This document shows, piece by piece, positions 1-64,000 of a stretch of DNA of 64,000 bases; the stretch's first letter is position 1, and each line of letters opens with the position of its first letter. The translations under genes were made by a program, and so were the position numbers. Source of the DNA: Theocolax elegans (lineage: Eukaryota > Arthropoda > Insecta > Hymenoptera > Cerocephalidae); assembly GCA_026168455.1 (NCBI GenBank), contig CM047428.1:813501-877500 (forward strand), written 5' to 3'. The notes beneath the pieces are model-generated. The model did not search any database. It was not told the DNA's origin and saw only the letters and a program-made list of their open reading frames with translations.

Positions 1-155
1 GTTGCAAATGTTTTCATGAAGTGTAAACGATTGCTATCAATATGCAAGCGATAACTATCAAGTTGCAGAAGATTTAATTAAAGTGCAAACGATTGCTATC
101 AATGTGCATACGATAACTATCAAGTTGCACACGATTTATTTAAAGTTCAAACGAT
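1..155. repeat. 62-bp minisatellite, about 2.5 copies
   Basis: The block AAGTGYAAACGATTGCTATC recurs at 19 and 81, and a decayed third start lies at 143, giving a 62-bp period. Within each unit the phrase CGATAACTATCAAGTTGCA is kept. The array is cut by the window edge, so its full copy number is unknown. Confidence 0.8.
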
Positions 156-279
156 TTGATCATAAACGAACGCTGCTCGCAGCTAACATGAAAAGTGCAC
201 AGCAAGCAGCCACCGCAAGATGTTTCCAGCCCCCGTCGATCTGGTAGTGAGCCAGAATGTACGTGCATTCTTAAATTGC

Positions 280-575
280 GGGAGGGGAGGGGTTTTTTGA
301 ATGTATGTATGTACATTCTCGAATCCGGGAGGGGAAGGGTTTGTTTCAACCCAAAAGCTATGGGGTGTTTGGCTAAGAGCTAGAACACACATACCTTGTG
401 ACTCTGGGTTATTGTGAGGGGGAGGGAGAGGGGAGGGGTTTGTTTCGAGACAAAAGCTATGGGGATTTTGGCTCAGAGCTAGAACGCACATACGTTCTGA
501 CTTTGGGTTATTGAGAGGGGGTGGGAGAGGGGAGGGGTTTGTTTCGAGCCAAAAGCTATGGGGGTTTTGGCTCAC
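280..575. repeat. 99-bp G-rich minisatellite, about 3 copies
   Basis: GGGAGGGGTTTGTTTCGAG-like segments start at 332, 431 and 530, exactly 99 bp apart, and a partial copy lies near 281. Because 99 is a multiple of three, the minus strand stays open as a 33-residue periodic frame inside a 160-codon ORF (665 to 183). That frame looks like a by-product of the repeat: it has no recognisable domain and ends in low-complexity sequence. The runs of G (GGGAGGGGAGGGG) could fold as G-quadruplexes on the plus strand. Confidence 0.8.
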
Positions 576-735
576 TTCCAGGAAGTAACTACTATTACTA
601 TACTGTATAGTAACATTTACTAAAAGTCTATTAATTTTTACAACAATTTTTGTAATATTTACCAATTCACCAATTTCCGTAAATTTTACTATACATTGTT
701 GTAATTATTTCTTTAAATTTTTTCTCGGTGTGTAC
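575..735. mobile_element. MITE-like remnant with CACYGAGAAAAA end
   Basis: The right end reads TTTTTCTCGGTGTGTA, the inverse of the TACACYGAGARAAAT end seen at 42098, 55356 and 63488. The interior is rich in TTACTA/TAGTAA words, as in the other copies. The left terminus is not clear and may be lost. Confidence 0.35.
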
Positions 736-861
736 GATACTTTATATTCTTTGGTTTTCTCACGAGACACAAATGATTCGTTAATTTCTCTTGGATAAAA
801 ATTAATAAATTCGTTACAATGAAAAATCACTCGACAATTTCACCAAAACTGGGACAATATT

Positions 862-957
862 CAGGGTGATCAACAAAGTACCGGACTGATAAATTCACTT
901 TATTGATTTCTGGTCTGTATTTAGAGATCGACGATCCAGTGGATTTTGAACACCCTG
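862..957. mobile_element. short MITE, 96 bp
   Basis: The left end CAGGGTGATCAA is matched inversely by TTTTGAACACCCTG on the right. The outer context is compatible with a TA target site, though the left TA is degenerate. This would be a very short mariner-type non-autonomous element; the assignment rests on the ends only. Confidence 0.45.
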
Positions 958-1800
958 TATATCAAATAAGGTGAAGTACTTAATAGTTGGACATAAAGAC
1001 TGAAAGTCTACTATTTTTTATTAAAAGTTAAGTCATTTTTTGCATTTTGACAGTTTGTTACCGTGTTAGCGAAAGTTCAGTTAATTTTACTGAAATTTCT
1101 CTATCCGTGTAATGTTCCATCAATTTGGTAATATTTCACAACTGGTACTATAACCTTAAAACACTAAAAAAATTAAAATAAAAGACAATTTGAATCGGAA
1201 TGTCTCATACCTTTTTACCATTCCGCATATAAGAAATAATATAAAATTTAAAAGAAACAAAAAAGAGTTATATATACGTGATATACCTATATATGCAATA
1301 ACGATAACAAGGCATCATAATGGGAACGTCGATAATTGGAGTGATTTATTTTGGTGGGTGTCGCGCGCAAGTTTATTTACTCCCCTTCGTATGCAATTCC
1401 CGTAGTAATTACGAACGTGCTGGATTACGCGTTGGATTTTTCTCTTTTCTATCGTATATTTTCAGCTATTTTTATTTATGTAATACATATATACATACCT
1501 ATATACACGTATATATCGAGACATGGTAATTATCACGCTAAACGCTCTGATTAATATTCTAATGGGTTATGGATTTTCGATCGCTCGATTACGCACTTTT
1601 GAGGGATGTTCACTGTAATTATAATGTATATACGTTACAAGTACTTATTTCCCGTCTCTATATCGTATCAGTAAAATTTTTAATACACGGTAAATACAAT
1701 TTCATTGCGTTTGGAATTATGTTTGTCATCGGATATTTAACCGGCTAAGTGGCCCGGGATTTTTCACTTTTCAAACAAAGGACAAAGTCGTAAACTATAT
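958..1800. other. AT-rich non-coding stretch
   Basis: Only short frames and AT-rich simple sequence (TATATA, CATACAT steps) are visible. I see no domain, splice pattern or repeat boundary here. Confidence 0.5.
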
Positions 1801-4378
1801 ACTTACAAGGGGAGAGTATTTGACCTCCGGGAAACGGATCTTGTCCTAACTTTGGTATGTCTTTTGTAATATAAAAATGTGAAGAAAGCCAAGTTATCCC
1901 TTGCCAATGGTCACTTTTGCCAGAGTTATTCGACATCTAATAAGAATATCATTAAAAATTACTTCCACTTTGATCGCTTCTGACTCAAAAACGAGTATTG
2001 ATACGAACTCAAACCATAAACTAAAAGAAAGTTGAGTTCAAGTAGATATGGTTTGAAAAAAAGAAGCTCAATTCGCTCCATTTGGAGTAAAGTTACGAAG
2101 AAAATAAGAAATTGAAGAATTATAGGCCAAATAAAATAAATTTTCTATATTTCATTTTGGTTATAATTTCTTTAATTTCTTATTTTTTTATAAAATGTGT
2201 TCCAAATTAAGCAATTTACGCTTCTTTTTTTTGGAACCATATTTACTTGAATTCAACTTTCTTTTGGTTTTTAGTTTCAGTGCCTATCTTTATTTATTTC
2301 CGAGTTATAAGCAATCAAATTGGAAGTAATTTTTATTGAAATTATTCTTAGATGTTGAATAACTTTCGTAAAAGTGGCCATTGACAAGTAATAACTTAGC
2401 TTTCTATATATTTATATTTTACAAAAAAAAATACCAAAGTTAGGATAAGATCCGTTTCCCGGAAGTCAACCCGCGTAAAAAAAAATACATGTAATACACA
2501 TATAAAAAACGTGTGTACGACATGTTGTTTAAAACATGTATCATGCATGTATCTTGTGACCGAATCCCATATTAGAAATGCATGTACATTCGTGTTTGGT
2601 TCGTGTGGGATTGATGTTTTATACATGTGATATCTGCCAAATGTATAACGAATATGTATATTATAAGCGTGTGGATACTTTCTTTTTTCTACCTCAACAC
2701 TCATGTAGCTTATGTGTAGATATTATAATATTTAGTGTATTTGAGATGTTTATAGAGTGCACTCCATAAATATCTCAGGTACACTAAATATATTTACAAT
2801 ATCTACATGCAAGCTACACATAGGCGACACGTACAAAATGTAGAAATTTTCATAATGTACATGTAGGCTACATGTACCTGAATACATGTAGTGTACATGT
2901 TTATAACATGTGTGACACATGACATCATTTTTTCACGGGAATTAATAGATCGCTGCGTCTTTTGATCTCGTACACTGCAGCATTTTCTTGCACAGCCCCT
3001 ACTTAAAAAATTCGCTCCTTCTCCGATTGTGCGTATCTGGAAAAAAAAGCAAAACACAAAGTATCGAAATATTTTTTTTATATTTAAAAAAGTAAGAAAA
3101 TGTGTAAGATAACGGAAAAGAATGTGTGGCAGCAAGAAAATTTTCGATACAGAAAATTTAAGGTTAATAGGTTATCAGACCTACAACCAAGTCGTATTAT
3201 TAAAACTGAAAGACTTTCATATTTTTAAAAACTTATCTGAGTAATCTGGTATTGATCATCTTCATAATTTAGACCTGGTGCGTTCACTCCGACGAAGATT
3301 TTATTAGCATCCGCAGCGGCAGCGCAAACAAATTCTCAAAGTCCGTAACACTGAAGTTGCATCGATGCGAAGTTGCATAAACATATCCTTGCATCTTTAG
3401 TTTAACGTTTGACTTCGCATCGATGCAACTTCAGTGTGACGGACTTTGAGAATTTGTTTGCGCTGCCGCTGCGGATGCTAATAAAATCTTCGTCGGAGTG
3501 ATCGCACCAGGTCTAAATTATGAAGATGATCAATACCAGATTACTCAGATAAGTTTTTAAAAATATGAAAGTCTCAGTTTTAATAATACGACTTGGTTAT
3601 AGGTCTGATAACCTATTAACCTTAAATTTTATGTATCGAAAATTTTCTTGCTGCCATAAATTCTTTTCCGATATCTTACACATTTTCTTACTTTTTTAAG
3701 TATAAAAAAAAATATTTCGATACTTTGTGTTTTGCTTTTTTTCCAGATACGCGCAATCGGACTGTCCTAAATAAGAGATACATAACGAAAAAGAGAAAGA
3801 GAGAGAGAAGGAGCGAATTTTTTAAGTAGGGGCTGTGCAAGAAAATGCTGCAGTGTACGAGATCAAAAGACGCAGCGATCTATTAATTCCCGTGAAAAAA
3901 TGATGTCATGTGTCACACATGTTATAAACATGTACACTACATGTATTCAGGTACATGTAGCCTACATGTACATTATGAAAATTTCTACATTTTGTACGTG
4001 TCGCCTATGTGTAGCTTGCATGTAGATATTGTAAATATATTTAGTGTACCTGAGATATTTATGGAGTGCACTCTATAAACATCTCAAATACACTAAATAT
4101 TTATAATATCTACACATAAGCTACATGAGTGTTGAGGTAGAAAAAAGAAAGTATCCACACGCTTATAATATACATATTCGTTATACATTTGGCAGATATC
4201 ACATGTATAAAACATCAATCCCACACGAACCAAACACGAATGTACATGCATTTCTAATATGGGATTCGGTCACAAGATACATGCATGATACATGTTTTAA
4301 ACAACATGTCGTACACACGTTTTTTATATGTGTATTACATGTAATTTTTTTTACACGGGAAGTACTTCCCTTGTAAGT
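1801..4378. mobile_element. fold-back element, interrupted by a second palindrome
   Basis: The left arm (1801-2110) is inversely repeated by 2200-2470. For example, AACGGATCTTGTCCTAACTT on the left answers AAGTTAGGATAAGATCCGTT on the right, and the block around 2033-2068 answers 2220-2258. The outermost bases of the left arm (ACTTACAAGGGGAGAGTA) find their partner only at 4361-4378 (TACTTCCCTTGTAAGT), on the far side of a 1.9-kb insertion. The original element was about 0.7 kb. Diverged relatives lie at 40688-41570 and 54225-55071. No transposase is present. Confidence 0.75.
2471..4358. mobile_element. 1.9-kb near-perfect palindrome nested in the fold-back element
   Basis: Left arm 2471-3373 and right arm 3412-4358 are inverted copies with few mismatches, around a 38-bp spacer (3374-3411). 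The ends read CCGYGTAAAAAAAAWTACAT. Each arm carries a smaller internal hairpin of about 125 bp (2697-2822 and its mirror 4010-4135), centred in the left arm on GAGTGCACTC. The right arm alone has an extra segment of about 45 bp (3762-3806) that is GA-rich at its end. The repeated 80-100-codon frames in the arms are mirror copies of each other and are not proteins I recognise. A GAAGT pair beside the ends (2462-2466 and 4359-4363) might be a target duplication, but this is uncertain. Confidence 0.85.
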
Positions 4379-7300
4379 TTCATTAAAATCGATGAGAAAC
4401 ATGAAAGACATTCGATTACTGATATATGAACCATCATACAAAAAAGAAAAGCAACGGCAATATATTTTCTATTCCATCCATAATATACTGTGATCTTGAT
4501 GAGCAGATTGTGATTCGTGATTGTTGTAAAAACGTTATAAAACAAAAAAAACATACAAACCAGAATTGCAAAATTAATAACAGCATCATTTAAATATCAA
4601 CATTCGCTTATTTTCCTATTTCGTCCATCAGTATGGAGATATTTTCACACAATTTCGAGACCAAGTCAAATTTTCGAAATTCTCCAACGTTATTTTTATA
4701 TTAATGGATCAATCGATTATGAATTGTAGAATAGTTTGTATACTGACCTCGGAGATCAAAAAATATTATTCCCTGCATGATGAATAGAAAAAAATTTTGG
4801 TGAATCGTGATACATAATAACAAAGTGAATAATTAGTGAGACCCCTAAAGCTACACCGAGTACTTACAATTGATCTTGATGTCTTTCACGGTGACTATAA
4901 GTGCAGTTAATCATTTGTTTGATTTGATTTTAAGTAAGGTCAATATATGTAGTCTTATTAATCATATAATTAAAACCGTATATAGAAAATTGGTAATTGT
5001 TAGGTGAAACGTTTTGTATAAATAATTACGGAATCGGTATTTTAGTATTTTTTAATATTTTAATTTTCAATTAATAGAGACATATATAATTATGTACTGT
5101 TGCGTACGAACTATACCGTGATTTATAGCAATCGCCTTAATTTTGACACTCTCATAGTCATTTTTTGGGCTAACCGAAAATACATTTTTACAGTTAATTT
5201 TGAAAGAAAATTAAAATATCCACAATGCTGTTAATCTCAAAGAAAAGAATACGAGTTTACGAGTATTGTATAAAAAGGGACTGTTAAAAAATTCTTTTAA
5301 ACTACACTTGAACAATTAAAATAAATAAGAAAATTGAGGATCGTTCTAAACGCTAGCAAAAATAAATAAAATAAATATATATCTATCAGCCGTTTGGTTA
5401 AAACTGTCCATTCCCACTTGTTCTGGGAAATAAAAAGAAAAGAGTCAGCCAATAAAACTCTGCTTTTCTATTCCGGTGAGTGTTCTTTCTTTCTTCCCAA
5501 AGTACTAATTTCCCTTTCAAATCGAGAGCAGTATACTTTTTTTTGCACTCCAGAGAGAAAGAGAGAGAGAGAGAGAGGAGGGGTAGCATGTACACGCGCG
5601 TGAACGTGTCTTAATTAGGAAAACATTTACTTACATTCTCGACGATTCTTTCTTTCTCTCTTATACCTTTTTTTACTTTAAGGACATCAAATCGAGCGGC
5701 CTTAATTCGCGGGAAATTAAAAAATAAAAAGAAAAATTGTACGATAATTTAAATGTATTTAAATTTAAATTGTTAATCGATCTACATACCAAGAGATATT
5801 TCGCTTACACTCTTGCAATTACGTCAAACTAGCACTTGATGGCTACAAATTATTAAAATGTTCTACAAATAATATAAATTTAAAGATTATCGAATAAATG
5901 CAAAGTTTTAATTATTTATTTAAGTATTGAATATATCCAAATAAACTTCAAGCAAAACATCGTTTAACTCATTACCGGAGAAACGGGCGTTTCATAGTCC
6001 ATTGATTTTTTTGTCTTAATAAAGCTATGACTAACTAATCGTTATTGGAGGAAACATGTTTTTAAGTAAAAAGACCTGGTCTTTTCGAATTAAAAAATTA
6101 ACCAAAATTCAATATGGCCGCTTGAAGATGCCTAAAACATCGACTATAGAATATTGTAAATAACGATTTATTCTTAAAAAAAACTTACAGAAGCTACTTA
6201 TGTTGCATCCTTAAATTGTAGAACAATAATAACTCGCTTCGCTCGTACGAACAACCTCGAGAAAGGTAGAAAACCATCTCCCACAACAGTGTCATAATAT
6301 ACTATTTTAAAATGCCACAAACGTTAATTTTTAATAAATATTGATATCATTTAGCCACTATTCCTTAAGCTTTTCATTAAGCCTTGGAACGAAATTGTAT
6401 CGATCTGCGCGTCAGAAATTTTAACGGGATGTCGGACCCAAGATACAGAAATCTTTACTTTACTGATACCCATTTATTATACCTTACTGGACCCATATCT
6501 ATACTGATTTCATATCGCATTAACTTATTATAATACAATTTTGAATAAAATAGGAATATAACGAGTTGATATTTTTACGAATGAGAAGTAATAAAATAAA
6601 ATTTATATTTATTAATTGATATTACATCACAATTTAAATTTTGTATAAATTAAAGAAAGAAATAACTACATAAATAAGTCCATATTTTATTAAAAAGGAA
6701 ATGTCTAAAAACATAGTTAAGTAAAAAAACGATTTAAAAAAAGCGATAAATATTTTGAAAAAAATTTTAAAATTGTGATCGGACAGAGAATACTTGACGA
6801 TATACATCTACCTTAATTAATCTTCACGTGTTACATAAAACATCAAATAAAGATCCATTTATCAAAGTAAATAAAATAACGAATTAAACAAAAAATAATT
6901 TGAAAAAAAACTGTTAACTACACTTTTGTCATCAAGCGTCACAAACTATCATTAAAAGAAAAATATAAAAAAGCAGTAACGTTTTCTCTATTTGATATAT
7001 AGATTGAAAAAAAAATTTGTTCTTCAAACGGAATTCTTTTTAAATGTCACCCAAGAAGAAATGTGCTTAAAATTAAACGAATTTTTTATAATCAAACTGT
7101 ATCGATCCTTATATCAATAACCATATTTTTCTAAATTCTACAAGATTCACTGAATATCAAGCAGATTTTTTCTTGGGTTATATTAAACAAAAATTTCACT
7201 TGAAGTAAGAACTTATTTTTTTACTGTATTTTATTCTCGTATACCGGGAGTGAGCCTGTTCGTAAGTTGTTAATAAATTATTATATATATTTGAAAATGT

Positions 7301-7683
7301 AAATTGATTCGTATAGCCACAGTTAATAATAATTGTTTATTAAACGATATACGAATAATCAAAAGATCCATTAGCATTTGGGAATAATCGGATCGTTTAT
7401 ATCGGTACGTTTTAATTACTTTCTATCCATCGAGACGCACGATCTTTACCAAAACTAAAAATCAATGAGAAACCACGATTCTTCGTCGTTTTATCGAATT
7501 CGAAAATAAATTTAACTGTATACACGATATCCTAGATTACGCGAACGTATACCCTGGGTATAAGTATAAAAATTTATCTAATATCTCGAGGATAAAAATT
7601 GTGTAAAAATAAATATTACACGGATTCTCCCTTCGTGTAAAGAGCAAAGTTCAAGAGAGAGAGAGATAGTAAGAAGAAGATTG
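4379..7683. other. AT-rich non-coding stretch with a GA microsatellite
   Basis: No supported gene. A GA tract lies at about 5552-5577 and a short one near 7655. The segment 5580-5620 has CpG-containing words (ACACGCGCGTGAACGTG). The rest is A/T-rich with very short frames. Confidence 0.5.
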
Positions 7684-8318
7684 TATTTATTGATTGATCT
7701 TTAGGCTTTCAGTGTATAAATACTGAAAAATAACGTAAGCATTGACAAGGATACATACGTAATATACGCATAATAAAAATATTAATAATAAAATAAATAA
7801 AAAAGAGGGAGCGTCGTCAAGCTCGCGAAGGGTGAGACATGAGGTGTGATTTGAATGACGATAATGACAATGGGTCGAATTCTGTGTGTGGAAGTTGTTA
7901 ATGAGTCTTGATGCTGTGATTAAGAATGAACAATTTAGAGCCTCCGTTCTTGGAGGAAGAAAAGAAAGGGAAACAGGGGGATGTCGTGATGAGATGAACG
8001 AACGGAATGAAGATTATTAGAGCGTTGAGTGAAATGAGAAGCGAGATAAGCCGGAGAATTGTGAGCTATGATATTATATGCGCATGAACCAATAAAGAAC
8101 GACCTCCTGAGCTCAACCGACAACCACCCCAATTCTAGGCGATAGGGAGTGACGTGACCCCTACCACGGTATGTTTCCCCACACGAAACGAACACATGCA
8201 TTCAATAAGCGTGTAACTTTAGTTTTTTTGACCCGTCTAAGTTATCATAAACCGGCACAAGCGGTAGTCGAAGTGTGGGAACACCAGTGTTTCAACAAGG
8301 TATTTTCTTGTTGGTCGA
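7684..8318 (-). pseudogene. CR1-like LINE fragment, reverse-transcriptase C-terminal end
   Basis: The minus strand encodes pieces of the region after the reverse transcriptase palm of CR1/Jockey-group LINEs, for example RGHVTPYRLELGWLSVELRR within the frame 8201-7935. Family knowledge: this is the thumb/C-terminal stretch just before the 3' UTR. The 3' end (left, near 7684) finishes in AAAGATCAATCAAT on the minus strand, a short microsatellite tail typical of this LINE group. It is 5'-truncated and carries indels, and is dead as a gene. Confidence 0.7.
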
Positions 8319-8452
8319 TTGATTGATTCTTTATTTTTGGCTTCTGTGGGATAAATACCCCGTAAGCACAATTGGTACAACATTACAACGGTATATATCT
8401 ATATAAAATATAAAATAAAATTAAATAAAATAGAGAGAGAGAGAGAGAGAAT
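8319..8452 (-). mobile_element. 3' UTR fragment of a second copy of the LINE
   Basis: On the minus strand this reads through ATTTATCCCACAGAAGCC and ends in AATCAATCAATC, the same style of tail as at 7684. It abuts the truncated 5' end of the neighbouring LINE fragment, so two insertions lie head to tail in one orientation. A GA tract (about 8432-8450) closes it. Confidence 0.6.
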
Positions 8453-9287
8453 TCACGCCAGAAGATAATTACAAATTTATGCTTGTGATATCGATGAGTT
8501 CTCGTATATTTATTATATTATAATTTTAAAACAATTTTCGTAAATGCCAATTATTTTAATAGGATTTGTGTGTCTGTATAGAAATATCGATATGCATAGA
8601 CACATAAATCAATTATTTTATCGAATGCGTTAAAAGCTATTTTCACTATGGGAAATGGTGTGTGCGTGTTTATATACAGCGAACGATTCAGTATTAAATT
8701 GAAAAGTTTAAATATCGATTGATGCATTTGATTACCAATTTATTAATTTGTTTCTTCAGCGCGTGGCAGTCGAACATTTATTCTCCATATGCAACTGCTT
8801 CTTTAGTCAAGATTATCACCGGCGATTGTTACCGATCGAGAACAATAAGTTATATATTACATTATTTATTTAATAATCTACTATCCTATATGGAAAATAA
8901 AAATACAGAGACACAAGATTATCGAACGATTTTGCACTGCAGCCTTTTATATACATAGTTTTAGATGTCTATTATATATTTAAATTGTATACTTTTAAAA
9001 ATGTCTCAAAAAATATATATATCGTTTGCCGTCAGAAAATTTTACTTGTCTTTTTTATTTTCGAAACAACGTCTATTTATCTTAACGCGCAATTTACGAA
9101 AGGAGAATGCCCGTAAGTGTGCAAATGTTGGACTTTACCGTTGCAAAGTTTCCGGTGTATATATAGTCTTAACAATGTGAGTGTTTCTATATTTGGTTTT
9201 GCATAAGATAGTAAATTTTGTTATAGGTAAATGTAGAAATACATTTATATTATACTATGTCGGTAATGATCACAGGTAAGACTCCCA

Positions 9288-9540
9288 GTGAAACCAAGAC
9301 ATCAATGCCTTTCGTTTTTTAATATTATCTATATATTACTCTGTTAAATTTTATACAAAAATCTATCAATTCATTAAAAAATGGATGAGGAAGAAAATTC
9401 ATCTTTTAATTTTCTTGTCATATATTTAAGAGCCGAATTTTCTTCCGCATCCATTTTTGAATGCATTATTAATTTTGTATAAAATTAAGCACAGTGACGG
9501 ATAATACCAAAACGAAGGACAACAATGTCTTGATTTTACT
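9288..9540. mobile_element. 253-bp fold-back MITE
   Basis: AGTGAAACCAAGACATCAAT on the left is answered by ATTGTTGTCCT-related sequence ending in CTTGATTTTACT on the right. The inner parts pair as well (AAATGGATGAGGAAGAAAAT against ATTTTCTTCCGCATCCATTT). No coding sequence. Confidence 0.65.
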
Positions 9541-9740
9541 TACAGACATTTAATAAATTAATATAATTTTTCCATCTCAATTCACTAAAACGATAAAAAT
9601 TTGACTATTTACATTTGATGAAGTCGTTTTTTAAATATCCTATGGTATATGCCTAATACTCAAAAATTTTGGTACGAAGCATTATAATTGATTAATTTTA
9701 ATAATAAATATTATTATAATATTATAGCATTTCAATATAT

Positions 9741-10734
9741 GGGGTATTCCACGTGAAGTGGTCCGATCAAAATTTTAAAATACACCAAATTTTGGGTACA
9801 CATTGCAAATGTTTTTCAGAATACAGAAAAAAATTTTTAGGTACTGGAATCTATTTGCTCAAAAGTTATTCTAACCTCAAAAAGTGAATTTTTTCTAGTT
9901 TTTTTCAACACCAGCTGGGTTTACCGCTATTTAACTCAAAATCTATCAACTTTTACTATAAAACATTATATATAACATTCGTTGCTAACTATGTCTAGAA
10001 TTTATTCTTCTGGGTTAGAATTTCTAATCTCAAGGTCAATGTTACATAAACTACATGTCAATATTCAACTTAAAAACAGTGTAAGTGCGCCACAATTGAT
10101 TTTTTTATCCAACAGTCTAAAAAAAAAGCTTGAATCAATACCTTTCGAATGGTCTGTAGCATTTTTGGGGCCTTCAATTCTGTAAAAAGTTATGACAATT
10201 CAAAGAAAGACAAAAAATTCACAAAAATTAACATGGTAATTCCCATTTAAATTTTTAAAAAAATTTCGAGTTTCTTCAAATTATCATAACTTTTTACAGA
10301 ATTGAAGGCCCCAAAAATGCTACAGACCATTCGAAAGGTATTGCTTCAAGCTTTTTTTAGACTTTGGATAAAAAAATCAATTGTGGCGCACTTACACTAT
10401 TTTTAAGTTGAATATTGACATGTAGTTTATGTAACATTAACCTTGAGATTAGAAATTGTAACCCAGAAGGGTAAATTCTAGACATAGTTAGCAACGAATG
10501 TTATATATAATGTTTTATAGTAAAAGTTGATAGATTTTGAGTTAAATAGCGGTAAACCCAGCTGGTGTTGAAAAAACTAGAAAAAATTAACTTTTCGAGG
10601 TTAGAATAACTTTAGAGCAAATAGATTCCAGTACCTAAAAATTTTTTTCTGTTTTCTGAAAAACATTTGCAATGTGTACCCAAAATTTGGTGCATTTTAA
10701 AATTTTGATTGGACCACTTCACGTGGAATACCCC
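9741..10734. mobile_element. 994-bp palindromic MITE, copy 1
   Basis: The element begins GGGGTATTCCACGTGAAGTG and ends with its inverse CACTTCACGTGGAATACCCC; the flanks are ATAT/TAT repeats. The arms pair almost end to end around an asymmetric loop of about 60 bp at 10206-10268. A full-length partner lies at 56663-57657, where the loop is the reverse complement of this one, so the two copies were inserted in opposite orientations. The 67-codon frame at 9982-10185 is part of an arm and is not a gene. Confidence 0.85.
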
Positions 10735-10894
10735 ATATATATATTTCTTAACTTATTATAGCGAATTACCTATGTCGTTGGTTTGATTTTATAACTCGGT
10801 GGTTTTTTAATATTGATTGTTGAGAACAGGAAAGACGAAGAAAGCTTGAGTGTATAGGTATCACATAAAATTTGCGTCGTGTATACAAAATGTT

Positions 10895-11027
10895 TGTATA
10901 CAAATTACAGTGTTTGTATTAGAAGTCTGAAGAGGGTTACAAAAAAGGAAAGAATGTGTTAAAGTTTTCTTCGCCTTTCCATTTCTCATTTAACTCGGGA
11001 ATCTATCTTTATAGCGAACGTTTAAAT
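10895..11027. repeat. duplicated segment, partner 13737-13866
   Basis: The stretch containing AAGTCTGAAGAGGGTTACAA and AACTCGGGAATCTATCTTTA recurs at 13737-13866 in the same orientation. It follows copy A of the segmental duplication here and copy B there. The two pieces are best read as parts of one tandem duplication unit whose interiors later received different insertions. Confidence 0.7.
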
Positions 11028-11870
11028 AAATAGTAAAAATAACAATAAATAATAAATAAAATAGCTTTCACGCTTACACAATGGTAGATAATACGCAAGG
11101 ATGAACAAATAAAACAAAAATACATAATGCAACGCATCGCAACGCTATGGAATAACAGAATATAAATAAATAAAATAATAACTTAAAACGACGGCAGGGG
11201 AGGGCAGGTTATACTCTCATCATTGACTCTTTTGTCCCAGGCTCGTCGGTCAAGCTCGCGAAGGTGAGACATGAGGTGTGATTTGAATGACGATAATGAC
11301 AATGGGTCGAATTCTGTGTGTGGAAGTTGGTTAATGAGTCTTGATGCTGTGATTAAGAATGAACAATTTAGAGCCTCCGTTCTTGGAGGAAGAAAAGAAA
11401 GGGAAACAGGGGGATGTCGTGATGATGAACGAACGGAATGAAGATTAGAGCGTTGAGTGAAATGAGAAGCGAGATAAGCCGGAGAATTGTGAGCTATGAT
11501 ATTATATGCGCATGAACCAATAAAGAACGACCTCCTGAGCTCAACCGACAACCACCCCAATTCTAGGCGATAGGGAGTGACGTGACCCCTCCACGGTATG
11601 TTTCCCCACACGAAACGAACACATGCATTCAATAAGCGTTGTAACTTTATGTTTTTTGACCCGTCTAAGTTATCATAAACCGCACAAGCGTAGTCGAAGT
11701 GTGGGAACACCAGTGTTTCAACAAGGTATTTTCTTGTTGGTCTTGAGAGAGCACGTCTTAAAAACCGCAGTGAATGCAATACAAAATGAACTCTTTGAGC
11801 AATGGACGATACCTGTCTTGTCCAGTCAAGAGTCGGAGAGATCCACACTCCTAATGATTTAACCATATTG
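11028..11870 (-). pseudogene. CR1-like LINE, C-terminal end of ORF2 with 3' UTR
   Basis: The minus-strand frame from about 11868 to 11183 encodes the last 220-odd residues of a CR1/Jockey-group polyprotein. KSLGVWISPTLDWTRQVSSI begins the thumb-like region (family pattern YLGV..D..L.W..H). It is followed by VFPHFDYACAVYDNL, then LQRLLNACVRFVW, then SAYNIIAHNSPAYLA-type sequence and a final FKSHLMSHL. A normal element of this class encodes endonuclease and full reverse transcriptase upstream; both are missing, so this is a 5'-truncated insertion. The open frame extends to 11962 only by reading through a TC microsatellite and another LINE's UTR, so the first Met is not a real start. The 3' UTR occupies 11182 to about 11028. 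Confidence 0.75.
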
Positions 11871-11877
11871 GTGTAGC

Positions 11878-11879
<2 letters not shown>

Positions 11880-11911
<32 letters not shown>

Positions 11912-12023
11912 ATTGATTGATCTTTGAGTTTTGGCTTCTGTGGGATAAATACCCGTAAGCACAATTGGTACAACATTACAGCGGTATATATATATATAAA
12001 ATATAAAAAAAAATTAAATAAAT

Positions 12024-12068
<45 letters not shown>

Positions 12069-12072
12069 GAGA
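11880..12072. repeat. GA microsatellites bracketing a LINE 3' UTR remnant
   Basis: GA tracts at about 11880-11908 and 12028-12072 flank a minus-strand LINE tail (TTTATCCCACAGAAGCC then AATCAATCAATC). The arrangement is the same as at 8319-8452, part of the segmental duplication. Confidence 0.75.
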
Positions 12073-12642
12073 ATTCACGCCAGAAGATAATTTACAAATT
12101 TATGCTTCGTGATATCGATGAGTTCTCGTATATTTATTATATTATAATTTCTAAACAATTTTCGTAAATGCAATTATTTTAATAGGATTTGTGTGTCTGT
12201 ATAGAAATATCGATATGCATAGACACATAAATCAATTATTTTATCGAATGCGTTAAAAGCTATTTTCACTATGGGAAATGGTGTGTGCGTGTTTATACAG
12301 CGAACGATTCAGTATTAAATTGAAAAGTTTAAATATCGATTGATGCATTTGATTACCAATTTATTAATTTGTTTCTTCAGCGCGTGGCAATCGAACATTT
12401 ATTCTCCATATGCAACTGCTTCTTTAATCAAGATTATCACCGGCGATTGTTACCGATCGAGAACATAAGTTATATATTACATTATTTATTTAATAATCTA
12501 CTATCCTATATGGAAAATCAAAATACAGAGACACAAGATTATCGAACGATTTTGCACTGCAGCCTTTTATATACATAGTTTTAGATGTTCTATTATATAT
12601 TTCAATTGTATACTTTTAAAAATGTCTCAAAAAATATATATA

Positions 12643-13086
12643 TTTTTATTGTTTTTATCTTGATTTTGTGCTCTCTTTTTTTCCTGGCACTTCCTACCGT
12701 TTATCCCCTGGGGGACTTTAACGGTGTCCACCTACCACCTATGTGTGGGTGCTTTATCCCTCCCTTAACAACCCCACCATCTCGCATTCACCCCGGGTTA
12801 TACCCGTGGATGAGGGAAACCTGTGAAGCATGGAAAACCTCACCCGAGATGGCCGGTGTATTCGAAACATTCTTTTTGGGTGTCAAAGTCACATTGCGTA
12901 GGCCTTGACACCGAACCGAATGTTTCACACCTTCCGCTCACGTTGTGAAGTGTGAAAAAACACCTAACCCGCCACGAAAGCCAAGCGACCGAGAACGTCA
13001 CCCATCCAAGTGCCAACCGCACTCAGTGCTGCTTAACTTCCGTGACCGGCCGAGGTGCGTTCTCCGCCACTCCGCCACCGCGTCGG
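12643..13086 (-). mobile_element. 5S rRNA-derived SINE (SINE3 type)
   Basis: Read on the minus strand, the head starts CCGACGCGGTGGCGGAGTGG. It then contains GGAAGTTAAGCAGCACTGAG and TTGGATGGGTGACG, which match the internal promoter (A box, intermediate element, C box) of 5S rRNA. The body shares long stretches with the SINE at 31127 (for example CGATGTGACTTTGACACCC-like sequence and GAGATGGTGGGG). The tail is A-rich. It is flanked by TCAAAAAATATATATAT-like direct repeats (about 12626-12642 and 13088-13104), and the duplicate locus at 9001-9030 is the empty site. Family knowledge: 5S-derived SINEs are transcribed by RNA polymerase III and moved by a partner LINE. Confidence 0.85.
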
Positions 13087-13172
13087 TTCAAAATATATAT
13101 ATATCGTTTGCCGTCAGAAAATTTTACTTGTCTTTTTTATTTTCGAAACAACGCCCGTGTAAACAAAAGTAT

Positions 13173-13407
13173 GGGAAACGTCTGGGAAAGTCTGGCTTAT
13201 AAAGTCTTGCAAAGTCTAGCTGGTGAGACTATCCCATACTTTTGCCAGACTTAATATATTTAAATCAACCAGACTTTCTCCCGCACATTTTGCCAGATTT
13301 AATAAGTATTTTGAAAGTCTGGAATAAATAAGCCATACTTTCTCCCACACATTTAAAATTATTTTTAAAGTCTGGGATAATTCACCAGACTTTCTCCAGA
13401 CTTCCCC
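13173..13407. mobile_element. small MITE with CCAGACTTTCTCC motifs
   Basis: The left end GGGAAACGTCTGGGAAAGTC is answered by CCAGACTTTCTCCAGACTTC on the right. The motif CCAGACTTTCTCCC recurs internally, with variants near 13270, 13330 and 13386. It lies in copy B just where copies A and B diverge. Confidence 0.5.
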
Positions 13408-13736
13408 CTCGTCGAATCTTCGTAGCATTGCATCTTTTAAACTAAAATTTATATTATTTCTAATTAATAGAAACAATACATCCTCGACGTGTTTGAGCTA
13501 TCGAACTCTCAAATCCACCAGATACTTATCGATCACATATAAAAAAAAGTCACCAATGTGTTTGTGTATCTCGCGACAACAAATGGATGAAATGGTTAGG
13601 GGTACAAAACAATATGAAAACCAACTTCAATTTGATGATTGTGTTTTTATATTGTAACCTAACCGTTTCTATTTGACGTTTCCTTGTTAATAATGAGGAA
13701 AAAGAAGCGGAGATTTAAGTCGACTTGCGACAAAAT

Positions 13737-13866
13737 TTTTGTATACAGTGTTTGCATTAAAAGTCTGAAGAGGGTTACAAAAAAGGAAAGAATATGTGTT
13801 AAAGTTTTCTTCGCCTTTCCATTTCTCATTTAACTCGGGAATCTATCTTTATAGCGAACGTTTAAA
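13737..13866. repeat. duplicated segment, partner 10895-11027
   Basis: Same orientation and sequence as 10895-11027 with a few changes. It closes the second unit of the 7.7-13.9 kb duplication. The downstream sequence (from 13867) is unique. Confidence 0.7.
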
Positions 13867-16800
13867 TGCAAACACGTATTTTTTCGTTCAGGTATACTTA
13901 TTAAAGCAATTTTTTCAGTATGTCAATGCATTCCTCGATCAACATCTTCATCTTATTTTAAGTCAAAAGCAAGAGGAACTCCATTATTCAATAGTTAGAT
14001 ATAGGTGTATCATAAATCCAATCTTAAAAATATATTCCCATTATAATCTGGTGACATACATAATTTTAAATTACCACAGAATAGCTCAAACATGTTCGAA
14101 TAAAGCGCAATAATAGAAAAATGTATAATCAATCTTACGAGGCTATATTAAAACCTATAGGATTGATTAATCCGTAATATTGAGTAATATTAATGTTTGT
14201 TAACAAGTCAAAGGCAGGTGCAGAAAGAGGGGATACATCAATCGGACGACTAATGTACAATGGAATTGTCGGTAATATCCAAGTTATCATTATATTCATC
14301 GATTAACATATAATAAATCGGTATTTCAATTTGAATAATTCAGCGAATCAGATGAGTCACGTTCTCTCGTCCCGTCCAATTGCAGTCGATCTAAAATTGG
14401 GTCGAGGCGGTGTATACGGAGAATCTAACCTATATATATGCACAAATAAACTTTTCTTATTTCTATTTACATTTGGTTAAAAATCATGAGAATGTTTATA
14501 AATTTAGGAATTTTGAGAAAGTATGGTATTTGTTTAGATAAATAACTGAGTGCATCGTATCGAGTAAAACATAATCTCGGTTATCTTTTGAGTGATGAAT
14601 TATACTTCTTTACAGAGAAAACTGGGATAATTATGGGGAAGAAGTTATGTGCATGTGACATCAGTATCGAGTCAAAATTTGATTCTAATCATGCTAAATA
14701 TCAAAATAGAGAGTAAAATTATATGATCATAAACCTAACCTCCATTTTTCTTTCGAGTAAAAATTAACACGTTTACAGTGAAATAATCATGATAAAAATA
14801 TATGTGTATAATATATTTATTAATTGAAATAAAGAAGGCTGATTATGATACTAAAGTTAACAACCAGGTTCCCAACAAAACCTTATCTTTATATTTATCC
14901 CTTTTAAACGATGCTAAATAACAAACAAGACATGTAAACACATAACATAAAATTTTAGAAAATTCCATGAAATTGTTTTAAACACTATTAATGATAAATC
15001 TATCTGGCTGCTAACTTCAGTTTCATAGGCTGATTTTACTTTTTCTCTACTACTACTATATTGGTTGATGGAATTTCCCAATATACGGCATTTACAAAAA
15101 TTATAGGCGATTTGTTCTTGATCTCCAGTTTGGACTCCTCAGTAAAAATATAAAAAAATACAACGTGATAATAATGGTATCGAGTAAAAATTCCATTCTA
15201 ATTATGTTAAATATTAAATTTAAAAAATAAAATTATGACGTCCAATTTTTCAATTGCATTGAGAAGATGATACAGGTTGGGATTTAATCTTTTAATTCGA
15301 CATTTAGCAATTACTTGAAATAAAATTATAAATGTCTGTCAATTTTCTCAGATTTGTCTTTATTAAGAAATTTGACAGTCATTTATATATTTTTTTCCAA
15401 TAATGACTAATAATTGTCGAATTTAAAAAATTAAATGAACCTGTATCATCTTCTCCTCAAGTCGATTGAAATGTTCCTTCGAGAAAATTTAGCTACTTCG
15501 TTTTAACAACGAATTGAAACAAAAGATACACCTTATAATTTCTATACCAGAAGAATAACAACAGCAAGTAGGATATTCAATAATAAAGAAGATTTGGAGG
15601 TAAGCGTGTAGAAAAGAGAAGAGAAAGAGGTAAAAATGTTTGATACACCTTAATCTACGTTCCCTCGTAAATCAATTTGTCCTCGTTCGGTTCTCGCATT
15701 CGTCTACCTCGCATTTCAGCGTAACTGGCTATTACTCGAGCCTGACGCTCACTCACGCAGAAACAACGAAAACAAAAGATCGTTGAAGAGAACCGAGAAG
15801 AATGTAAGAAGCGTCGTGACGCCTACGGAACACCTTCATTTTCTCTATTCGCCTCTATCGTCTATATTATATATATCCTCTGTTTTCCTTATTTTTCATT
15901 TTATTCTTCCTTGATTACATGAACTGTATATACAGTTAAGAATTACGTTTTATTGTTTTACATGAGGTATATACGTATACGCACTGTATTTATTTTCTCG
16001 TGCGAAAAAATTTTGACAAACGTCTTAAGTGGAATTTCGATGTAATTTAAAAGTGCGCTCCATACCGTGAGCATTTAACAACTCGAACTTTACACCCCGA
16101 TTCGAATCGGTGAATATATAATATATCGAACCATCATTTCGCTTCGAAAATTTTCGAAAAAAAATCTTCTCTTCCTCTCAACTTTACTGAAAAAAAAAAT
16201 TTTTTCTCGCGACGAACTTTTCTAATTGGTTGTAATTTGTTTAATGCACGTTCTTTCGGAGAGGAAACGTTTTATGACCTACGAATTACACCGAATCCCT
16301 CGAAGAAAATGAAAATCCTTGTTTAAATGCCCATGAGGGTATACATATATAATTGTACAGAGATATGTGAAAAATTAATCGGGATTTTAAAATATTTGTT
16401 GGGACTACAAGTATAAGTGCAAATTTTTTCCACATCCAGTGTCCGAGGTTATGAAATATTTACGTTTCCCGGGTTTTAATTAAAAACTTGAGAGATTTCA
16501 CGTTAATATGGGAGACAGAAAAAGAAGGAGGGTGGTTCAAACGAATTCTCTCTACAGTTGGTATACACTTAAATTAAAATTTACGAGGTACTCCGACAAA
16601 CTCGATGTATATACCGATATGCACAGTAAGCGTATGTACCTTTTTAAAGATCATTTGCAATAGCATTGTAACTTGATTTATATTCTCTTTCTTTCTATTT
16701 TAGTGTAAGAATATCATTGTTAACGTACGATATTTTTCGTCTTTGATCGTTATTAACCATTTGACTTCAGAAGGAATTGGTCATTTTGGGGTTAAATGAA

Positions 16801-17265
16801 ACACGAGGTTATTGTCAGCTTTTGGTAAAACGGATAGTTCTCAGAAAAATAAGAATATCTTAACGCTACTGTTTTAATTTCTTTTTGAGGAGTTTAGAGT
16901 AATTTTAACAATTTTTGTAATTGGGGATAACGTTGAATGATACATGGATAATTATAACGAATTTAATGTATCAATGTCGATTCACGACGGAAAAAACTGT
17001 AATCTGACAATTATTTTAGCAAAGTTTCTGTAGATATCCATCTTATATTCTCTTTTATCAAAAACCAAATTTTATTAAATTTTATAAAATGTTGCGGTAA
17101 CGTTATTTGGATAACTATATCGACGTTGATAATATACTGCAGTTGTCCAAAAAATTACCAAAACGTTGATGAAACCTAAAACAATGTACTCTTGTATTTC
17201 TCAAGATATTGCGATGCGCGAAAGCAACGTCGCAGTCATACGTTTCGGAATACTCATATACAATT
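13867..17265. other. non-coding stretch with one small fold-back and a GC-richer block
   Basis: No supported gene. At 15248-15278 and 15439-15471 an inverted repeat (GAGAAGATGATACAGGTT against AACCTGTATCATCTTCTC) marks a fold-back of about 224 bp. The segment 15650-15860 is richer in CpG than its surroundings (CATTCGTCTACCTCGCATTT, CGTCGTGACGCC) and could be a regulatory block; nothing further can be assigned. Confidence 0.5.
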
Positions 17266-18934
17266 ATGGTATTAATCAACCATATTGTACAACTATCTCA
17301 GATAGCTTTATAATTTTGGAAACGATGTAGTGTAGTCAAGAGTATTGCAACATTGTAGCATCCATCTTTCACCAGAGACCATCTTAGTCGCTCATTCATA
17401 TTTGTATTAATATGCAACGTTATTATAATTTTGAGTTTTGATTCTTTACCTACAGTAATTGATTTCAAACGATTCAAAAGTTCTGCAACATATTTGGATA
17501 CTCGTTAAAAATTGACCAAAGCAACGTTACCGTAACATTTATTTTTGGATAATGAAAAGTACAGTCTTTACGGGTCTAAGGTATCGTTTGTAAATAAATA
17601 GAAGTAGACAGAAAAACGCCGCAACTTCCAAAAATTTAAGAAAACGTTTCTACTGAATTCTCGTAGTATACACGTAAGGTTCGCAAATCGCAAGGGCAGT
17701 CGAGCACTTTTAGTTTATTTACCCGAGGTCGTGACACATCGAGCCAAATCGTCCACGGCAATCACGTCGTTAGGTCCATACAATTCAATTACGCGCCGAG
17801 GGGTCTACGCCCAGTTGCCAATTTAATCGAGTCCTCTCAGAGATCCTTTCAATCTTTCAAAATCCCTGTTCAACTTATCCCTGCGAGCTCGTATCGAAAT
17901 ATTCAAACAAAATTGAACGCAGGAAGGAAGTATAATAATCTAAACAGACAAACAAAAATGCAATTGTTACGCAGCAATAAATACATTTAATACACAATTT
18001 ATATTACTGACAATTTATATGTACGACGTAAACATTGACTTTTCTACTGATTATCTTTCAATTTTTCTTTTTCATTGATTTTTGGTTAAAAATTGACATA
18101 TACTTTTATAATTGTCCTAAGATAGATAAATACGTTTCCCTTAGTCTCTTTATACGTTACATCCAACGTTAAACCCCTAACTCGGCCAAAAATGAAAAAC
18201 GAATGAACCCTGAACTGCATTCCCAACGTTTTTCAGGAATTGTTAATTGAACGGTTAAAACGAGAAGGTATACACAAAGCACGTCGTAAGAAAAGACGAT
18301 TGTCCCAGGAATATAGAAAAAAAAAGAAAGAAAGAACACTGGATTCTCCAATTTACGTTTGCATTCCGTGGCAAAGCGAACCGCAAGGTTGAACCTCTTG
18401 TGTGTACGTGTACGTGTACGTGTACGTGTGTATATGTATAACCTCTCTAGCGAATCGTCCCTCGGATTCCAAGAGTATTCCAGGGTGCTTTTGTCGAGGT
18501 GTACGAGCGACTTTGGCCCCTCGTGTATTTAGGTGAGAAGACAGTTGGCGAAACTATGTTTTTGATCTTAAAGGGTTTGCGGCCCTGACACACCGGGAGT
18601 GACGCGCTTATAACCACGGTACACACAACCGAGCAACAATAAGGGAACCTTCGAGCTTCGCCTCGAGAACAATGATGCTGGACCTGATAAGGATATAGAT
18701 CTCGTATTTACTTTGGAGATGCCAACGGGTACTCCTACCGAGAGTTTACAGGTATTACCTCGACCTCTCCTCACCTTTTTCGATTATTTTTCTTTTATTT
18801 TACTTACGCAAAATATAATCAATCTAAATAAAACTGTCTATAATATTTATTATATACCCAAACAAAACGAACGATAATGAGGTATATGTACTGGATATTT
18901 TAGTAAAATTTGAGTAAGTATACCTGCAGTTATC
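17266..18934. repeat. tandem duplication, unit 1 (1,669 bp)
   Basis: The block starting ATGGTATTAATCAACCATAT and ending CTGCAGTTATC is followed at once by a second copy. The junction shares the short word ATGGT, which also follows the second copy, as expected for a microhomology-mediated tandem duplication. The unit includes a GC-richer core (about 17690-17900 and 18340-18780). Differences between units are few and mostly single-base indels. Confidence 0.9.
18614..18751 (+). other. exon-like open segment in duplication unit 1
   Basis: A 46-codon open stretch between a TAA at 18611-18613 and a possible 5' splice site (CAG followed by GTATTA at 18752). The translation is compositionally protein-like, containing GTFELRLENNDAGPDK then DIDLVFTLEMPTGTPTES. 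I recognise no family and see no strong 3' splice site upstream. The frame is kept in unit 2. Low confidence. Confidence 0.2.
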
Positions 18935-20595
18935 ATGGTATTAATCAACCATATTGTACAACTATCTCAGATAGCTTTATAATTTTGGAAACGATGTAGT
19001 GTAGTCAAGAGTATTGCAACATTGTAGCATCCATCTTTCACCAGAGACCATCTTAGTCGCTCATTCATATTGTATTAATATGCAACGTTATTATAATTTT
19101 GAGTTTTGATTCTTTACCTACAGTAATTGATTTCAAACGATTCAAAAGTTCTGCAACATATTTGGATACTCGTTAAAAATTGACCAAAGCAACGTTACCG
19201 TAACATTTATTTTTGGATAATGAAAAGTACAGTCTTTACGGGTCTAAGGTATCGTTTGTAAATAAATAGAAGTAGACAGAAAAACGCCGCAACTTCCAAA
19301 AATTTAAGAAAACGTTTCTACTGAATTCTCGTAGTATACACGTAAGGTTCGCAAATCGCAAGGGCAGTCGAGCACTTTTAGTTTATTTACCCGAGGTCGT
19401 GACACATCGAGCCAAATCGTCCACGGCAATCACGTCGTTAGGTCCATACAATTCAATTACGCGCCGAGGGGTCTACGCCCAGTTGCCAATTTAATCGAGT
19501 CCTCTCAGAGATCCTTTCAATCTTTCAAAATCCCTGTTCAACTTATCCCTGCGAGCTCGTATCGAAATATTCAAACAAAATTGAACGCGGGAAGGAAGTA
19601 GTAATCTAAACAGACAAACAAAAATGCAATTGTTAGCAGCGTGTAAAATACATTTAATACACAATTATAATTACTTGACAATTTATATGTACGACTTAAA
19701 CATTGACTTTTCTACTGATTATCTTTCAATTTTCTTTTTCATTGATTTTGGGTAAAAATTGACATATACTTTGTATAATTTGTCTAAGATACGATAAGAT
19801 AACGTTTCCCTTAGTCTCTTATAGGCGGTTACTCCAACGTTAAACCCCTAACTCGGCCAAAAATGAAAACGAAGGAACCCTGAACTGCATTCCCAACGTT
19901 TTTCAGGAATTGTTAATTGAACGGTTAAAACGAGAAGGTATACACAAAGCACGTCGTAAGAAAGACGATTGTCCCAGGAATATAGAAAAAAAAAGAAAGA
20001 AGAACACTGGATTCTCCAATTTACGTTTGCATTCCGTGGCAAAGCGAACCGCAAGGTTGAACCTCTTGTGTGTACGTGTACGTGTACGTGTGTATATGTA
20101 TAAACCTCTCTAGCGAATCGTCCCTCGGATTCCAAGAGTATTCCAGGGTGCTTTTGTCGAGGTGTACGAGCGACTTTGGCCCCTCGTGTATTTAGGTGAG
20201 AAGACAGTTGGCGAACTATGTTTTTGATCTTAAAGGGTTTGCGGCCCTGACACACCGGGAGTGACGCGCTTATACCACGGTACACACAACCGAGCAACAA
20301 TAAGGGAACCTTCGAGCTTCGCCTCGAGAACAATGATGCTGGACCTGATAAGGATATAGATCTCGTATTTACTTTGGAGATGCCAACGGGTACTCCTACC
20401 GAGAGTTTACAGGTATTACCTCGACCTCTCCTCACCTTTTTCGATTATTTTTCTTTTATTTTACTTACGCAAAATATAATCAATCTAAATAAAACTGTCT
20501 ATAATATTTATTATATACCCAAACAAAACGAACGATAATGAGGTATATGTACTGGATATTTTAGTAAAATTTGAGTAAGTATACCTGCAGTTATC
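18935..20595. repeat. tandem duplication, unit 2
   Basis: Direct repeat of 17266-18934. The 195-codon minus-strand frame (20435 to 19848) spans it, but the same frame is broken in unit 1 and shows no domain, so it is unlikely to be a protein. The TACGTG microsatellite at about 20071-20095 is shorter than in unit 1 (18401-18430). Confidence 0.9.
20275..20412 (+). other. exon-like open segment in duplication unit 2
   Basis: Counterpart of 18614-18751 with an identical translation and the same CAG/GTATTA end. If real, the pair would be tandemly duplicated alternative exons. Conservation may only reflect a recent duplication. Confidence 0.2.
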
Positions 20596-21500
20596 ATGGT
20601 TTTTTTCAAGTACAATTATTACTAGAGTGGGTTTACTTAATTTTACATCATTTTTTAAGTAAGATATTTTAGTAGATTTTACTACAATAGTTTAGTAATT
20701 ATTACTGCATTAGTCTATAGTCCATTTTTAAGATTAAAACTACGAAAAGAAGAAAATATTCTATTTTCACTGTTTAAATTGAAAATCTGAACAGAATTCA
20801 TATACTGATAGTTTTAATTGCGGAAGTACATGACGTGCTCACTTTAAAAAAAAAAATAATTTTTGTAATAATAATTGATTAAATAAATTTTTTTGGTCGG
20901 TAAATATTAATAAAAAAACACAATTAATTTTAAACCCAAAGATTATACGTTAATTAGCGATTTAAAAATCTAAATATATTTGGATATATTGTTTAAGGCA
21001 TGCATGAGGCTCTGACATAAATGATTTTTCTGATAATTAATTTTTTATTTATAAAAAAATGTAAGAAATACCCATCTTCTGATTCCGACATTCTCTTAAA
21101 ATTAAAATTTTTTTGAGGTTAGATGAATTTTTTGGTGATACTTTAATTTTTGTCAATCTGTATTAATCCCGTTACCAAAATTAAGTTTATATTAAATTAA
21201 TCTCTCCGTGTCCACTTCTCTCACCACGAGTATTTAAAACTAAAAAATTTGAAATTTGCACCGGAACAAGTCAATTGTCGAAAAGTCGTGGGTATGCACT
21301 TGCATTGAAAATCTTCAAGTGATGTTGCACACATTATACAAATTGATATACAGACACGCGTAGAAAAAATTTCATAGATGGAAATTATTAAAATGTTCTT
21401 AGTTGCAAAATCTTGGCAAAATCATTTAAAAATATTTTAAAATAACATAAAAAATGTTATTTTATATTGCAAAAATGTAATTTATTTTAAATTAAAAAAT
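20596..21500. other. AT-rich non-coding stretch
   Basis: Long A/T runs with TAGTAA/TTACTA words near 20620-20720, resembling the interior of the TACACYGAG MITE family but without clear ends. No gene seen. Confidence 0.5.
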
Positions 21501-23590
21501 AAATATTATCTTGCGGTAAATCAATCTTTTAATGTTTTATACTTCGAAGACTCTGTTACACTAACATGTAACTAATGTTTACATCAATATGTTTAATTCA
21601 GGTTAAATGTAAGAAACAGTTGTATCATATGCTTCAGTTTATTTTATAATTTGAATCTTACGATGTTGACGTAAACATCAAAATATAGCTCAATTGCAGG
21701 TGTATATAGAATAAAATACTTTGGAAAAGAAGATCGAAGATTCAAACCTCCGGGAGGTAATATTTCTTAATTAATAATTTTTTATTACAAATTATACATA
21801 TTTTATGTTAGAAACCCAGGAAAATTGAGGATCCTGCTCATTAGCCACGATTATGCCAAGATTTTACAAGTAAATATTTTCCAATGACTTTTACATGAAA
21901 TTTTTTTCTACGCGTAGAGAGAAGAGAGAGAGAGAGAGAGAGGGGGGGGGGAGGGAGAGACGGTGGATGCAGGGAAAGAAACAGAACGGATGGCTCTTAA
22001 CGATTATCCAGGTTCAGCTGGAGCTTGTCTCTGAAAAGTGGGCTGGTAGTGGGGTAAGCGCTGGTGTAGCTCACACTCGGTTCCTGCGCGTGTAAAACAG
22101 GATCAAACTTTCTCGCACGACGGTGCACGGGTGTCGCCGCTCTCTGCACAATGCCACACCCCGGCATCCACCGTGATGGAGTGTGCCACCGACTCGACGA
22201 CGGATGCCTCGACCTTTTATTACCCTTTGCCCCTCCAACTTCTCTCAAACTCTTCTCACTCGGATTTTACGTAACTTATGCAGTTGATTTCATTTTCCTA
22301 AAAAAAAAACCCATCCCGTTCAATTTTAATCGATACGCATATTTTTTTGATAATTATGTATAATTGTTCTTAATGTTAGTTTAATGAAGGTTAAAGAAAG
22401 GTATATGAAATAGTTCAAATTTTAATTTTCATCGACATCTTCTGTAGAACATTGATTTCTTTTGCAATTATCAATGTCGATTCGGTATCTCGGTAGAAAT
22501 TCGGATGTTTTTATGGTTTGAGAATAGGAATAGCTAGTAATTAACATAAAAAAAATGTTTAATTTATACTCAACGAAACTTTTTCTATTTATAATGGTTT
22601 ATTAAAATACTACAAAATCTTCCTATATTTTTACAAGTATCCATCGCACATTTCATCATTCATTTAATATTTAGTAGAGAGTAAATATTAGACTTACTGT
22701 ATAATTGAAGATAATTAAAGTAAAGTTTTCTTGTATAAAGTCTAGATTTCAAATATTTTATACGCTTCCACGAATATTATTAGTTCGTAATATTTTTTGT
22801 ATTAGTCTCCAGCATACACAATATTATCGCTAGTCATTTAATAATTAAACATTAAAATTAGTGAAATTTTGTATATATAAATTAATACTTATAAATTGTT
22901 CGAGCTCATCACGTTCTAAACTATTTAAGTACGTTTAATTTTGCAATAAATGAACAATTCAATATAAATATATAAATAAACGAATTGATCTTTACCTCGA
23001 TCTCGAGAAGTGTACAATTTGTTTCGACGGTTTATTAAACGAAACGGAAACGTTTTATACGAAATTTTCTTTGATATATCTACAAAAAGATCATAAAAAT
23101 TTTGTTTAAAATGTCAAAATAGGTTAGTGAAAAGAGATATAACTACGGCTTAAATAACAGCGGTACAAAAATATATATTTACTCGCTCTGTAAATTTTTA
23201 TACTTTTAATTTTCGCCGCCCCGCTTAGACTATTCGAACGCATTGTCCGACTGCACTCACACTCGGACTACTGAAATTTCAAACGTTACATTTTCCTTCT
23301 TTCTTTCTCTTTCTTCCTGTTATTTTTTTTTATTTTTATTTTTATTTTTTATTAAGTAGTGTAAAAATGTGCTGCAGCGAGGTACAAATATTCAACAAAA
23401 TAATTGTTGTAAAAATTTTACTTTTTTATCGTTATGAAAACAGTTACCCTACATATGTGTGTATATATACCGTAATTTAAATATTTAACGTTTACGTTTA
23501 AAAACGCTGTTTTGTGCATAATTTGAAAAGGAATGCTAGTGTTATAAGAAAATAAAAATGTTGTTCGTTAATTTATGTATCGTAAAAAAG
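21501..23590. repeat. tandem duplication, unit 1 (2,090 bp)
   Basis: The unit begins AAATATTATCTTGCGGTAAA and is repeated immediately from 23591. It contains a GA tract (21910-21957), a GC-richer core (21958-22260) and AT-rich flanks. This is the second tandem duplication within 9 kb. Confidence 0.9.
22012..22053 (+). other. possible 42-nt microexon, unit 1
   Basis: Bounded by TTATCCAG upstream and a strong donor GTAAGC downstream. It encodes 14 codons (VQLELVSEKWAGSG). In unit 2 the donor is GTGAGC, also functional in form. I do not recognise the peptide, and no flanking exon is identified. Confidence 0.15.
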
Positions 23591-25722
23591 AAATATTATC
23601 TTGCGGTGAATCAATCTTTTAATGTTTTATACTTCGAAGACTCTGTTACACTAACATGTAACTAATGTTTACATCAATATGTTTAATTCAGGTTAAATGT
23701 AAGAAACAGTTGTATCATATGCTTCAGTTTATTTTATAATTTGAATCTTACGATGTTGACGTAAACAATAAAATATAGCTCAATTGCTGGTGTATATAGA
23801 ATAAAATACTTTGGAAAAGAAGATCGAAGATTCAAACCTCCGGGAGGTAATATTTCTTAATTAATAATTTTTTATTACAAATTATACATATTTTATGTTA
23901 GAAACCCAGGAAAATTGAGGATCCTGCTCATTAGCCACGATTATGCCAAGATTTTACAAGTAAATATTTTCCAATGACTTTTACATGAAATTTTTTTCTA
24001 CGCGTAGAGAGAAAGAGAGAGAGAGAGAGAGAGAGGGGGGAAGGGAGAGACGGTGGATGCAGGGAAAGAAACAGAACGGATGGCTCTTAACGATTATCCA
24101 GGTTCAGCTGGAGCTTGTCTCTGAAAAGTGGGCTGGTAGTGGGGTGAGCGCTGGTGTAGCTCACACTCGGTTCCTGCGCGTGTAAAACAGGATCAAACTT
24201 TCTCGCACGACGGTGCACGGGTGTCGCCGCTCTCTGCACAATGCCACACCCCGGCATCCACCGTGATGGAGTGTGCCACCGACTCGACGACGGATGGCCT
24301 CGACCTTTTATTACCCTTTGCCCCCCAACTTCTCTCAAACTCTTCTCACTCGGATTTTACGTAACTTATGCAATTGATTTCATTTTCCTAAAAAAAAAAC
24401 CCATCCCGTTCAATTTTAATCGATACGCATATTTTTTTGATAATTATGTATAATTGTTCTTAATGTTAGTTTAATGAAGGTTAAAGAAAGGTATATGAAA
24501 TAGTTCAAATTTTAATTTTCATCGACATCTTCTGTAGAACATTGATTTCTTTTGCAATTATCAATGTCGATTCGGTATCTCGGTAGAAATTCGGGTGTTT
24601 TTATGGTTTTTGAGTATAGGAATAGCTAGTAATTAACATAAAAAAATGTTTAATTTATACTTAACGAAATTTTTTCTATTTATAATGGTTTATTAAAATA
24701 CACAAAATCTTCCTATATTTTTACAAGTATCCATCGCACATTTCATCATTCATTTAATATTTAGTAGAGAGTAAATATTAGACTTACTGTATTAATAAAC
24801 AATTAATATTAACAATTTAAATAAATAAATAATTGAAGATAATTAAAGTAAAGTTTTCTTGTATAAAGTCTAGATTTCAAATATTTTATACGCTTCCACG
24901 AATATTATTAGTTCGTAATATTTTTTGTATTAGTCTCCAGCATACACAATATTATCGCTTAGTCATTTAATAATTAAACATTACAAATTAGTGAAATTTT
25001 GTATATATAAATTAATACTTATAAATTGTTCGAGCTCATCACGTTCTAAACTATTTAAGTACGTTTAATTTTGCAAATAAATGAACAATTCAATATAAAT
25101 ATATAAATAAACGAATTGATCTTTACCTCGATCTCGAGAAGTGTACAATTTGTTTCGACGGTTTATTAAAACGAAACGGAAACGTTTTATACGAAATTTT
25201 CTTTGATATATCTACAAAAAGAATCATAAAAATTTTGTTTAAAATGTCAAAATAGGTTAGTGAAAAGAGATATAACTACGGCTTAAATAACAGCGGTACA
25301 AAAATATATATTTACTCGCTCTGTAAATTTTTATACTTTTAATTTTCGCCGCCCCGCTTAGACTATTCGAACGCATTGTCCGACTGCACTCACACTCGGA
25401 CTACTGAAATTTCAAACGTTACATTTTCCTTCTTTCTTTCTCTTTCTTCCTGTTATTTTTTTTTATTTTTATTTTTTATTTTTTATTAAGTAGTGTAAAA
25501 ATGTGCTGCAGCGAGGTACAAATATTCAACAAAATAATTGTTGTAAAAATTTTACTTTTTTATCGTTATGAAAACAGTTACCCTACATATGTGTGTATAT
25601 ATACCGTAATTTAAATATTTAACGTTTACGTTTAAAAACGCTGTTTTGTGCATAATTTGAAAAGGAATGCTAGTGTTATAAGAAAATAAAAATGTTGTTC
25701 GTTAATTTATGTATCGTAAAAA
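23591..25722. repeat. tandem duplication, unit 2
   Basis: Direct copy of 21501-23590, longer mainly because of an AT-rich insertion of about 36 bp near 24791-24827. It ends at TTATGTATCGTAAAAAA, after which the sequence is unique. The pairs of 60-80-codon frames in both units (21895-22363, 22248-21997, 23985-24453, 24338-24087) are copies of each other without a recognisable domain. Confidence 0.9.
24102..24143 (+). other. possible 42-nt microexon, unit 2
   Basis: Identical to 22012-22053, with donor GTGAGC. Kept only as a candidate because both versions retain a valid splice donor. Confidence 0.15.
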
Positions 25723-25894
25723 ATAATTATTTATCAGACGTGAAACCCGAACGTGTGATATAATAGTTATTTATGCACTTAGGGAGTCACATAGACATTT
25801 ATTCCCGGGATGACAGTTGCTGCTTCCTCGCTTCAGCTTTTGGCAGCAATTCATCCAAAGGAATAATCGCCTTTTACTTCCGAACTATGCATAT

Positions 25895-26152
25895 ACAATT
25901 TTTCACCCTGATCATTTGAAAAGTCACTTTTTGCAAAAACAATTTATTTTTTTAATTTCTAAATTTTTTAATATTGTAAATTTTTTTGATATTTTACACT
26001 AAGTGTTTAAAACAAAATAGAGGGTCTAAGATGAAAAAAATGGGTGTACGGGGAATAAAATGATCGAAGGAATAAAATGCAATTTTACTCCACTCGTAGA
26101 GGTTAATAAAATACATTTTTTAGATGATCAGGGTGAAAATGAAATATGTACC
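25895..26152. mobile_element. small MITE with CACCCTGATCAT ends
   Basis: TTTTTCACCCTGATCATTT at about 25909 is answered by AGATGATCAGGGTGAAAAT near 26122. Weaker inverse similarity continues outward (ATGCATATACAA against ATATGTACCC). Confidence 0.5.
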
Positions 26153-26284
26153 CATTTTCTATATTGATTTCTATTTAAATAACGGCTAGTTTTCACGTGA
26201 ATACCGGTATTTATATTTATACTAAGGGCAATGATGTCTTTATTTTGCACAATTTAGTTTATTTATTAAACAAGAATAATTTTA

Positions 26285-26830
26285 TCATCTCTATTGACTC
26301 GGTCAGTAAATATTGAGCCAACTTACGACACCTGTAACTTTTTTCTCTGAACTTTTTTCAATTTATTCATAGCCAAATGTTAACTTTTCTTGTCTTTAAA
26401 ATATCCTTAAATTTTCAGACTTGGGATTTAAGCTATGTAAAAAACTTAACATTTATCTTCCCTACCCTACAACCCGAGCTAAATAAAGAATTTAATAATA
26501 AATAATAATATATGACAATATTTGAGAAAGTAAGAGAAGTCATGTCTTTGTTTACGATAATAATTGACCCCGGTGCAAAATATAAGAGTTAAAAATATAA
26601 TCGGATTTCCGAGAAACTCCTTACCAGGAAGGGTTCCTTATTGATTTTTTATACTTCTGGTGAGAGACTTCTTGGAAATGCGATCAAATTTTAGAGAGGT
26701 GAATTGTTTGTAAACAAAGGGGCGCATCTCCTCGTACTTTCTTCAAATACTGTCATATTTTAAAATTTATATTTTAAATTATTTGTTTAATTCGGTTGAT
26801 AAGGTAGGAATGATAAAAGTTTACTTTTGT
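26285..26830. mobile_element. fold-back element of the GATAAGGTAGG family
   Basis: GTTGATAAGGTAGGAATGAT (26802 on) is the same terminal block seen at 54797, 59140 and 63020. The interior is palindromic: GAAGTCATGTCTTTGTTTAC answers GTAAACAAAGGGGCGCATCT across 26540-26740. No coding sequence. Confidence 0.5.
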
Positions 26831-26920
26831 ATGATGTTTTGGTTTATCTTAATTAACTATATTTGTTTAACTTAATATAGTTTTTTCGTTTTTAACACGG
26901 TCGGTGAAAATTGACTTTTT

Positions 26921-27730
26921 CAACCAAGTCGCATACCCGGTAAGTGACCCACCGAGCAATAAAAGATAATCATTACATTTATTTAAAAAAATACGCGATT
27001 TTATGTAAAACCCGAATACAGAAAGGCAGTAGATAATTAAATAATAACTAAATAAAAATGTATGCACCGAAAAATCACGGAAAATCGCACATTTTCGGTG
27101 CAGAAATTTTGTAGGGTGTCTTTGGGGCCTTTGTTTTTAGGGAAACTTTGTAAAATAACTTATTATTTATATTATATCTAGTGCTTCTGTATTCGGGTTT
27201 TGCATAAAATTGCGTATTATTTTTTTAAGGATGTTCTATCGTTACGTCAAAGTTAACAGAATTTAATGAAATTGAAGTATATTATTTGTAAGAGTGTCAG
27301 AAATGTCTATGAATTTTTTCAATATTTTTTTCCGCGCAAATTTTGAAGACATGCGACATAGAAGTTGACTTCTTATACATAGGCTCATATGGAGACTCGG
27401 AAAAAATGTGATTGACTTAGAGTGCGATTGATGAAAAGTGTACAAAATTTAATAAAAAACTAGAAACATCACAAGTGAATATAAATAAAGCGGTATGCAA
27501 AATTTGAACCCATGTCACCGCGCAAAAGTTAAAGAAATTATTGAAAACATTAACAAAAAGTCAAGTTCATGAGCCGTGCGGGGAGCTGCGCGGTCATAGC
27601 AACGGTGTGTGCGGAGAGAGAGGAGACTCCCTTTCTTCTCCGTACGGCAAGACACCATAGAACATCCTTAAATAAATGTGATGATTATCTTTTTTTGCTC
27701 GGTCCGTAACCTACCGGGTATGCCACCCCT
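26921..27730. mobile_element. fold-back element containing a nested MITE
   Basis: The arm 26921-26984 (GCATACCCGGTAAGTGACCC, GAGCAATAAAAGATAATCAT) is answered by 27672-27730 (ATGATTATCTTTTTTTGCTC, CTACCGGGTATGCCAC). An inner pair (AAAACCCGAATACAGAA near 27008, TTCTGTATTCGGGTTTT near 27185) lies on the left side. A separate element, 27227-27669, is inserted inside. Confidence 0.6.
27227..27669. mobile_element. 443-bp MITE with AAGGATGTTCTAT ends
   Basis: It begins AAGGATGTTCTATCGT and ends ACCATAGAACATCCTT, a 13-bp perfect terminal inverted repeat. The interior has no gene; a GC-richer patch (GAGCTGCGCGGTCATAGCAA) lies near 27585. Confidence 0.6.
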
Positions 27731-28906
27731 TTAACAGAATATTTAAAAAAATTAAATTCGCGATTTTCATCAGTTAAAACGTTTGTAAATACTGGAATAA
27801 ATCGTAGTTATAAGCCTACTTTAGAAATCAAATTGAAATTAAAATAACGCATCTATTCACAAGAAACAAGAAATATTTCAATCATAATTTTTTAACGTAT
27901 TGTATCAAAATTAAATAACGTATATATTAAGCTGTATCGTACTGTTCTTAAAACTAAAAAAACGTCTAGCAAGCCTAAATTTGAATGTGCGTATTAGGAA
28001 AAAAAGTACTGTAAGCGAAAAAAGAAATGTTATCGAGATGTAATTGAAATTTTCTTATAATATACGGAGAATAACAACATTTCCATTAACGAATCTCAAG
28101 AGTGAATATAAGTTTGACGGTTCGCGTGTTCCCGTATACGTCCTTGAACTGAAAATAAGAACGCAACACTGTCCCGTCGATCCTACACGGAGAGAGGTAA
28201 GAGAGAAAAACTTGGAGACGCCCAAAATCCGGGAAATTAAAAAGCCTTGGGGAAAGTTTCGACTTTTATAAAAGTCGAAACAAACCTTATGGGACGGGTG
28301 TAGTAAGAAAACTTGGCGTCGAACGAGAAGGAAGAGGAAAAAAAAGGTACATCAGTGTCAAACTCGAGTAACGAACGACGCGCGAATACCGTTTGTATAG
28401 ATTTAAAAAGGATCTAAAAGGAACGGAGAAAGAGAGAAAGAGAGAGGACGCACGTACTGCGCGATTGAAAATGAAAACGAAGGAGCGTGGACTTTGCAGT
28501 ATTCATGACACCGCTGCCAGATGTTGCGCGCAAAGTATACCGATTTTTCTACCAACCCTCTCTTTTACGGCTATCCTCCTTCACTTTCTACCTCCTTCTT
28601 TTTTTTATACCTCTTGTTTTCCACCTCTGGGTTTATGAATTTTTAGTTTACTCTCCTCCACGTTCTCTGCATCATCCAAGATTCTTTTTTTAACGGCGAC
28701 ACGTATCGCTTTTATCGATTAATTTTTACTAATTCAGGGGGTGTGTTTCGACAAACTGTTTTGGGTGTCCTGCGAATTGAATTACGTGTAATAAATTGTT
28801 AGTTGATCGTTGGATTTGAATGGGACGATGACGATTAATTAAAAAATTGTTTATTGTCATATATGTACAAGAATAACACTACACAGTTTTCATTTTATGA
28901 ATATTA
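27731..28906. other. non-coding stretch with a possible donor site
   Basis: No supported gene. At 28108-28197 a codon-like stretch (VPVYVLELKIRTQHCPVD in frame) ends at GAGAG followed by GTAAGAGAG, a donor-like site. The upstream boundary is weak and no neighbour exon is seen. Pyrimidine-rich sequence follows at 28560-28690. Confidence 0.3.
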
Positions 28907-29679
28907 CACTCACAAAAATGTATTCTTGTGATCAGAGGATTGTCGTCTTAAATATGGCTCAAAAGGAAATATACTTGATAAGGTAAAGTACCCAGTACCG
29001 GGACACTTATGGAAAGTTAATATACTATATAACCACTGTTTCAACAATAAGAAATAAATAATTTAAAAACTTAATAATCTAATCGTTAATTAATTGTCTA
29101 TTTTATTGATTTTTTTAAAAGCGGTGGTTTATCCAAATGTTTTAATTAAAAAAATATGTTGTAAATAGCAGCGAGAAATCCGCAGTAGTGGGACGTCCTA
29201 TTTCAAAGAGGTCACAGAGTAGTGAAACATAATTCGGACGCAGTACTGGGACAATAGTTTCAAATGTGTTCCACTACTGCATTATGGAAACTGTAAGGGA
29301 GTAGTAGCGGGACATCATTTAACACCAAAATTCATGATCGTCATAACCTCAAAAAATTTATATTGCTGTTTATGCTAAATTTACAAATTAAACAAACACT
29401 TTTTTAATCAAATACATTAGTTAATCTAGTAAACGATACGAATTCATTCATAATTTTATTTTATTTACTGTTTATAGTATTAAATTTAACGTGTCCCACT
29501 ACTATAGTGCCAATTTTTCGCTTGTCCCAGTACAGGGTACTGTAGAATAGTGAGATATTGATTTTAATGGGATCTACTTGGTAATAGAAAAATCGTCTAA
29601 CATCAGCTGGATTTTCTTTTTAGCCATATTTGGAGCGACAATCCGCTAATGACAAGAATACGTTACATTTTTGTGAGTG
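28907..29679. mobile_element. 773-bp TA-flanked element with GTAGTGGGAC repeats
   Basis: The ends CACTCACAAAAATGTA and its inverse TACATTTTTGTGAGTG are bordered by TA (28905-28906, 29680-29681). Terminal similarity extends about 70 bp inward to AAATATGGCT. A second inner inverted pair is GTACCCAGTACCGGGACA / TGTCCCAGTACAGGGTAC-like (28988 and 29522). Between them the word AGTAGTGGGAC or close variants occurs repeatedly in both orientations (29184, 29217, 29242, 29274, 29306, 29490). No transposase. Confidence 0.7.
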
Positions 29680-30241
29680 TATCAATATTGAAAACCTATA
29701 CATATAAATAATATGAGTGAATTCTTTCAAGCTTTTTAGTTAACTCTTTCAGCCCTGAATTAATTTAGAATTTGTTTATATTTTTATTTATAATTTTATC
29801 CCCACAATTGTTTTTAAATATAGAATTAGTTAAACACCATCTTATTAATCTAAAAATTCTAATAAAATATTTCTTTTTTACTATTTTTAATAATTAACGT
29901 TAGAATTTGTTTAATTTAAAATTTTTCTTCTACTTACATTACAATATGTATATTGGGTCTGAAATGGTTAAGAATTTCAACATGATTTTTGGGTTGGAAA
30001 TATTGCTATTTTTCAGTTGAAAATTACCGTCACAACATCGCTTACTCAATTGCAATTAAAATAATAATTTTTATTATTAAACAATTGTTAAATAATTTTT
30101 TTAAAATTACGCGTAAAATAATGTTTGTTATTTAAATATTTCATAGCATACAGCAAAGAAAAAATGTAGCACCAAGTTTTTAATAGAGATTCTGGAACTA
30201 TTCCAAAATCTCTATATCTTACGTACTATTCTAATATACCA
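29680..30241. other. AT-rich non-coding stretch
   Basis: Low-complexity A/T sequence with no recognisable feature. Confidence 0.5.
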
Positions 30242-30245
30242 TTAA

Positions 30246-31104
30246 CCTTTAGAAGGCCTGAGTTTTGAAAAATTTGAAAATCGCATTTTTCTATAGGAAT
30301 GTGGTCTAAGGTCCCTGAGTTAGAGCCAAACTAAGTTGCGATGTTGGTGAGTCAGACCCCTTACGCCTAGAGGCGTATTCCGGTCCGGTACAGTAAGGCC
30401 AAATGTTGAAATTTTCAAAATTTCAGAAAAACGTTAAAATGCACAATTTATTTCATTTTCAGCTGTATTTAGGTTTTATCTGGTCATTCTGTATCAATAT
30501 TACTTGAAAAATATTACAAAGGGCGTATCAACTGGCGATATCTGAGTTTCTTTATTCTTTACATTTGAAAACTACACAACACAGACACACACATACACAC
30601 ACATACATATACACATACACATGGAATCAGGAGTTCGCCACGTTCACGTCATTGATTCTGGGTAAAGCCAAAAGCGAGCATGTTTACTAATTTTTTCCCT
30701 CAAACATTCTTTCGGGTTATTGCTAAACATAATTTTCAAACGAAATGGACATTTTGCAAATTTGACCTTCAAATGACCTTGACCCTGAGGTCATGAGGTC
30801 AATCCGACTTCAAATTCGGATTCAGCGACCCCAAAAACATGAGCATTCTGAATGAAAAATTGTTACTAGTGACTTCTGAAACTCTTACACATAATTTTCA
30901 AGTAGGATTGACATCGAAACTAGAAATTTCTTGGAAACTTAGCCATATTGCATCCCCCATTTTGAATTTAATATTTTTGGTTGTAAAATCATGTTTGGAG
31001 ACTTCGTTAACCCTCACACCTGAATTGAGTTATTTAAATGAAAAAAATTGAGTACATATAAAAAAAATGTTTACGCCTCTAGGCGTTTTCCGGCCCTCTA
31101 AAGG
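30246..31104. mobile_element. piggyBac-like non-autonomous element
   Basis: Flanked on both sides by TTAA (30242-30245 and 31105-31108), the invariant piggyBac target. The ends are CCTTTAGAAGGCC and, inverted, CCTTTAGAGGGCC. Subterminal blocks ACGCCTAGAGGCGTATTCCG (30365) and ACGCCTCTAGGCGTTTTCCG (31073) are themselves small palindromes. A CA-rich tract lies at 30580-30625. The 70-codon frame at 30839-31051 has no transposase features. Confidence 0.8.
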
Positions 31105-31109
31105 TTAAA

Positions 31110-31126
31110 TAACTAAAGGAAAATGA
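31110..31126 (+). repeat. upstream target-site duplication of the split SINE
   Basis: TAACTAAAGGAAAATGA lies directly before the 5' start of the SINE. Its exact partner is at 38933-38949. Confidence 0.75.
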
Positions 31127-31585
31127 CCGACGCGGTGACGGAATGGTGGAAACGCACCTCGGCCGATCGCGAAAGTTAAGCAGCGCTGAGCGCGGTTAGT
31201 ACTCGGATGGGAGACCATTCTCGTGTGGCTTTCGTGATCGGTTAGGTGCTTTTCACATTCCACAACGCGAGCGGGAGGTGTGGAACGTTCTGTTTCGGTG
31301 TCATGGCTTATGCAATGCGACTTTGACACCCAAGCAGTATATTTCGAAGACACCGGGCCAACTCGGGTGAGGTTTCCCTGCTTCACAGGTTTCCTTCTCC
31401 CACAGGCAAAACCCCGGGCAAATGCGAGATGGTTGGGGATTAAAACAAAAAAAAAAAAGGTTGGGAAAAAGCACCCATACAGAGGTGGTGGGTGACCGCC
31501 GTTAAAGTCCTCCAGGCGGCAGGAACGGACAAACGGCAGGAAGTACCAGAAAAATAGCTCAAATCAGTGAATATTAAAAAAAAAA
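31127..31585 (+). mobile_element. 5S rRNA-derived SINE (SINE3 type)
   Basis: The head (31127 to about 31245) contains CCGATCGCGAAAGTTAAGCA, GCGCGGTTAGTACTCGGATG and GGGAGACC, in 5S rRNA order, forming the RNA polymerase III internal promoter. The body is shared with the minus-strand SINE at 12643-13086, and the tail is A-rich (31575-31585). Its downstream target-site duplication is not here but 7.3 kb away, because another element is inserted at the end of the tail. Confidence 0.85.
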
Positions 31586-32334
31586 CTAGGGGGGCCGAGC
31601 CCCCCTGCGCGCGCATCGCGCGCAAGTTTCTGTTCTCAGGCTGCGCCTAGAAATTACAATGTTATTAATAATATGTAAACGTTAATCATTTCTTTTTTTT
31701 AATAATTAAATAAATTAAGAAAAATTAAGAAAAAAGTAATTATAATATTTGAAAAGACAAATATATTTAAGTAATATAAAATCAATATATTCTTAGAATT
31801 CGCGGACACAATAAATTCGTTATGTTTATTTAACGTTCAAGTCCAAATTTTTCAAGTTTAAAAACAAAGTTTTTTGTTTAATTTTATTTAAAAATTTTAA
31901 TTAAATTTTAATTTAAAATTTTAGAATAATTTGGACATATTGAAAACATGCTTTACAGGGTTTGACGTTTAGATTATTTTAAAAATTTTATTTTTGTGTG
32001 TGGTAAATATTTTTTACTGTTTTATATTTTTATATCAAATTTTGTTATAAAAATATTAGTTTTTTTAATATATAAAACTTTTTATTATAATTCTTTTTTT
32101 TTATTCGATATTTTGTATTAAAAAAAAATTTGAAAATCAAATTGGGATACGGAATGCTGATGGCACTATTTAAACGGACAATAAATATAACGGATAGTTA
32201 GTTTATTTATTTTATTGTGTATATAAAATTATGTATATACATTATGTATATATATATGTATATTACGTATACACATAGTTTTTATATGATTTTCATGAAG
32301 TTTTACTGTATGATAATGATATTAGTTATTCTAA

Positions 32335-34688
32335 TATAGTTCAGTGAGCATTACAGGATGAATAGCAGAAGCTCTTGTCCAGTATTTGTCCAATGTTGGC
32401 AGGGTTTGCAAATACTAAGAAATATAAAACTATTTTGGATGGTAAATAATTTTTATTTATTACTAGTTAATTTATTATTGGATAGAGTTTATATTTTATT
32501 TATATTTGAAAAGATTAAGTTGCCGGGTAAGTTGTTAATACTAGTAATATTTATTTTTTTAACATTTTATTATATTTTAAATTATACATTATAATTAAAT
32601 ATTAAAGATAATTTATATAAGATAATTAGGCAATTACAGGAGTTAATTCACCTACTAGTCAATTTTAATATAAGAAGTAACAATGTAGTAACTGGAACAA
32701 TAATGGTTCAATTCAACATAACCACGAGCCTCTTGTTTGGTATTGGGGATAGTTTTGGCGATGTTTAATCTTTCTCAAGGTTGATCTGTATACATTAACG
32801 GTTTGTAACATTTTATTATTACATTTTTATTTATTTTAAATTACATTAAGTTTGCATTTAATGTTGTATTTATTATTTTACTATTAAAGTTCTTATTATG
32901 TAATAATAAATACAATAATTTAAAAGAACGGCACTTATAATTATTAAGACCGAGAAACATATTCAGTGTAAATATATAAATTCACATAGATATTAATTTT
33001 GAAATAAGCTTATAGAATTTATAATTAAGCACAGTATAATTTTATTTAACATATATAACAATTGTTAAATTATGTAATTATGCAATATTAATTAAAGTGT
33101 TTTTGCGAACATCATTAAGATTTTCAATCCATTAACTGATGTTTAATATGTTATTTCTAACAACTTTTATTACTTAATGTGATATTTTTTATGTTTTGAA
33201 TATAGCTTTATTTTCTATTACAATATAATAGGTTTTTCTTTTTATTTTATATTTACAGAAGTAGTGCTGATACAAGTTCAAACGAAGGTTTCTTAGCTAG
33301 TATAGTTACGGTGGTGCTCCGCAATCATTGCCAACGTTCCAACATCCTAGTCATTCGTTTTGAAAGTAAACGGTTTCACTCAACAAGTCATAAATATCAT
33401 TCACGTTGTTTAAAAGGTAAGATATTAAAAAACCTTGAATTTACTTTTTGTAACTAAGTTATAAATTCTTGATGTGATGATGATTATTTAATATGTTTTC
33501 TTTTCTTAGCTAAAGAAATCATGTTGATATTAATCATGTTGTTATATTCATTATTTATAAAATTTACATAAAGTCATTCACTTTAGAATTCATGGAATCT
33601 CTTTTTATTTCAGAGCGTAAAAACTTGGTATAGAGAAGTTACAAGAGGTGAACACACTCTTCCAATTTTGGTCATTTTTCTTAAAGGAGAATTTCAATTG
33701 CACTATGTACGAAGAGTTTAGGACAATAGCTTATGAAGATGTATGTGAAGGATATTGTTATGGGTTTAAGTGTAAGTGTCTGTTTTGATTTTATAATTAC
33801 GGTATAGAACAAAATTCAGACCACAACTTTATAAAGATTTTCAAGTGGAAACAGTGAAAAATTATAAAAGTGGTACGTGCATTTATTACATAAGATATAT
33901 TCAGAATTTTTAGATAGAAATTGTATTTTACGGTACAAATAAAATTTATACTTTGAAATTGTTATATTAAAATATTTATTAAAAATCTTAAGATAGATTA
34001 CAATGTAATTGTCTATTAACAGGTATATTATTTTATACATACATATATTATTTTTTTAGAAAGAAAAGTATGGCTTAAACATTTTTGGAGAAGGAGAAGG
34101 AGAGTATAAAACATTTTTAAATTGTCCTTTGTACATCAAAAGTATTGTAATGTAAGTTTTTATTATAGCATAAAAGAAAATAATTTTTTACTTTTTGTAA
34201 AATAATTGTAAAATAATTCATTTATTTTAAAGATGAGTATGAAAGTGTAGTGCATTTAAATGATGAAGTCATACTAGTTGGGTACCTGAATTTCAAAAAA
34301 GTACGCCTTCAAAACAAAAATGTTAGATAGGAATCATTTTTGTAACAATGATAATAATTTCAATATTTATTTTTCATTTTTTACATAAATATAATTAATT
34401 TTAGAATGGTGTACAAAATTTGACACTTCAAGAAAGACTGAAAAATTGGCGGTTAAGGCGACTTGACTATATTTCTGAAATAGTTGGACCAGATTTACAA
34501 GATGGTAGCAATTTATCTGATGACGAAAATGATGAACCGGAGAAAGATATTAAAGACTTACATATAACAAATACTGATAAAAGAAAATGATATTACATCA
34601 ACAATAATTATACAATAGAAGTCAACTTTTTAACGTTTTTTCATATTTTTTTGATTACTTTAACCGATTTTCTATGTTTATCTTCGAA
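32335..34688 (+). repeat. 2.35-kb direct repeat, copy 1 (LARP1-derived)
   Basis: It starts TATAGTTCAGTGAGCATTAC and ends TATGTTTATCTTCGAA, and is repeated at 35954-38324. It contains decayed exons and introns of a LARP1-type gene. Copies differ mainly by one-base indels. Confidence 0.85.
33259..34590 (+). pseudogene. larp: LARP1-type DM15 region, decayed copy 1
   Basis: LARP1 proteins bind mRNA 5' ends through a C-terminal DM15 region. Exon A (33259-33416, after TTTACAG, before GTAAGA) holds the family string around FQHPSH and HHKYHS, but a one-T loss breaks the frame. Exon B (33614-33872) encodes, across a frameshift and a TGA, the helical repeats with NTLFQFWSFFLK, YEEFRTIAYED and KFRPQLYKDF-like text. 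Exon C (34060-34151) keeps YGL then KHFW in shifted frames. The last exon (34405-34590) is open to a TGA and ends in the acidic LSDDENDEPEKD tail. Intron junctions are intact, so this is a DNA-level copy and not a retrocopy. Confidence 0.75.
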
Positions 34689-35953
34689 GACGATTACAAG
34701 TGCCAAGTCGAGGATTATCGAGTTGGTCACGAGAATCGTCGGCGGCCATAAGAGAAGAGGCATAATAGCTAAAGCCGTCTTTACGGCTACAGCTAGAATG
34801 CAGGCTCAAAAGAGAAGTAGAGAGGGCCCCAAAGCCCCCCCGAGGTCTCTAAGAGCCGCAAGAAGAAGAAGCCTCGGAAGGAGGTACCACCACGTGGCAC
34901 GGACAAGGAGCAATCCAAGTCCGCGTCAGTGGCGGGGAAAAAGCCGACAGTCAAGTCGGGACAGGCGCCTCTTGATAGGAGAAAGCGCCAGATGGCGCCG
35001 GTATCCACCCTGGTGGTAACTGTCGCGAGGGACCGTACGTTTGCTGAAGTCTTGGGGAAGCTCCGAAAGGAAGTCAACCCGGACGACAGCGGCGCCCAGG
35101 TTCTGAGCGTACGGCCAACAGGGCGGGGAGATGTCCTGCTCCGGCTGGGCAAGAAGACGGACGCAACAGCATTCGCTGAGAAAGTCCGTATGGCTACTGA
35201 AGGGATGGGAGAAGTTAGGATCCGAGATCGAAGGGTGACCCTGGAGATCAGAGACCTGGACGCTCTCACAACGAGGGACGAAGTGGTAGCGGCCCTAGAT
35301 AAAGTTCTCGCGTCTCCGCCTCAGAGCCGAGAGGTGAAGCTTTTGGGTCCCAACCGCAATCAACAGAAGACAGCCATCGTGAAGCTGGATCACGAGAGCG
35401 CTGACAGGCTGAAGTCGATGCGGCATCTCTGCGTCGGCTTCGTAAGCTGTCGCATTCGGGATCGAGTCTTGGTCGAGAGGTGCTATCGGTGCCTAGACTT
35501 CGGCCACACGAAACGGAATTGTAAGGGAGTGGACAGGTCCTCGTCGTGCTACAAGTGCGGCGAGCCTGGACACAACCTTAAGAATTGCAAGAGCGCTCCC
35601 AAATGCTTTCTTTGTCCATCAAAGGATGCTGAGGGAGTGTCTCACGTGGCGGAGTCCGGAGCCTGTGCCACCTTTAGGCGCGCGCTCGATACCGCCCGAA
35701 AGGCCGCTTCACGATAAGTGGCAGTCTCAACGTGGGAGGATAGAATAAGGAACGAATGACGCATGTCACAAGACACGCCTCCCAGCTTGAAGTAATGTGA
35801 AAAACAGTTCCGGGCTGGGCAGGTGAAAGCGTTGGGTTTGGAGTTTTAGCCGGTAAGAATCCGGCACTGGCGACGAGTGCGGACCCTCGTCGTCGTCTTA
35901 TGTAAGATTTCTCCAGTTTCCCACGAGAAAAAAAAAAAAAAAAAAAAAAAAAA
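34689..35953 (+). mobile_element. R1-clade LINE derivative with gag only
   Basis: The insertion lies exactly between the two 2.35-kb repeats. It has a gag-like ORF, a 3' UTR of about 210 bp (35718-35927) with the stem-like AGCCGGTAAGAATCCGGC, and a 26-nt poly(A) (35928-35953). The second ORF (endonuclease/reverse transcriptase) that normally follows gag in R1-type elements is absent, so this is a half-LINE. It is GC-rich compared with the surrounding sequence. Confidence 0.75.
34929..35717 (+). CDS. R1-type LINE ORF1 (gag), zinc-knuckle nucleic-acid binding protein, 5' frame broken
   Basis: ORF1 proteins of R1-group LINEs coat the element RNA. The frame given has 262 codons. Residues 25-140 form the basic/alpha-beta region, followed by three C-terminal zinc knuckles: CYRCLDFGHTKRNC, CYKCGEPGHNLKNC, and a third starting CFLC with a longer spacing (residues 185-250). 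The true reading frame extends upstream through a Lys-rich stretch (KSRKKKKPRKE at about 34850-34890). Near 34835-34841 a run of seven C separates it from the frame holding MQAQKRSREGPKAPP; one base is missing there, by decay or sequencing error. Met at 34929 is therefore only the first Met in the intact part. The ORF stops before a non-coding 3' region. Confidence 0.85.
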   Translation: MAGKKPTVKSGQAPLDRRKRQMAPVSTLVVTVARDRTFAEVLGKLRKEVNPDDSGAQVLSVRPTGRGDVLLRLGKKTDATAFAEKVRMATEGMGEVRIRDRRVTLEIRDLDALTTRDEVVAALDKVLASPPQSREVKLLGPNRNQQKTAIVKLDHESADRLKSMRHLCVGFVSCRIRDRVLVERCYRCLDFGHTKRNCKGVDRSSSCYKCGEPGHNLKNCKSAPKCFLCPSKDAEGVSHVAESGACATFRRALDTARKAASR

Positions 35954-38324
35954 TATAGTTAAGTGAGCATTACAGAATAGCAGAAGCTCTTGTCCAGTAT
36001 TTGTCCAATGTTGGCAGTGTTTGAAAATACTAGAATAATAACTATTTTTGGATGGTAAATAATTTTTATTTATTATTTAGTTAATTTATTTATTGTATAA
36101 GATTTATATTTTATTTATTTTTGAAAATATTAAGTTGCCGTAAGTTGTTAATAACTAAGTAATATTTATTTTTTTACATTTTATTTATATTTTAAATTAT
36201 ACATTATAATTAAATTTAAAGATAATTTATATAAGATAATTATGAATTACAGGAGTAATTCACCTACTAGTCAATTTTAATATAAGAGTAACAATGGTAG
36301 TAACTGGAACAATAATGGTTCAATTCAACAATAACCACGAGCCTCTTGTTTTGTATTGGGATAGTTTTGGCGATGTTTAATCTTTCTCAAGGTTGATCTG
36401 GTATACATTAACGGTTTGTAACATTTTATTATTACATTTTTTAATTTATTTTAAATTACATTAAATTTGCATTTAATGCTTGTATTTATTATTTTACTAT
36501 TAAAGTTCTTATTATGTAATAATAAATACAATAATTTAAAAGAACGGCACTTATAATTATTAAGACCGAGAACATATTCAGTGTAAATATATAAATTACA
36601 TAGATATTAATTTTGAAATAAGCTTATAGAATTTATAATTTAAGCACAGTATAATTTTTATTTAACATATATAACAATTGTTAAATTATGTAATTATGCA
36701 ATATTAATTAAAGTGTTTTGCGAACATCATTAAGATTTTCAATCCATTAACTGATGTTTAATATGTTATTTTCTAACAACTTTTATTACTTAATGTGATA
36801 TTTTTTATGGTTTTGAATATTTAGCTTTATTTTCTATTACAATAGTAATAGGTTTTTCTTTTTATTTTATATTTACAGAAGTAGTGCTGATACAAGTTCA
36901 AACGAAGGTTTCTTAGCTAGTATAGTCACGGTGGTGCACCACAATCATTGCCAACGTTCCAACATTCTAGTCATTCGTTTTTGAAAGTAAACGGTTTCAG
37001 TCAACATCATAAATATCATTCACGTAGTTTAAAAGGTAAGATATTAAAAAACCTTGAATTTACTTTTTGTAACTAAGTTATAATTCTTGATGTGATGATG
37101 ATTATTATAATATGTTTTCTTTTCTTAGCTAAAGAAATCATGTTGATATTAATCATGTTGTTATATTCATTATTTATAAAATTTACATAAAGTCATTCAC
37201 TTTAGAATTCATGGAATCTCTTTTTATTTTAGAGCGAAAACAACTTGGTATAGAGAAGTTACAAGAGGTGAACACACTCTTCCAATTTTGGTCATTTTTC
37301 TTAAAGGAGAATTTCAATTGTAGTATGTACGAAGAGTTTAGAACAATAGCTTATGAAGATGTATGTGAAGGATATTGTTATGGGTTTAAGCGTTTAAGTG
37401 TCTGTTTTGATTTTATAATTACGGTATAGAACAAAAATTCAGACCACAACTTTATAAAGATTTTCAAGTGGAAACAGTGAAAAATTATAAAAGTGGTACG
37501 TGCATTTATTTACATAAGATATATATTCAGAATTTTTAGATAGAAATTGTATTTTACGGTACAAATAAAATTTATACTTTGAAATTGTTATAATAAAATA
37601 TATTATTAAAAGATCTTAAGATAGATTACAATGTAATTGTCTATTAAGAGGTATATTATTTTATACATACATATATTATTTTTTTAGAAAGAAAAGTATG
37701 GCTTAAACATTTTTGGAGAAGGAGAAGGAGAGTATAAAACATTTATTTAATTTGTCCTTTTGTACATCAAAAGTATTGTAATGTAAGTTTTTATTATAGC
37801 ATAAAAGAAAATAAATTTTTACTTTTTGTAAAATAATTGTAAAATAATTCATTTATTTTAAAGATGAGTATAAAGTGTAGTGCATTTAAATGATGAAGTC
37901 ATACTAGTTGGGTACCTGAATTTCAAAAAAGTACGCCTTCAAAACAAAAATGTTAGATAGGAATCATTTTTTGTAACAATGATAATAGTTTCAATATTTA
38001 TTTTTCATTTTTTACATAAATATAATTAATTTTAGAATGGTGTACAAAATTTGACATTTCAAGAAAGACTGAAAAATTGGCGGTTAAGGCGACACTTGAC
38101 TATATTTCTGAAATAGTTGGACCAGATTTACAAGATGGTAGCAATTTATCTAATGACGAAAATGATGAACCGGAGAAAGATATTAAATAGACTTACATAT
38201 AACAAATACTGATAAAAGAAAATGATATTACATCAACAATAATTATACGATAGAAGTCAACTTTTTAACGTTTTTTCATATTTTTTTGATTACTTTAACC
38301 GATTTTCTATGTTTATCTTTGAAA
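35954..38324 (+). repeat. 2.35-kb direct repeat, copy 2 (LARP1-derived)
   Basis: It begins TATAGTTAAGTGAGCATTAC directly after the LINE poly(A) and is homologous to 32335-34688 throughout. Formally the two copies flank the retroelement like an exceptionally long target-site duplication. Confidence 0.85.
36879..38225 (+). pseudogene. larp: LARP1-type DM15 region, decayed copy 2
   Basis: Better preserved than copy 1. Exon A (36879-37035) reads GGAPQSLPTFQHSSHSFLKV then FSQHHKYHSRSLK and ends at GTAAGA. Exon B (37233-37495) continues in phase with ERKQLGIEKLQEVNTLFQFW and YEEFRTIAYEDVCEGYCYGF. An 8-bp insertion and a TGA (in place of an expected Arg codon) precede FYNYGIEQKFRPQLYKDFQV, and the exon ends at GTACGT. 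These strings follow LARP1 DM15 order closely. Exon C (37688-37792) and the last exon (from 38036) are frame-disrupted. A preceding exon may lie at 36253-36400. Lesions are few and some could be sequencing errors, but the first DM15-external part of the protein (La module) is absent. Confidence 0.8.
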
Positions 38325-38631
38325 ATATTGTTTTGAGCGTTAAATGTATAATAGAAAAAAGGTTTATTATTTTAATACGAACATTTTGTTCATTAAAAGT
38401 TTTTCACTAAAAACAATACATTTCGTTTTATTGCGACAAAACGTGTTTTTTTGGTGCTTTTTTCATTATTTTGACCGTTTTTCTATGTTTATCTTCGAAA
38501 ATATTGTTTTGAGCGTTAAGTGTACAATAGGAAAAAGTTTTGTTATTTTGAGACGAACATGTCGTCCGTATAAGTATTTATGTCGGATTAATACATTTCA
38601 AGATAATGCTACAAAACCGTTTCTAAGGAAT
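38305..38631 (+). repeat. 176-bp tandem pair
   Basis: TTCTATGTTTATCTTTGAAA at 38305 recurs at 38481 with GAAAATATTGTTTTGAGCGT following in both. They lie at the downstream end of direct repeat 2, inside the Helitron-like insertion. Confidence 0.65.
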
Positions 38632-38773
38632 TAAAAATAATGCCATAACTTAAAGTGTTTCAGTGCTATATATCTGAAAATAGGACCATTATCTAATTAC
38701 ATTATGACGAAGTTACCCTGTGAATCTCAGCTAAATCGGTAAAAAATTGACTGAGTTATCTTTGATACATGAT

Positions 38774-38803
38774 TACATACATACATACATCCATACATAC
38801 ATT
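38774..38803. repeat. ATAC microsatellite
   Basis: ACATACATACATACATCCAT-type tract of about 30 bp, near the right end of the Helitron-like insertion. Confidence 0.8.
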
Positions 38804-38932
38804 TTAGGGAGGGCCTTAAATGAATTCTAATACACATAAATTTCTCTTATAAACTATTATCTAGTATATTTTGATGCATCACACATTTTGCGATGATGAA
38901 AATATAAGGCTCTCCCGTGTAGCGGTCGTGCC

Positions 38933-38949
38933 TAACTAAAGGAAAATGA
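38933..38949 (+). repeat. downstream target-site duplication of the split SINE
   Basis: TAACTAAAGGAAAATGA, identical over 17 bp to 31110-31126. It marks the original end of the SINE insertion before the 7.3-kb element entered. Confidence 0.75.
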
Positions 38950-40065
38950 AGGAAATAAAGAACGAAATCCAGAAAGTTTAGGAAAATCGTTTAATTACAA
39001 AATATTTATTCCATTCTCAAAAATTTTCTCCGACAAAACCCTTTTCGGCCCATTTTGTGACCAATTGAAATGGAATAAACGTAACCTCAAAACCCTTAAT
39101 TGGTTTATATCCATGAATTTCTTAAAAAAAAATGAAAAGTCAAACGCATATACCTTTTGAGTATGGGAGTGTGATACCCAAATTGCAGAGATCTGTCTAG
39201 AAACTAGCAAAAATTGTAAAACCTAATTATAAGAAATATCTGAAAAAAATCACAGATACTGTTCACAACCAACAAAATAGCGCGAAAGAGATCTTTTTAC
39301 GGAATAATTGATTATTAATTAATTGTACGTTAATAAATATTTTTGGTCTTTAATATATAGCTACGAAACAATGCTTTACGGCTTTACACGAATCTCACAG
39401 ATTTATCAATAAAAAGATTTGATAAAACTCACAAAATATCTTAAAGGAAATACACTCTCTCTATACAACGTTTTTTTCCATAAATTAAATTCCTGGTTTA
39501 ATAAAAAATAAATCATTTTCATAATTTTTGCGGTTCACATCCCGTTAACCACTGACTTTAAAATCGTACACTTTTGGAATAGTTATATAAATACGCATTC
39601 TTCTGCTAAATATATATACAACACTCGTGCAAAAAAAAAATACAAAACGAAACAAGAAAAGAAATAGTAGAATGAATAAAATATCGAGGGGTAAACTTTG
39701 AATTGTAAAGTTAAAGTTAATTAACAGAATGGATTAGAACATTAGTTTAATTATATCGAGTACCATCTGGTGCCTCAGTCTCTCTCTCTCTCTCTCTCAC
39801 TCTCTCCAATAATACACCGAGTTTTAGTCGAACATTGGAAATCACTGTGTAGATGCGCGCACTCCACGGTTATACACACTCCGACACACACACACACACA
39901 CACGGACGGAGAGAGACACATTTCGAGAGTGACATAACTATACACTGTTTGACGAATCATTTGATCAAATAGACTGGATAATAGACTTTCAAGTACATAT
40001 ATACACTCGCACAAGTATCGGTTTACTCGACTCTGCATTCCTCCTTTGTCCATATACGTGTACGC

Positions 40066-40096
<31 letters not shown>

Positions 40097-40687
40097 TGTG
40101 TGTGTCTACATATATATATATATATATATATACACTAAATGAAAAAGAAACATTAATAATTTTACGTTCCGAAGTTATTTAAGAAAATACCGAAATAGAT
40201 ATTCGCGATAATGGAATATAATATCTCCGACTACGAAGGTTTCTAAGAATATTCGATCGTACATAGCTGGTTAATAATTAATCCGCGGTGCAATTATGCA
40301 ATTTTATATCTATATATATATCAATTATTATATAAAACAGATGAATATAACTGTTTGGTGGACTCACATCAAGATGATCGAGAGTACAGGTCACGAATTT
40401 TAATCAAACTTTGCGTAGCGATTTCATATTACGTAAAGGTATGAAAAGTCATACCTCGTGGTATTTGATCGAATGGAACTTATTTCAAAAGTCAATCAGA
40501 TTTAATTTAAAAATCATTGCAACTTTAGTCGCGTGAAATGAATTGGTTATTGTAGATAAACTCTCAATATAAAAAATAAAAAGTTACGGAATAAATATAA
40601 TGTATAAACAATTTGGTCAAGAAATAAATTAAATTTATTTTGCTATATATTATTAGGCTAACTTTTCTTCCATATATCTTACTAACT
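38950..40687. other. non-coding stretch with microsatellites
   Basis: No gene. A TC tract lies at 39778-39800 and CA repeats near 39885-39902. The minus-strand 92-codon frame here runs through these repeats. Confidence 0.5.
40062..40132. repeat. compound CG/TG/TA microsatellite
   Basis: Three alternating purine-pyrimidine tracts in a row: (CG)n, then (TG)n, then after CTACA a (TA)n tract. Such sequence is prone to Z-DNA and cruciform structures. Confidence 0.9.
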
Positions 40688-41570
40688 AAGAGAGTATCTC
40701 ACTTGCGGGAAACGGATCTTTGCCAAACTCTAGAATATGTTTACTACTATAACAATAAAAGGGAATCGGAGCTATAGACTCTAACGCACTTTTTTATGAT
40801 AGATATAAGCAAATAACCAAAAATTTCATGACAAATGTCACAAATACTTTTGTTGATAATTAACCAATTTTTAATCAGTATATTATTTCAATGTAATGAT
40901 AATATTTACATAAATCTAAACGTTGCTACATACAATTTAAAGATTAAATAATCAATAATTGGTTAGTAGGCTTATCTAGGAATTGATATACGTACCGAGA
41001 AATTCACTGATCAGAAATTGGCACTTTCCACTTTTTTCCTTTAGATTGTTACTTGCTTTAAAAATAGTAGTTATTTATTTATTTTTCTGAGATGGCTAAA
41101 AGGAAGCTTAATACTTGTACTTTCTGTAAGTGTCAAAATATATATATAATTATTAGCCTTTATAAACTTACAATTATTCTTCTTCAAAATCTTCTTCAAC
41201 TAGGTATATGTGACGGTAACTCGGAAACGAGTAAAGTAGTATATTTAAACTCAATTTCAAAAGAAAGCTGAGATTGAGTAGATATATTTTGAACAAATTA
41301 AGCTCTAATATCTCAATTTGGTCAAAAGTTATTGGAAGAAATAAGAATTAGACGAAATATTTTAATGAAATTTAGTATTAAAATTTGATGATTTTTTTAA
41401 GCTCAATTTCGTCCAACACTTTTTGTGTGGAATTTTTGTTATTTGCTTATAAATCCTGTTAAAAGAGGCATTGGCATATGTAACTCCGGATCTCTTCATA
41501 TTTTTATAGTAAAAAAAGAAATCAAGAGTTTGGTGAAGATCTGTGTCCCGGCATGGTGAGACTCTTCTCC
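40688..41570. mobile_element. fold-back element related to 1801-4378
   Basis: AGAGTATCTCACTTGCGGGA and ACGGATCTTTGCCAAACTC on the left are answered by GAGTTTGGTGAAGATCTGTG and GGTGAGACTCTTCTCC on the right. Further inward, ATATAAGCAAATAACC answers GTTATTTGCTTATAAAT. The centre (41270-41420) shares GAGTAGATAT and AATTTGGTCAAAAGTTAT wording with the fold-backs at 1801 and 54225. Confidence 0.65.
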
Positions 41571-42097
41571 TAATAAGCCAATGAATTTGAACTAATAGAA
41601 AATAATTCAAGAATTTAATCTTTTTTAAATGTATCTATTACACCTTAGTTTTCAATTACACTTTATATTAAGAGTCTGTATCTACAATAAATAATTAATT
41701 ATACGCAATTAACGATTGCAATAATTTTTTAAATTACATCCGATATACTCGTGGATTACGGTCCATTGAATCAAACCCCACGAGCTACGTTTTTTTCATG
41801 CCTTTAATATGGAATTACTTTGCAAAGATTGATCAACATGATTCGTACTCTTGGTCATCTCTCCTTGTTAATTCCGAGTTTTTTTTAGCAACGAGTTCAG
41901 CTTAGCCTCTTGTATACGTGCACGTCATAAGATGAAAACTTATCACATCATTACTGATTAATAACTGAAATTAAAGTATTAATAGTAATAGAGAAGTGCA
42001 AACATGTTATATAATTATTTATTTATATAATTGCGTTATTTACCGTTTTGTACACATTACATTGTGTAAACATGTTTTTTCATATCTTCGATGTATA

Positions 42098-42321
42098 CAC
42101 GGAGAGAAATGTTCTTCTAAAAATTAGTATAGACCATTGAACGGAAGGCACATACTTGATCTATCATAATTTTTGATATAATTGTAGCAAAAATCACTAT
42201 GGGTATTGTATCTTTTGCTTCTTGATGTATTAAAAATTACTATGTTACGCGAGTCTATCTTTCCTAACCACCACACTAATTTTTCGTTGTACTAATATGT
42301 ACAATAAGGTTTCTCTCAGTG
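42098..42321. mobile_element. 224-bp MITE, TACACYGAGARAAA family
   Basis: It begins CACGGAGAGAAAT and ends with the inverse TTTCTCTCAGTG, with TA on both sides. This is the only copy in the window with both ends clear. Related single ends occur at 735, 53266, 55356 and 63488. Confidence 0.65.
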
Positions 42322-44379
42322 TATATACACACATAACAAAATGTATTTTTAATATTCCACTTATTTTACACAAAGGGGTCGCGACTTACTTTTAATTTCG
42401 AAAACAATAAATTGATAATTGCGTTAGAGAAGGGAAAAAAAAGAAAAGCCAGGATAAATAGCATTCGTTTCCGCAGCGATTGTTCATTGAATATTCAACT
42501 TGGAGGAATAGTATTAATAACTTAATGTATATATATATAGAAGCGAAATTACATTTATAAGAATAAAAGAAAGGTCGATATATAGATATACACGAAAGTT
42601 TAAATTCTCTTTGAAATAACATCAAGCCGAGAGGTGTACAATACTTGACCAAAGGGAAAGAAAAAGTTAGTTCGGGTTACTTCGACAAAGTTTCTATAAC
42701 CAATCTCACTATGCCGCGAGGTATTTCCGCTTATGGGAAATCGGTGTTGATTACTTTACCTCCTTCGACTTATTTAACATTCTCCTTATTCTTTCTCTGT
42801 CTGTATTTCTATGTATGTATTACTGCACGCCTGGACCTCTATATATATATCAAACTTGTTAGTTTATTGATTAATAAACTAAGCACAATGTCAATGCGCC
42901 CACTAAGTAGATTGGAATAGAACAGAACCTGCAAGTAACTTAAGCACTCCTTTTTATTAGAAGGTTCTTCCCCTATGATCCCCTCTCCGTTTAATTTCTC
43001 CTTCACGACATACGATCCTAAAACATGCGCCCATTCAAGCTTATATGTGGCTCTGCGTAACTATATATATCTCTTAGATAAATTTTAATTTCGAATTTGT
43101 AATGCTATTAACAATTGAATAATTTATTCGATTCACCATTAGCATTTTTCAGCTTGTAATATTCAGCTTTCGAAAACTGTCAGGATTTTTTGCCAAATAA
43201 AGTACGCATTCGAACCGTCTTTCGAAAACTTATTTTCGAATATACATAAATTCCCCAGTTTTCAAAAAATTCTCCTAATTTTCCAGGCACACCACCGTAT
43301 AACCATACGTTTCAGCATAAAGCTTGAAGTTAACGAAATTTAATAATAAATTAAAGTACCGATATTAAATAGACTATTGCTCTATTCCATTCTCCTTTTG
43401 ACAAACAGTTTTACAATAAATTTTTTAAACTATTAGGAACTGGATTACGCTTTTTTAATGATGTAATGATTATAATATATAATATATATTTTATATTTAA
43501 GTATAAATCAAATACGCAGAATTGCAGAAACCTAAATATCAAGCATACACGTTATGTTTAGCATATCGTTATCAATACTTGCCGCTTTATTCGACCAACT
43601 TTTTTACGAAGTGAAATCTAAAACTAATAAATAATCCATTTTTATAATTGTTATTTATTTATTAACTGTAGTCTAATTCTGAAAATTAATAATAAGCTAA
43701 AACATATGAACATAAACGATAATATTCTGGTAACGCAAATAAAATGAACATTATTAATTAAGGAAATGATAGTTATTTTAATTAAGAATAAAATAGCCTA
43801 ATTTAATCCGTAACAGTATATACGGTGGCTATGTTTTCTTACGTACCTACCTGTTTTTCTTGGAAAATATTCACGTTTTTATTTGAAAGTGATGTTGTGC
43901 AGAAAATGAGATAAGTATGAATTTGTTTGTTAAAATTATAACTCGAATATTTATATATGGCATATCTATCGGCGTGTCTGAAACTGGCGTTGGAAGAGTA
44001 CGGAGTCGCGAAAGTGGGACCGACTAAAAATAAAAGAGAATGGTTATTTTTTTTATATTTTTTTTATAAATAAAATTTAATTTTTGAAGAGAAATCCATT
44101 AATTAATCGTGATTAATTACAAAGTTTTTTGGACATTTTATTATTAAACGGACCTTTTTTGGTAGAAAAAACGTTTCATAAATTCTGTGATTTCCTCTAG
44201 GCTACCAAACAAAAATAGTCTATTAAAATACTTCTTCTTTTCTTTAAAAAACGAAAACTTTAAGCCCTCCTATGTGTTTTAAGCTATCGGTATGAAGTTT
44301 CTTCCGATTTTTAATTGAATACTTTAGGTATAATTTTTGTATCGAAAGGCGTAATTTAATCTAATGCAAAACAGCCGAG
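42322..44379. other. AT-rich non-coding stretch
   Basis: Short frames only (for example 42645-42920 and 42652-42392) with no domain and poor codon texture. No repeat boundary found. Confidence 0.5.
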
Positions 44380-44646
44380 GTCCTCTATTCGCTCAAGACC
44401 CAGGCGTATGTGAACTGGACTAAGATGGCGAAATTCAAATCCCTCGGATCACCTGAAAGAAAAGAACTTGGCATCATGATGGAGAAAAGTACCCAAGCAG
44501 TCAGCACGACCGATTAGCAATCCTTGCCGAAGAAGGATTTCAACAAGAGCTGATTGTGAACAGCCCCGATCCTTAGTGAAAAAGCTCGAAAATTCGACAT
44601 AGAGCGCATTAATCCACGCTGATGGATATATAGTCACGCTTCTCAC
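44380..44646. other. GC-balanced block of unknown nature
   Basis: This block stands out from its AT-rich flanks. On the plus strand a 42-codon open stretch contains LKTQAYVNWTKMAKFKSLGS and then ERKELGIMMEK before a TAG; the minus strand has a 65-codon frame. I do not recognise either. It may be a decayed exon or retroelement piece. It ends about 40 bp before the retrozyme-like array. Confidence 0.3.
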
Positions 44647-44686
44647 AGGTTATATAACATAAACCTTTGTAAATATAGTATTGAAT

Positions 44687-44699
44687 AATAAAATTACAT
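44687..44699 (+). repeat. left target-site duplication of the retrozyme-like array
   Basis: AATAAAATTACAT, repeated exactly at 47497-47509 on the other side of the array. Confidence 0.75.
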
Positions 44700-44916
44700 G
44701 TTATATTAAATTTTTAACGGTCTGTAACGAGCCAGAATATATAAATATTCATAATCATTAGTCCATGGTGTGCTACAAATTTGCAGCCTCTACACCAAGT
44801 TCGATGAGTATAGAAATTTTAATTCTGGAGACTAAAAATATTGATGTGGAAATAAAAATTATTATAAGATAACATTAAATATAAATTTAAAGAAAGTGTA
44901 TGATAAAATTGTAATG

Positions 44917-44980
44917 AATGTTTCGACCACAATTGCCAGTTGGTCTCATCAGTAAGGACTGGCAATCTACCTTAGACATT
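44917..44980 (-). ncRNA. type III hammerhead ribozyme, monomer 1
   Basis: Minus strand from 44980: stem III 5' strand AAUGU; cleavage triplet GUC; stem I UAAGG / CCUUA around a 12-nt loop; core CUGAUGA; stem II GACC / GGUC around a 13-nt loop; core GAAA, whose last A opens stem III strand ACAUU. All conserved core positions are present and all stems pair perfectly (5, 5 and 4 bp). Loop I holds AUUGCCAGU and loop II its exact complement ACUGGCAAU, allowing a 9-bp kissing interaction. Predicted cleavage falls between the complements of 44975 and 44974. Confidence 0.88.
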
Positions 44981-45413
44981 GAATATAGAAATTATATCGA
45001 AATAGACCAAGAGCAATACTATTGAATGGGGTATATATATACATTTAGAAGACTTTATCACTTACATGTATTCAAAACCAAGAAAAAACCCCTAGTGGAT
45101 AAAGTTGAAAACAATCAATATTGTCTTGGGTAGGCGCAAAAATGACCACACACGCCTAAATAAGATTTTAAAGAGTAATACGCTCGTGAATTTTATGTTA
45201 TATTAAATTTTTAACGGTCTGTAACGAGCCAGAATATATAAATATTCATAATCATTAGTCCATGGTGTGCTACAAATTTGCAGCCTCTACACCAAGTTCG
45301 ATGAGTATAGAAATTTTAATTCTGGAGACTAAAAATATTGATGTGGAAATAAAAATTATTATAAGATAACATTAAATATAAATTTAAAGAAAGTGTATGA
45401 TAAAATTGTAATG

Positions 45414-45477
45414 AATGTTTCGACCACAATTGCCAGTTGGTCTCATCAGTAAGGACTGGCAATCTACCTTAGACATT
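45414..45477 (-). ncRNA. type III hammerhead ribozyme, monomer 2
   Basis: Same sequence as in monomer 1, 497 bp downstream; core, stems and loops unchanged. Cleavage at both this and the neighbouring site would release a 497-nt linear RNA with ends suited to circularisation. Confidence 0.88.
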
Positions 45478-45910
45478 GAATATAGAAATTATATCGAAAT
45501 AGACCAAGAGCAATACTATTGAATGGGGTATATATATACATTTAGAAGACTTTATCACTTACATGTATTCAAAACCAAGAAAAAACCCCTAGTGGATAAA
45601 GTTGAAAACAATCAATATTGTCTTGGGTAGGCGCAAAAATGACCACACACGCCTAAATAAGATTTTAAAGAGTAATACGCTCGTGAATTTTATGTTATAT
45701 TAAATTTTTAACGGTCTGTAACGAGCCAGAATATATAAATATTCATAATCATTAGTCCATGGTGTGCTACAAATTTGCAGCCTCTACACCAAGTTCGATG
45801 AGTATAGAAATTTTAATTCTGGAGACTAAAAATATTGATGTGGAAATAAAAATTATTATAAGATAACATTAAATATAAATTTAAAGAAAGTGTATGATAA
45901 AATTGTAATG

Positions 45911-45974
45911 AATGTTTCGACCACAATTGCCAGTTGGTCTCATCAGTAAGGACTGGCAATCTACCTTAGACATT
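45911..45974 (-). ncRNA. type III hammerhead ribozyme, monomer 3
   Basis: Identical ribozyme in the third monomer; no change in core or pairing. Confidence 0.88.
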
Positions 45975-46407
45975 GAATATAGAAATTATATCGAAATAGA
46001 CCAAGAGCAATACTATTGAATGGGGTATATATATACATTTAGAAGACTTTATCACTTACATGTATTCAAAACCAAGAAAAAACCCCTAGTGGATAAAGTT
46101 GAAAACAATCAATATTGTCTTGGGTAGGCGCAAAAATGACCACACACGCCTAAATAAGATTTTAAAGAGTAATACGCTCGTGAATTTTATGTTATATTAA
46201 ATTTTTAACGGTCTGTAACGAGCCAGAATATATAAATATTCATAATCATTAGTCCATGGTGTGCTACAAATTTGCAGCCTCTACACCAAGTTCGATGAGT
46301 ATAGAAATTTTAATTCTGGAGACTAAAAATATTGATGTGGAAATAAAAATTATTATAAGATAACATTAAATATAAATTTAAAGAAAGTGTATGATAAAAT
46401 TGTAATG

Positions 46408-46471
46408 AATGTTTCGACCACAATTGCCAGTTGGTCTCATCAGTAAGGACTGGCAATCTACCTTAGACATT
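46408..46471 (-). ncRNA. type III hammerhead ribozyme, monomer 4
   Basis: Identical ribozyme. The 2-bp deletion of this monomer lies outside the motif, in the TATATA run near 46523. Confidence 0.88.
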
Positions 46472-46902
46472 GAATATAGAAATTATATCGAAATAGACCA
46501 AGAGCAATACTATTGAATGGGGTATATATACATTTAGAAGACTTTATCACTTACATGTATTCAAAACCAAGAAAAAACCCCTAGTGGATAAAGTTGAAAA
46601 CAATCAATATTGTCTTGGGTAGGCGCAAAAATGACCACACACGCCTAAATAAGATTTTAAAGAGTAATACGCTCGTGAATTTTATGTTATATTAAATTTT
46701 TAACGGTCTGTAACGAGCCAGAATATATAAATATTCATAATCATTAGTCCATGGTGTGCTACAAATTTGCAGCCTCTACACCAAGTTCGATGAGTATAGA
46801 AATTTTAATTCTGGAGACTAAAAATATTGATGTGGAAATAAAAATTATTATAAGATAACATTAAATATAAATTTAAAGAAAGTGTATGATAAAATTGTAA
46901 TG

Positions 46903-46966
46903 AATGTTTCGACCACAATTGCCAGTTGGTCTCATCAGTAAGGACTGGCAATCTACCTTAGACATT
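46903..46966 (-). ncRNA. type III hammerhead ribozyme, monomer 5
   Basis: Identical ribozyme in the last complete monomer. Confidence 0.88.
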
Positions 46967-47210
46967 GAATATAGAAATTATATCGAAATAGACCAAGAGC
47001 AATACTATTGAATGGGGTATATATATACATTTAGAAGACTTTATCACTTACATGTATTCAAAACCAAGAAAAAACCCCTAGTGGATAAAGTTGAAAACAA
47101 TCAATATTGTCTTGGGTAGGCGCAAAAATGACCACACACGCCTAAATAAGATTTTAAAGAGTAATACGCTCGTGAATTTTATGTTATATTAAATTTTTAA
47201 CGGTCTGTAA

Positions 47211-47496
47211 CTTACTGATGAGACCAACTGGCAATTGTGGTCGAAACATTCATTACAATTTTATCATACACTTTCTTTAAATTTATATTTAATGTTATCT
47301 TATAATAATTTTTATTTCCACATCAATATTTTTAGTCTCCAGAATTAAAATTTCTATACTCATCGAACTTGGTGTAGAGGCTGCAAATTTGTAGCACACC
47401 ATGGACTAATGATTATGAATATTTATATATTCTGGCTCGTTACAGACCGTTAAAAATTTAATATAACATAAAATTCACGAGCGTATTACTCTTTAA
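47211..47496 (+). repeat. inverted partial monomer with truncated ribozyme
   Basis: From TTACTGATGAGACC the sequence is the reverse complement of the first half of a monomer, running back past the monomer start into AAAATTCACGAGCGTATTAC. The junction cuts the ribozyme within stem I, so the cleavage strand is lost. An inversion at one end of an insertion resembles twin priming during target-primed reverse transcription. Confidence 0.85.
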
Positions 47497-47509
47497 AATA
47501 AAATTACAT
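47497..47509 (+). repeat. right target-site duplication of the retrozyme-like array
   Basis: AATAAAATTACAT, exact copy of 44687-44699. Confidence 0.75.
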
Positions 47510-50084
47510 ATTTCTCTAAATCATTGTCCTTCCTTATACTTACTAAAACTTTCTAAATTATTATTACGATATACTGAATTATGAATTATTTTAAACAAAT
47601 TTTTTCAGAAATATAACAACAATAATAATAAATAATGGAGATCACGAGTTACGCGCAAATTGAAATAATTATCCGATACTAATCAACTTTTTAATTACCG
47701 TTTGGAAAGTAAAAGAGAGTTTAAATCGAAATCTCCAGGTTGAATTTTGGATCGTTTAAGTAGCTTAAAAAGTTCAAAAGTTACAAGTCGTTCAAAAATT
47801 TTAGTTATGAACTTACATTAATTTATAGTGATTCTTTAACCTACCTTTTTTTTCCTAATTTTTCAAATCGCACATAACTTTTGAGAGTTGTTCGAAAGAA
47901 ACAAAATTTGAATTGCAGCACTTGTTCTAAATTTTCTTCCTGGATAGTTAACATTTACAGGGCTCAAAACACATGTACTTACGGGCTAAAATAATATATT
48001 CAAATTTTTGCATCCAATGGTATTCCAATATATCCAATTCATTGGTGTATTATTTAAATAAAATAATTGAATAAGTGTCGATTAATAATTACTTAATTAA
48101 TACAATTACGTATGTCTAGACAGTATTGGAAACTCCTTTAAATAAAGTTTTTTTAGTAATACTAAACCGAAACAATAATATTGTGTAATTAACTGAAAAC
48201 AAAAAAGAAACTAAACATTATAATAATATTGCAATAAAAAATTTTTTTAAATTTTTAAAATTTGACATACGTATATACGGAAGGGTTCTGATTCGGCAAC
48301 ATCCAAATGTAATTTGCCTATAACTTGGGTATCTCTGATATAATTTCTATAGAAAATTCCGATTTTCTATTTTTTCCAAATCCCGAACGTCTAAAGGTTA
48401 AAAATTGATTAGAGTCTCGGTTATACTTTAACAGAAATATCAAAATATTTATGATACATTTTTTAATATCTATTTTTTAAAAATCACTTTTCCCTCAAAT
48501 TTTTTAAAATATCGTAAATCTTTCTGCTTATAGGTCTCTTAATTCTCATTATAATAAATGTAGTGTAAGAAATATTAAACATACCTATAGCAAATTGGAT
48601 CCAGTACTTAATTTAATATTAAAAAGCTATTAAAATTTTTGTTTCAAAATGTAAGTCATCTTTTACCAATCAAATCAATAAGAACCAAAAAAAAACAATA
48701 TTTTAATTACACATATAATGATTGTAAATTATGAATAAACCAAGATACTGTACTAAATTTCATACGAAACCATCGATGCATCCAAAAATGACATTGTTAG
48801 ATAATATTCGAATACAAAGGGTAATGTTGTTTTTGCTTTGTTCATATAATTTACCACATTGTAAATGAAATTGACTTTAGCAAGGAATATTTGTCGATAT
48901 TGGCGGACAAATCAGACTAAAACTTTATTTCGCGACGTATCAATGGATTTTCTCAATCCTTTTACTTTTATGAACAAATTATTAATTCGCATCATTCAAT
49001 TATACTTATAAGTTACATTTTTAAAATTATAGCTGTGATATACGCCGCACTATAAGTAAAAAATATATAGAGAAAAGTAACTTATTATTTTTATTAAAGT
49101 TCTATTACTCAAAATTTTGACAGCATCTTCGATTTGAAATTATCACTTCGACGATCACATCGATGTAACTTCATTAAAATAAAACTATGATCTAAAAAAT
49201 TAAAAGAACCGATAAATAACGAACTATTGTCGTAACAAATTCCGCATTTTTTGTCGAAATTAAAAAAGAAAAAAAATGATTAAAAAAATTAAAATATCCG
49301 ATTAGAGAACGTACTCGATCGACCGTAAACGTGAATGTTTTTATAAAGATTTCTTCCTCTCTTTTTATAAAAATCACTTTTATCCCATCTAATTTATAGA
49401 AAAAAAGAATACTAGATTTGGTTAAATACCTTCGGTTGACCCGTCGAGCCAAAAAAAGCAAAAAAAAAAAAAAAAAAAAGAAACTAGTAGAAAATAAAAG
49501 GTAACTATCTAAAATAGCAAGTGCAATAGATTAAAAGAAGAAGAAGAAGCAGAAGAAGAAGAACAAAAAGAAAAAAAAGAGATAGAACGGAACGAGCGCA
49601 CCTTTTTTCCAATTAAGCTTATATACCTAGTTTAAAATCGACTAATAACGATAATAATGATAATAAATAAAATAAGTAAACACGAGGTATAGAGGACTAA
49701 AGGGGAAAATTATCCGAGTAATAAAAAGGTTAAAACCAGCATGAAAAATAAATCCTCTTAGGACATTGTTTCGTTTTTTTTTGTTTGTGTGTAAGTTTCC
49801 TTCGTGTTTTCTCTCTCGCTCTCGGCCGCGGGTTGAAAATCTACGTTTTCAGCGATTCTACAAGAGAAAAAGCGTATAATTCGGTTGGAACAAAAGGAAA
49901 ACTAAGGAATCGCTGCTCAAAGGGATTAGCCATAGAAATCCACCGCACGGCACTCTTTTCTCCGTTTCCTTCTCTCGAATCCTCGGTTTTCCAGTTCAAT
50001 TCCAGGGGGTTGGCAGCGTCCACCGTGCTACCTCGTACCGTCTCGACGTGTCCGACCGGTGCGATTCAAAAGTTAATGCTAATT

Positions 50085-50123
<39 letters not shown>

Positions 50124-51840
50124 GAACGGTGAAACGATCCTTCGATTAACTCGAACTCGTTTGTTTTGTTCTCTCTTTTTGGTCTTAAAGGGTGCTCCTC
50201 GCTATACTCCAACACTAACTCGACACTGACAATAATTTCTTTTTTTTTAGTATTTTTTGGTTCGTTTGTATAACAATAAGTATTACCACGTGTAATATGA
50301 CATAAACGATTTATTTAATATGAATGAGTAAAAGTGTTTTTTGTAGAGCGAAAATCTAAGTGTGATGCGAACCCAAGGGTAATTTGTATATTCACTTTCT
50401 AACATTATGTGAAACGAGTCTGTACATCATTACTTATAAATATAATAACACTTACTTTTCTTGTTTTATCTATAACGGTGATCAATAATCCGAAATCTGT
50501 TGGAAAATGGAAATTTTTCGAAAACTATATAGGGGCGCTGATGTTGCGTGGATGAGGATGCCGAAGTTATATAGCATTGACAATCTTTAATATTTTATAA
50601 TATATATCATTTTATAATATTATTTTATAATATATATATAAATAATTTTATATCAATTATTGTGAAAAAAATTTCGATTAACGCTTCTAATGAATAAACC
50701 CGTTTAATTTAACAATTAATAAAATATGATAAATATTAGAAAATGGTAATATGTATTATAATGTATTACTCATTATATTAGTTAACGTATATTATTTACA
50801 AATTACATTTATTATACTAAAAGTGTTACTACTATTCGTTTAATAAGTAAACATGTTATAGTTTCGATTCGTGTAACCCCAAACTATGTATTAACAATTA
50901 GGTGTTTGTTATCATTTTTTTTAATTTCATATTTTTTTTATTCCTTTTTTTATGATAACAATTGGAGTGCTGTAACAAAATAATAATAAAATAATGACTT
51001 ATAATAAAAAAAAAGTGGATATGGACTATTTATAAACTTAGTAACTAGTTATTATCATTTATTATTATTTTTTTATTTTTTATTATTTCTATTATTATTT
51101 TTTAGCATATACAATCTTTTTTTGTTTGTTTGTTATAGCTTAGGTATTGCTTGGAATACTATGCAACATTCGATTTTTATGCGAAATATACTAAAAACCT
51201 TGTTTAATTATTGGTAAAAATGAAAATGCCTCGTGAAATCCTATATATATATGTTGTCGATGAAATCATGAAAACGCTATGACTTTAATACGTTATCGCA
51301 GTTAAGACATTGGTAATTTATTTGTGTTATCGGCTGATTTGCACAACGTATTTTTTGTTAAAAAATGAATAAGTTGTTACCGTTCGAAAAAATATTATGA
51401 ATTAATAGTATGAATTTTGTTCAGATTTTTAATTTAATAATTTAAGTGCCATTTTTGGGTTGAAAGCAACCAATGCAACCAATCCTTTTTTTTTTCAATG
51501 TAAAACTTGAAAAATGAGTATAACACGCCAAGGGTTCCTACATGAAAAAAAATAAATAAATAAATACCCAAACCAACGAAAACATCTTCGCTAAATGTAA
51601 ATAGTGCAAGAAAAAAAGCAAATACAAGCGGTGATCCCTGTGAGTAGTATACAAACATGCGCAGAAACGGTGAGGCGACGTATAGTACCTTTTGTTTTGA
51701 ATGAGATTATCAAAAATAATTTCCCATTGAATCGACAAGTAAATATTATTGCCATGCTACAGGTAAATATTTAAATCATGGAATTTAATCTTGTTCAAGC
51801 AGTTTGTCATTTACGAAATACCTTATTTTTCAAATTATCG
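47510..51840. other. non-coding stretch with a CpG-richer block
   Basis: Mostly AT-rich. Poly(A) at 49459-49480 and an AAG/CAG-like tract at 49537-49575. The block 49785-50090 is richer in CpG (CTCGGCCGCGGGTTG, CGTACCGTCTCGACGTGTCC) and carries a 111-codon frame ending in a GA microsatellite (50091-50117). A pyrimidine tract with TTTTCCAG at 49986-49993 looks like a 3' splice site, but no exon can be confirmed. It may be a promoter or enhancer. Confidence 0.4.
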
Positions 51841-51888
51841 ATTTCTTGATATTAGCGATTGATTTAACGAGTCAAATTATAATTATTT

Positions 51889-51931
51889 GCACCACGTTTC
51901 GGAAACATCTTTGTTTCCCTCTTCAGGTGCA
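51889..51931 (-). ncRNA. minimal hammerhead-like motif, left arm
   Basis: Minus strand: UGCAC, CUGAAGA, G, GGAAAC-loop-GUUUCC, GAAAC, GUG, GUGCA. Core and stem II are present and UGCAC/GUGCA can form stem I. Stem III is reduced to AC/GU without a loop, as in Penelope-type minimal hammerheads that act as dimers. Position 17 is G, which should block cleavage, so this is likely inactive. Confidence 0.5.
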
Positions 51932-52245
51932 TTCCTGTTCTTAAAAAAATTATGTGATATTATCCATAAACGGATTTGTCAAATAAAATGTAACTATAAT
52001 AGAAACCAGAATTTTATTATCAACCGTACCGCATTTGTATTTCTTTCCATTTTGTTGTTCTATGTTGATACTTGTCGATAATGTTAATAATTGTTACTAT
52101 GAATATTAACATAGGACAACAAAATGGAAAGAAATACAAATGCGGTACGGTTGATAATAAAATTCTGGTTTCTATTATAGTTACATTTTATTTGACAAAT
52201 CCGTTTATGAAATATAATATCACATAATTTTTTTAAGAACAGGAA

Positions 52246-52289
52246 TGCACCTGAAGAGGGAAACAAAGATGTTTCCGAAACGTGGTGCA
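52246..52289 (+). ncRNA. minimal hammerhead-like motif, right arm
   Basis: Mirror copy of 51889-51931, in plus orientation, with the same G at the cleavage position. Confidence 0.5.
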
Positions 52290-52336
52290 AATAATTATAA
52301 TTTGATTCGTTAAATCAATCGTTAATATCAAGAAAT

Positions 52337-54224
52337 ATACCTAATACGAGTAAATATATGAAATTAAATTAGCGATATTTATCGGTATAGATATAAGTTA
52401 GCGCTTCGAAATACTTGGTCGAATCATGTTCACATGCAAATTTCCCCTTGAAAATTCTACCTATACTTTTATGTCATGTTGAACTATTTTGTGTTTTGTT
52501 TTTTTTGTGTACTACCACCGGAGGAAGAAAAAGAAGAAGAAAAACAAAAAGTAAAAAAGTATCGTAAGAAAAAAAATTCCATCCGGTTGGCATTTTGCGA
52601 ATCGAATTCGGCGGGGGTGGACGACGTACCGAGCGTATAGCCGGAAAAAGTTAAGTCCAATAAAGAGCACGTGCGCGGTACCGTAAGCGTTTAGAAAAAC
52701 GCGGCCAAGTCGATGGAACTGCCGCGGCGCGAACTTTTCTTTGCCGCCCACGACGAAGCTTAGCCCGAGATAATGAAAAAAAGGAGGCAGAGAGAAAGAG
52801 AGGGACTCGGGCGTTCCTAGTTTATTGAATGAAGAAGAAGAAGAAGAAAAGAGGCTACGGCGACTGCTGTCCTTCCTTCTTCGAAAGTTCCGTCTTATTC
52901 TTCTTTTCTTTCTTCCTTTTTATTCTTTTTTTTTCTTTTTATCTCTTACGTTCTTTTTTTTCCCTTTTTCTCACGCGACTCGTTCCTCGTTGGCTTTACA
53001 ACTTGGCCGTCACGAGTTCGATTAATTCATAGCTCCTACTCGGTGATGATTAACTCGCGATAGTTTTTTTTTATGGATTTTTAAACCAATGAGGATACAG
53101 ATGAAACTGTTAGGATATCCCCGTACAGTGAGGTTCTTAAGTGACGTTATCAATAACCCGATCGATATTGCGACGAGTATGACAATTTCGGAATATCGGT
53201 CGTACTTGGATTTGCTTTTGTGTACGAAAGTATTATATTAATGAATTGGAATGGCATTATTTATACACTGAGAAAAATTTACTAGTATATACATAACTAT
53301 TTTAATGGTACAAAATGGCCACCATTTTGGAAAAATTGTAATTAATATAATAAATATTAATTATTATTAGCATCGGTTGCTCCCGACTTTTCTTTTACAA
53401 ATCTCATTCTTTTACTCTTCACTTTACAGAAAAATGCTTAAATCCAATTGGAAAGTCAAAGTTATATTGGAAAGTTATATAATCTACTAACTTAGTAGAA
53501 TTTCGAATAAGCAAAATAGGCTTATAATTAAGAAATGGCTAGTCGCATTGTATATAGCTTCTATCTCTAAATGAAATTTGTTCCGTTTTACTGTTTCTGA
53601 TAGATATACTGACGATTGTTTACGCTTAATAATCATTTTCAAGATAATTTGACTTTTATTATTTTTTTTTCTCGAATTGAGGATTATAAACTGTAATCCA
53701 TTAAAATGGCCGAGAAAAGTTCGAAAAAACGTTTTATCGCTGTACAAAAGTTGACGTGGGTGCACAATCTACTCAGTAAATGTCTACGAAATATTTGTAA
53801 TTCTACCAGGATATATAAGAGTTTCAAAATGGTGGCTTAGTACTGCTGATTATACTAAAGAATGTGTAAAACAAATCGAAAAGTCAAAGTGGATTGTTAT
53901 TAAGGTCCCCTGTAACAAACGTAATGTTAGAAGTTGAATATGTAAAATTTAAAATTCAAAATGGTCGCTATGATTTTATGGTTTTATCAAAAAATACTCA
54001 AATTAACTTTCGGGGTCACTAAAAATGGATCTAAAATTCATTTGGTGAACTTTGAACTAAATAATGCATAATGATAGCCGTGAGCTCTAGATATTGTGAA
54101 AAAATACTTAAATTGACTTAAATGTATAAAACATCAATATGTATCTATTACAAAATACAGAATTATTTATATCATTAGAATTATTTTTTTAATTTTAAAA
54201 CTCTGTTGACACAAATTGTCTTTC
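52337..54224. other. non-coding stretch with a CpG-rich block
   Basis: 52570-52770 is CpG-rich (GAATTCGGCGGGGGTGGACG, GCACGTGCGCGGTACCG, CTGCCGCGGCGCGAAC) amid AT-rich DNA, a possible regulatory island. AAG and T-rich tracts follow at 52829-52990. At 53266 an ACACTGAGAAAAATTTACTA word matches the MITE family of 42098. From 53700 the phrase CAAAATGGYSG recurs (53703, 53826, 53961), suggesting an old dispersed repeat. Confidence 0.4.
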
Positions 54225-55071
54225 TTCAAAAAAGTGATTTTGATCATTTATAACTAAAAAACAAATATCGAGATCGAGTACATTGGATTTTAAAAAACAA
54301 GGCTTAAATATCTTAATTTGGTTGAAAGTTATGCAAGAAAAACGAATTTAACGATATTTTGATGACTACTTTAAATTAAAAAATTTACTGATTTTTTAAG
54401 CCAAATTGTCTTCTTTTTGTTATTTTTTCTATAACTTTCAATTAAATTAAGATATTTGACCTTTTTTTTTAATTCAATCTACTTAAGAGGGTTCCATACT
54501 CAATTTTTGATGATTAATTAATAAAAAAGTAGAACCGTATGTGAAAAAATAAGAGAAGAGGCGCCTTCGTTTATTGACAATCTAACTGTGTGCTGATTTT
54601 TAGATTAAAATATTATTGATCATCTCGTTGAGGTTAAGTTCATATTTTTGGTAAAACTTTTCTCGAAAACGCAATAATATTTCAATTTCAAATTCAGCAC
54701 ATAATTAGATTATTGACAAACGAAGGCGCCTATTCTCTTATTTTGTCACATACTCTTTTATTTACAAATTTATTACTGATAATCGCGATCGTCGATAAGG
54801 TAGGGAGGATAAATATTGACTATGACACCCCGTTAATCTCAATTATCTTCTAAACTTTGATTTGCGTATATGTCTTTATTGGTTTTTGAGTTATGAATGA
54901 TGAAGTCAAGGGCTTTTTCGGACAAATTTTTCGGTATTTGCTTATATATCTATCGTAAAAAAAGCTTTAGAGTCTAAAACTCCGGCCTTCGCTATATTTT
55001 CATTGTAGTAAACATACCTTAGAGTTTGGTAAAGATTCGTTTCACGGAGATGTGACAATCTCCTTGTTAGA
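54225..55071. mobile_element. fold-back element with a nested hairpin MITE
   Basis: AAATATCTTAATTTGGTTGA near 54308 answers TCAATTAAATTAAGATATTT near 54437. The right end TTTGGTAAAGATTCGTTTCA and GACAATCTCCTTGTTAG match the right arm of the 40688-41570 element. A second element (54488-54829) interrupts it. Confidence 0.5.
54488..54829. mobile_element. hairpin MITE, GATAAGGTAGG family
   Basis: The left end GGGTTCCATACTCAATTTTT is answered by ATATTGACTATGACACCCC on the right. The core is a hairpin: AAGAGAAGAGGCGCCTTCGT (54552) against ACGAAGGCGCCTATTCTCTT (54720). Related copies are at 58790-59200 and 62869-63066, and a more distant one at 26285-26830. Confidence 0.6.
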
Positions 55072-55355
55072 TTAAGCATTTTTGTAAATTTAAAAATGTA
55101 GGGACACTATTGTACATCCAGCATTTTGAATCTCGAAATTCTGATAGCAGACAGGTTTCCAGTGACCCCAAAAATCGCTCAGTATACATTTCCAAATTGG
55201 TTTAAGTATTTTTTCTGTACATTAATGAAATTTATTTATCTCAAAATATTTAGTGAAATCCTATGAAATTTCATAAATTTTCAAATAAAAATTGAAAAGA
55301 AAATTAAAAAGATATTGAATTTAAACCTATTTTACGAAGGTATAATCATGCGTAT

Positions 55356-55560
55356 ACGCTGAGAAAAATGTGTAATAAAAATTATTAAAAATTCCAATAA
55401 AAATTACTATATAAAAACATAGAAATCGGTGGACATTCTACTGTACCTTAGTAAGAATTGCTATGTTTAGTAGTAAAATTTGATGAAGTATAAATTTTAC
55501 TATACGACGTAGTAAATTATATTAAAAAACATAATAATTTTTATTATGTCAAAACCCAAT
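55356..55560. mobile_element. TACACYGAGARAAA-family MITE, partial
   Basis: The left end TACGCTGAGAAAAATG is followed by TTACTA/TAGTAA-rich sequence. The right end is not clear. Confidence 0.35.
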
Positions 55561-56662
55561 TAATAAATATTGCTTAACACAAACAGAAATATATAAATAA
55601 ATTACCAATTCGAAAAGATAAACCGCTACAAGATCTATCGATAATTCAATCAATGAATCATATATCCCGATAGGTAAAATAAGAGAATTCTGAAAGATAA
55701 CTCGAATTCTCGCGGTTAAAACCCAGGATCGTTAGAAGACGTAACGAAGACAGAATTTAAGGTTTTGCGCTCGTTTTTTCCCCTGTAAAATCAGGGCGAA
55801 ACCGCGGCGAGAATCTCCAACTTGCAAAAACACGCGCTCCCACGTACACACACATACATGTATATATAGATGTTCGTTGTATAGTGTCCAACTATACTAA
55901 TTAAATGCCCGCGACTCGAGCATCATTTATACGTATGATACATGCGTACACATCTTGACAAATTTAATCGTTGTAACACGTATTTATCTCTTCATCTCAA
56001 TTAATCGATGTAACGGTGGGGGACATAGTAGGAATAACCCGTAGATATATACATATATATACATATAATTCGAAAGCGAATAAAATTTTTAAAAGGAGAA
56101 AAGGAAGAAAATTGGAAATTGGAGTAACGGAGAGTTGAAAGTTTAATTCTACAAAGCGATCTCGGCAGTATTCGAGTCAGCTCCAGCTGTACCCAACCAC
56201 CTCCTTCTCCTCCTCCTCCTCCTCCTCCGTTGGGACGAATCGAACGAGTGTATATATAGACGTTAAGTCCGTAATTATTTTAACGACAGCTGACAAATCG
56301 ATCGCAACGCAGTCATTTATTTATTTATTTATTTTTTTATTTTTTTTTTTACTTATATATACACATCTACATACGTGCTCTTTAACGATATACGCGAATT
56401 TCTAGTATTCGTATTGTGTAAAAAATGAAGGAAAACGCTGGTGCGTACATGTACAGAACGCGAGCACGAAAAAATCGACGCGCAGCTTCCCGGATAATGC
56501 AAACTACTGCTGAGTTACCATTTTTCGTAAAAAAAGGATAAGTGTATATTCGTATACACACGTACGAAAGTGCGCAACATTTTATAGATTATGGGACGTA
56601 TGAGCTTCATCCGAGTATCTCACATATATCAGCTCTACACCGATATATATACATATATATAT
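55561..56662. other. non-coding stretch with a CTC microsatellite
   Basis: No gene. CTCCTCCTC tract at about 56201-56229. The surrounding 55720-56260 is somewhat CpG-richer (AACCGCGGCGAGAATCTCC). Confidence 0.45.
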
Positions 56663-57657
56663 GGGGTATTCCACGTGAAGTGGTCCGATCAAAATTTTAA
56701 AATGCACCAAATTTTGGGTACACTTTGCAAATGTTTTTCAGAATACAGAAAAAAATTTTTAGGTACTGGAATCTATTTGCTCAAAAGTTATTCTAACCTC
56801 AAAAAGTGAATTTTTCCATATTTCTTTCAACACCAGCTGGGTTTACCGCTATTTAACTCAAAATCTATCAACTTTTACTATAGAACATTATATGTAACAT
56901 TCGTTGCTAATTATATCTAGAATTTATTCTTCTGGGTTAGAATTTCTAATCTCAAGGTCAATGTTACATAAACTACATGTCAATATTCAACTTGAAAAAA
57001 GTGCAAGTGCGCCACCTTTGATTTTTTCATCCAAAAGTCTAAAAGAAAGCTTGGAGCAATACCTTTCAAATGGTCTGTAGCATTTTTGGGGCCTTCAATT
57101 CTGTAAAAAGTTATGATAATTTAAAGAAACACGAAATTTTTTAAAAAATTTAAATGGGAATTACCATGTTAATTTTTGTGAATTTTATGTCTTTCTTTAA
57201 ATTATCATAACTTTTTACAGAATTGAAGGCCCCAAAATGCTACAGACCATTTGAAAGGTATTGCTCCAAGCTTTCTTTTAGACTTTTGGATGAAAAAATC
57301 AAAGGTGGCGCACTTGCACTTTTTTCAAGTTGAATATTGACATGTAGTTTATGTAACATTGACCTTGAGATTAGAAATTCTAACCCAGAAGAATAAATTC
57401 TAGATATAATTAGCAACGAATGTTATATATAATGTTTTATAGTAAAAGTTGATAGATTTTGAGTTAAATAGCGGTAAACCCAGCTGGTGTAGAATAAAAC
57501 TGGAAAAAGTTCACTTTTTGAGGTTAGAATAACTTTTGAGCTAATAAATACCAGTACCTAAAAATTTTTTTCTGTATTCTGAAAAACATTTGCAATGTGT
57601 ACCCAAAATTTGGTGCATTTTAAAATTTTGATCGGACCACTTCACGTGGAATACCCC
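56663..57657. mobile_element. 995-bp palindromic MITE, copy 2
   Basis: It starts GGGGTATTCCACGTGAAGTG and ends with the inverse, in ATATAT flanks. Its arms pair almost end to end, and the loop (about 57126-57190) is the reverse complement of the loop of copy 1, so this copy lies in the opposite orientation. It is full-length within 1 bp of copy 1. Confidence 0.85.
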
Positions 57658-58789
57658 ATATATATATGTATATTTATATATATATATATCTATATACGCA
57701 ACGGCGTGTGTAATGTTGCAAAGGAAAGAATAATTTGTGTATAAAGGAGAGTGTCAAATTACAATTATTATTTTATATACATTTATATGTACGTTTATAG
57801 TTGGAAATGCAATTTTCAAATTAAAGTTTAATCTTTATCTTTTGGGAGCTATGTACACGGAGAACAATATCGTTTGGTGTATTTTATGTAATTATTTTTT
57901 TGAGATATTTTTAAAAAAAAGACGTTAAATGTTAGAATTCGTTTAATCGTGCCGTGATTCGATATTGGCGATCGTTCATTTATTTTAGGCTCTTTATTCC
58001 TAAGGCTACTGCAACATAATATGCGATTTTATTTCCACAACGTATATATCCTTATAGTAGAAATGTCAATCTCTGAAAATTAGATTATAGTCAAAATAAC
58101 TTGCGATGAAATTCATTTTGGCTCGAATTTATTTAAGCACATTTGATGGAACGAACAAACCATAAAACATTCATATTATTGTTCCATTTTCTTAATAAAA
58201 GTATAGAATTTGCTATAAATTCGGTTCGATATTTAAATCGCGTTTTTGTTTAAGTTACAACTCATTTTTAATGTATGTGTCTGCAGTGGTTATTAAGATA
58301 ATTGTGATTTTATTAGATATGAGTAAAAACTAGTTTCGCATCTTCAATTGGATTTTTTTCGAATGAATGGTTAAAAATGTTAGTAAAACCATGGAATTTT
58401 ATTGGAAGGACAAAAAAGGACACTTTTTCGCTCATTTTTCGATTATTATGTTTAAACAATTTATGCAGTACTTATTAAATTATATACGAATTGTACTAGG
58501 CGTATACGTTCGCGTTGCATACGCTATTTTTTCAACTGAATGCGTTATAACTCATTATAAATTTCATGGAAATGCAAGTGAACGATTATTGTAATTTAAT
58601 GAAATGAGGTATATATCCTCGGAATAAAGAAATATTACAATCAAATTCGTAAATCAAAAAATGCATATATATTTTAGTTTTCAGTTCATATTATTTGTAA
58701 CAGAAAATAATAGATTAACGAAAGTAACGTTACACGCAATTAACAAAAATGAAAAGTATAATTTTGAACATTGAATTACATAGAGAAGT
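57658..58789. other. AT-rich non-coding stretch
   Basis: Nothing recognisable beyond TA-rich simple sequence at 57660-57700 and short frames. Confidence 0.5.
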
Positions 58790-59200
58790 CCCCTACTACA
58801 TTTTTGTTGATTACATTAAAAACAATTAAAGGAGTATAGGGAAAAATTATAGAAGAGACACCTTCGTTTATCGATAATCTAATAATTGTCTGTTGAATAT
58901 TAGACTGAAATATTATTGTGTTTTTTAAAACCATTCTTTATCAACTAATATCAAGTTTATACACCCTTTTGAGGTATAGATTCACATTTTTACTGGTAAG
59001 GAATTTTTCGAACACGCAATAATATTTTAGTTTCAAATTCAACATACAGTTAGATCATGAATAAGCAAAACCACCTTTTCTTATATTTTTCAACATACTG
59101 TTTTACTTTCAGACTTCCATATTACCAATTATCTCGCTTATCGATATGATAGGGAGGAAAATAATGGACTATCGCACCTCATTAAGCTCAATTAATTTAT
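58790..59200. mobile_element. diverged hairpin MITE, GATAAGGTAGG family
   Basis: ACACCTTCGTTTATCGATAA and CGCAATAATATTTTAGTTTC mirror the 54488-54829 hairpin. The right end GATAGGGAGGAAAATAATGG then ACTATCGCACC fits the family terminus. Confidence 0.5.
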
Positions 59201-60800
59201 TATACTATAATGCTGTAAACCTGGTAAAAATGGAACCAATAGTTTTTTTTTATAACAATTACCTATAGTTTTCACGCATAAAAATTACATAAAACGCAAT
59301 GTTAAATTTATGTAATGGGGTAAAATTTATCAGAAAAATAGTTCGTTCCACGCGTTTACCATGCTTACAAGGTAAACATTTTATTATATATTTTCTGTTA
59401 TTTAAATATAAGTTCAGTGTTCTTAATATTTTATTATTATTTCATAATTTCACACCTTCAAGGCATTATAGGTGCTTTTCCTCTCTAAAAAAAGTAAGAT
59501 GTTTTTACTTAAATCGATAAAAATAACATAAAGTGTGACTATATTTGTACTTATTTCGATGGATAAATGCATTATTTTGTATTTTCTGAGTAAAAGTAAA
59601 AAATCCTTTTATAATTTGCATCATACACCATATACATAATTATACGGGTTATTGGATTATTTGGGATTCTCGAGTAAAATATGTGTATAAGTAATAATAT
59701 TTTACGTAATTTTTCATTAATTTTCTAATAATTTTTGTTTCTGTGAGGGGAACATAACGTAACATCTCCGTATCATATTGCTTAGGTGCTTAATCAGTCA
59801 CTTGAAAAGGAAATCTAACCGAGTTACTCTTCCGCGTTTGGTACCGATAAACAAACAGTTAAAGAAATAAAGAAACCTGTAGCAATCCGTTAAATCCTCA
59901 AGTATATACATACGCACCATTACAACTCGCGTTACGTACATCGAGAAAAAGTTAGGAAAACGATGGAGATATAGTCGTGCACCACGCGCGTGCACCCCTT
60001 TTATAGGTATAAACGCACACTCACCTATACCCGGCCATATATATAATGGATATACGAAGGAGAAGAAGAAGAAGAAGAAAAAGTGAGCAAGTATTTATAT
60101 AGACGCGTATATGTATAAACTGACGTTAAAAACGTGGATATATATATATATATATATACATACGAGTATACGAGGAGTTTCTTCGGGTATACCATATACG
60201 TATAACATAGGCAGGGTAAAAGAGAGAGAGAACTCGTGTCTCGTGTACGCGCAGATGCTTATTCTGCGTCCCTCGTATATTACGGCATTAGGCGCTACGC
60301 CAACTTTCCATGTGTAGCCATCCCATGCGTGTCTCTCTCTCTCTCTCTCTGTGTCTGCGTGCATAAGGACACCCACCCTCCCTGTGTCTCGGATATGACT
60401 GCGCGCGAGTGCATGAGATAACGAGAGTTTTAGACGACTCGACAAATTGAAAAACGCAGACTCGAGTTATCAGAGGATAAACGTCTCTTTTCTTTTCTTT
60501 CTTATTCTTTAGGCACGATCGTTACAACGGACTCGCGATAAATCTAACATAAATTATGTAGGTATAACGTAAACACCATAAATTATTCTTTATTTATATA
60601 TACATATTTTATCAAGAAAACATGTCGTTCAGAAAACTTTTCTGAAGTATGTATGTATGGATGTATCTACGTGATCAAGACCGATATCTCTAATAGCTTT
60701 ATGGTGAATTCTACATGATTAGGTAAGTATACAGATCTATTTTTTTAACGATCTTGAAGGTCAATGCATTAGATAAATAAAACACTTTGTTCAACGTAAG
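59201..60800. other. non-coding stretch with microsatellites
   Basis: AAG tract at 60059-60083, TA tract at 60137-60158 and TC tract at about 60331-60350. A CpG-richer block lies at 60220-60420, but no gene or splice pattern can be supported. Confidence 0.45.
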
Positions 60801-60841
60801 CACAACGTTTCGTCTGCTAGATTCGTAGACATCGTCAGGTG
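60801..60841 (-). ncRNA. minimal Penelope-type hammerhead-like motif
   Basis: Minus strand: CAC, CUGACGA, bulged U, GUCU-loop-AGAC, GAAAC, GUU, GUG. The core is complete, position 17 is U (cleavable class), stem I is only CAC/GUG, and stem III is the loopless AC/GU that requires dimerisation. The rest of a Penelope-like element is not visible, so it is probably a relic. Confidence 0.55.
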
Positions 60842-62868
60842 ATAAAATTAAATAAAATTTTTTTCGATTCAACGGTTTTTGCCTATGGACGAATATTTTT
60901 ATAGATAAGTACGAAAAAACGGTTAAAACAGCTTATATGTGCACTAAAAAAAGTTGATTTTTAAACCTTATCTCTCCACATATTGATGGTACATACAATT
61001 TAAATATAAGAAATGTTCACCACGATAAAAAATAACTTTTTTATATTCAACATTTTAAAACTCTCTAATAGTTTTCGTGATTAGTACGTGAAAACGGTTA
61101 AAAAGTATAATAATGTACAAAAAAAGTCGCTTTTTATAAATAAAAAAATCAAATCATAAAATAAACAATACGAATACAAATGCAAATATTGTTACTTACG
61201 CATTGTCCGTCCAATATTGGTGATCATTCAAAATAACAACCTGAACAAATATTGAAGTGTAACCGTCTAAATTCGTACCATAACAAAATTGTGAAAATAT
61301 AGCTATATACAGAATAGTTGAATAAAAGAAAAACTTAAATCGGCAATGCAATAACACATATTTTTATATAAAAATCATAAATTTAGAAAAACATTCCATT
61401 TGTGAGTATATTTAACATACCGCTAGACTAATCACGATATAATAATTATTGAAATTTTAACAGTAATAGCGTAACATAATTTGAATTCACTTAAGGGGTT
61501 GTGATAGTCAAATTACGGGGATCTACCATTAAAAAAAAATTTCAAGAATTATGAAATTAAAAATCTGAAAAAATTCATACTTGATACTTAAATGGTATAT
61601 AAGTACGTTACAGAGTGATTTTTCCAAAATATTAATTTTAAAATAATTAGTAATTAATAATGACTTTTCGTCGGTAACGATTAGGTGTAAAATTGATCCT
61701 TGCGACTGTATGAAAAACTGGATCATCTAGCGATAGAAAGTTTTAAAAAAAATCATACGTATACTAATCAAAGCAAATAGAAGAGAGCGTCACTAAAAAT
61801 TAAAAAAAATTATTAACTTTTAATATTGAATAGTTCTTTTTCAACTTTATCCCAGGCTTGTCCCATTAAATAGTGCGTTTACTCGTTTACGGCATCTCGT
61901 CAGTTTTTCCGGTCAAAACCCTGAGAAACACGATAAAGTAGCGCCATTTTTCGACGATTCTCGTACATTTTTTTGTACAATAGTTATATACAACGAGTTG
62001 CTCTTGCCTGGAAAATTTTTCAGTATACAGGAAAACAGTAAAGTACATAGTTTTGACTCTGCTCACGCACGTATCGTCGAAAGTTTGACTGAAAGTCAAA
62101 ACAATAGAATTCCTGCATATGCATAGATGTGCTCTGTGTGATACGCACTAAGAAAGAAAAGTCTACTCCGATTATGCGTGTGACCGTCACCATAACCGTT
62201 TTGTTACCAACAGTGACAGGAAAATCATTTTCAATACTTTTAAACAATATTGTAACAACTAATTTAATCAATATGAATTTACATTGACCTATTTCAATCG
62301 TGAAATCAAGTTCAACAATAATAATTATTAGCAACAAATTTTTTTTGTATAAATTTTGAAAATCAAACGTAAAATCAATTGAATTATTGCAACTAATTAA
62401 AATTTAAATTGAAGATCTTGATCTAAGCTTTTTTTCGCAATGTTGAATAGTAATCAACGATTGATGAAAAATCATAACGTTATTTTCATTAGCATATAAA
62501 AATTTTCCTCCTAGATTTTTCGGAAAACTCGTATATATTATTGTCCCTATAGTTCTCGTTTCCAAACTAAGGGTCGACTATTTAGGTCATAGAACCATAT
62601 TATCAAGTTTCGGATTAATTAATTTTCGGCAAGATCTGGACTCTCTTTGCGAGTGTTTTTACCTCGCTATTAGTCTTAATGAGGTGGCTTACCTGATTGT
62701 TACCGACCGTGTAGAAAATACATTAATTTTTACATGTATTTAGTAGAATCTACTATTTTATATGATGATCAGACACATCATTCGGTAAAGTTTCTAGTCG
62801 ATAAGTTATAAAGACTTCTTTAAAAGACATTAATACGGAAAAGTATTGATAGGTACAAACGTTTTTAA
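60842..62868. other. AT-rich non-coding stretch
   Basis: Short frames only; the two minus-strand frames at 62099-61887 and 62337-62020 show no domain. A piece near 62705-62760 (GTGTAGAAAATAC, TAGTAGAATCTACTA) resembles MITE interiors. Confidence 0.45.
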
Positions 62869-63066
62869 GGGAGTTACCAACCGAGCTAAACAAATAATTC
62901 AAATACGATAGTGTCAAATTTTGCAAAGAGGTCGATCATTTGTAAACAAAGAGGCATTTTTTCCTACTTTACCAATACTGTCATATATTTTATTAATTAT
63001 AATTGAATTCTTTTTTTAGCGCGGTTAATAAGGAAACTAGGATAAATGTTAACTCTGGCACCCTTT
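62869..63066. mobile_element. short member of the GATAAGGTAGG MITE family
   Basis: The left end AAGGGAGTTACCAACCGAGC is answered by GGTTAATAAGGAAACTAGG and TAACTCTGGCACCCTT on the right. The interior shares TTTGTAAACAAAGAGGC with 26700 and the hairpin copies. Confidence 0.45.
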
Positions 63067-64000
63067 TAAAGATGCAATTGGTAATACATATTTAGAAACA
63101 TAAGTTATAAATTAAATAATCTAGTACTGATAGGTATTTGTGTTTTTTTTTCATAAAACAATGAATTTTTTTAAATAAACATGATGATTAACCAACGTCA
63201 GCAGATCATTTTCGTATGTAATACAAATTTATTTTAAATCGTTATATAATATAGATTTAGCCTTTCACCTCTTTTTTCTGTCGAAAAATAATATTTAAAA
63301 TTTAATCAAATGATTCGTCGAATCGCAAAATAATTGTACCGACCGTTGCAAATCTCATCATCTATTGTTACATATAAATAATTTCTACGATACTGTATTA
63401 TATAATATTATAAGATTATTCTCGAATGTATATTAAATTAGAACGTCTGGTTCATTGATTAAAACTAAAATAAAAACGAACCGTCCGTACACTGAGAAAA
63501 ATGGTGTACCCCCTATAACAACCTTACTAAACTTGACGAAAAATTACTATATTTTATGGGAACAGTGGAATGTACTCAAATGATGAGGATTTTTACATAC
63601 TATATTTAGCAAAAATTATAAATTTGGAACTAATAAAAACTTACTACCATTTCGTATATAAATTTCTTATTTATAGCGTTTAACAATGACTATATTATAG
63701 GGGTGATAAAATTAAAGTGATTTACCAATTTACTATGTCTATATAAGAATTTTCCTACGTAACATAACAAATTTTCCCATCAGGTATAACAACTTTTACG
63801 ATAATAATATAGTAAAATTTTCTTCATAAGTGACGTTTGCGATAAAATATAGATAAAATTGATATTGAAAGAAAACAAATTCTTCACAGATGAAAACAAA
63901 GGAGAATCAACGTCCCGAGTACGTAACCCCAAATACTTTAAACTAGGAACTTTTGATACTTATAATTAATAAATCGTGATTCCATATCATTTTGTTAATC
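63067..64000. other. AT-rich non-coding stretch with a MITE end
   Basis: TACACTGAGAAAAATGGTGT at 63488 begins another TACACYGAG-type element with TTACTA-rich interior, whose right end is not resolved. No gene seen. Confidence 0.4.

Follow-up and report, generated by a model that had tools for sequence, protein, structure and literature searches.

A retrozyme-type retroelement with a type III hammerhead motif in Theocolax elegans, very probably inserted in trans by a Penelope-type enzyme

The window, a stretch of 64,000 nucleotides (C4:813501-877500) from a 658-Mb assembly of 1277 contigs, carries at 44698-47211 a tandem array which Tandem Repeats Finder described with a period of 497, 5.1 copies and 99% matches. 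Along the minus strand, from 44700 to 47182, the units measure 497, 497, 497, 495 and 497 bp and are arranged head to tail. Positions within the unit are numbered q1-497 in the ribozyme sense, q1 being window base 45196, and the features of the insert are collected in Table 1. The G+C content of the unit is 30%. The first-pass annotation of this DNA had described five nearly identical monomers, devoid of coding capacity and lying between exact 13-bp duplications. All of this was confirmed: the array is nearly uniform apart from one monomer of 495 bp, the longest ATG frame within the insert stretch has 35 aa, and both copies of the duplication were found at the expected edges. The description of the insert as a five-monomer array was, however, incomplete, as a 29-bp stub and a 289-bp inverted partial copy had been overlooked. 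At 47211 the orientation flips from the minus-strand array to 289 bp on the plus strand, which run up to 47499 and are 100% complementary to stretches of the array. This inverted half contains CTGATGA..GAAA and lacks the cleavage site; its right edge is a tailed RNA 3' end (site B). Because of the inverted partial copy at the right end, the insert has to be regarded as head-to-head and not as a simple array. Four of the five monomers are identical, and 8 differences from the family consensus are common to all five, with none at intermediate frequency, which agrees with the recent insertion that had been proposed for this locus. A retroelement frame in the window has named relatives in Leptopilina and Vespa.

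Table 1. Features of the insert, in window positions (q, position in the unit)
Feature	Position	Strand	Remarks
Left target-site duplication AATAAAATTACAT	44687..44699	.	exact, 13 bp; last 2 nt (AT) possibly also element
Retrozyme monomer 1	44700..45196	-	497 bp; RNA 3' end without tail at the left edge (site A, q497/q1)
Type III hammerhead motif, monomer 1	44915..44982	-	helices I, II and III of 5, 4 and 4 bp
Retrozyme monomer 2	45197..45693	-	497 bp
Type III hammerhead motif, monomer 2	45412..45479	-	RF00008
Retrozyme monomer 3	45694..46190	-	497 bp
Type III hammerhead motif, monomer 3	45909..45976	-	RF00008
Retrozyme monomer 4	46191..46685	-	495 bp; TA run minus 2 nt (deletion)
Type III hammerhead motif, monomer 4	46406..46473	-	RF00008
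Retrozyme monomer 5	46686..47182	-	497 bp
Type III hammerhead motif, monomer 5	46901..46968	-	RF00008
Stub of sixth monomer	47183..47211	-	29 bp, q469-497; stops at the head-to-head junction
Inverted half of monomer	47211..47499	+	289 bp: q241-497 and q1-32
Tail between sites A and B	47468..47499	+	32 nt; at the right outer end only
Right target-site duplication AATAAAATTACAT	47497..47509	.	exact, 13 bp; first 3 nt overlap the element end

Hammerhead_3 (RF00008) was matched on the minus strand of all five monomers (36.3 bits, E 1.8e-5 in a 3-kb search), in agreement with the complete type III motif that had been claimed for each of them. The score lies below the Rfam gathering score of 48.5 for this family; a search of the whole window at the gathering threshold gave no match, and the ribozyme appeared only in the E-value mode. 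According to Rfam the motif is of type III, open at helix III. Its stems are AAUG/CAUU (helix III), UAAGG/CCUUA (helix I) and GACC/GGUC (helix II), and its cores are CUGAUGA and GAAA. The cleavage triplet is GUC, with q222 as its last base; in monomer 1, cleavage is predicted after this triplet, the C being window base 44975 on the minus strand. Loops I and II have 9 complementary nucleotides (AUUGCCAGU/ACUGGCAAU), taking in a putative GCCR/YGGC pairing (here GCCA and TGGC). Across units this consensus complementarity showed few changes and no compensatory one, and two copies, L116 and L117, carry loop changes that break loop-loop pairs. With RNAfold the hammerhead fold, computed without loop-loop pairing, had -5.4 kcal/mol compared with -15.2 for the minimum-energy fold, which is a different one, and ribozyme activity is therefore not assured. 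Of the 101 units, 82 kept the 14-nt consensus core, and one or more of these units were present in 35 of the 39 loci. No compensatory pair change was found in the stems of these 101 units, close copies that vary too little for covariation. A GACT/GATC variant of helix II was considered as such a change and rejected, as the pair count gave C-A and T-G.

When up to 3 mismatches were allowed, the core motif had 571 matches in the 658-Mb genome and 1 match in a reversed control, and a chance origin of the hammerhead is thereby excluded more firmly than by the Rfam score. The best-scoring 39 of 400 candidates, a sample of the closest copies, were taken for the study of insertion. The 75 full units in these loci depart from the consensus in 1-23 alignment columns. 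A viral_contigs scan found no exact motif in viral contigs.

The sample consisted of 23 head-to-head and 16 one-sided loci. The head-to-head inserts carry RNA 3' ends, in the ribozyme sense, at both outside edges. Of the 62 outer ends of the 39 loci, 59 fell into two places about 32 nt apart: site A (q494-q8) had 29 of them and site B (q21-q40) had 30. The other 3 ends were elsewhere. An A end was combined with a B end in 19 of the 23 head-to-head loci; one locus had two B ends and a palindromic flank (L044), and three had an edge elsewhere (L017, L028 and L041). Two loci with the same flank, L032 and L039, were counted once. L041 and L042, which have a 13-bp duplication in common, were counted as a single insert, which is interrupted by an unrelated element that itself has inverted ends; L042 ends at B. 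Among the independent head-to-head inserts, 19 of 22 were A+B, one was B+B (L044) and two had an end elsewhere (L017, L028). When both ends were at A or B, the combination A+B was thus found in 19 of 20 inserts, and the probability of at least 19 of 20 is 2e-5 for independent ends with equal odds. The 16 one-sided loci had 8 ends at A and 8 at B; three of them (L024-L026) are copies of one another, and a fourth, L031, is really the edge of a long head-to-head array on C1. Short tail-bearing inserts without a listed ribozyme, L128-L130, were considered as Penelope-like elements (PLEs) and rejected, being truncated retrozymes; in L129 and L130, found via the tail motif, an A end lies opposite a B end as judged by eye.

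Exact duplications of at least 12 nt were found in 15 of the 23 head-to-head loci and in 5 of 1951 mismatched flank pairs treated by the same procedure; of the 15, two lie in AT runs. With a wider offset, 14 of 17 head-to-head loci had duplications of at least 13 nt, a count that excludes L032 and L039 (AT runs), L044, L017, L028 and L041. At the narrower offset the duplication was 0 nt in L017 and L041 and 12 nt in L028. Duplications of 9 nt were found in L011, L036 and L038.

Constraint on the ribozyme was assessed with 19 loci (L109-L127, comprising 4 motif-search loci and 15 stretches, some picked for loop variants), of which 13 were tested. Since all 19 had been chosen by exact motif match, the count was restricted to the 38 ribozyme positions that the motif does not cover. 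One distant relative is L123 (C3:16105740-16106340), in which 106 of 426 positions outside the ribozyme (25%) differ from the family consensus. Only 1 of its 38 non-fixed ribozyme positions was changed, compared with 47 of 148 in the 80-nt flanks on each side (P 9e-6), and by eye its helix III is re-paired using other bases (AAAGUG/CAUUUU). L110 (P 0.009) and L113 (P 0.027) showed the same direction, and the other 10 of the 13 tested loci were not significant. The ribozyme is conserved against drift and is nearly unchanged in a copy, L123, that is 25-32% diverged elsewhere. In the same copy the 20-nt windows of q461-480, q1-40 and q61-120 had 85-95% identity, compared with 40-80% elsewhere outside the ribozyme; q41-60 had 75% and q481-497 had 59%. 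Two hairpins are intact there, GCTCGT/ACGAGC, which surrounds site A, and TAGGCG/CGCCTA, which follows site B; both are candidate signals for the reverse transcriptase. The 81-nt piece with the former hairpin folds no better than shuffles (z 0.08).

The PLE of an anole, studied as a purified protein, makes cuts in both strands of its target and extends both, with a preference for AT-rich sites. It begins reverse transcription at two adjacent internal sites, and the interval between them corresponds to the optional 'tail' of 30-40 nt in genomic copies (PMC11167929). A rotifer Penelope element has a 31-bp tail on one of its inverted pLTRs, according to the available part of PMC3846280. As a control, pairs of GIY-YIG matches on the minus and then the plus strand, not more than 10 kb apart, were collected from this genome, giving 13 such pairs among the matches listed. 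One longer and one shorter end were present in all 7 pairs for which both ends were available; the difference was 23-32 nt in 6 of these pairs and 50 nt in the seventh, and the duplications were exact and 13-16 bp long in all 7. Two longer PLE frames were scanned, with GIY-YIG above the Pfam cut-off and the RT domain (E 1e-4) below it; Pfam's RT domain is present in many relatives of one of these frames. The hammerhead cores seen in PLEs of this genome appear minimal and, as typed by eye, type I-like and not type III. The best-scoring named relatives of one PLE of this genome were in ants and parasitoid wasps.

We also looked for a partner among 62 GIY-YIG loci out of 98 matches, which came from the best 150 of 1712 candidates. 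No DNA common to the retrozyme unit and these 62 loci was found, with only weak BLAST matches (E 0.01 or worse), and the 102-nt RT-start stretch had a best score of 43, compared with a mean best score of 45.5 for 60 shuffled queries. Two loci had appeared promising by eye: the match of L069 falls within a longer conserved stretch, and the score of L103 was reached by 157 of 1000 shuffles. L047, one of the 62, was rejected as a PLE, being a bacterial-type UvrC gene. The retrozyme and the PLEs of this genome have a common insertion signature, and no common DNA was found. With no common DNA in the 62 loci, and with type I-like hammerheads in the PLEs, the trans partner of the retrozyme can be proposed by kind, as a PLE, but not as a particular element.

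Inverted copies, two RT starts and an optional tail of about 31 nt make up the published PLE signature. We propose that the insert is very probably a non-autonomous, type III hammerhead-bearing retroelement of the retrozyme type, and that an enzyme of the PLE type inserted it in trans. The head-to-head structure and the two fixed 3' ends suggest Penelope-type machinery rather than the LTR-type machinery proposed for plant retrozymes. Unit arrays would be transcribed in the ribozyme sense and the transcripts cut by the hammerhead, and ligation of the monomers, sometimes of oligomers, would give circles. Acting in trans, an RT/GIY-YIG protein of the Penelope-like kind would make cuts about 13 bp apart in the two strands of an AT-rich target, and cDNA would be primed from both target 3' ends at two internal sites of the retrozyme RNA, the untailed A and the tailed B. 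Copying would often make more than one circuit of the template, and the cDNAs from the two sides would be joined head-to-head in the middle of the insert. More tentatively, and with slightly less than even confidence, we suggest that A and B could be two fixed registers on one RNA, lying 32 nt apart; in almost all two-sided inserts, one target strand would prime at A and its partner at B. The two-sided insert would then be made by a PLE dimer from one, often circular, RNA produced by the ribozyme, and the one-tailed/one-untailed rule would be general to PLEs and their retrozyme parasites. If true, this rule would explain the 'optional tail' of PLEs. One A end with one B end is a quantitative rule that can be checked in other genomes, and the question of the mobiliser is testable in vitro.

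Inverted 5' parts and target-site duplications occur in twin-primed LINE inserts. An ordinary LINE enzyme copying a tandem transcript could yield the head-to-head structure by 5' inversion, and L1 inserts of this kind have both features, as described in the available part of PMC2837659. Under twin priming, however, only one 3' end should be fixed and the second priming site should be scattered, and the ends observed here fell at two fixed sites in 59 of 62 cases, the second end being fixed in most two-sided inserts; poly(A) or simple-repeat ends were not seen at the inserts by eye. We consider this origin very improbable. Less probable again, to a degree that makes it hardly credible, is a satellite DNA spread by recombination with the ribozyme as a passenger. 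The C1 array, which extends from 34,222,479 to at least 34,244,280 and holds dozens of units spaced by about 497 bp, would suit such an origin, as would the cave-cricket pDo500, a 500-bp hammerhead satellite by the accessible description (PMC2837043). But the 39 loci sit on 7 large and 2 small contigs, the dispersed loci have their own duplications and fixed ends, and the ribozyme is conserved in the diverged copy L123. For the window locus, a simple local satellite, the alternative that the first-pass annotation had set against its own reading, is excluded. Counter to the preferred reading itself are the lack of DNA common to the retrozyme and the PLEs compared, the type I-like hammerheads of the PLEs, the lower energy of another fold than the hammerhead, the lack of compensatory changes in the stems, the mixed units of two loci, L012 and L034, and the lack of a duplication at L017 and at L041 taken by itself.

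The half-inserts bear on the RNA template. A linear monomer cut by the hammerhead would start at q223 and would limit cDNAs from sites A and B to about 275-307 nt. Among 58 half-inserts, from which the copies L025, L026 and L032 were omitted, 47 were longer than 310 nt and none started within 3 nt of the cleavage site, so that the templates were probably mostly circles or uncut multimers. Junction gaps of 20-29 nt in the half-inserts are probably short unaligned pieces of the unit, and some 5' positions given as q1 are really near q470. A monomer circle, or a uniform array, would fit the five window units with their 8 shared differences. Unit types are mixed in L012, where one half has the order A-B-A-B, and in L034; this would need oligomeric or linear templates, or later rearrangement, and is not explained by a monomer circle. 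Such mixing favors a variant of the preferred reading in which a linear multimeric transcript, and not an RNA circle, serves as template and insertion does not require the hammerhead. This was reported in vitro for the anole PLE, which still inserted when its ribozyme was mutated and for which RNA that had not been processed was named as the main substrate (PMC11167929). Against the variant stand the conservation of the ribozyme against drift and the uniform differences of the window monomers, as one circle would give them, although a uniform array would too. We give the variant appreciably less than an even chance; circular and oligomeric or linear templates may both occur.

Judged from its sequence, the element appears to belong to the broad retrozyme class, with a hammerhead in each tandem unit, no coding capacity and dispersal with target-site duplications; it does not fit the published animal subgroup or the plant LTR subgroup. 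The retrozyme reading of the first pass stands in that the element is non-coding, hammerhead-bearing, retrotransposed and dispersed; the head-to-head architecture and the fixed positions of the 3' ends had escaped it. In the available part of PMC7229834 (Cervera and de la Pena 2020), metazoan non-LTR retrozymes are likewise non-coding tandem hammerhead repeats of low G+C and many copies, with no LTRs seen, duplications of more than 4 bp and PLEs suspected as mobilisers. They have, however, type I hammerheads and units of 170-400 nt, compared with type III and 497 nt here, and the word 'inverted' does not occur in the main text of that paper as available. Plant LTR retrozymes, as described there, share the type III hammerhead, the non-coding nature and the repeated units, but have 4-bp duplications and a G+C above 55% (here about 13 bp and 30%); in the present family no LTRs were seen, the inserts are head-to-head and the ends are fixed RNA positions. 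PLEs resemble it in head-to-head copies, RT starts about 30 nt apart, a tail on one inverted end, an AT-rich target, tandem units and a hammerhead upstream of the RT start (PMC11167929 and PMC3846280, parts available), and differ in their RT and GIY-YIG ORF, whereas the present element has no ORF and a type III ribozyme.

As to which enzyme moves animal retrozymes, PLEs have so far been proposed from co-occurrence, tandem copies and type I hammerheads, by the available text of PMC7229834. Here it is the insertion scars themselves that bear the signature of PLEs, and as the ribozyme of this family is of type III, the link to PLEs is independent of a common ribozyme type. In the literature searched, with subscription papers and preprints largely outside it, we found no animal retrozyme with a type III hammerhead and no retrozyme with PLE-type ends; type III hammerheads in insects are mentioned in it as 'in preparation'. 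Pseudoknotted type III hammerheads are described in toad and termite HDV-like RNAs, termite genomes and Drosophila pseudoobscura, and structure searches gave none in the hymenopterans examined and no recognisable ORFs near the termite motifs, according to the accessible text of PMC7936874. These share with the present motif a 5-bp first stem of helix I and the loop GCCR/YGGC complementarity, and differ in that here there is no extra helix I hairpin and helix II has 4 bp, not 6. The pDo500 repeat of cave crickets, compared here by its description in the available part of PMC2837043, is described as satellite DNA; it is similar in being an insect repeat of about 500 bp with a hammerhead in each unit that is better conserved than the rest.

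Dozens of retrozyme units, spaced at about 497 bp, make up a satellite-like array on contig C1 of the Theocolax elegans assembly. The array starts at 34,222,479, extends at least as far as 34,244,280 and is preceded by two inverted units. This long array may be a source of multimeric transcripts.

Two inserts on contig C7 were of a mixed or interrupted structure. In the first, L012 (C7:13785203-13794310), two unit sequence types alternate in the order A-B-A-B within one insert half, an arrangement expected if the template had been a dimeric circle or a heterogeneous transcript. The second (L041/L042, C7:16.740-16.749 Mb) is split in two by an element of about 5 kb with inverted ends, which start with CACGGTGTAAGAAA, and the retrozyme sequence is duplicated over about 10 bp at the break. 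When the cDNA halves of different loci were compared, the 5' ends appeared to be denser at about q350-450 (ribozyme sense), upstream of the RT start.

Within the window, two AT-rich direct repeats enclose a 1.3-kb stretch richer in G+C, in which a gag-like frame carries a zinc knuckle slightly under the Pfam cut-off. The whole, in which no polymerase is visible, looks like a terminal-repeat element. The 173-codon frame near the window start had no match in Pfam.

Positions of the repeats, frames and loci described in the text
Feature	Position	Remarks
Left end of C1 retrozyme array	within L031	
Direct repeats, 2.4 kb each, AT-rich	window 32333-34688 and 35952-38323	96% identity to each other
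Gag-like frame	window 34821-35717	
Tandem repeat, 99 bp, 2.5 copies	window 329-574	inside open frame 183-704
Open frame, 173 codons	window 183-704	minus strand
Penelope-like element loci with hammerhead-like cores	L061, L064, L065, L070, L084, L094, L099, L103 and others	

Hammerhead-like cores of minimal size, which follow the pattern CTGANGA..GAAAC and differ between several families of Penelope-like elements of this genome, were located downstream of the GIY-YIG domain, and the next bases were mostly GTC or GTT. Another GIY-YIG locus, L047 (C834:582742), is a UvrC gene with the UvrC RNase H-like domain; since this gene sits on C834, the assembly probably includes a contig of bacterial symbiont or contaminant origin.
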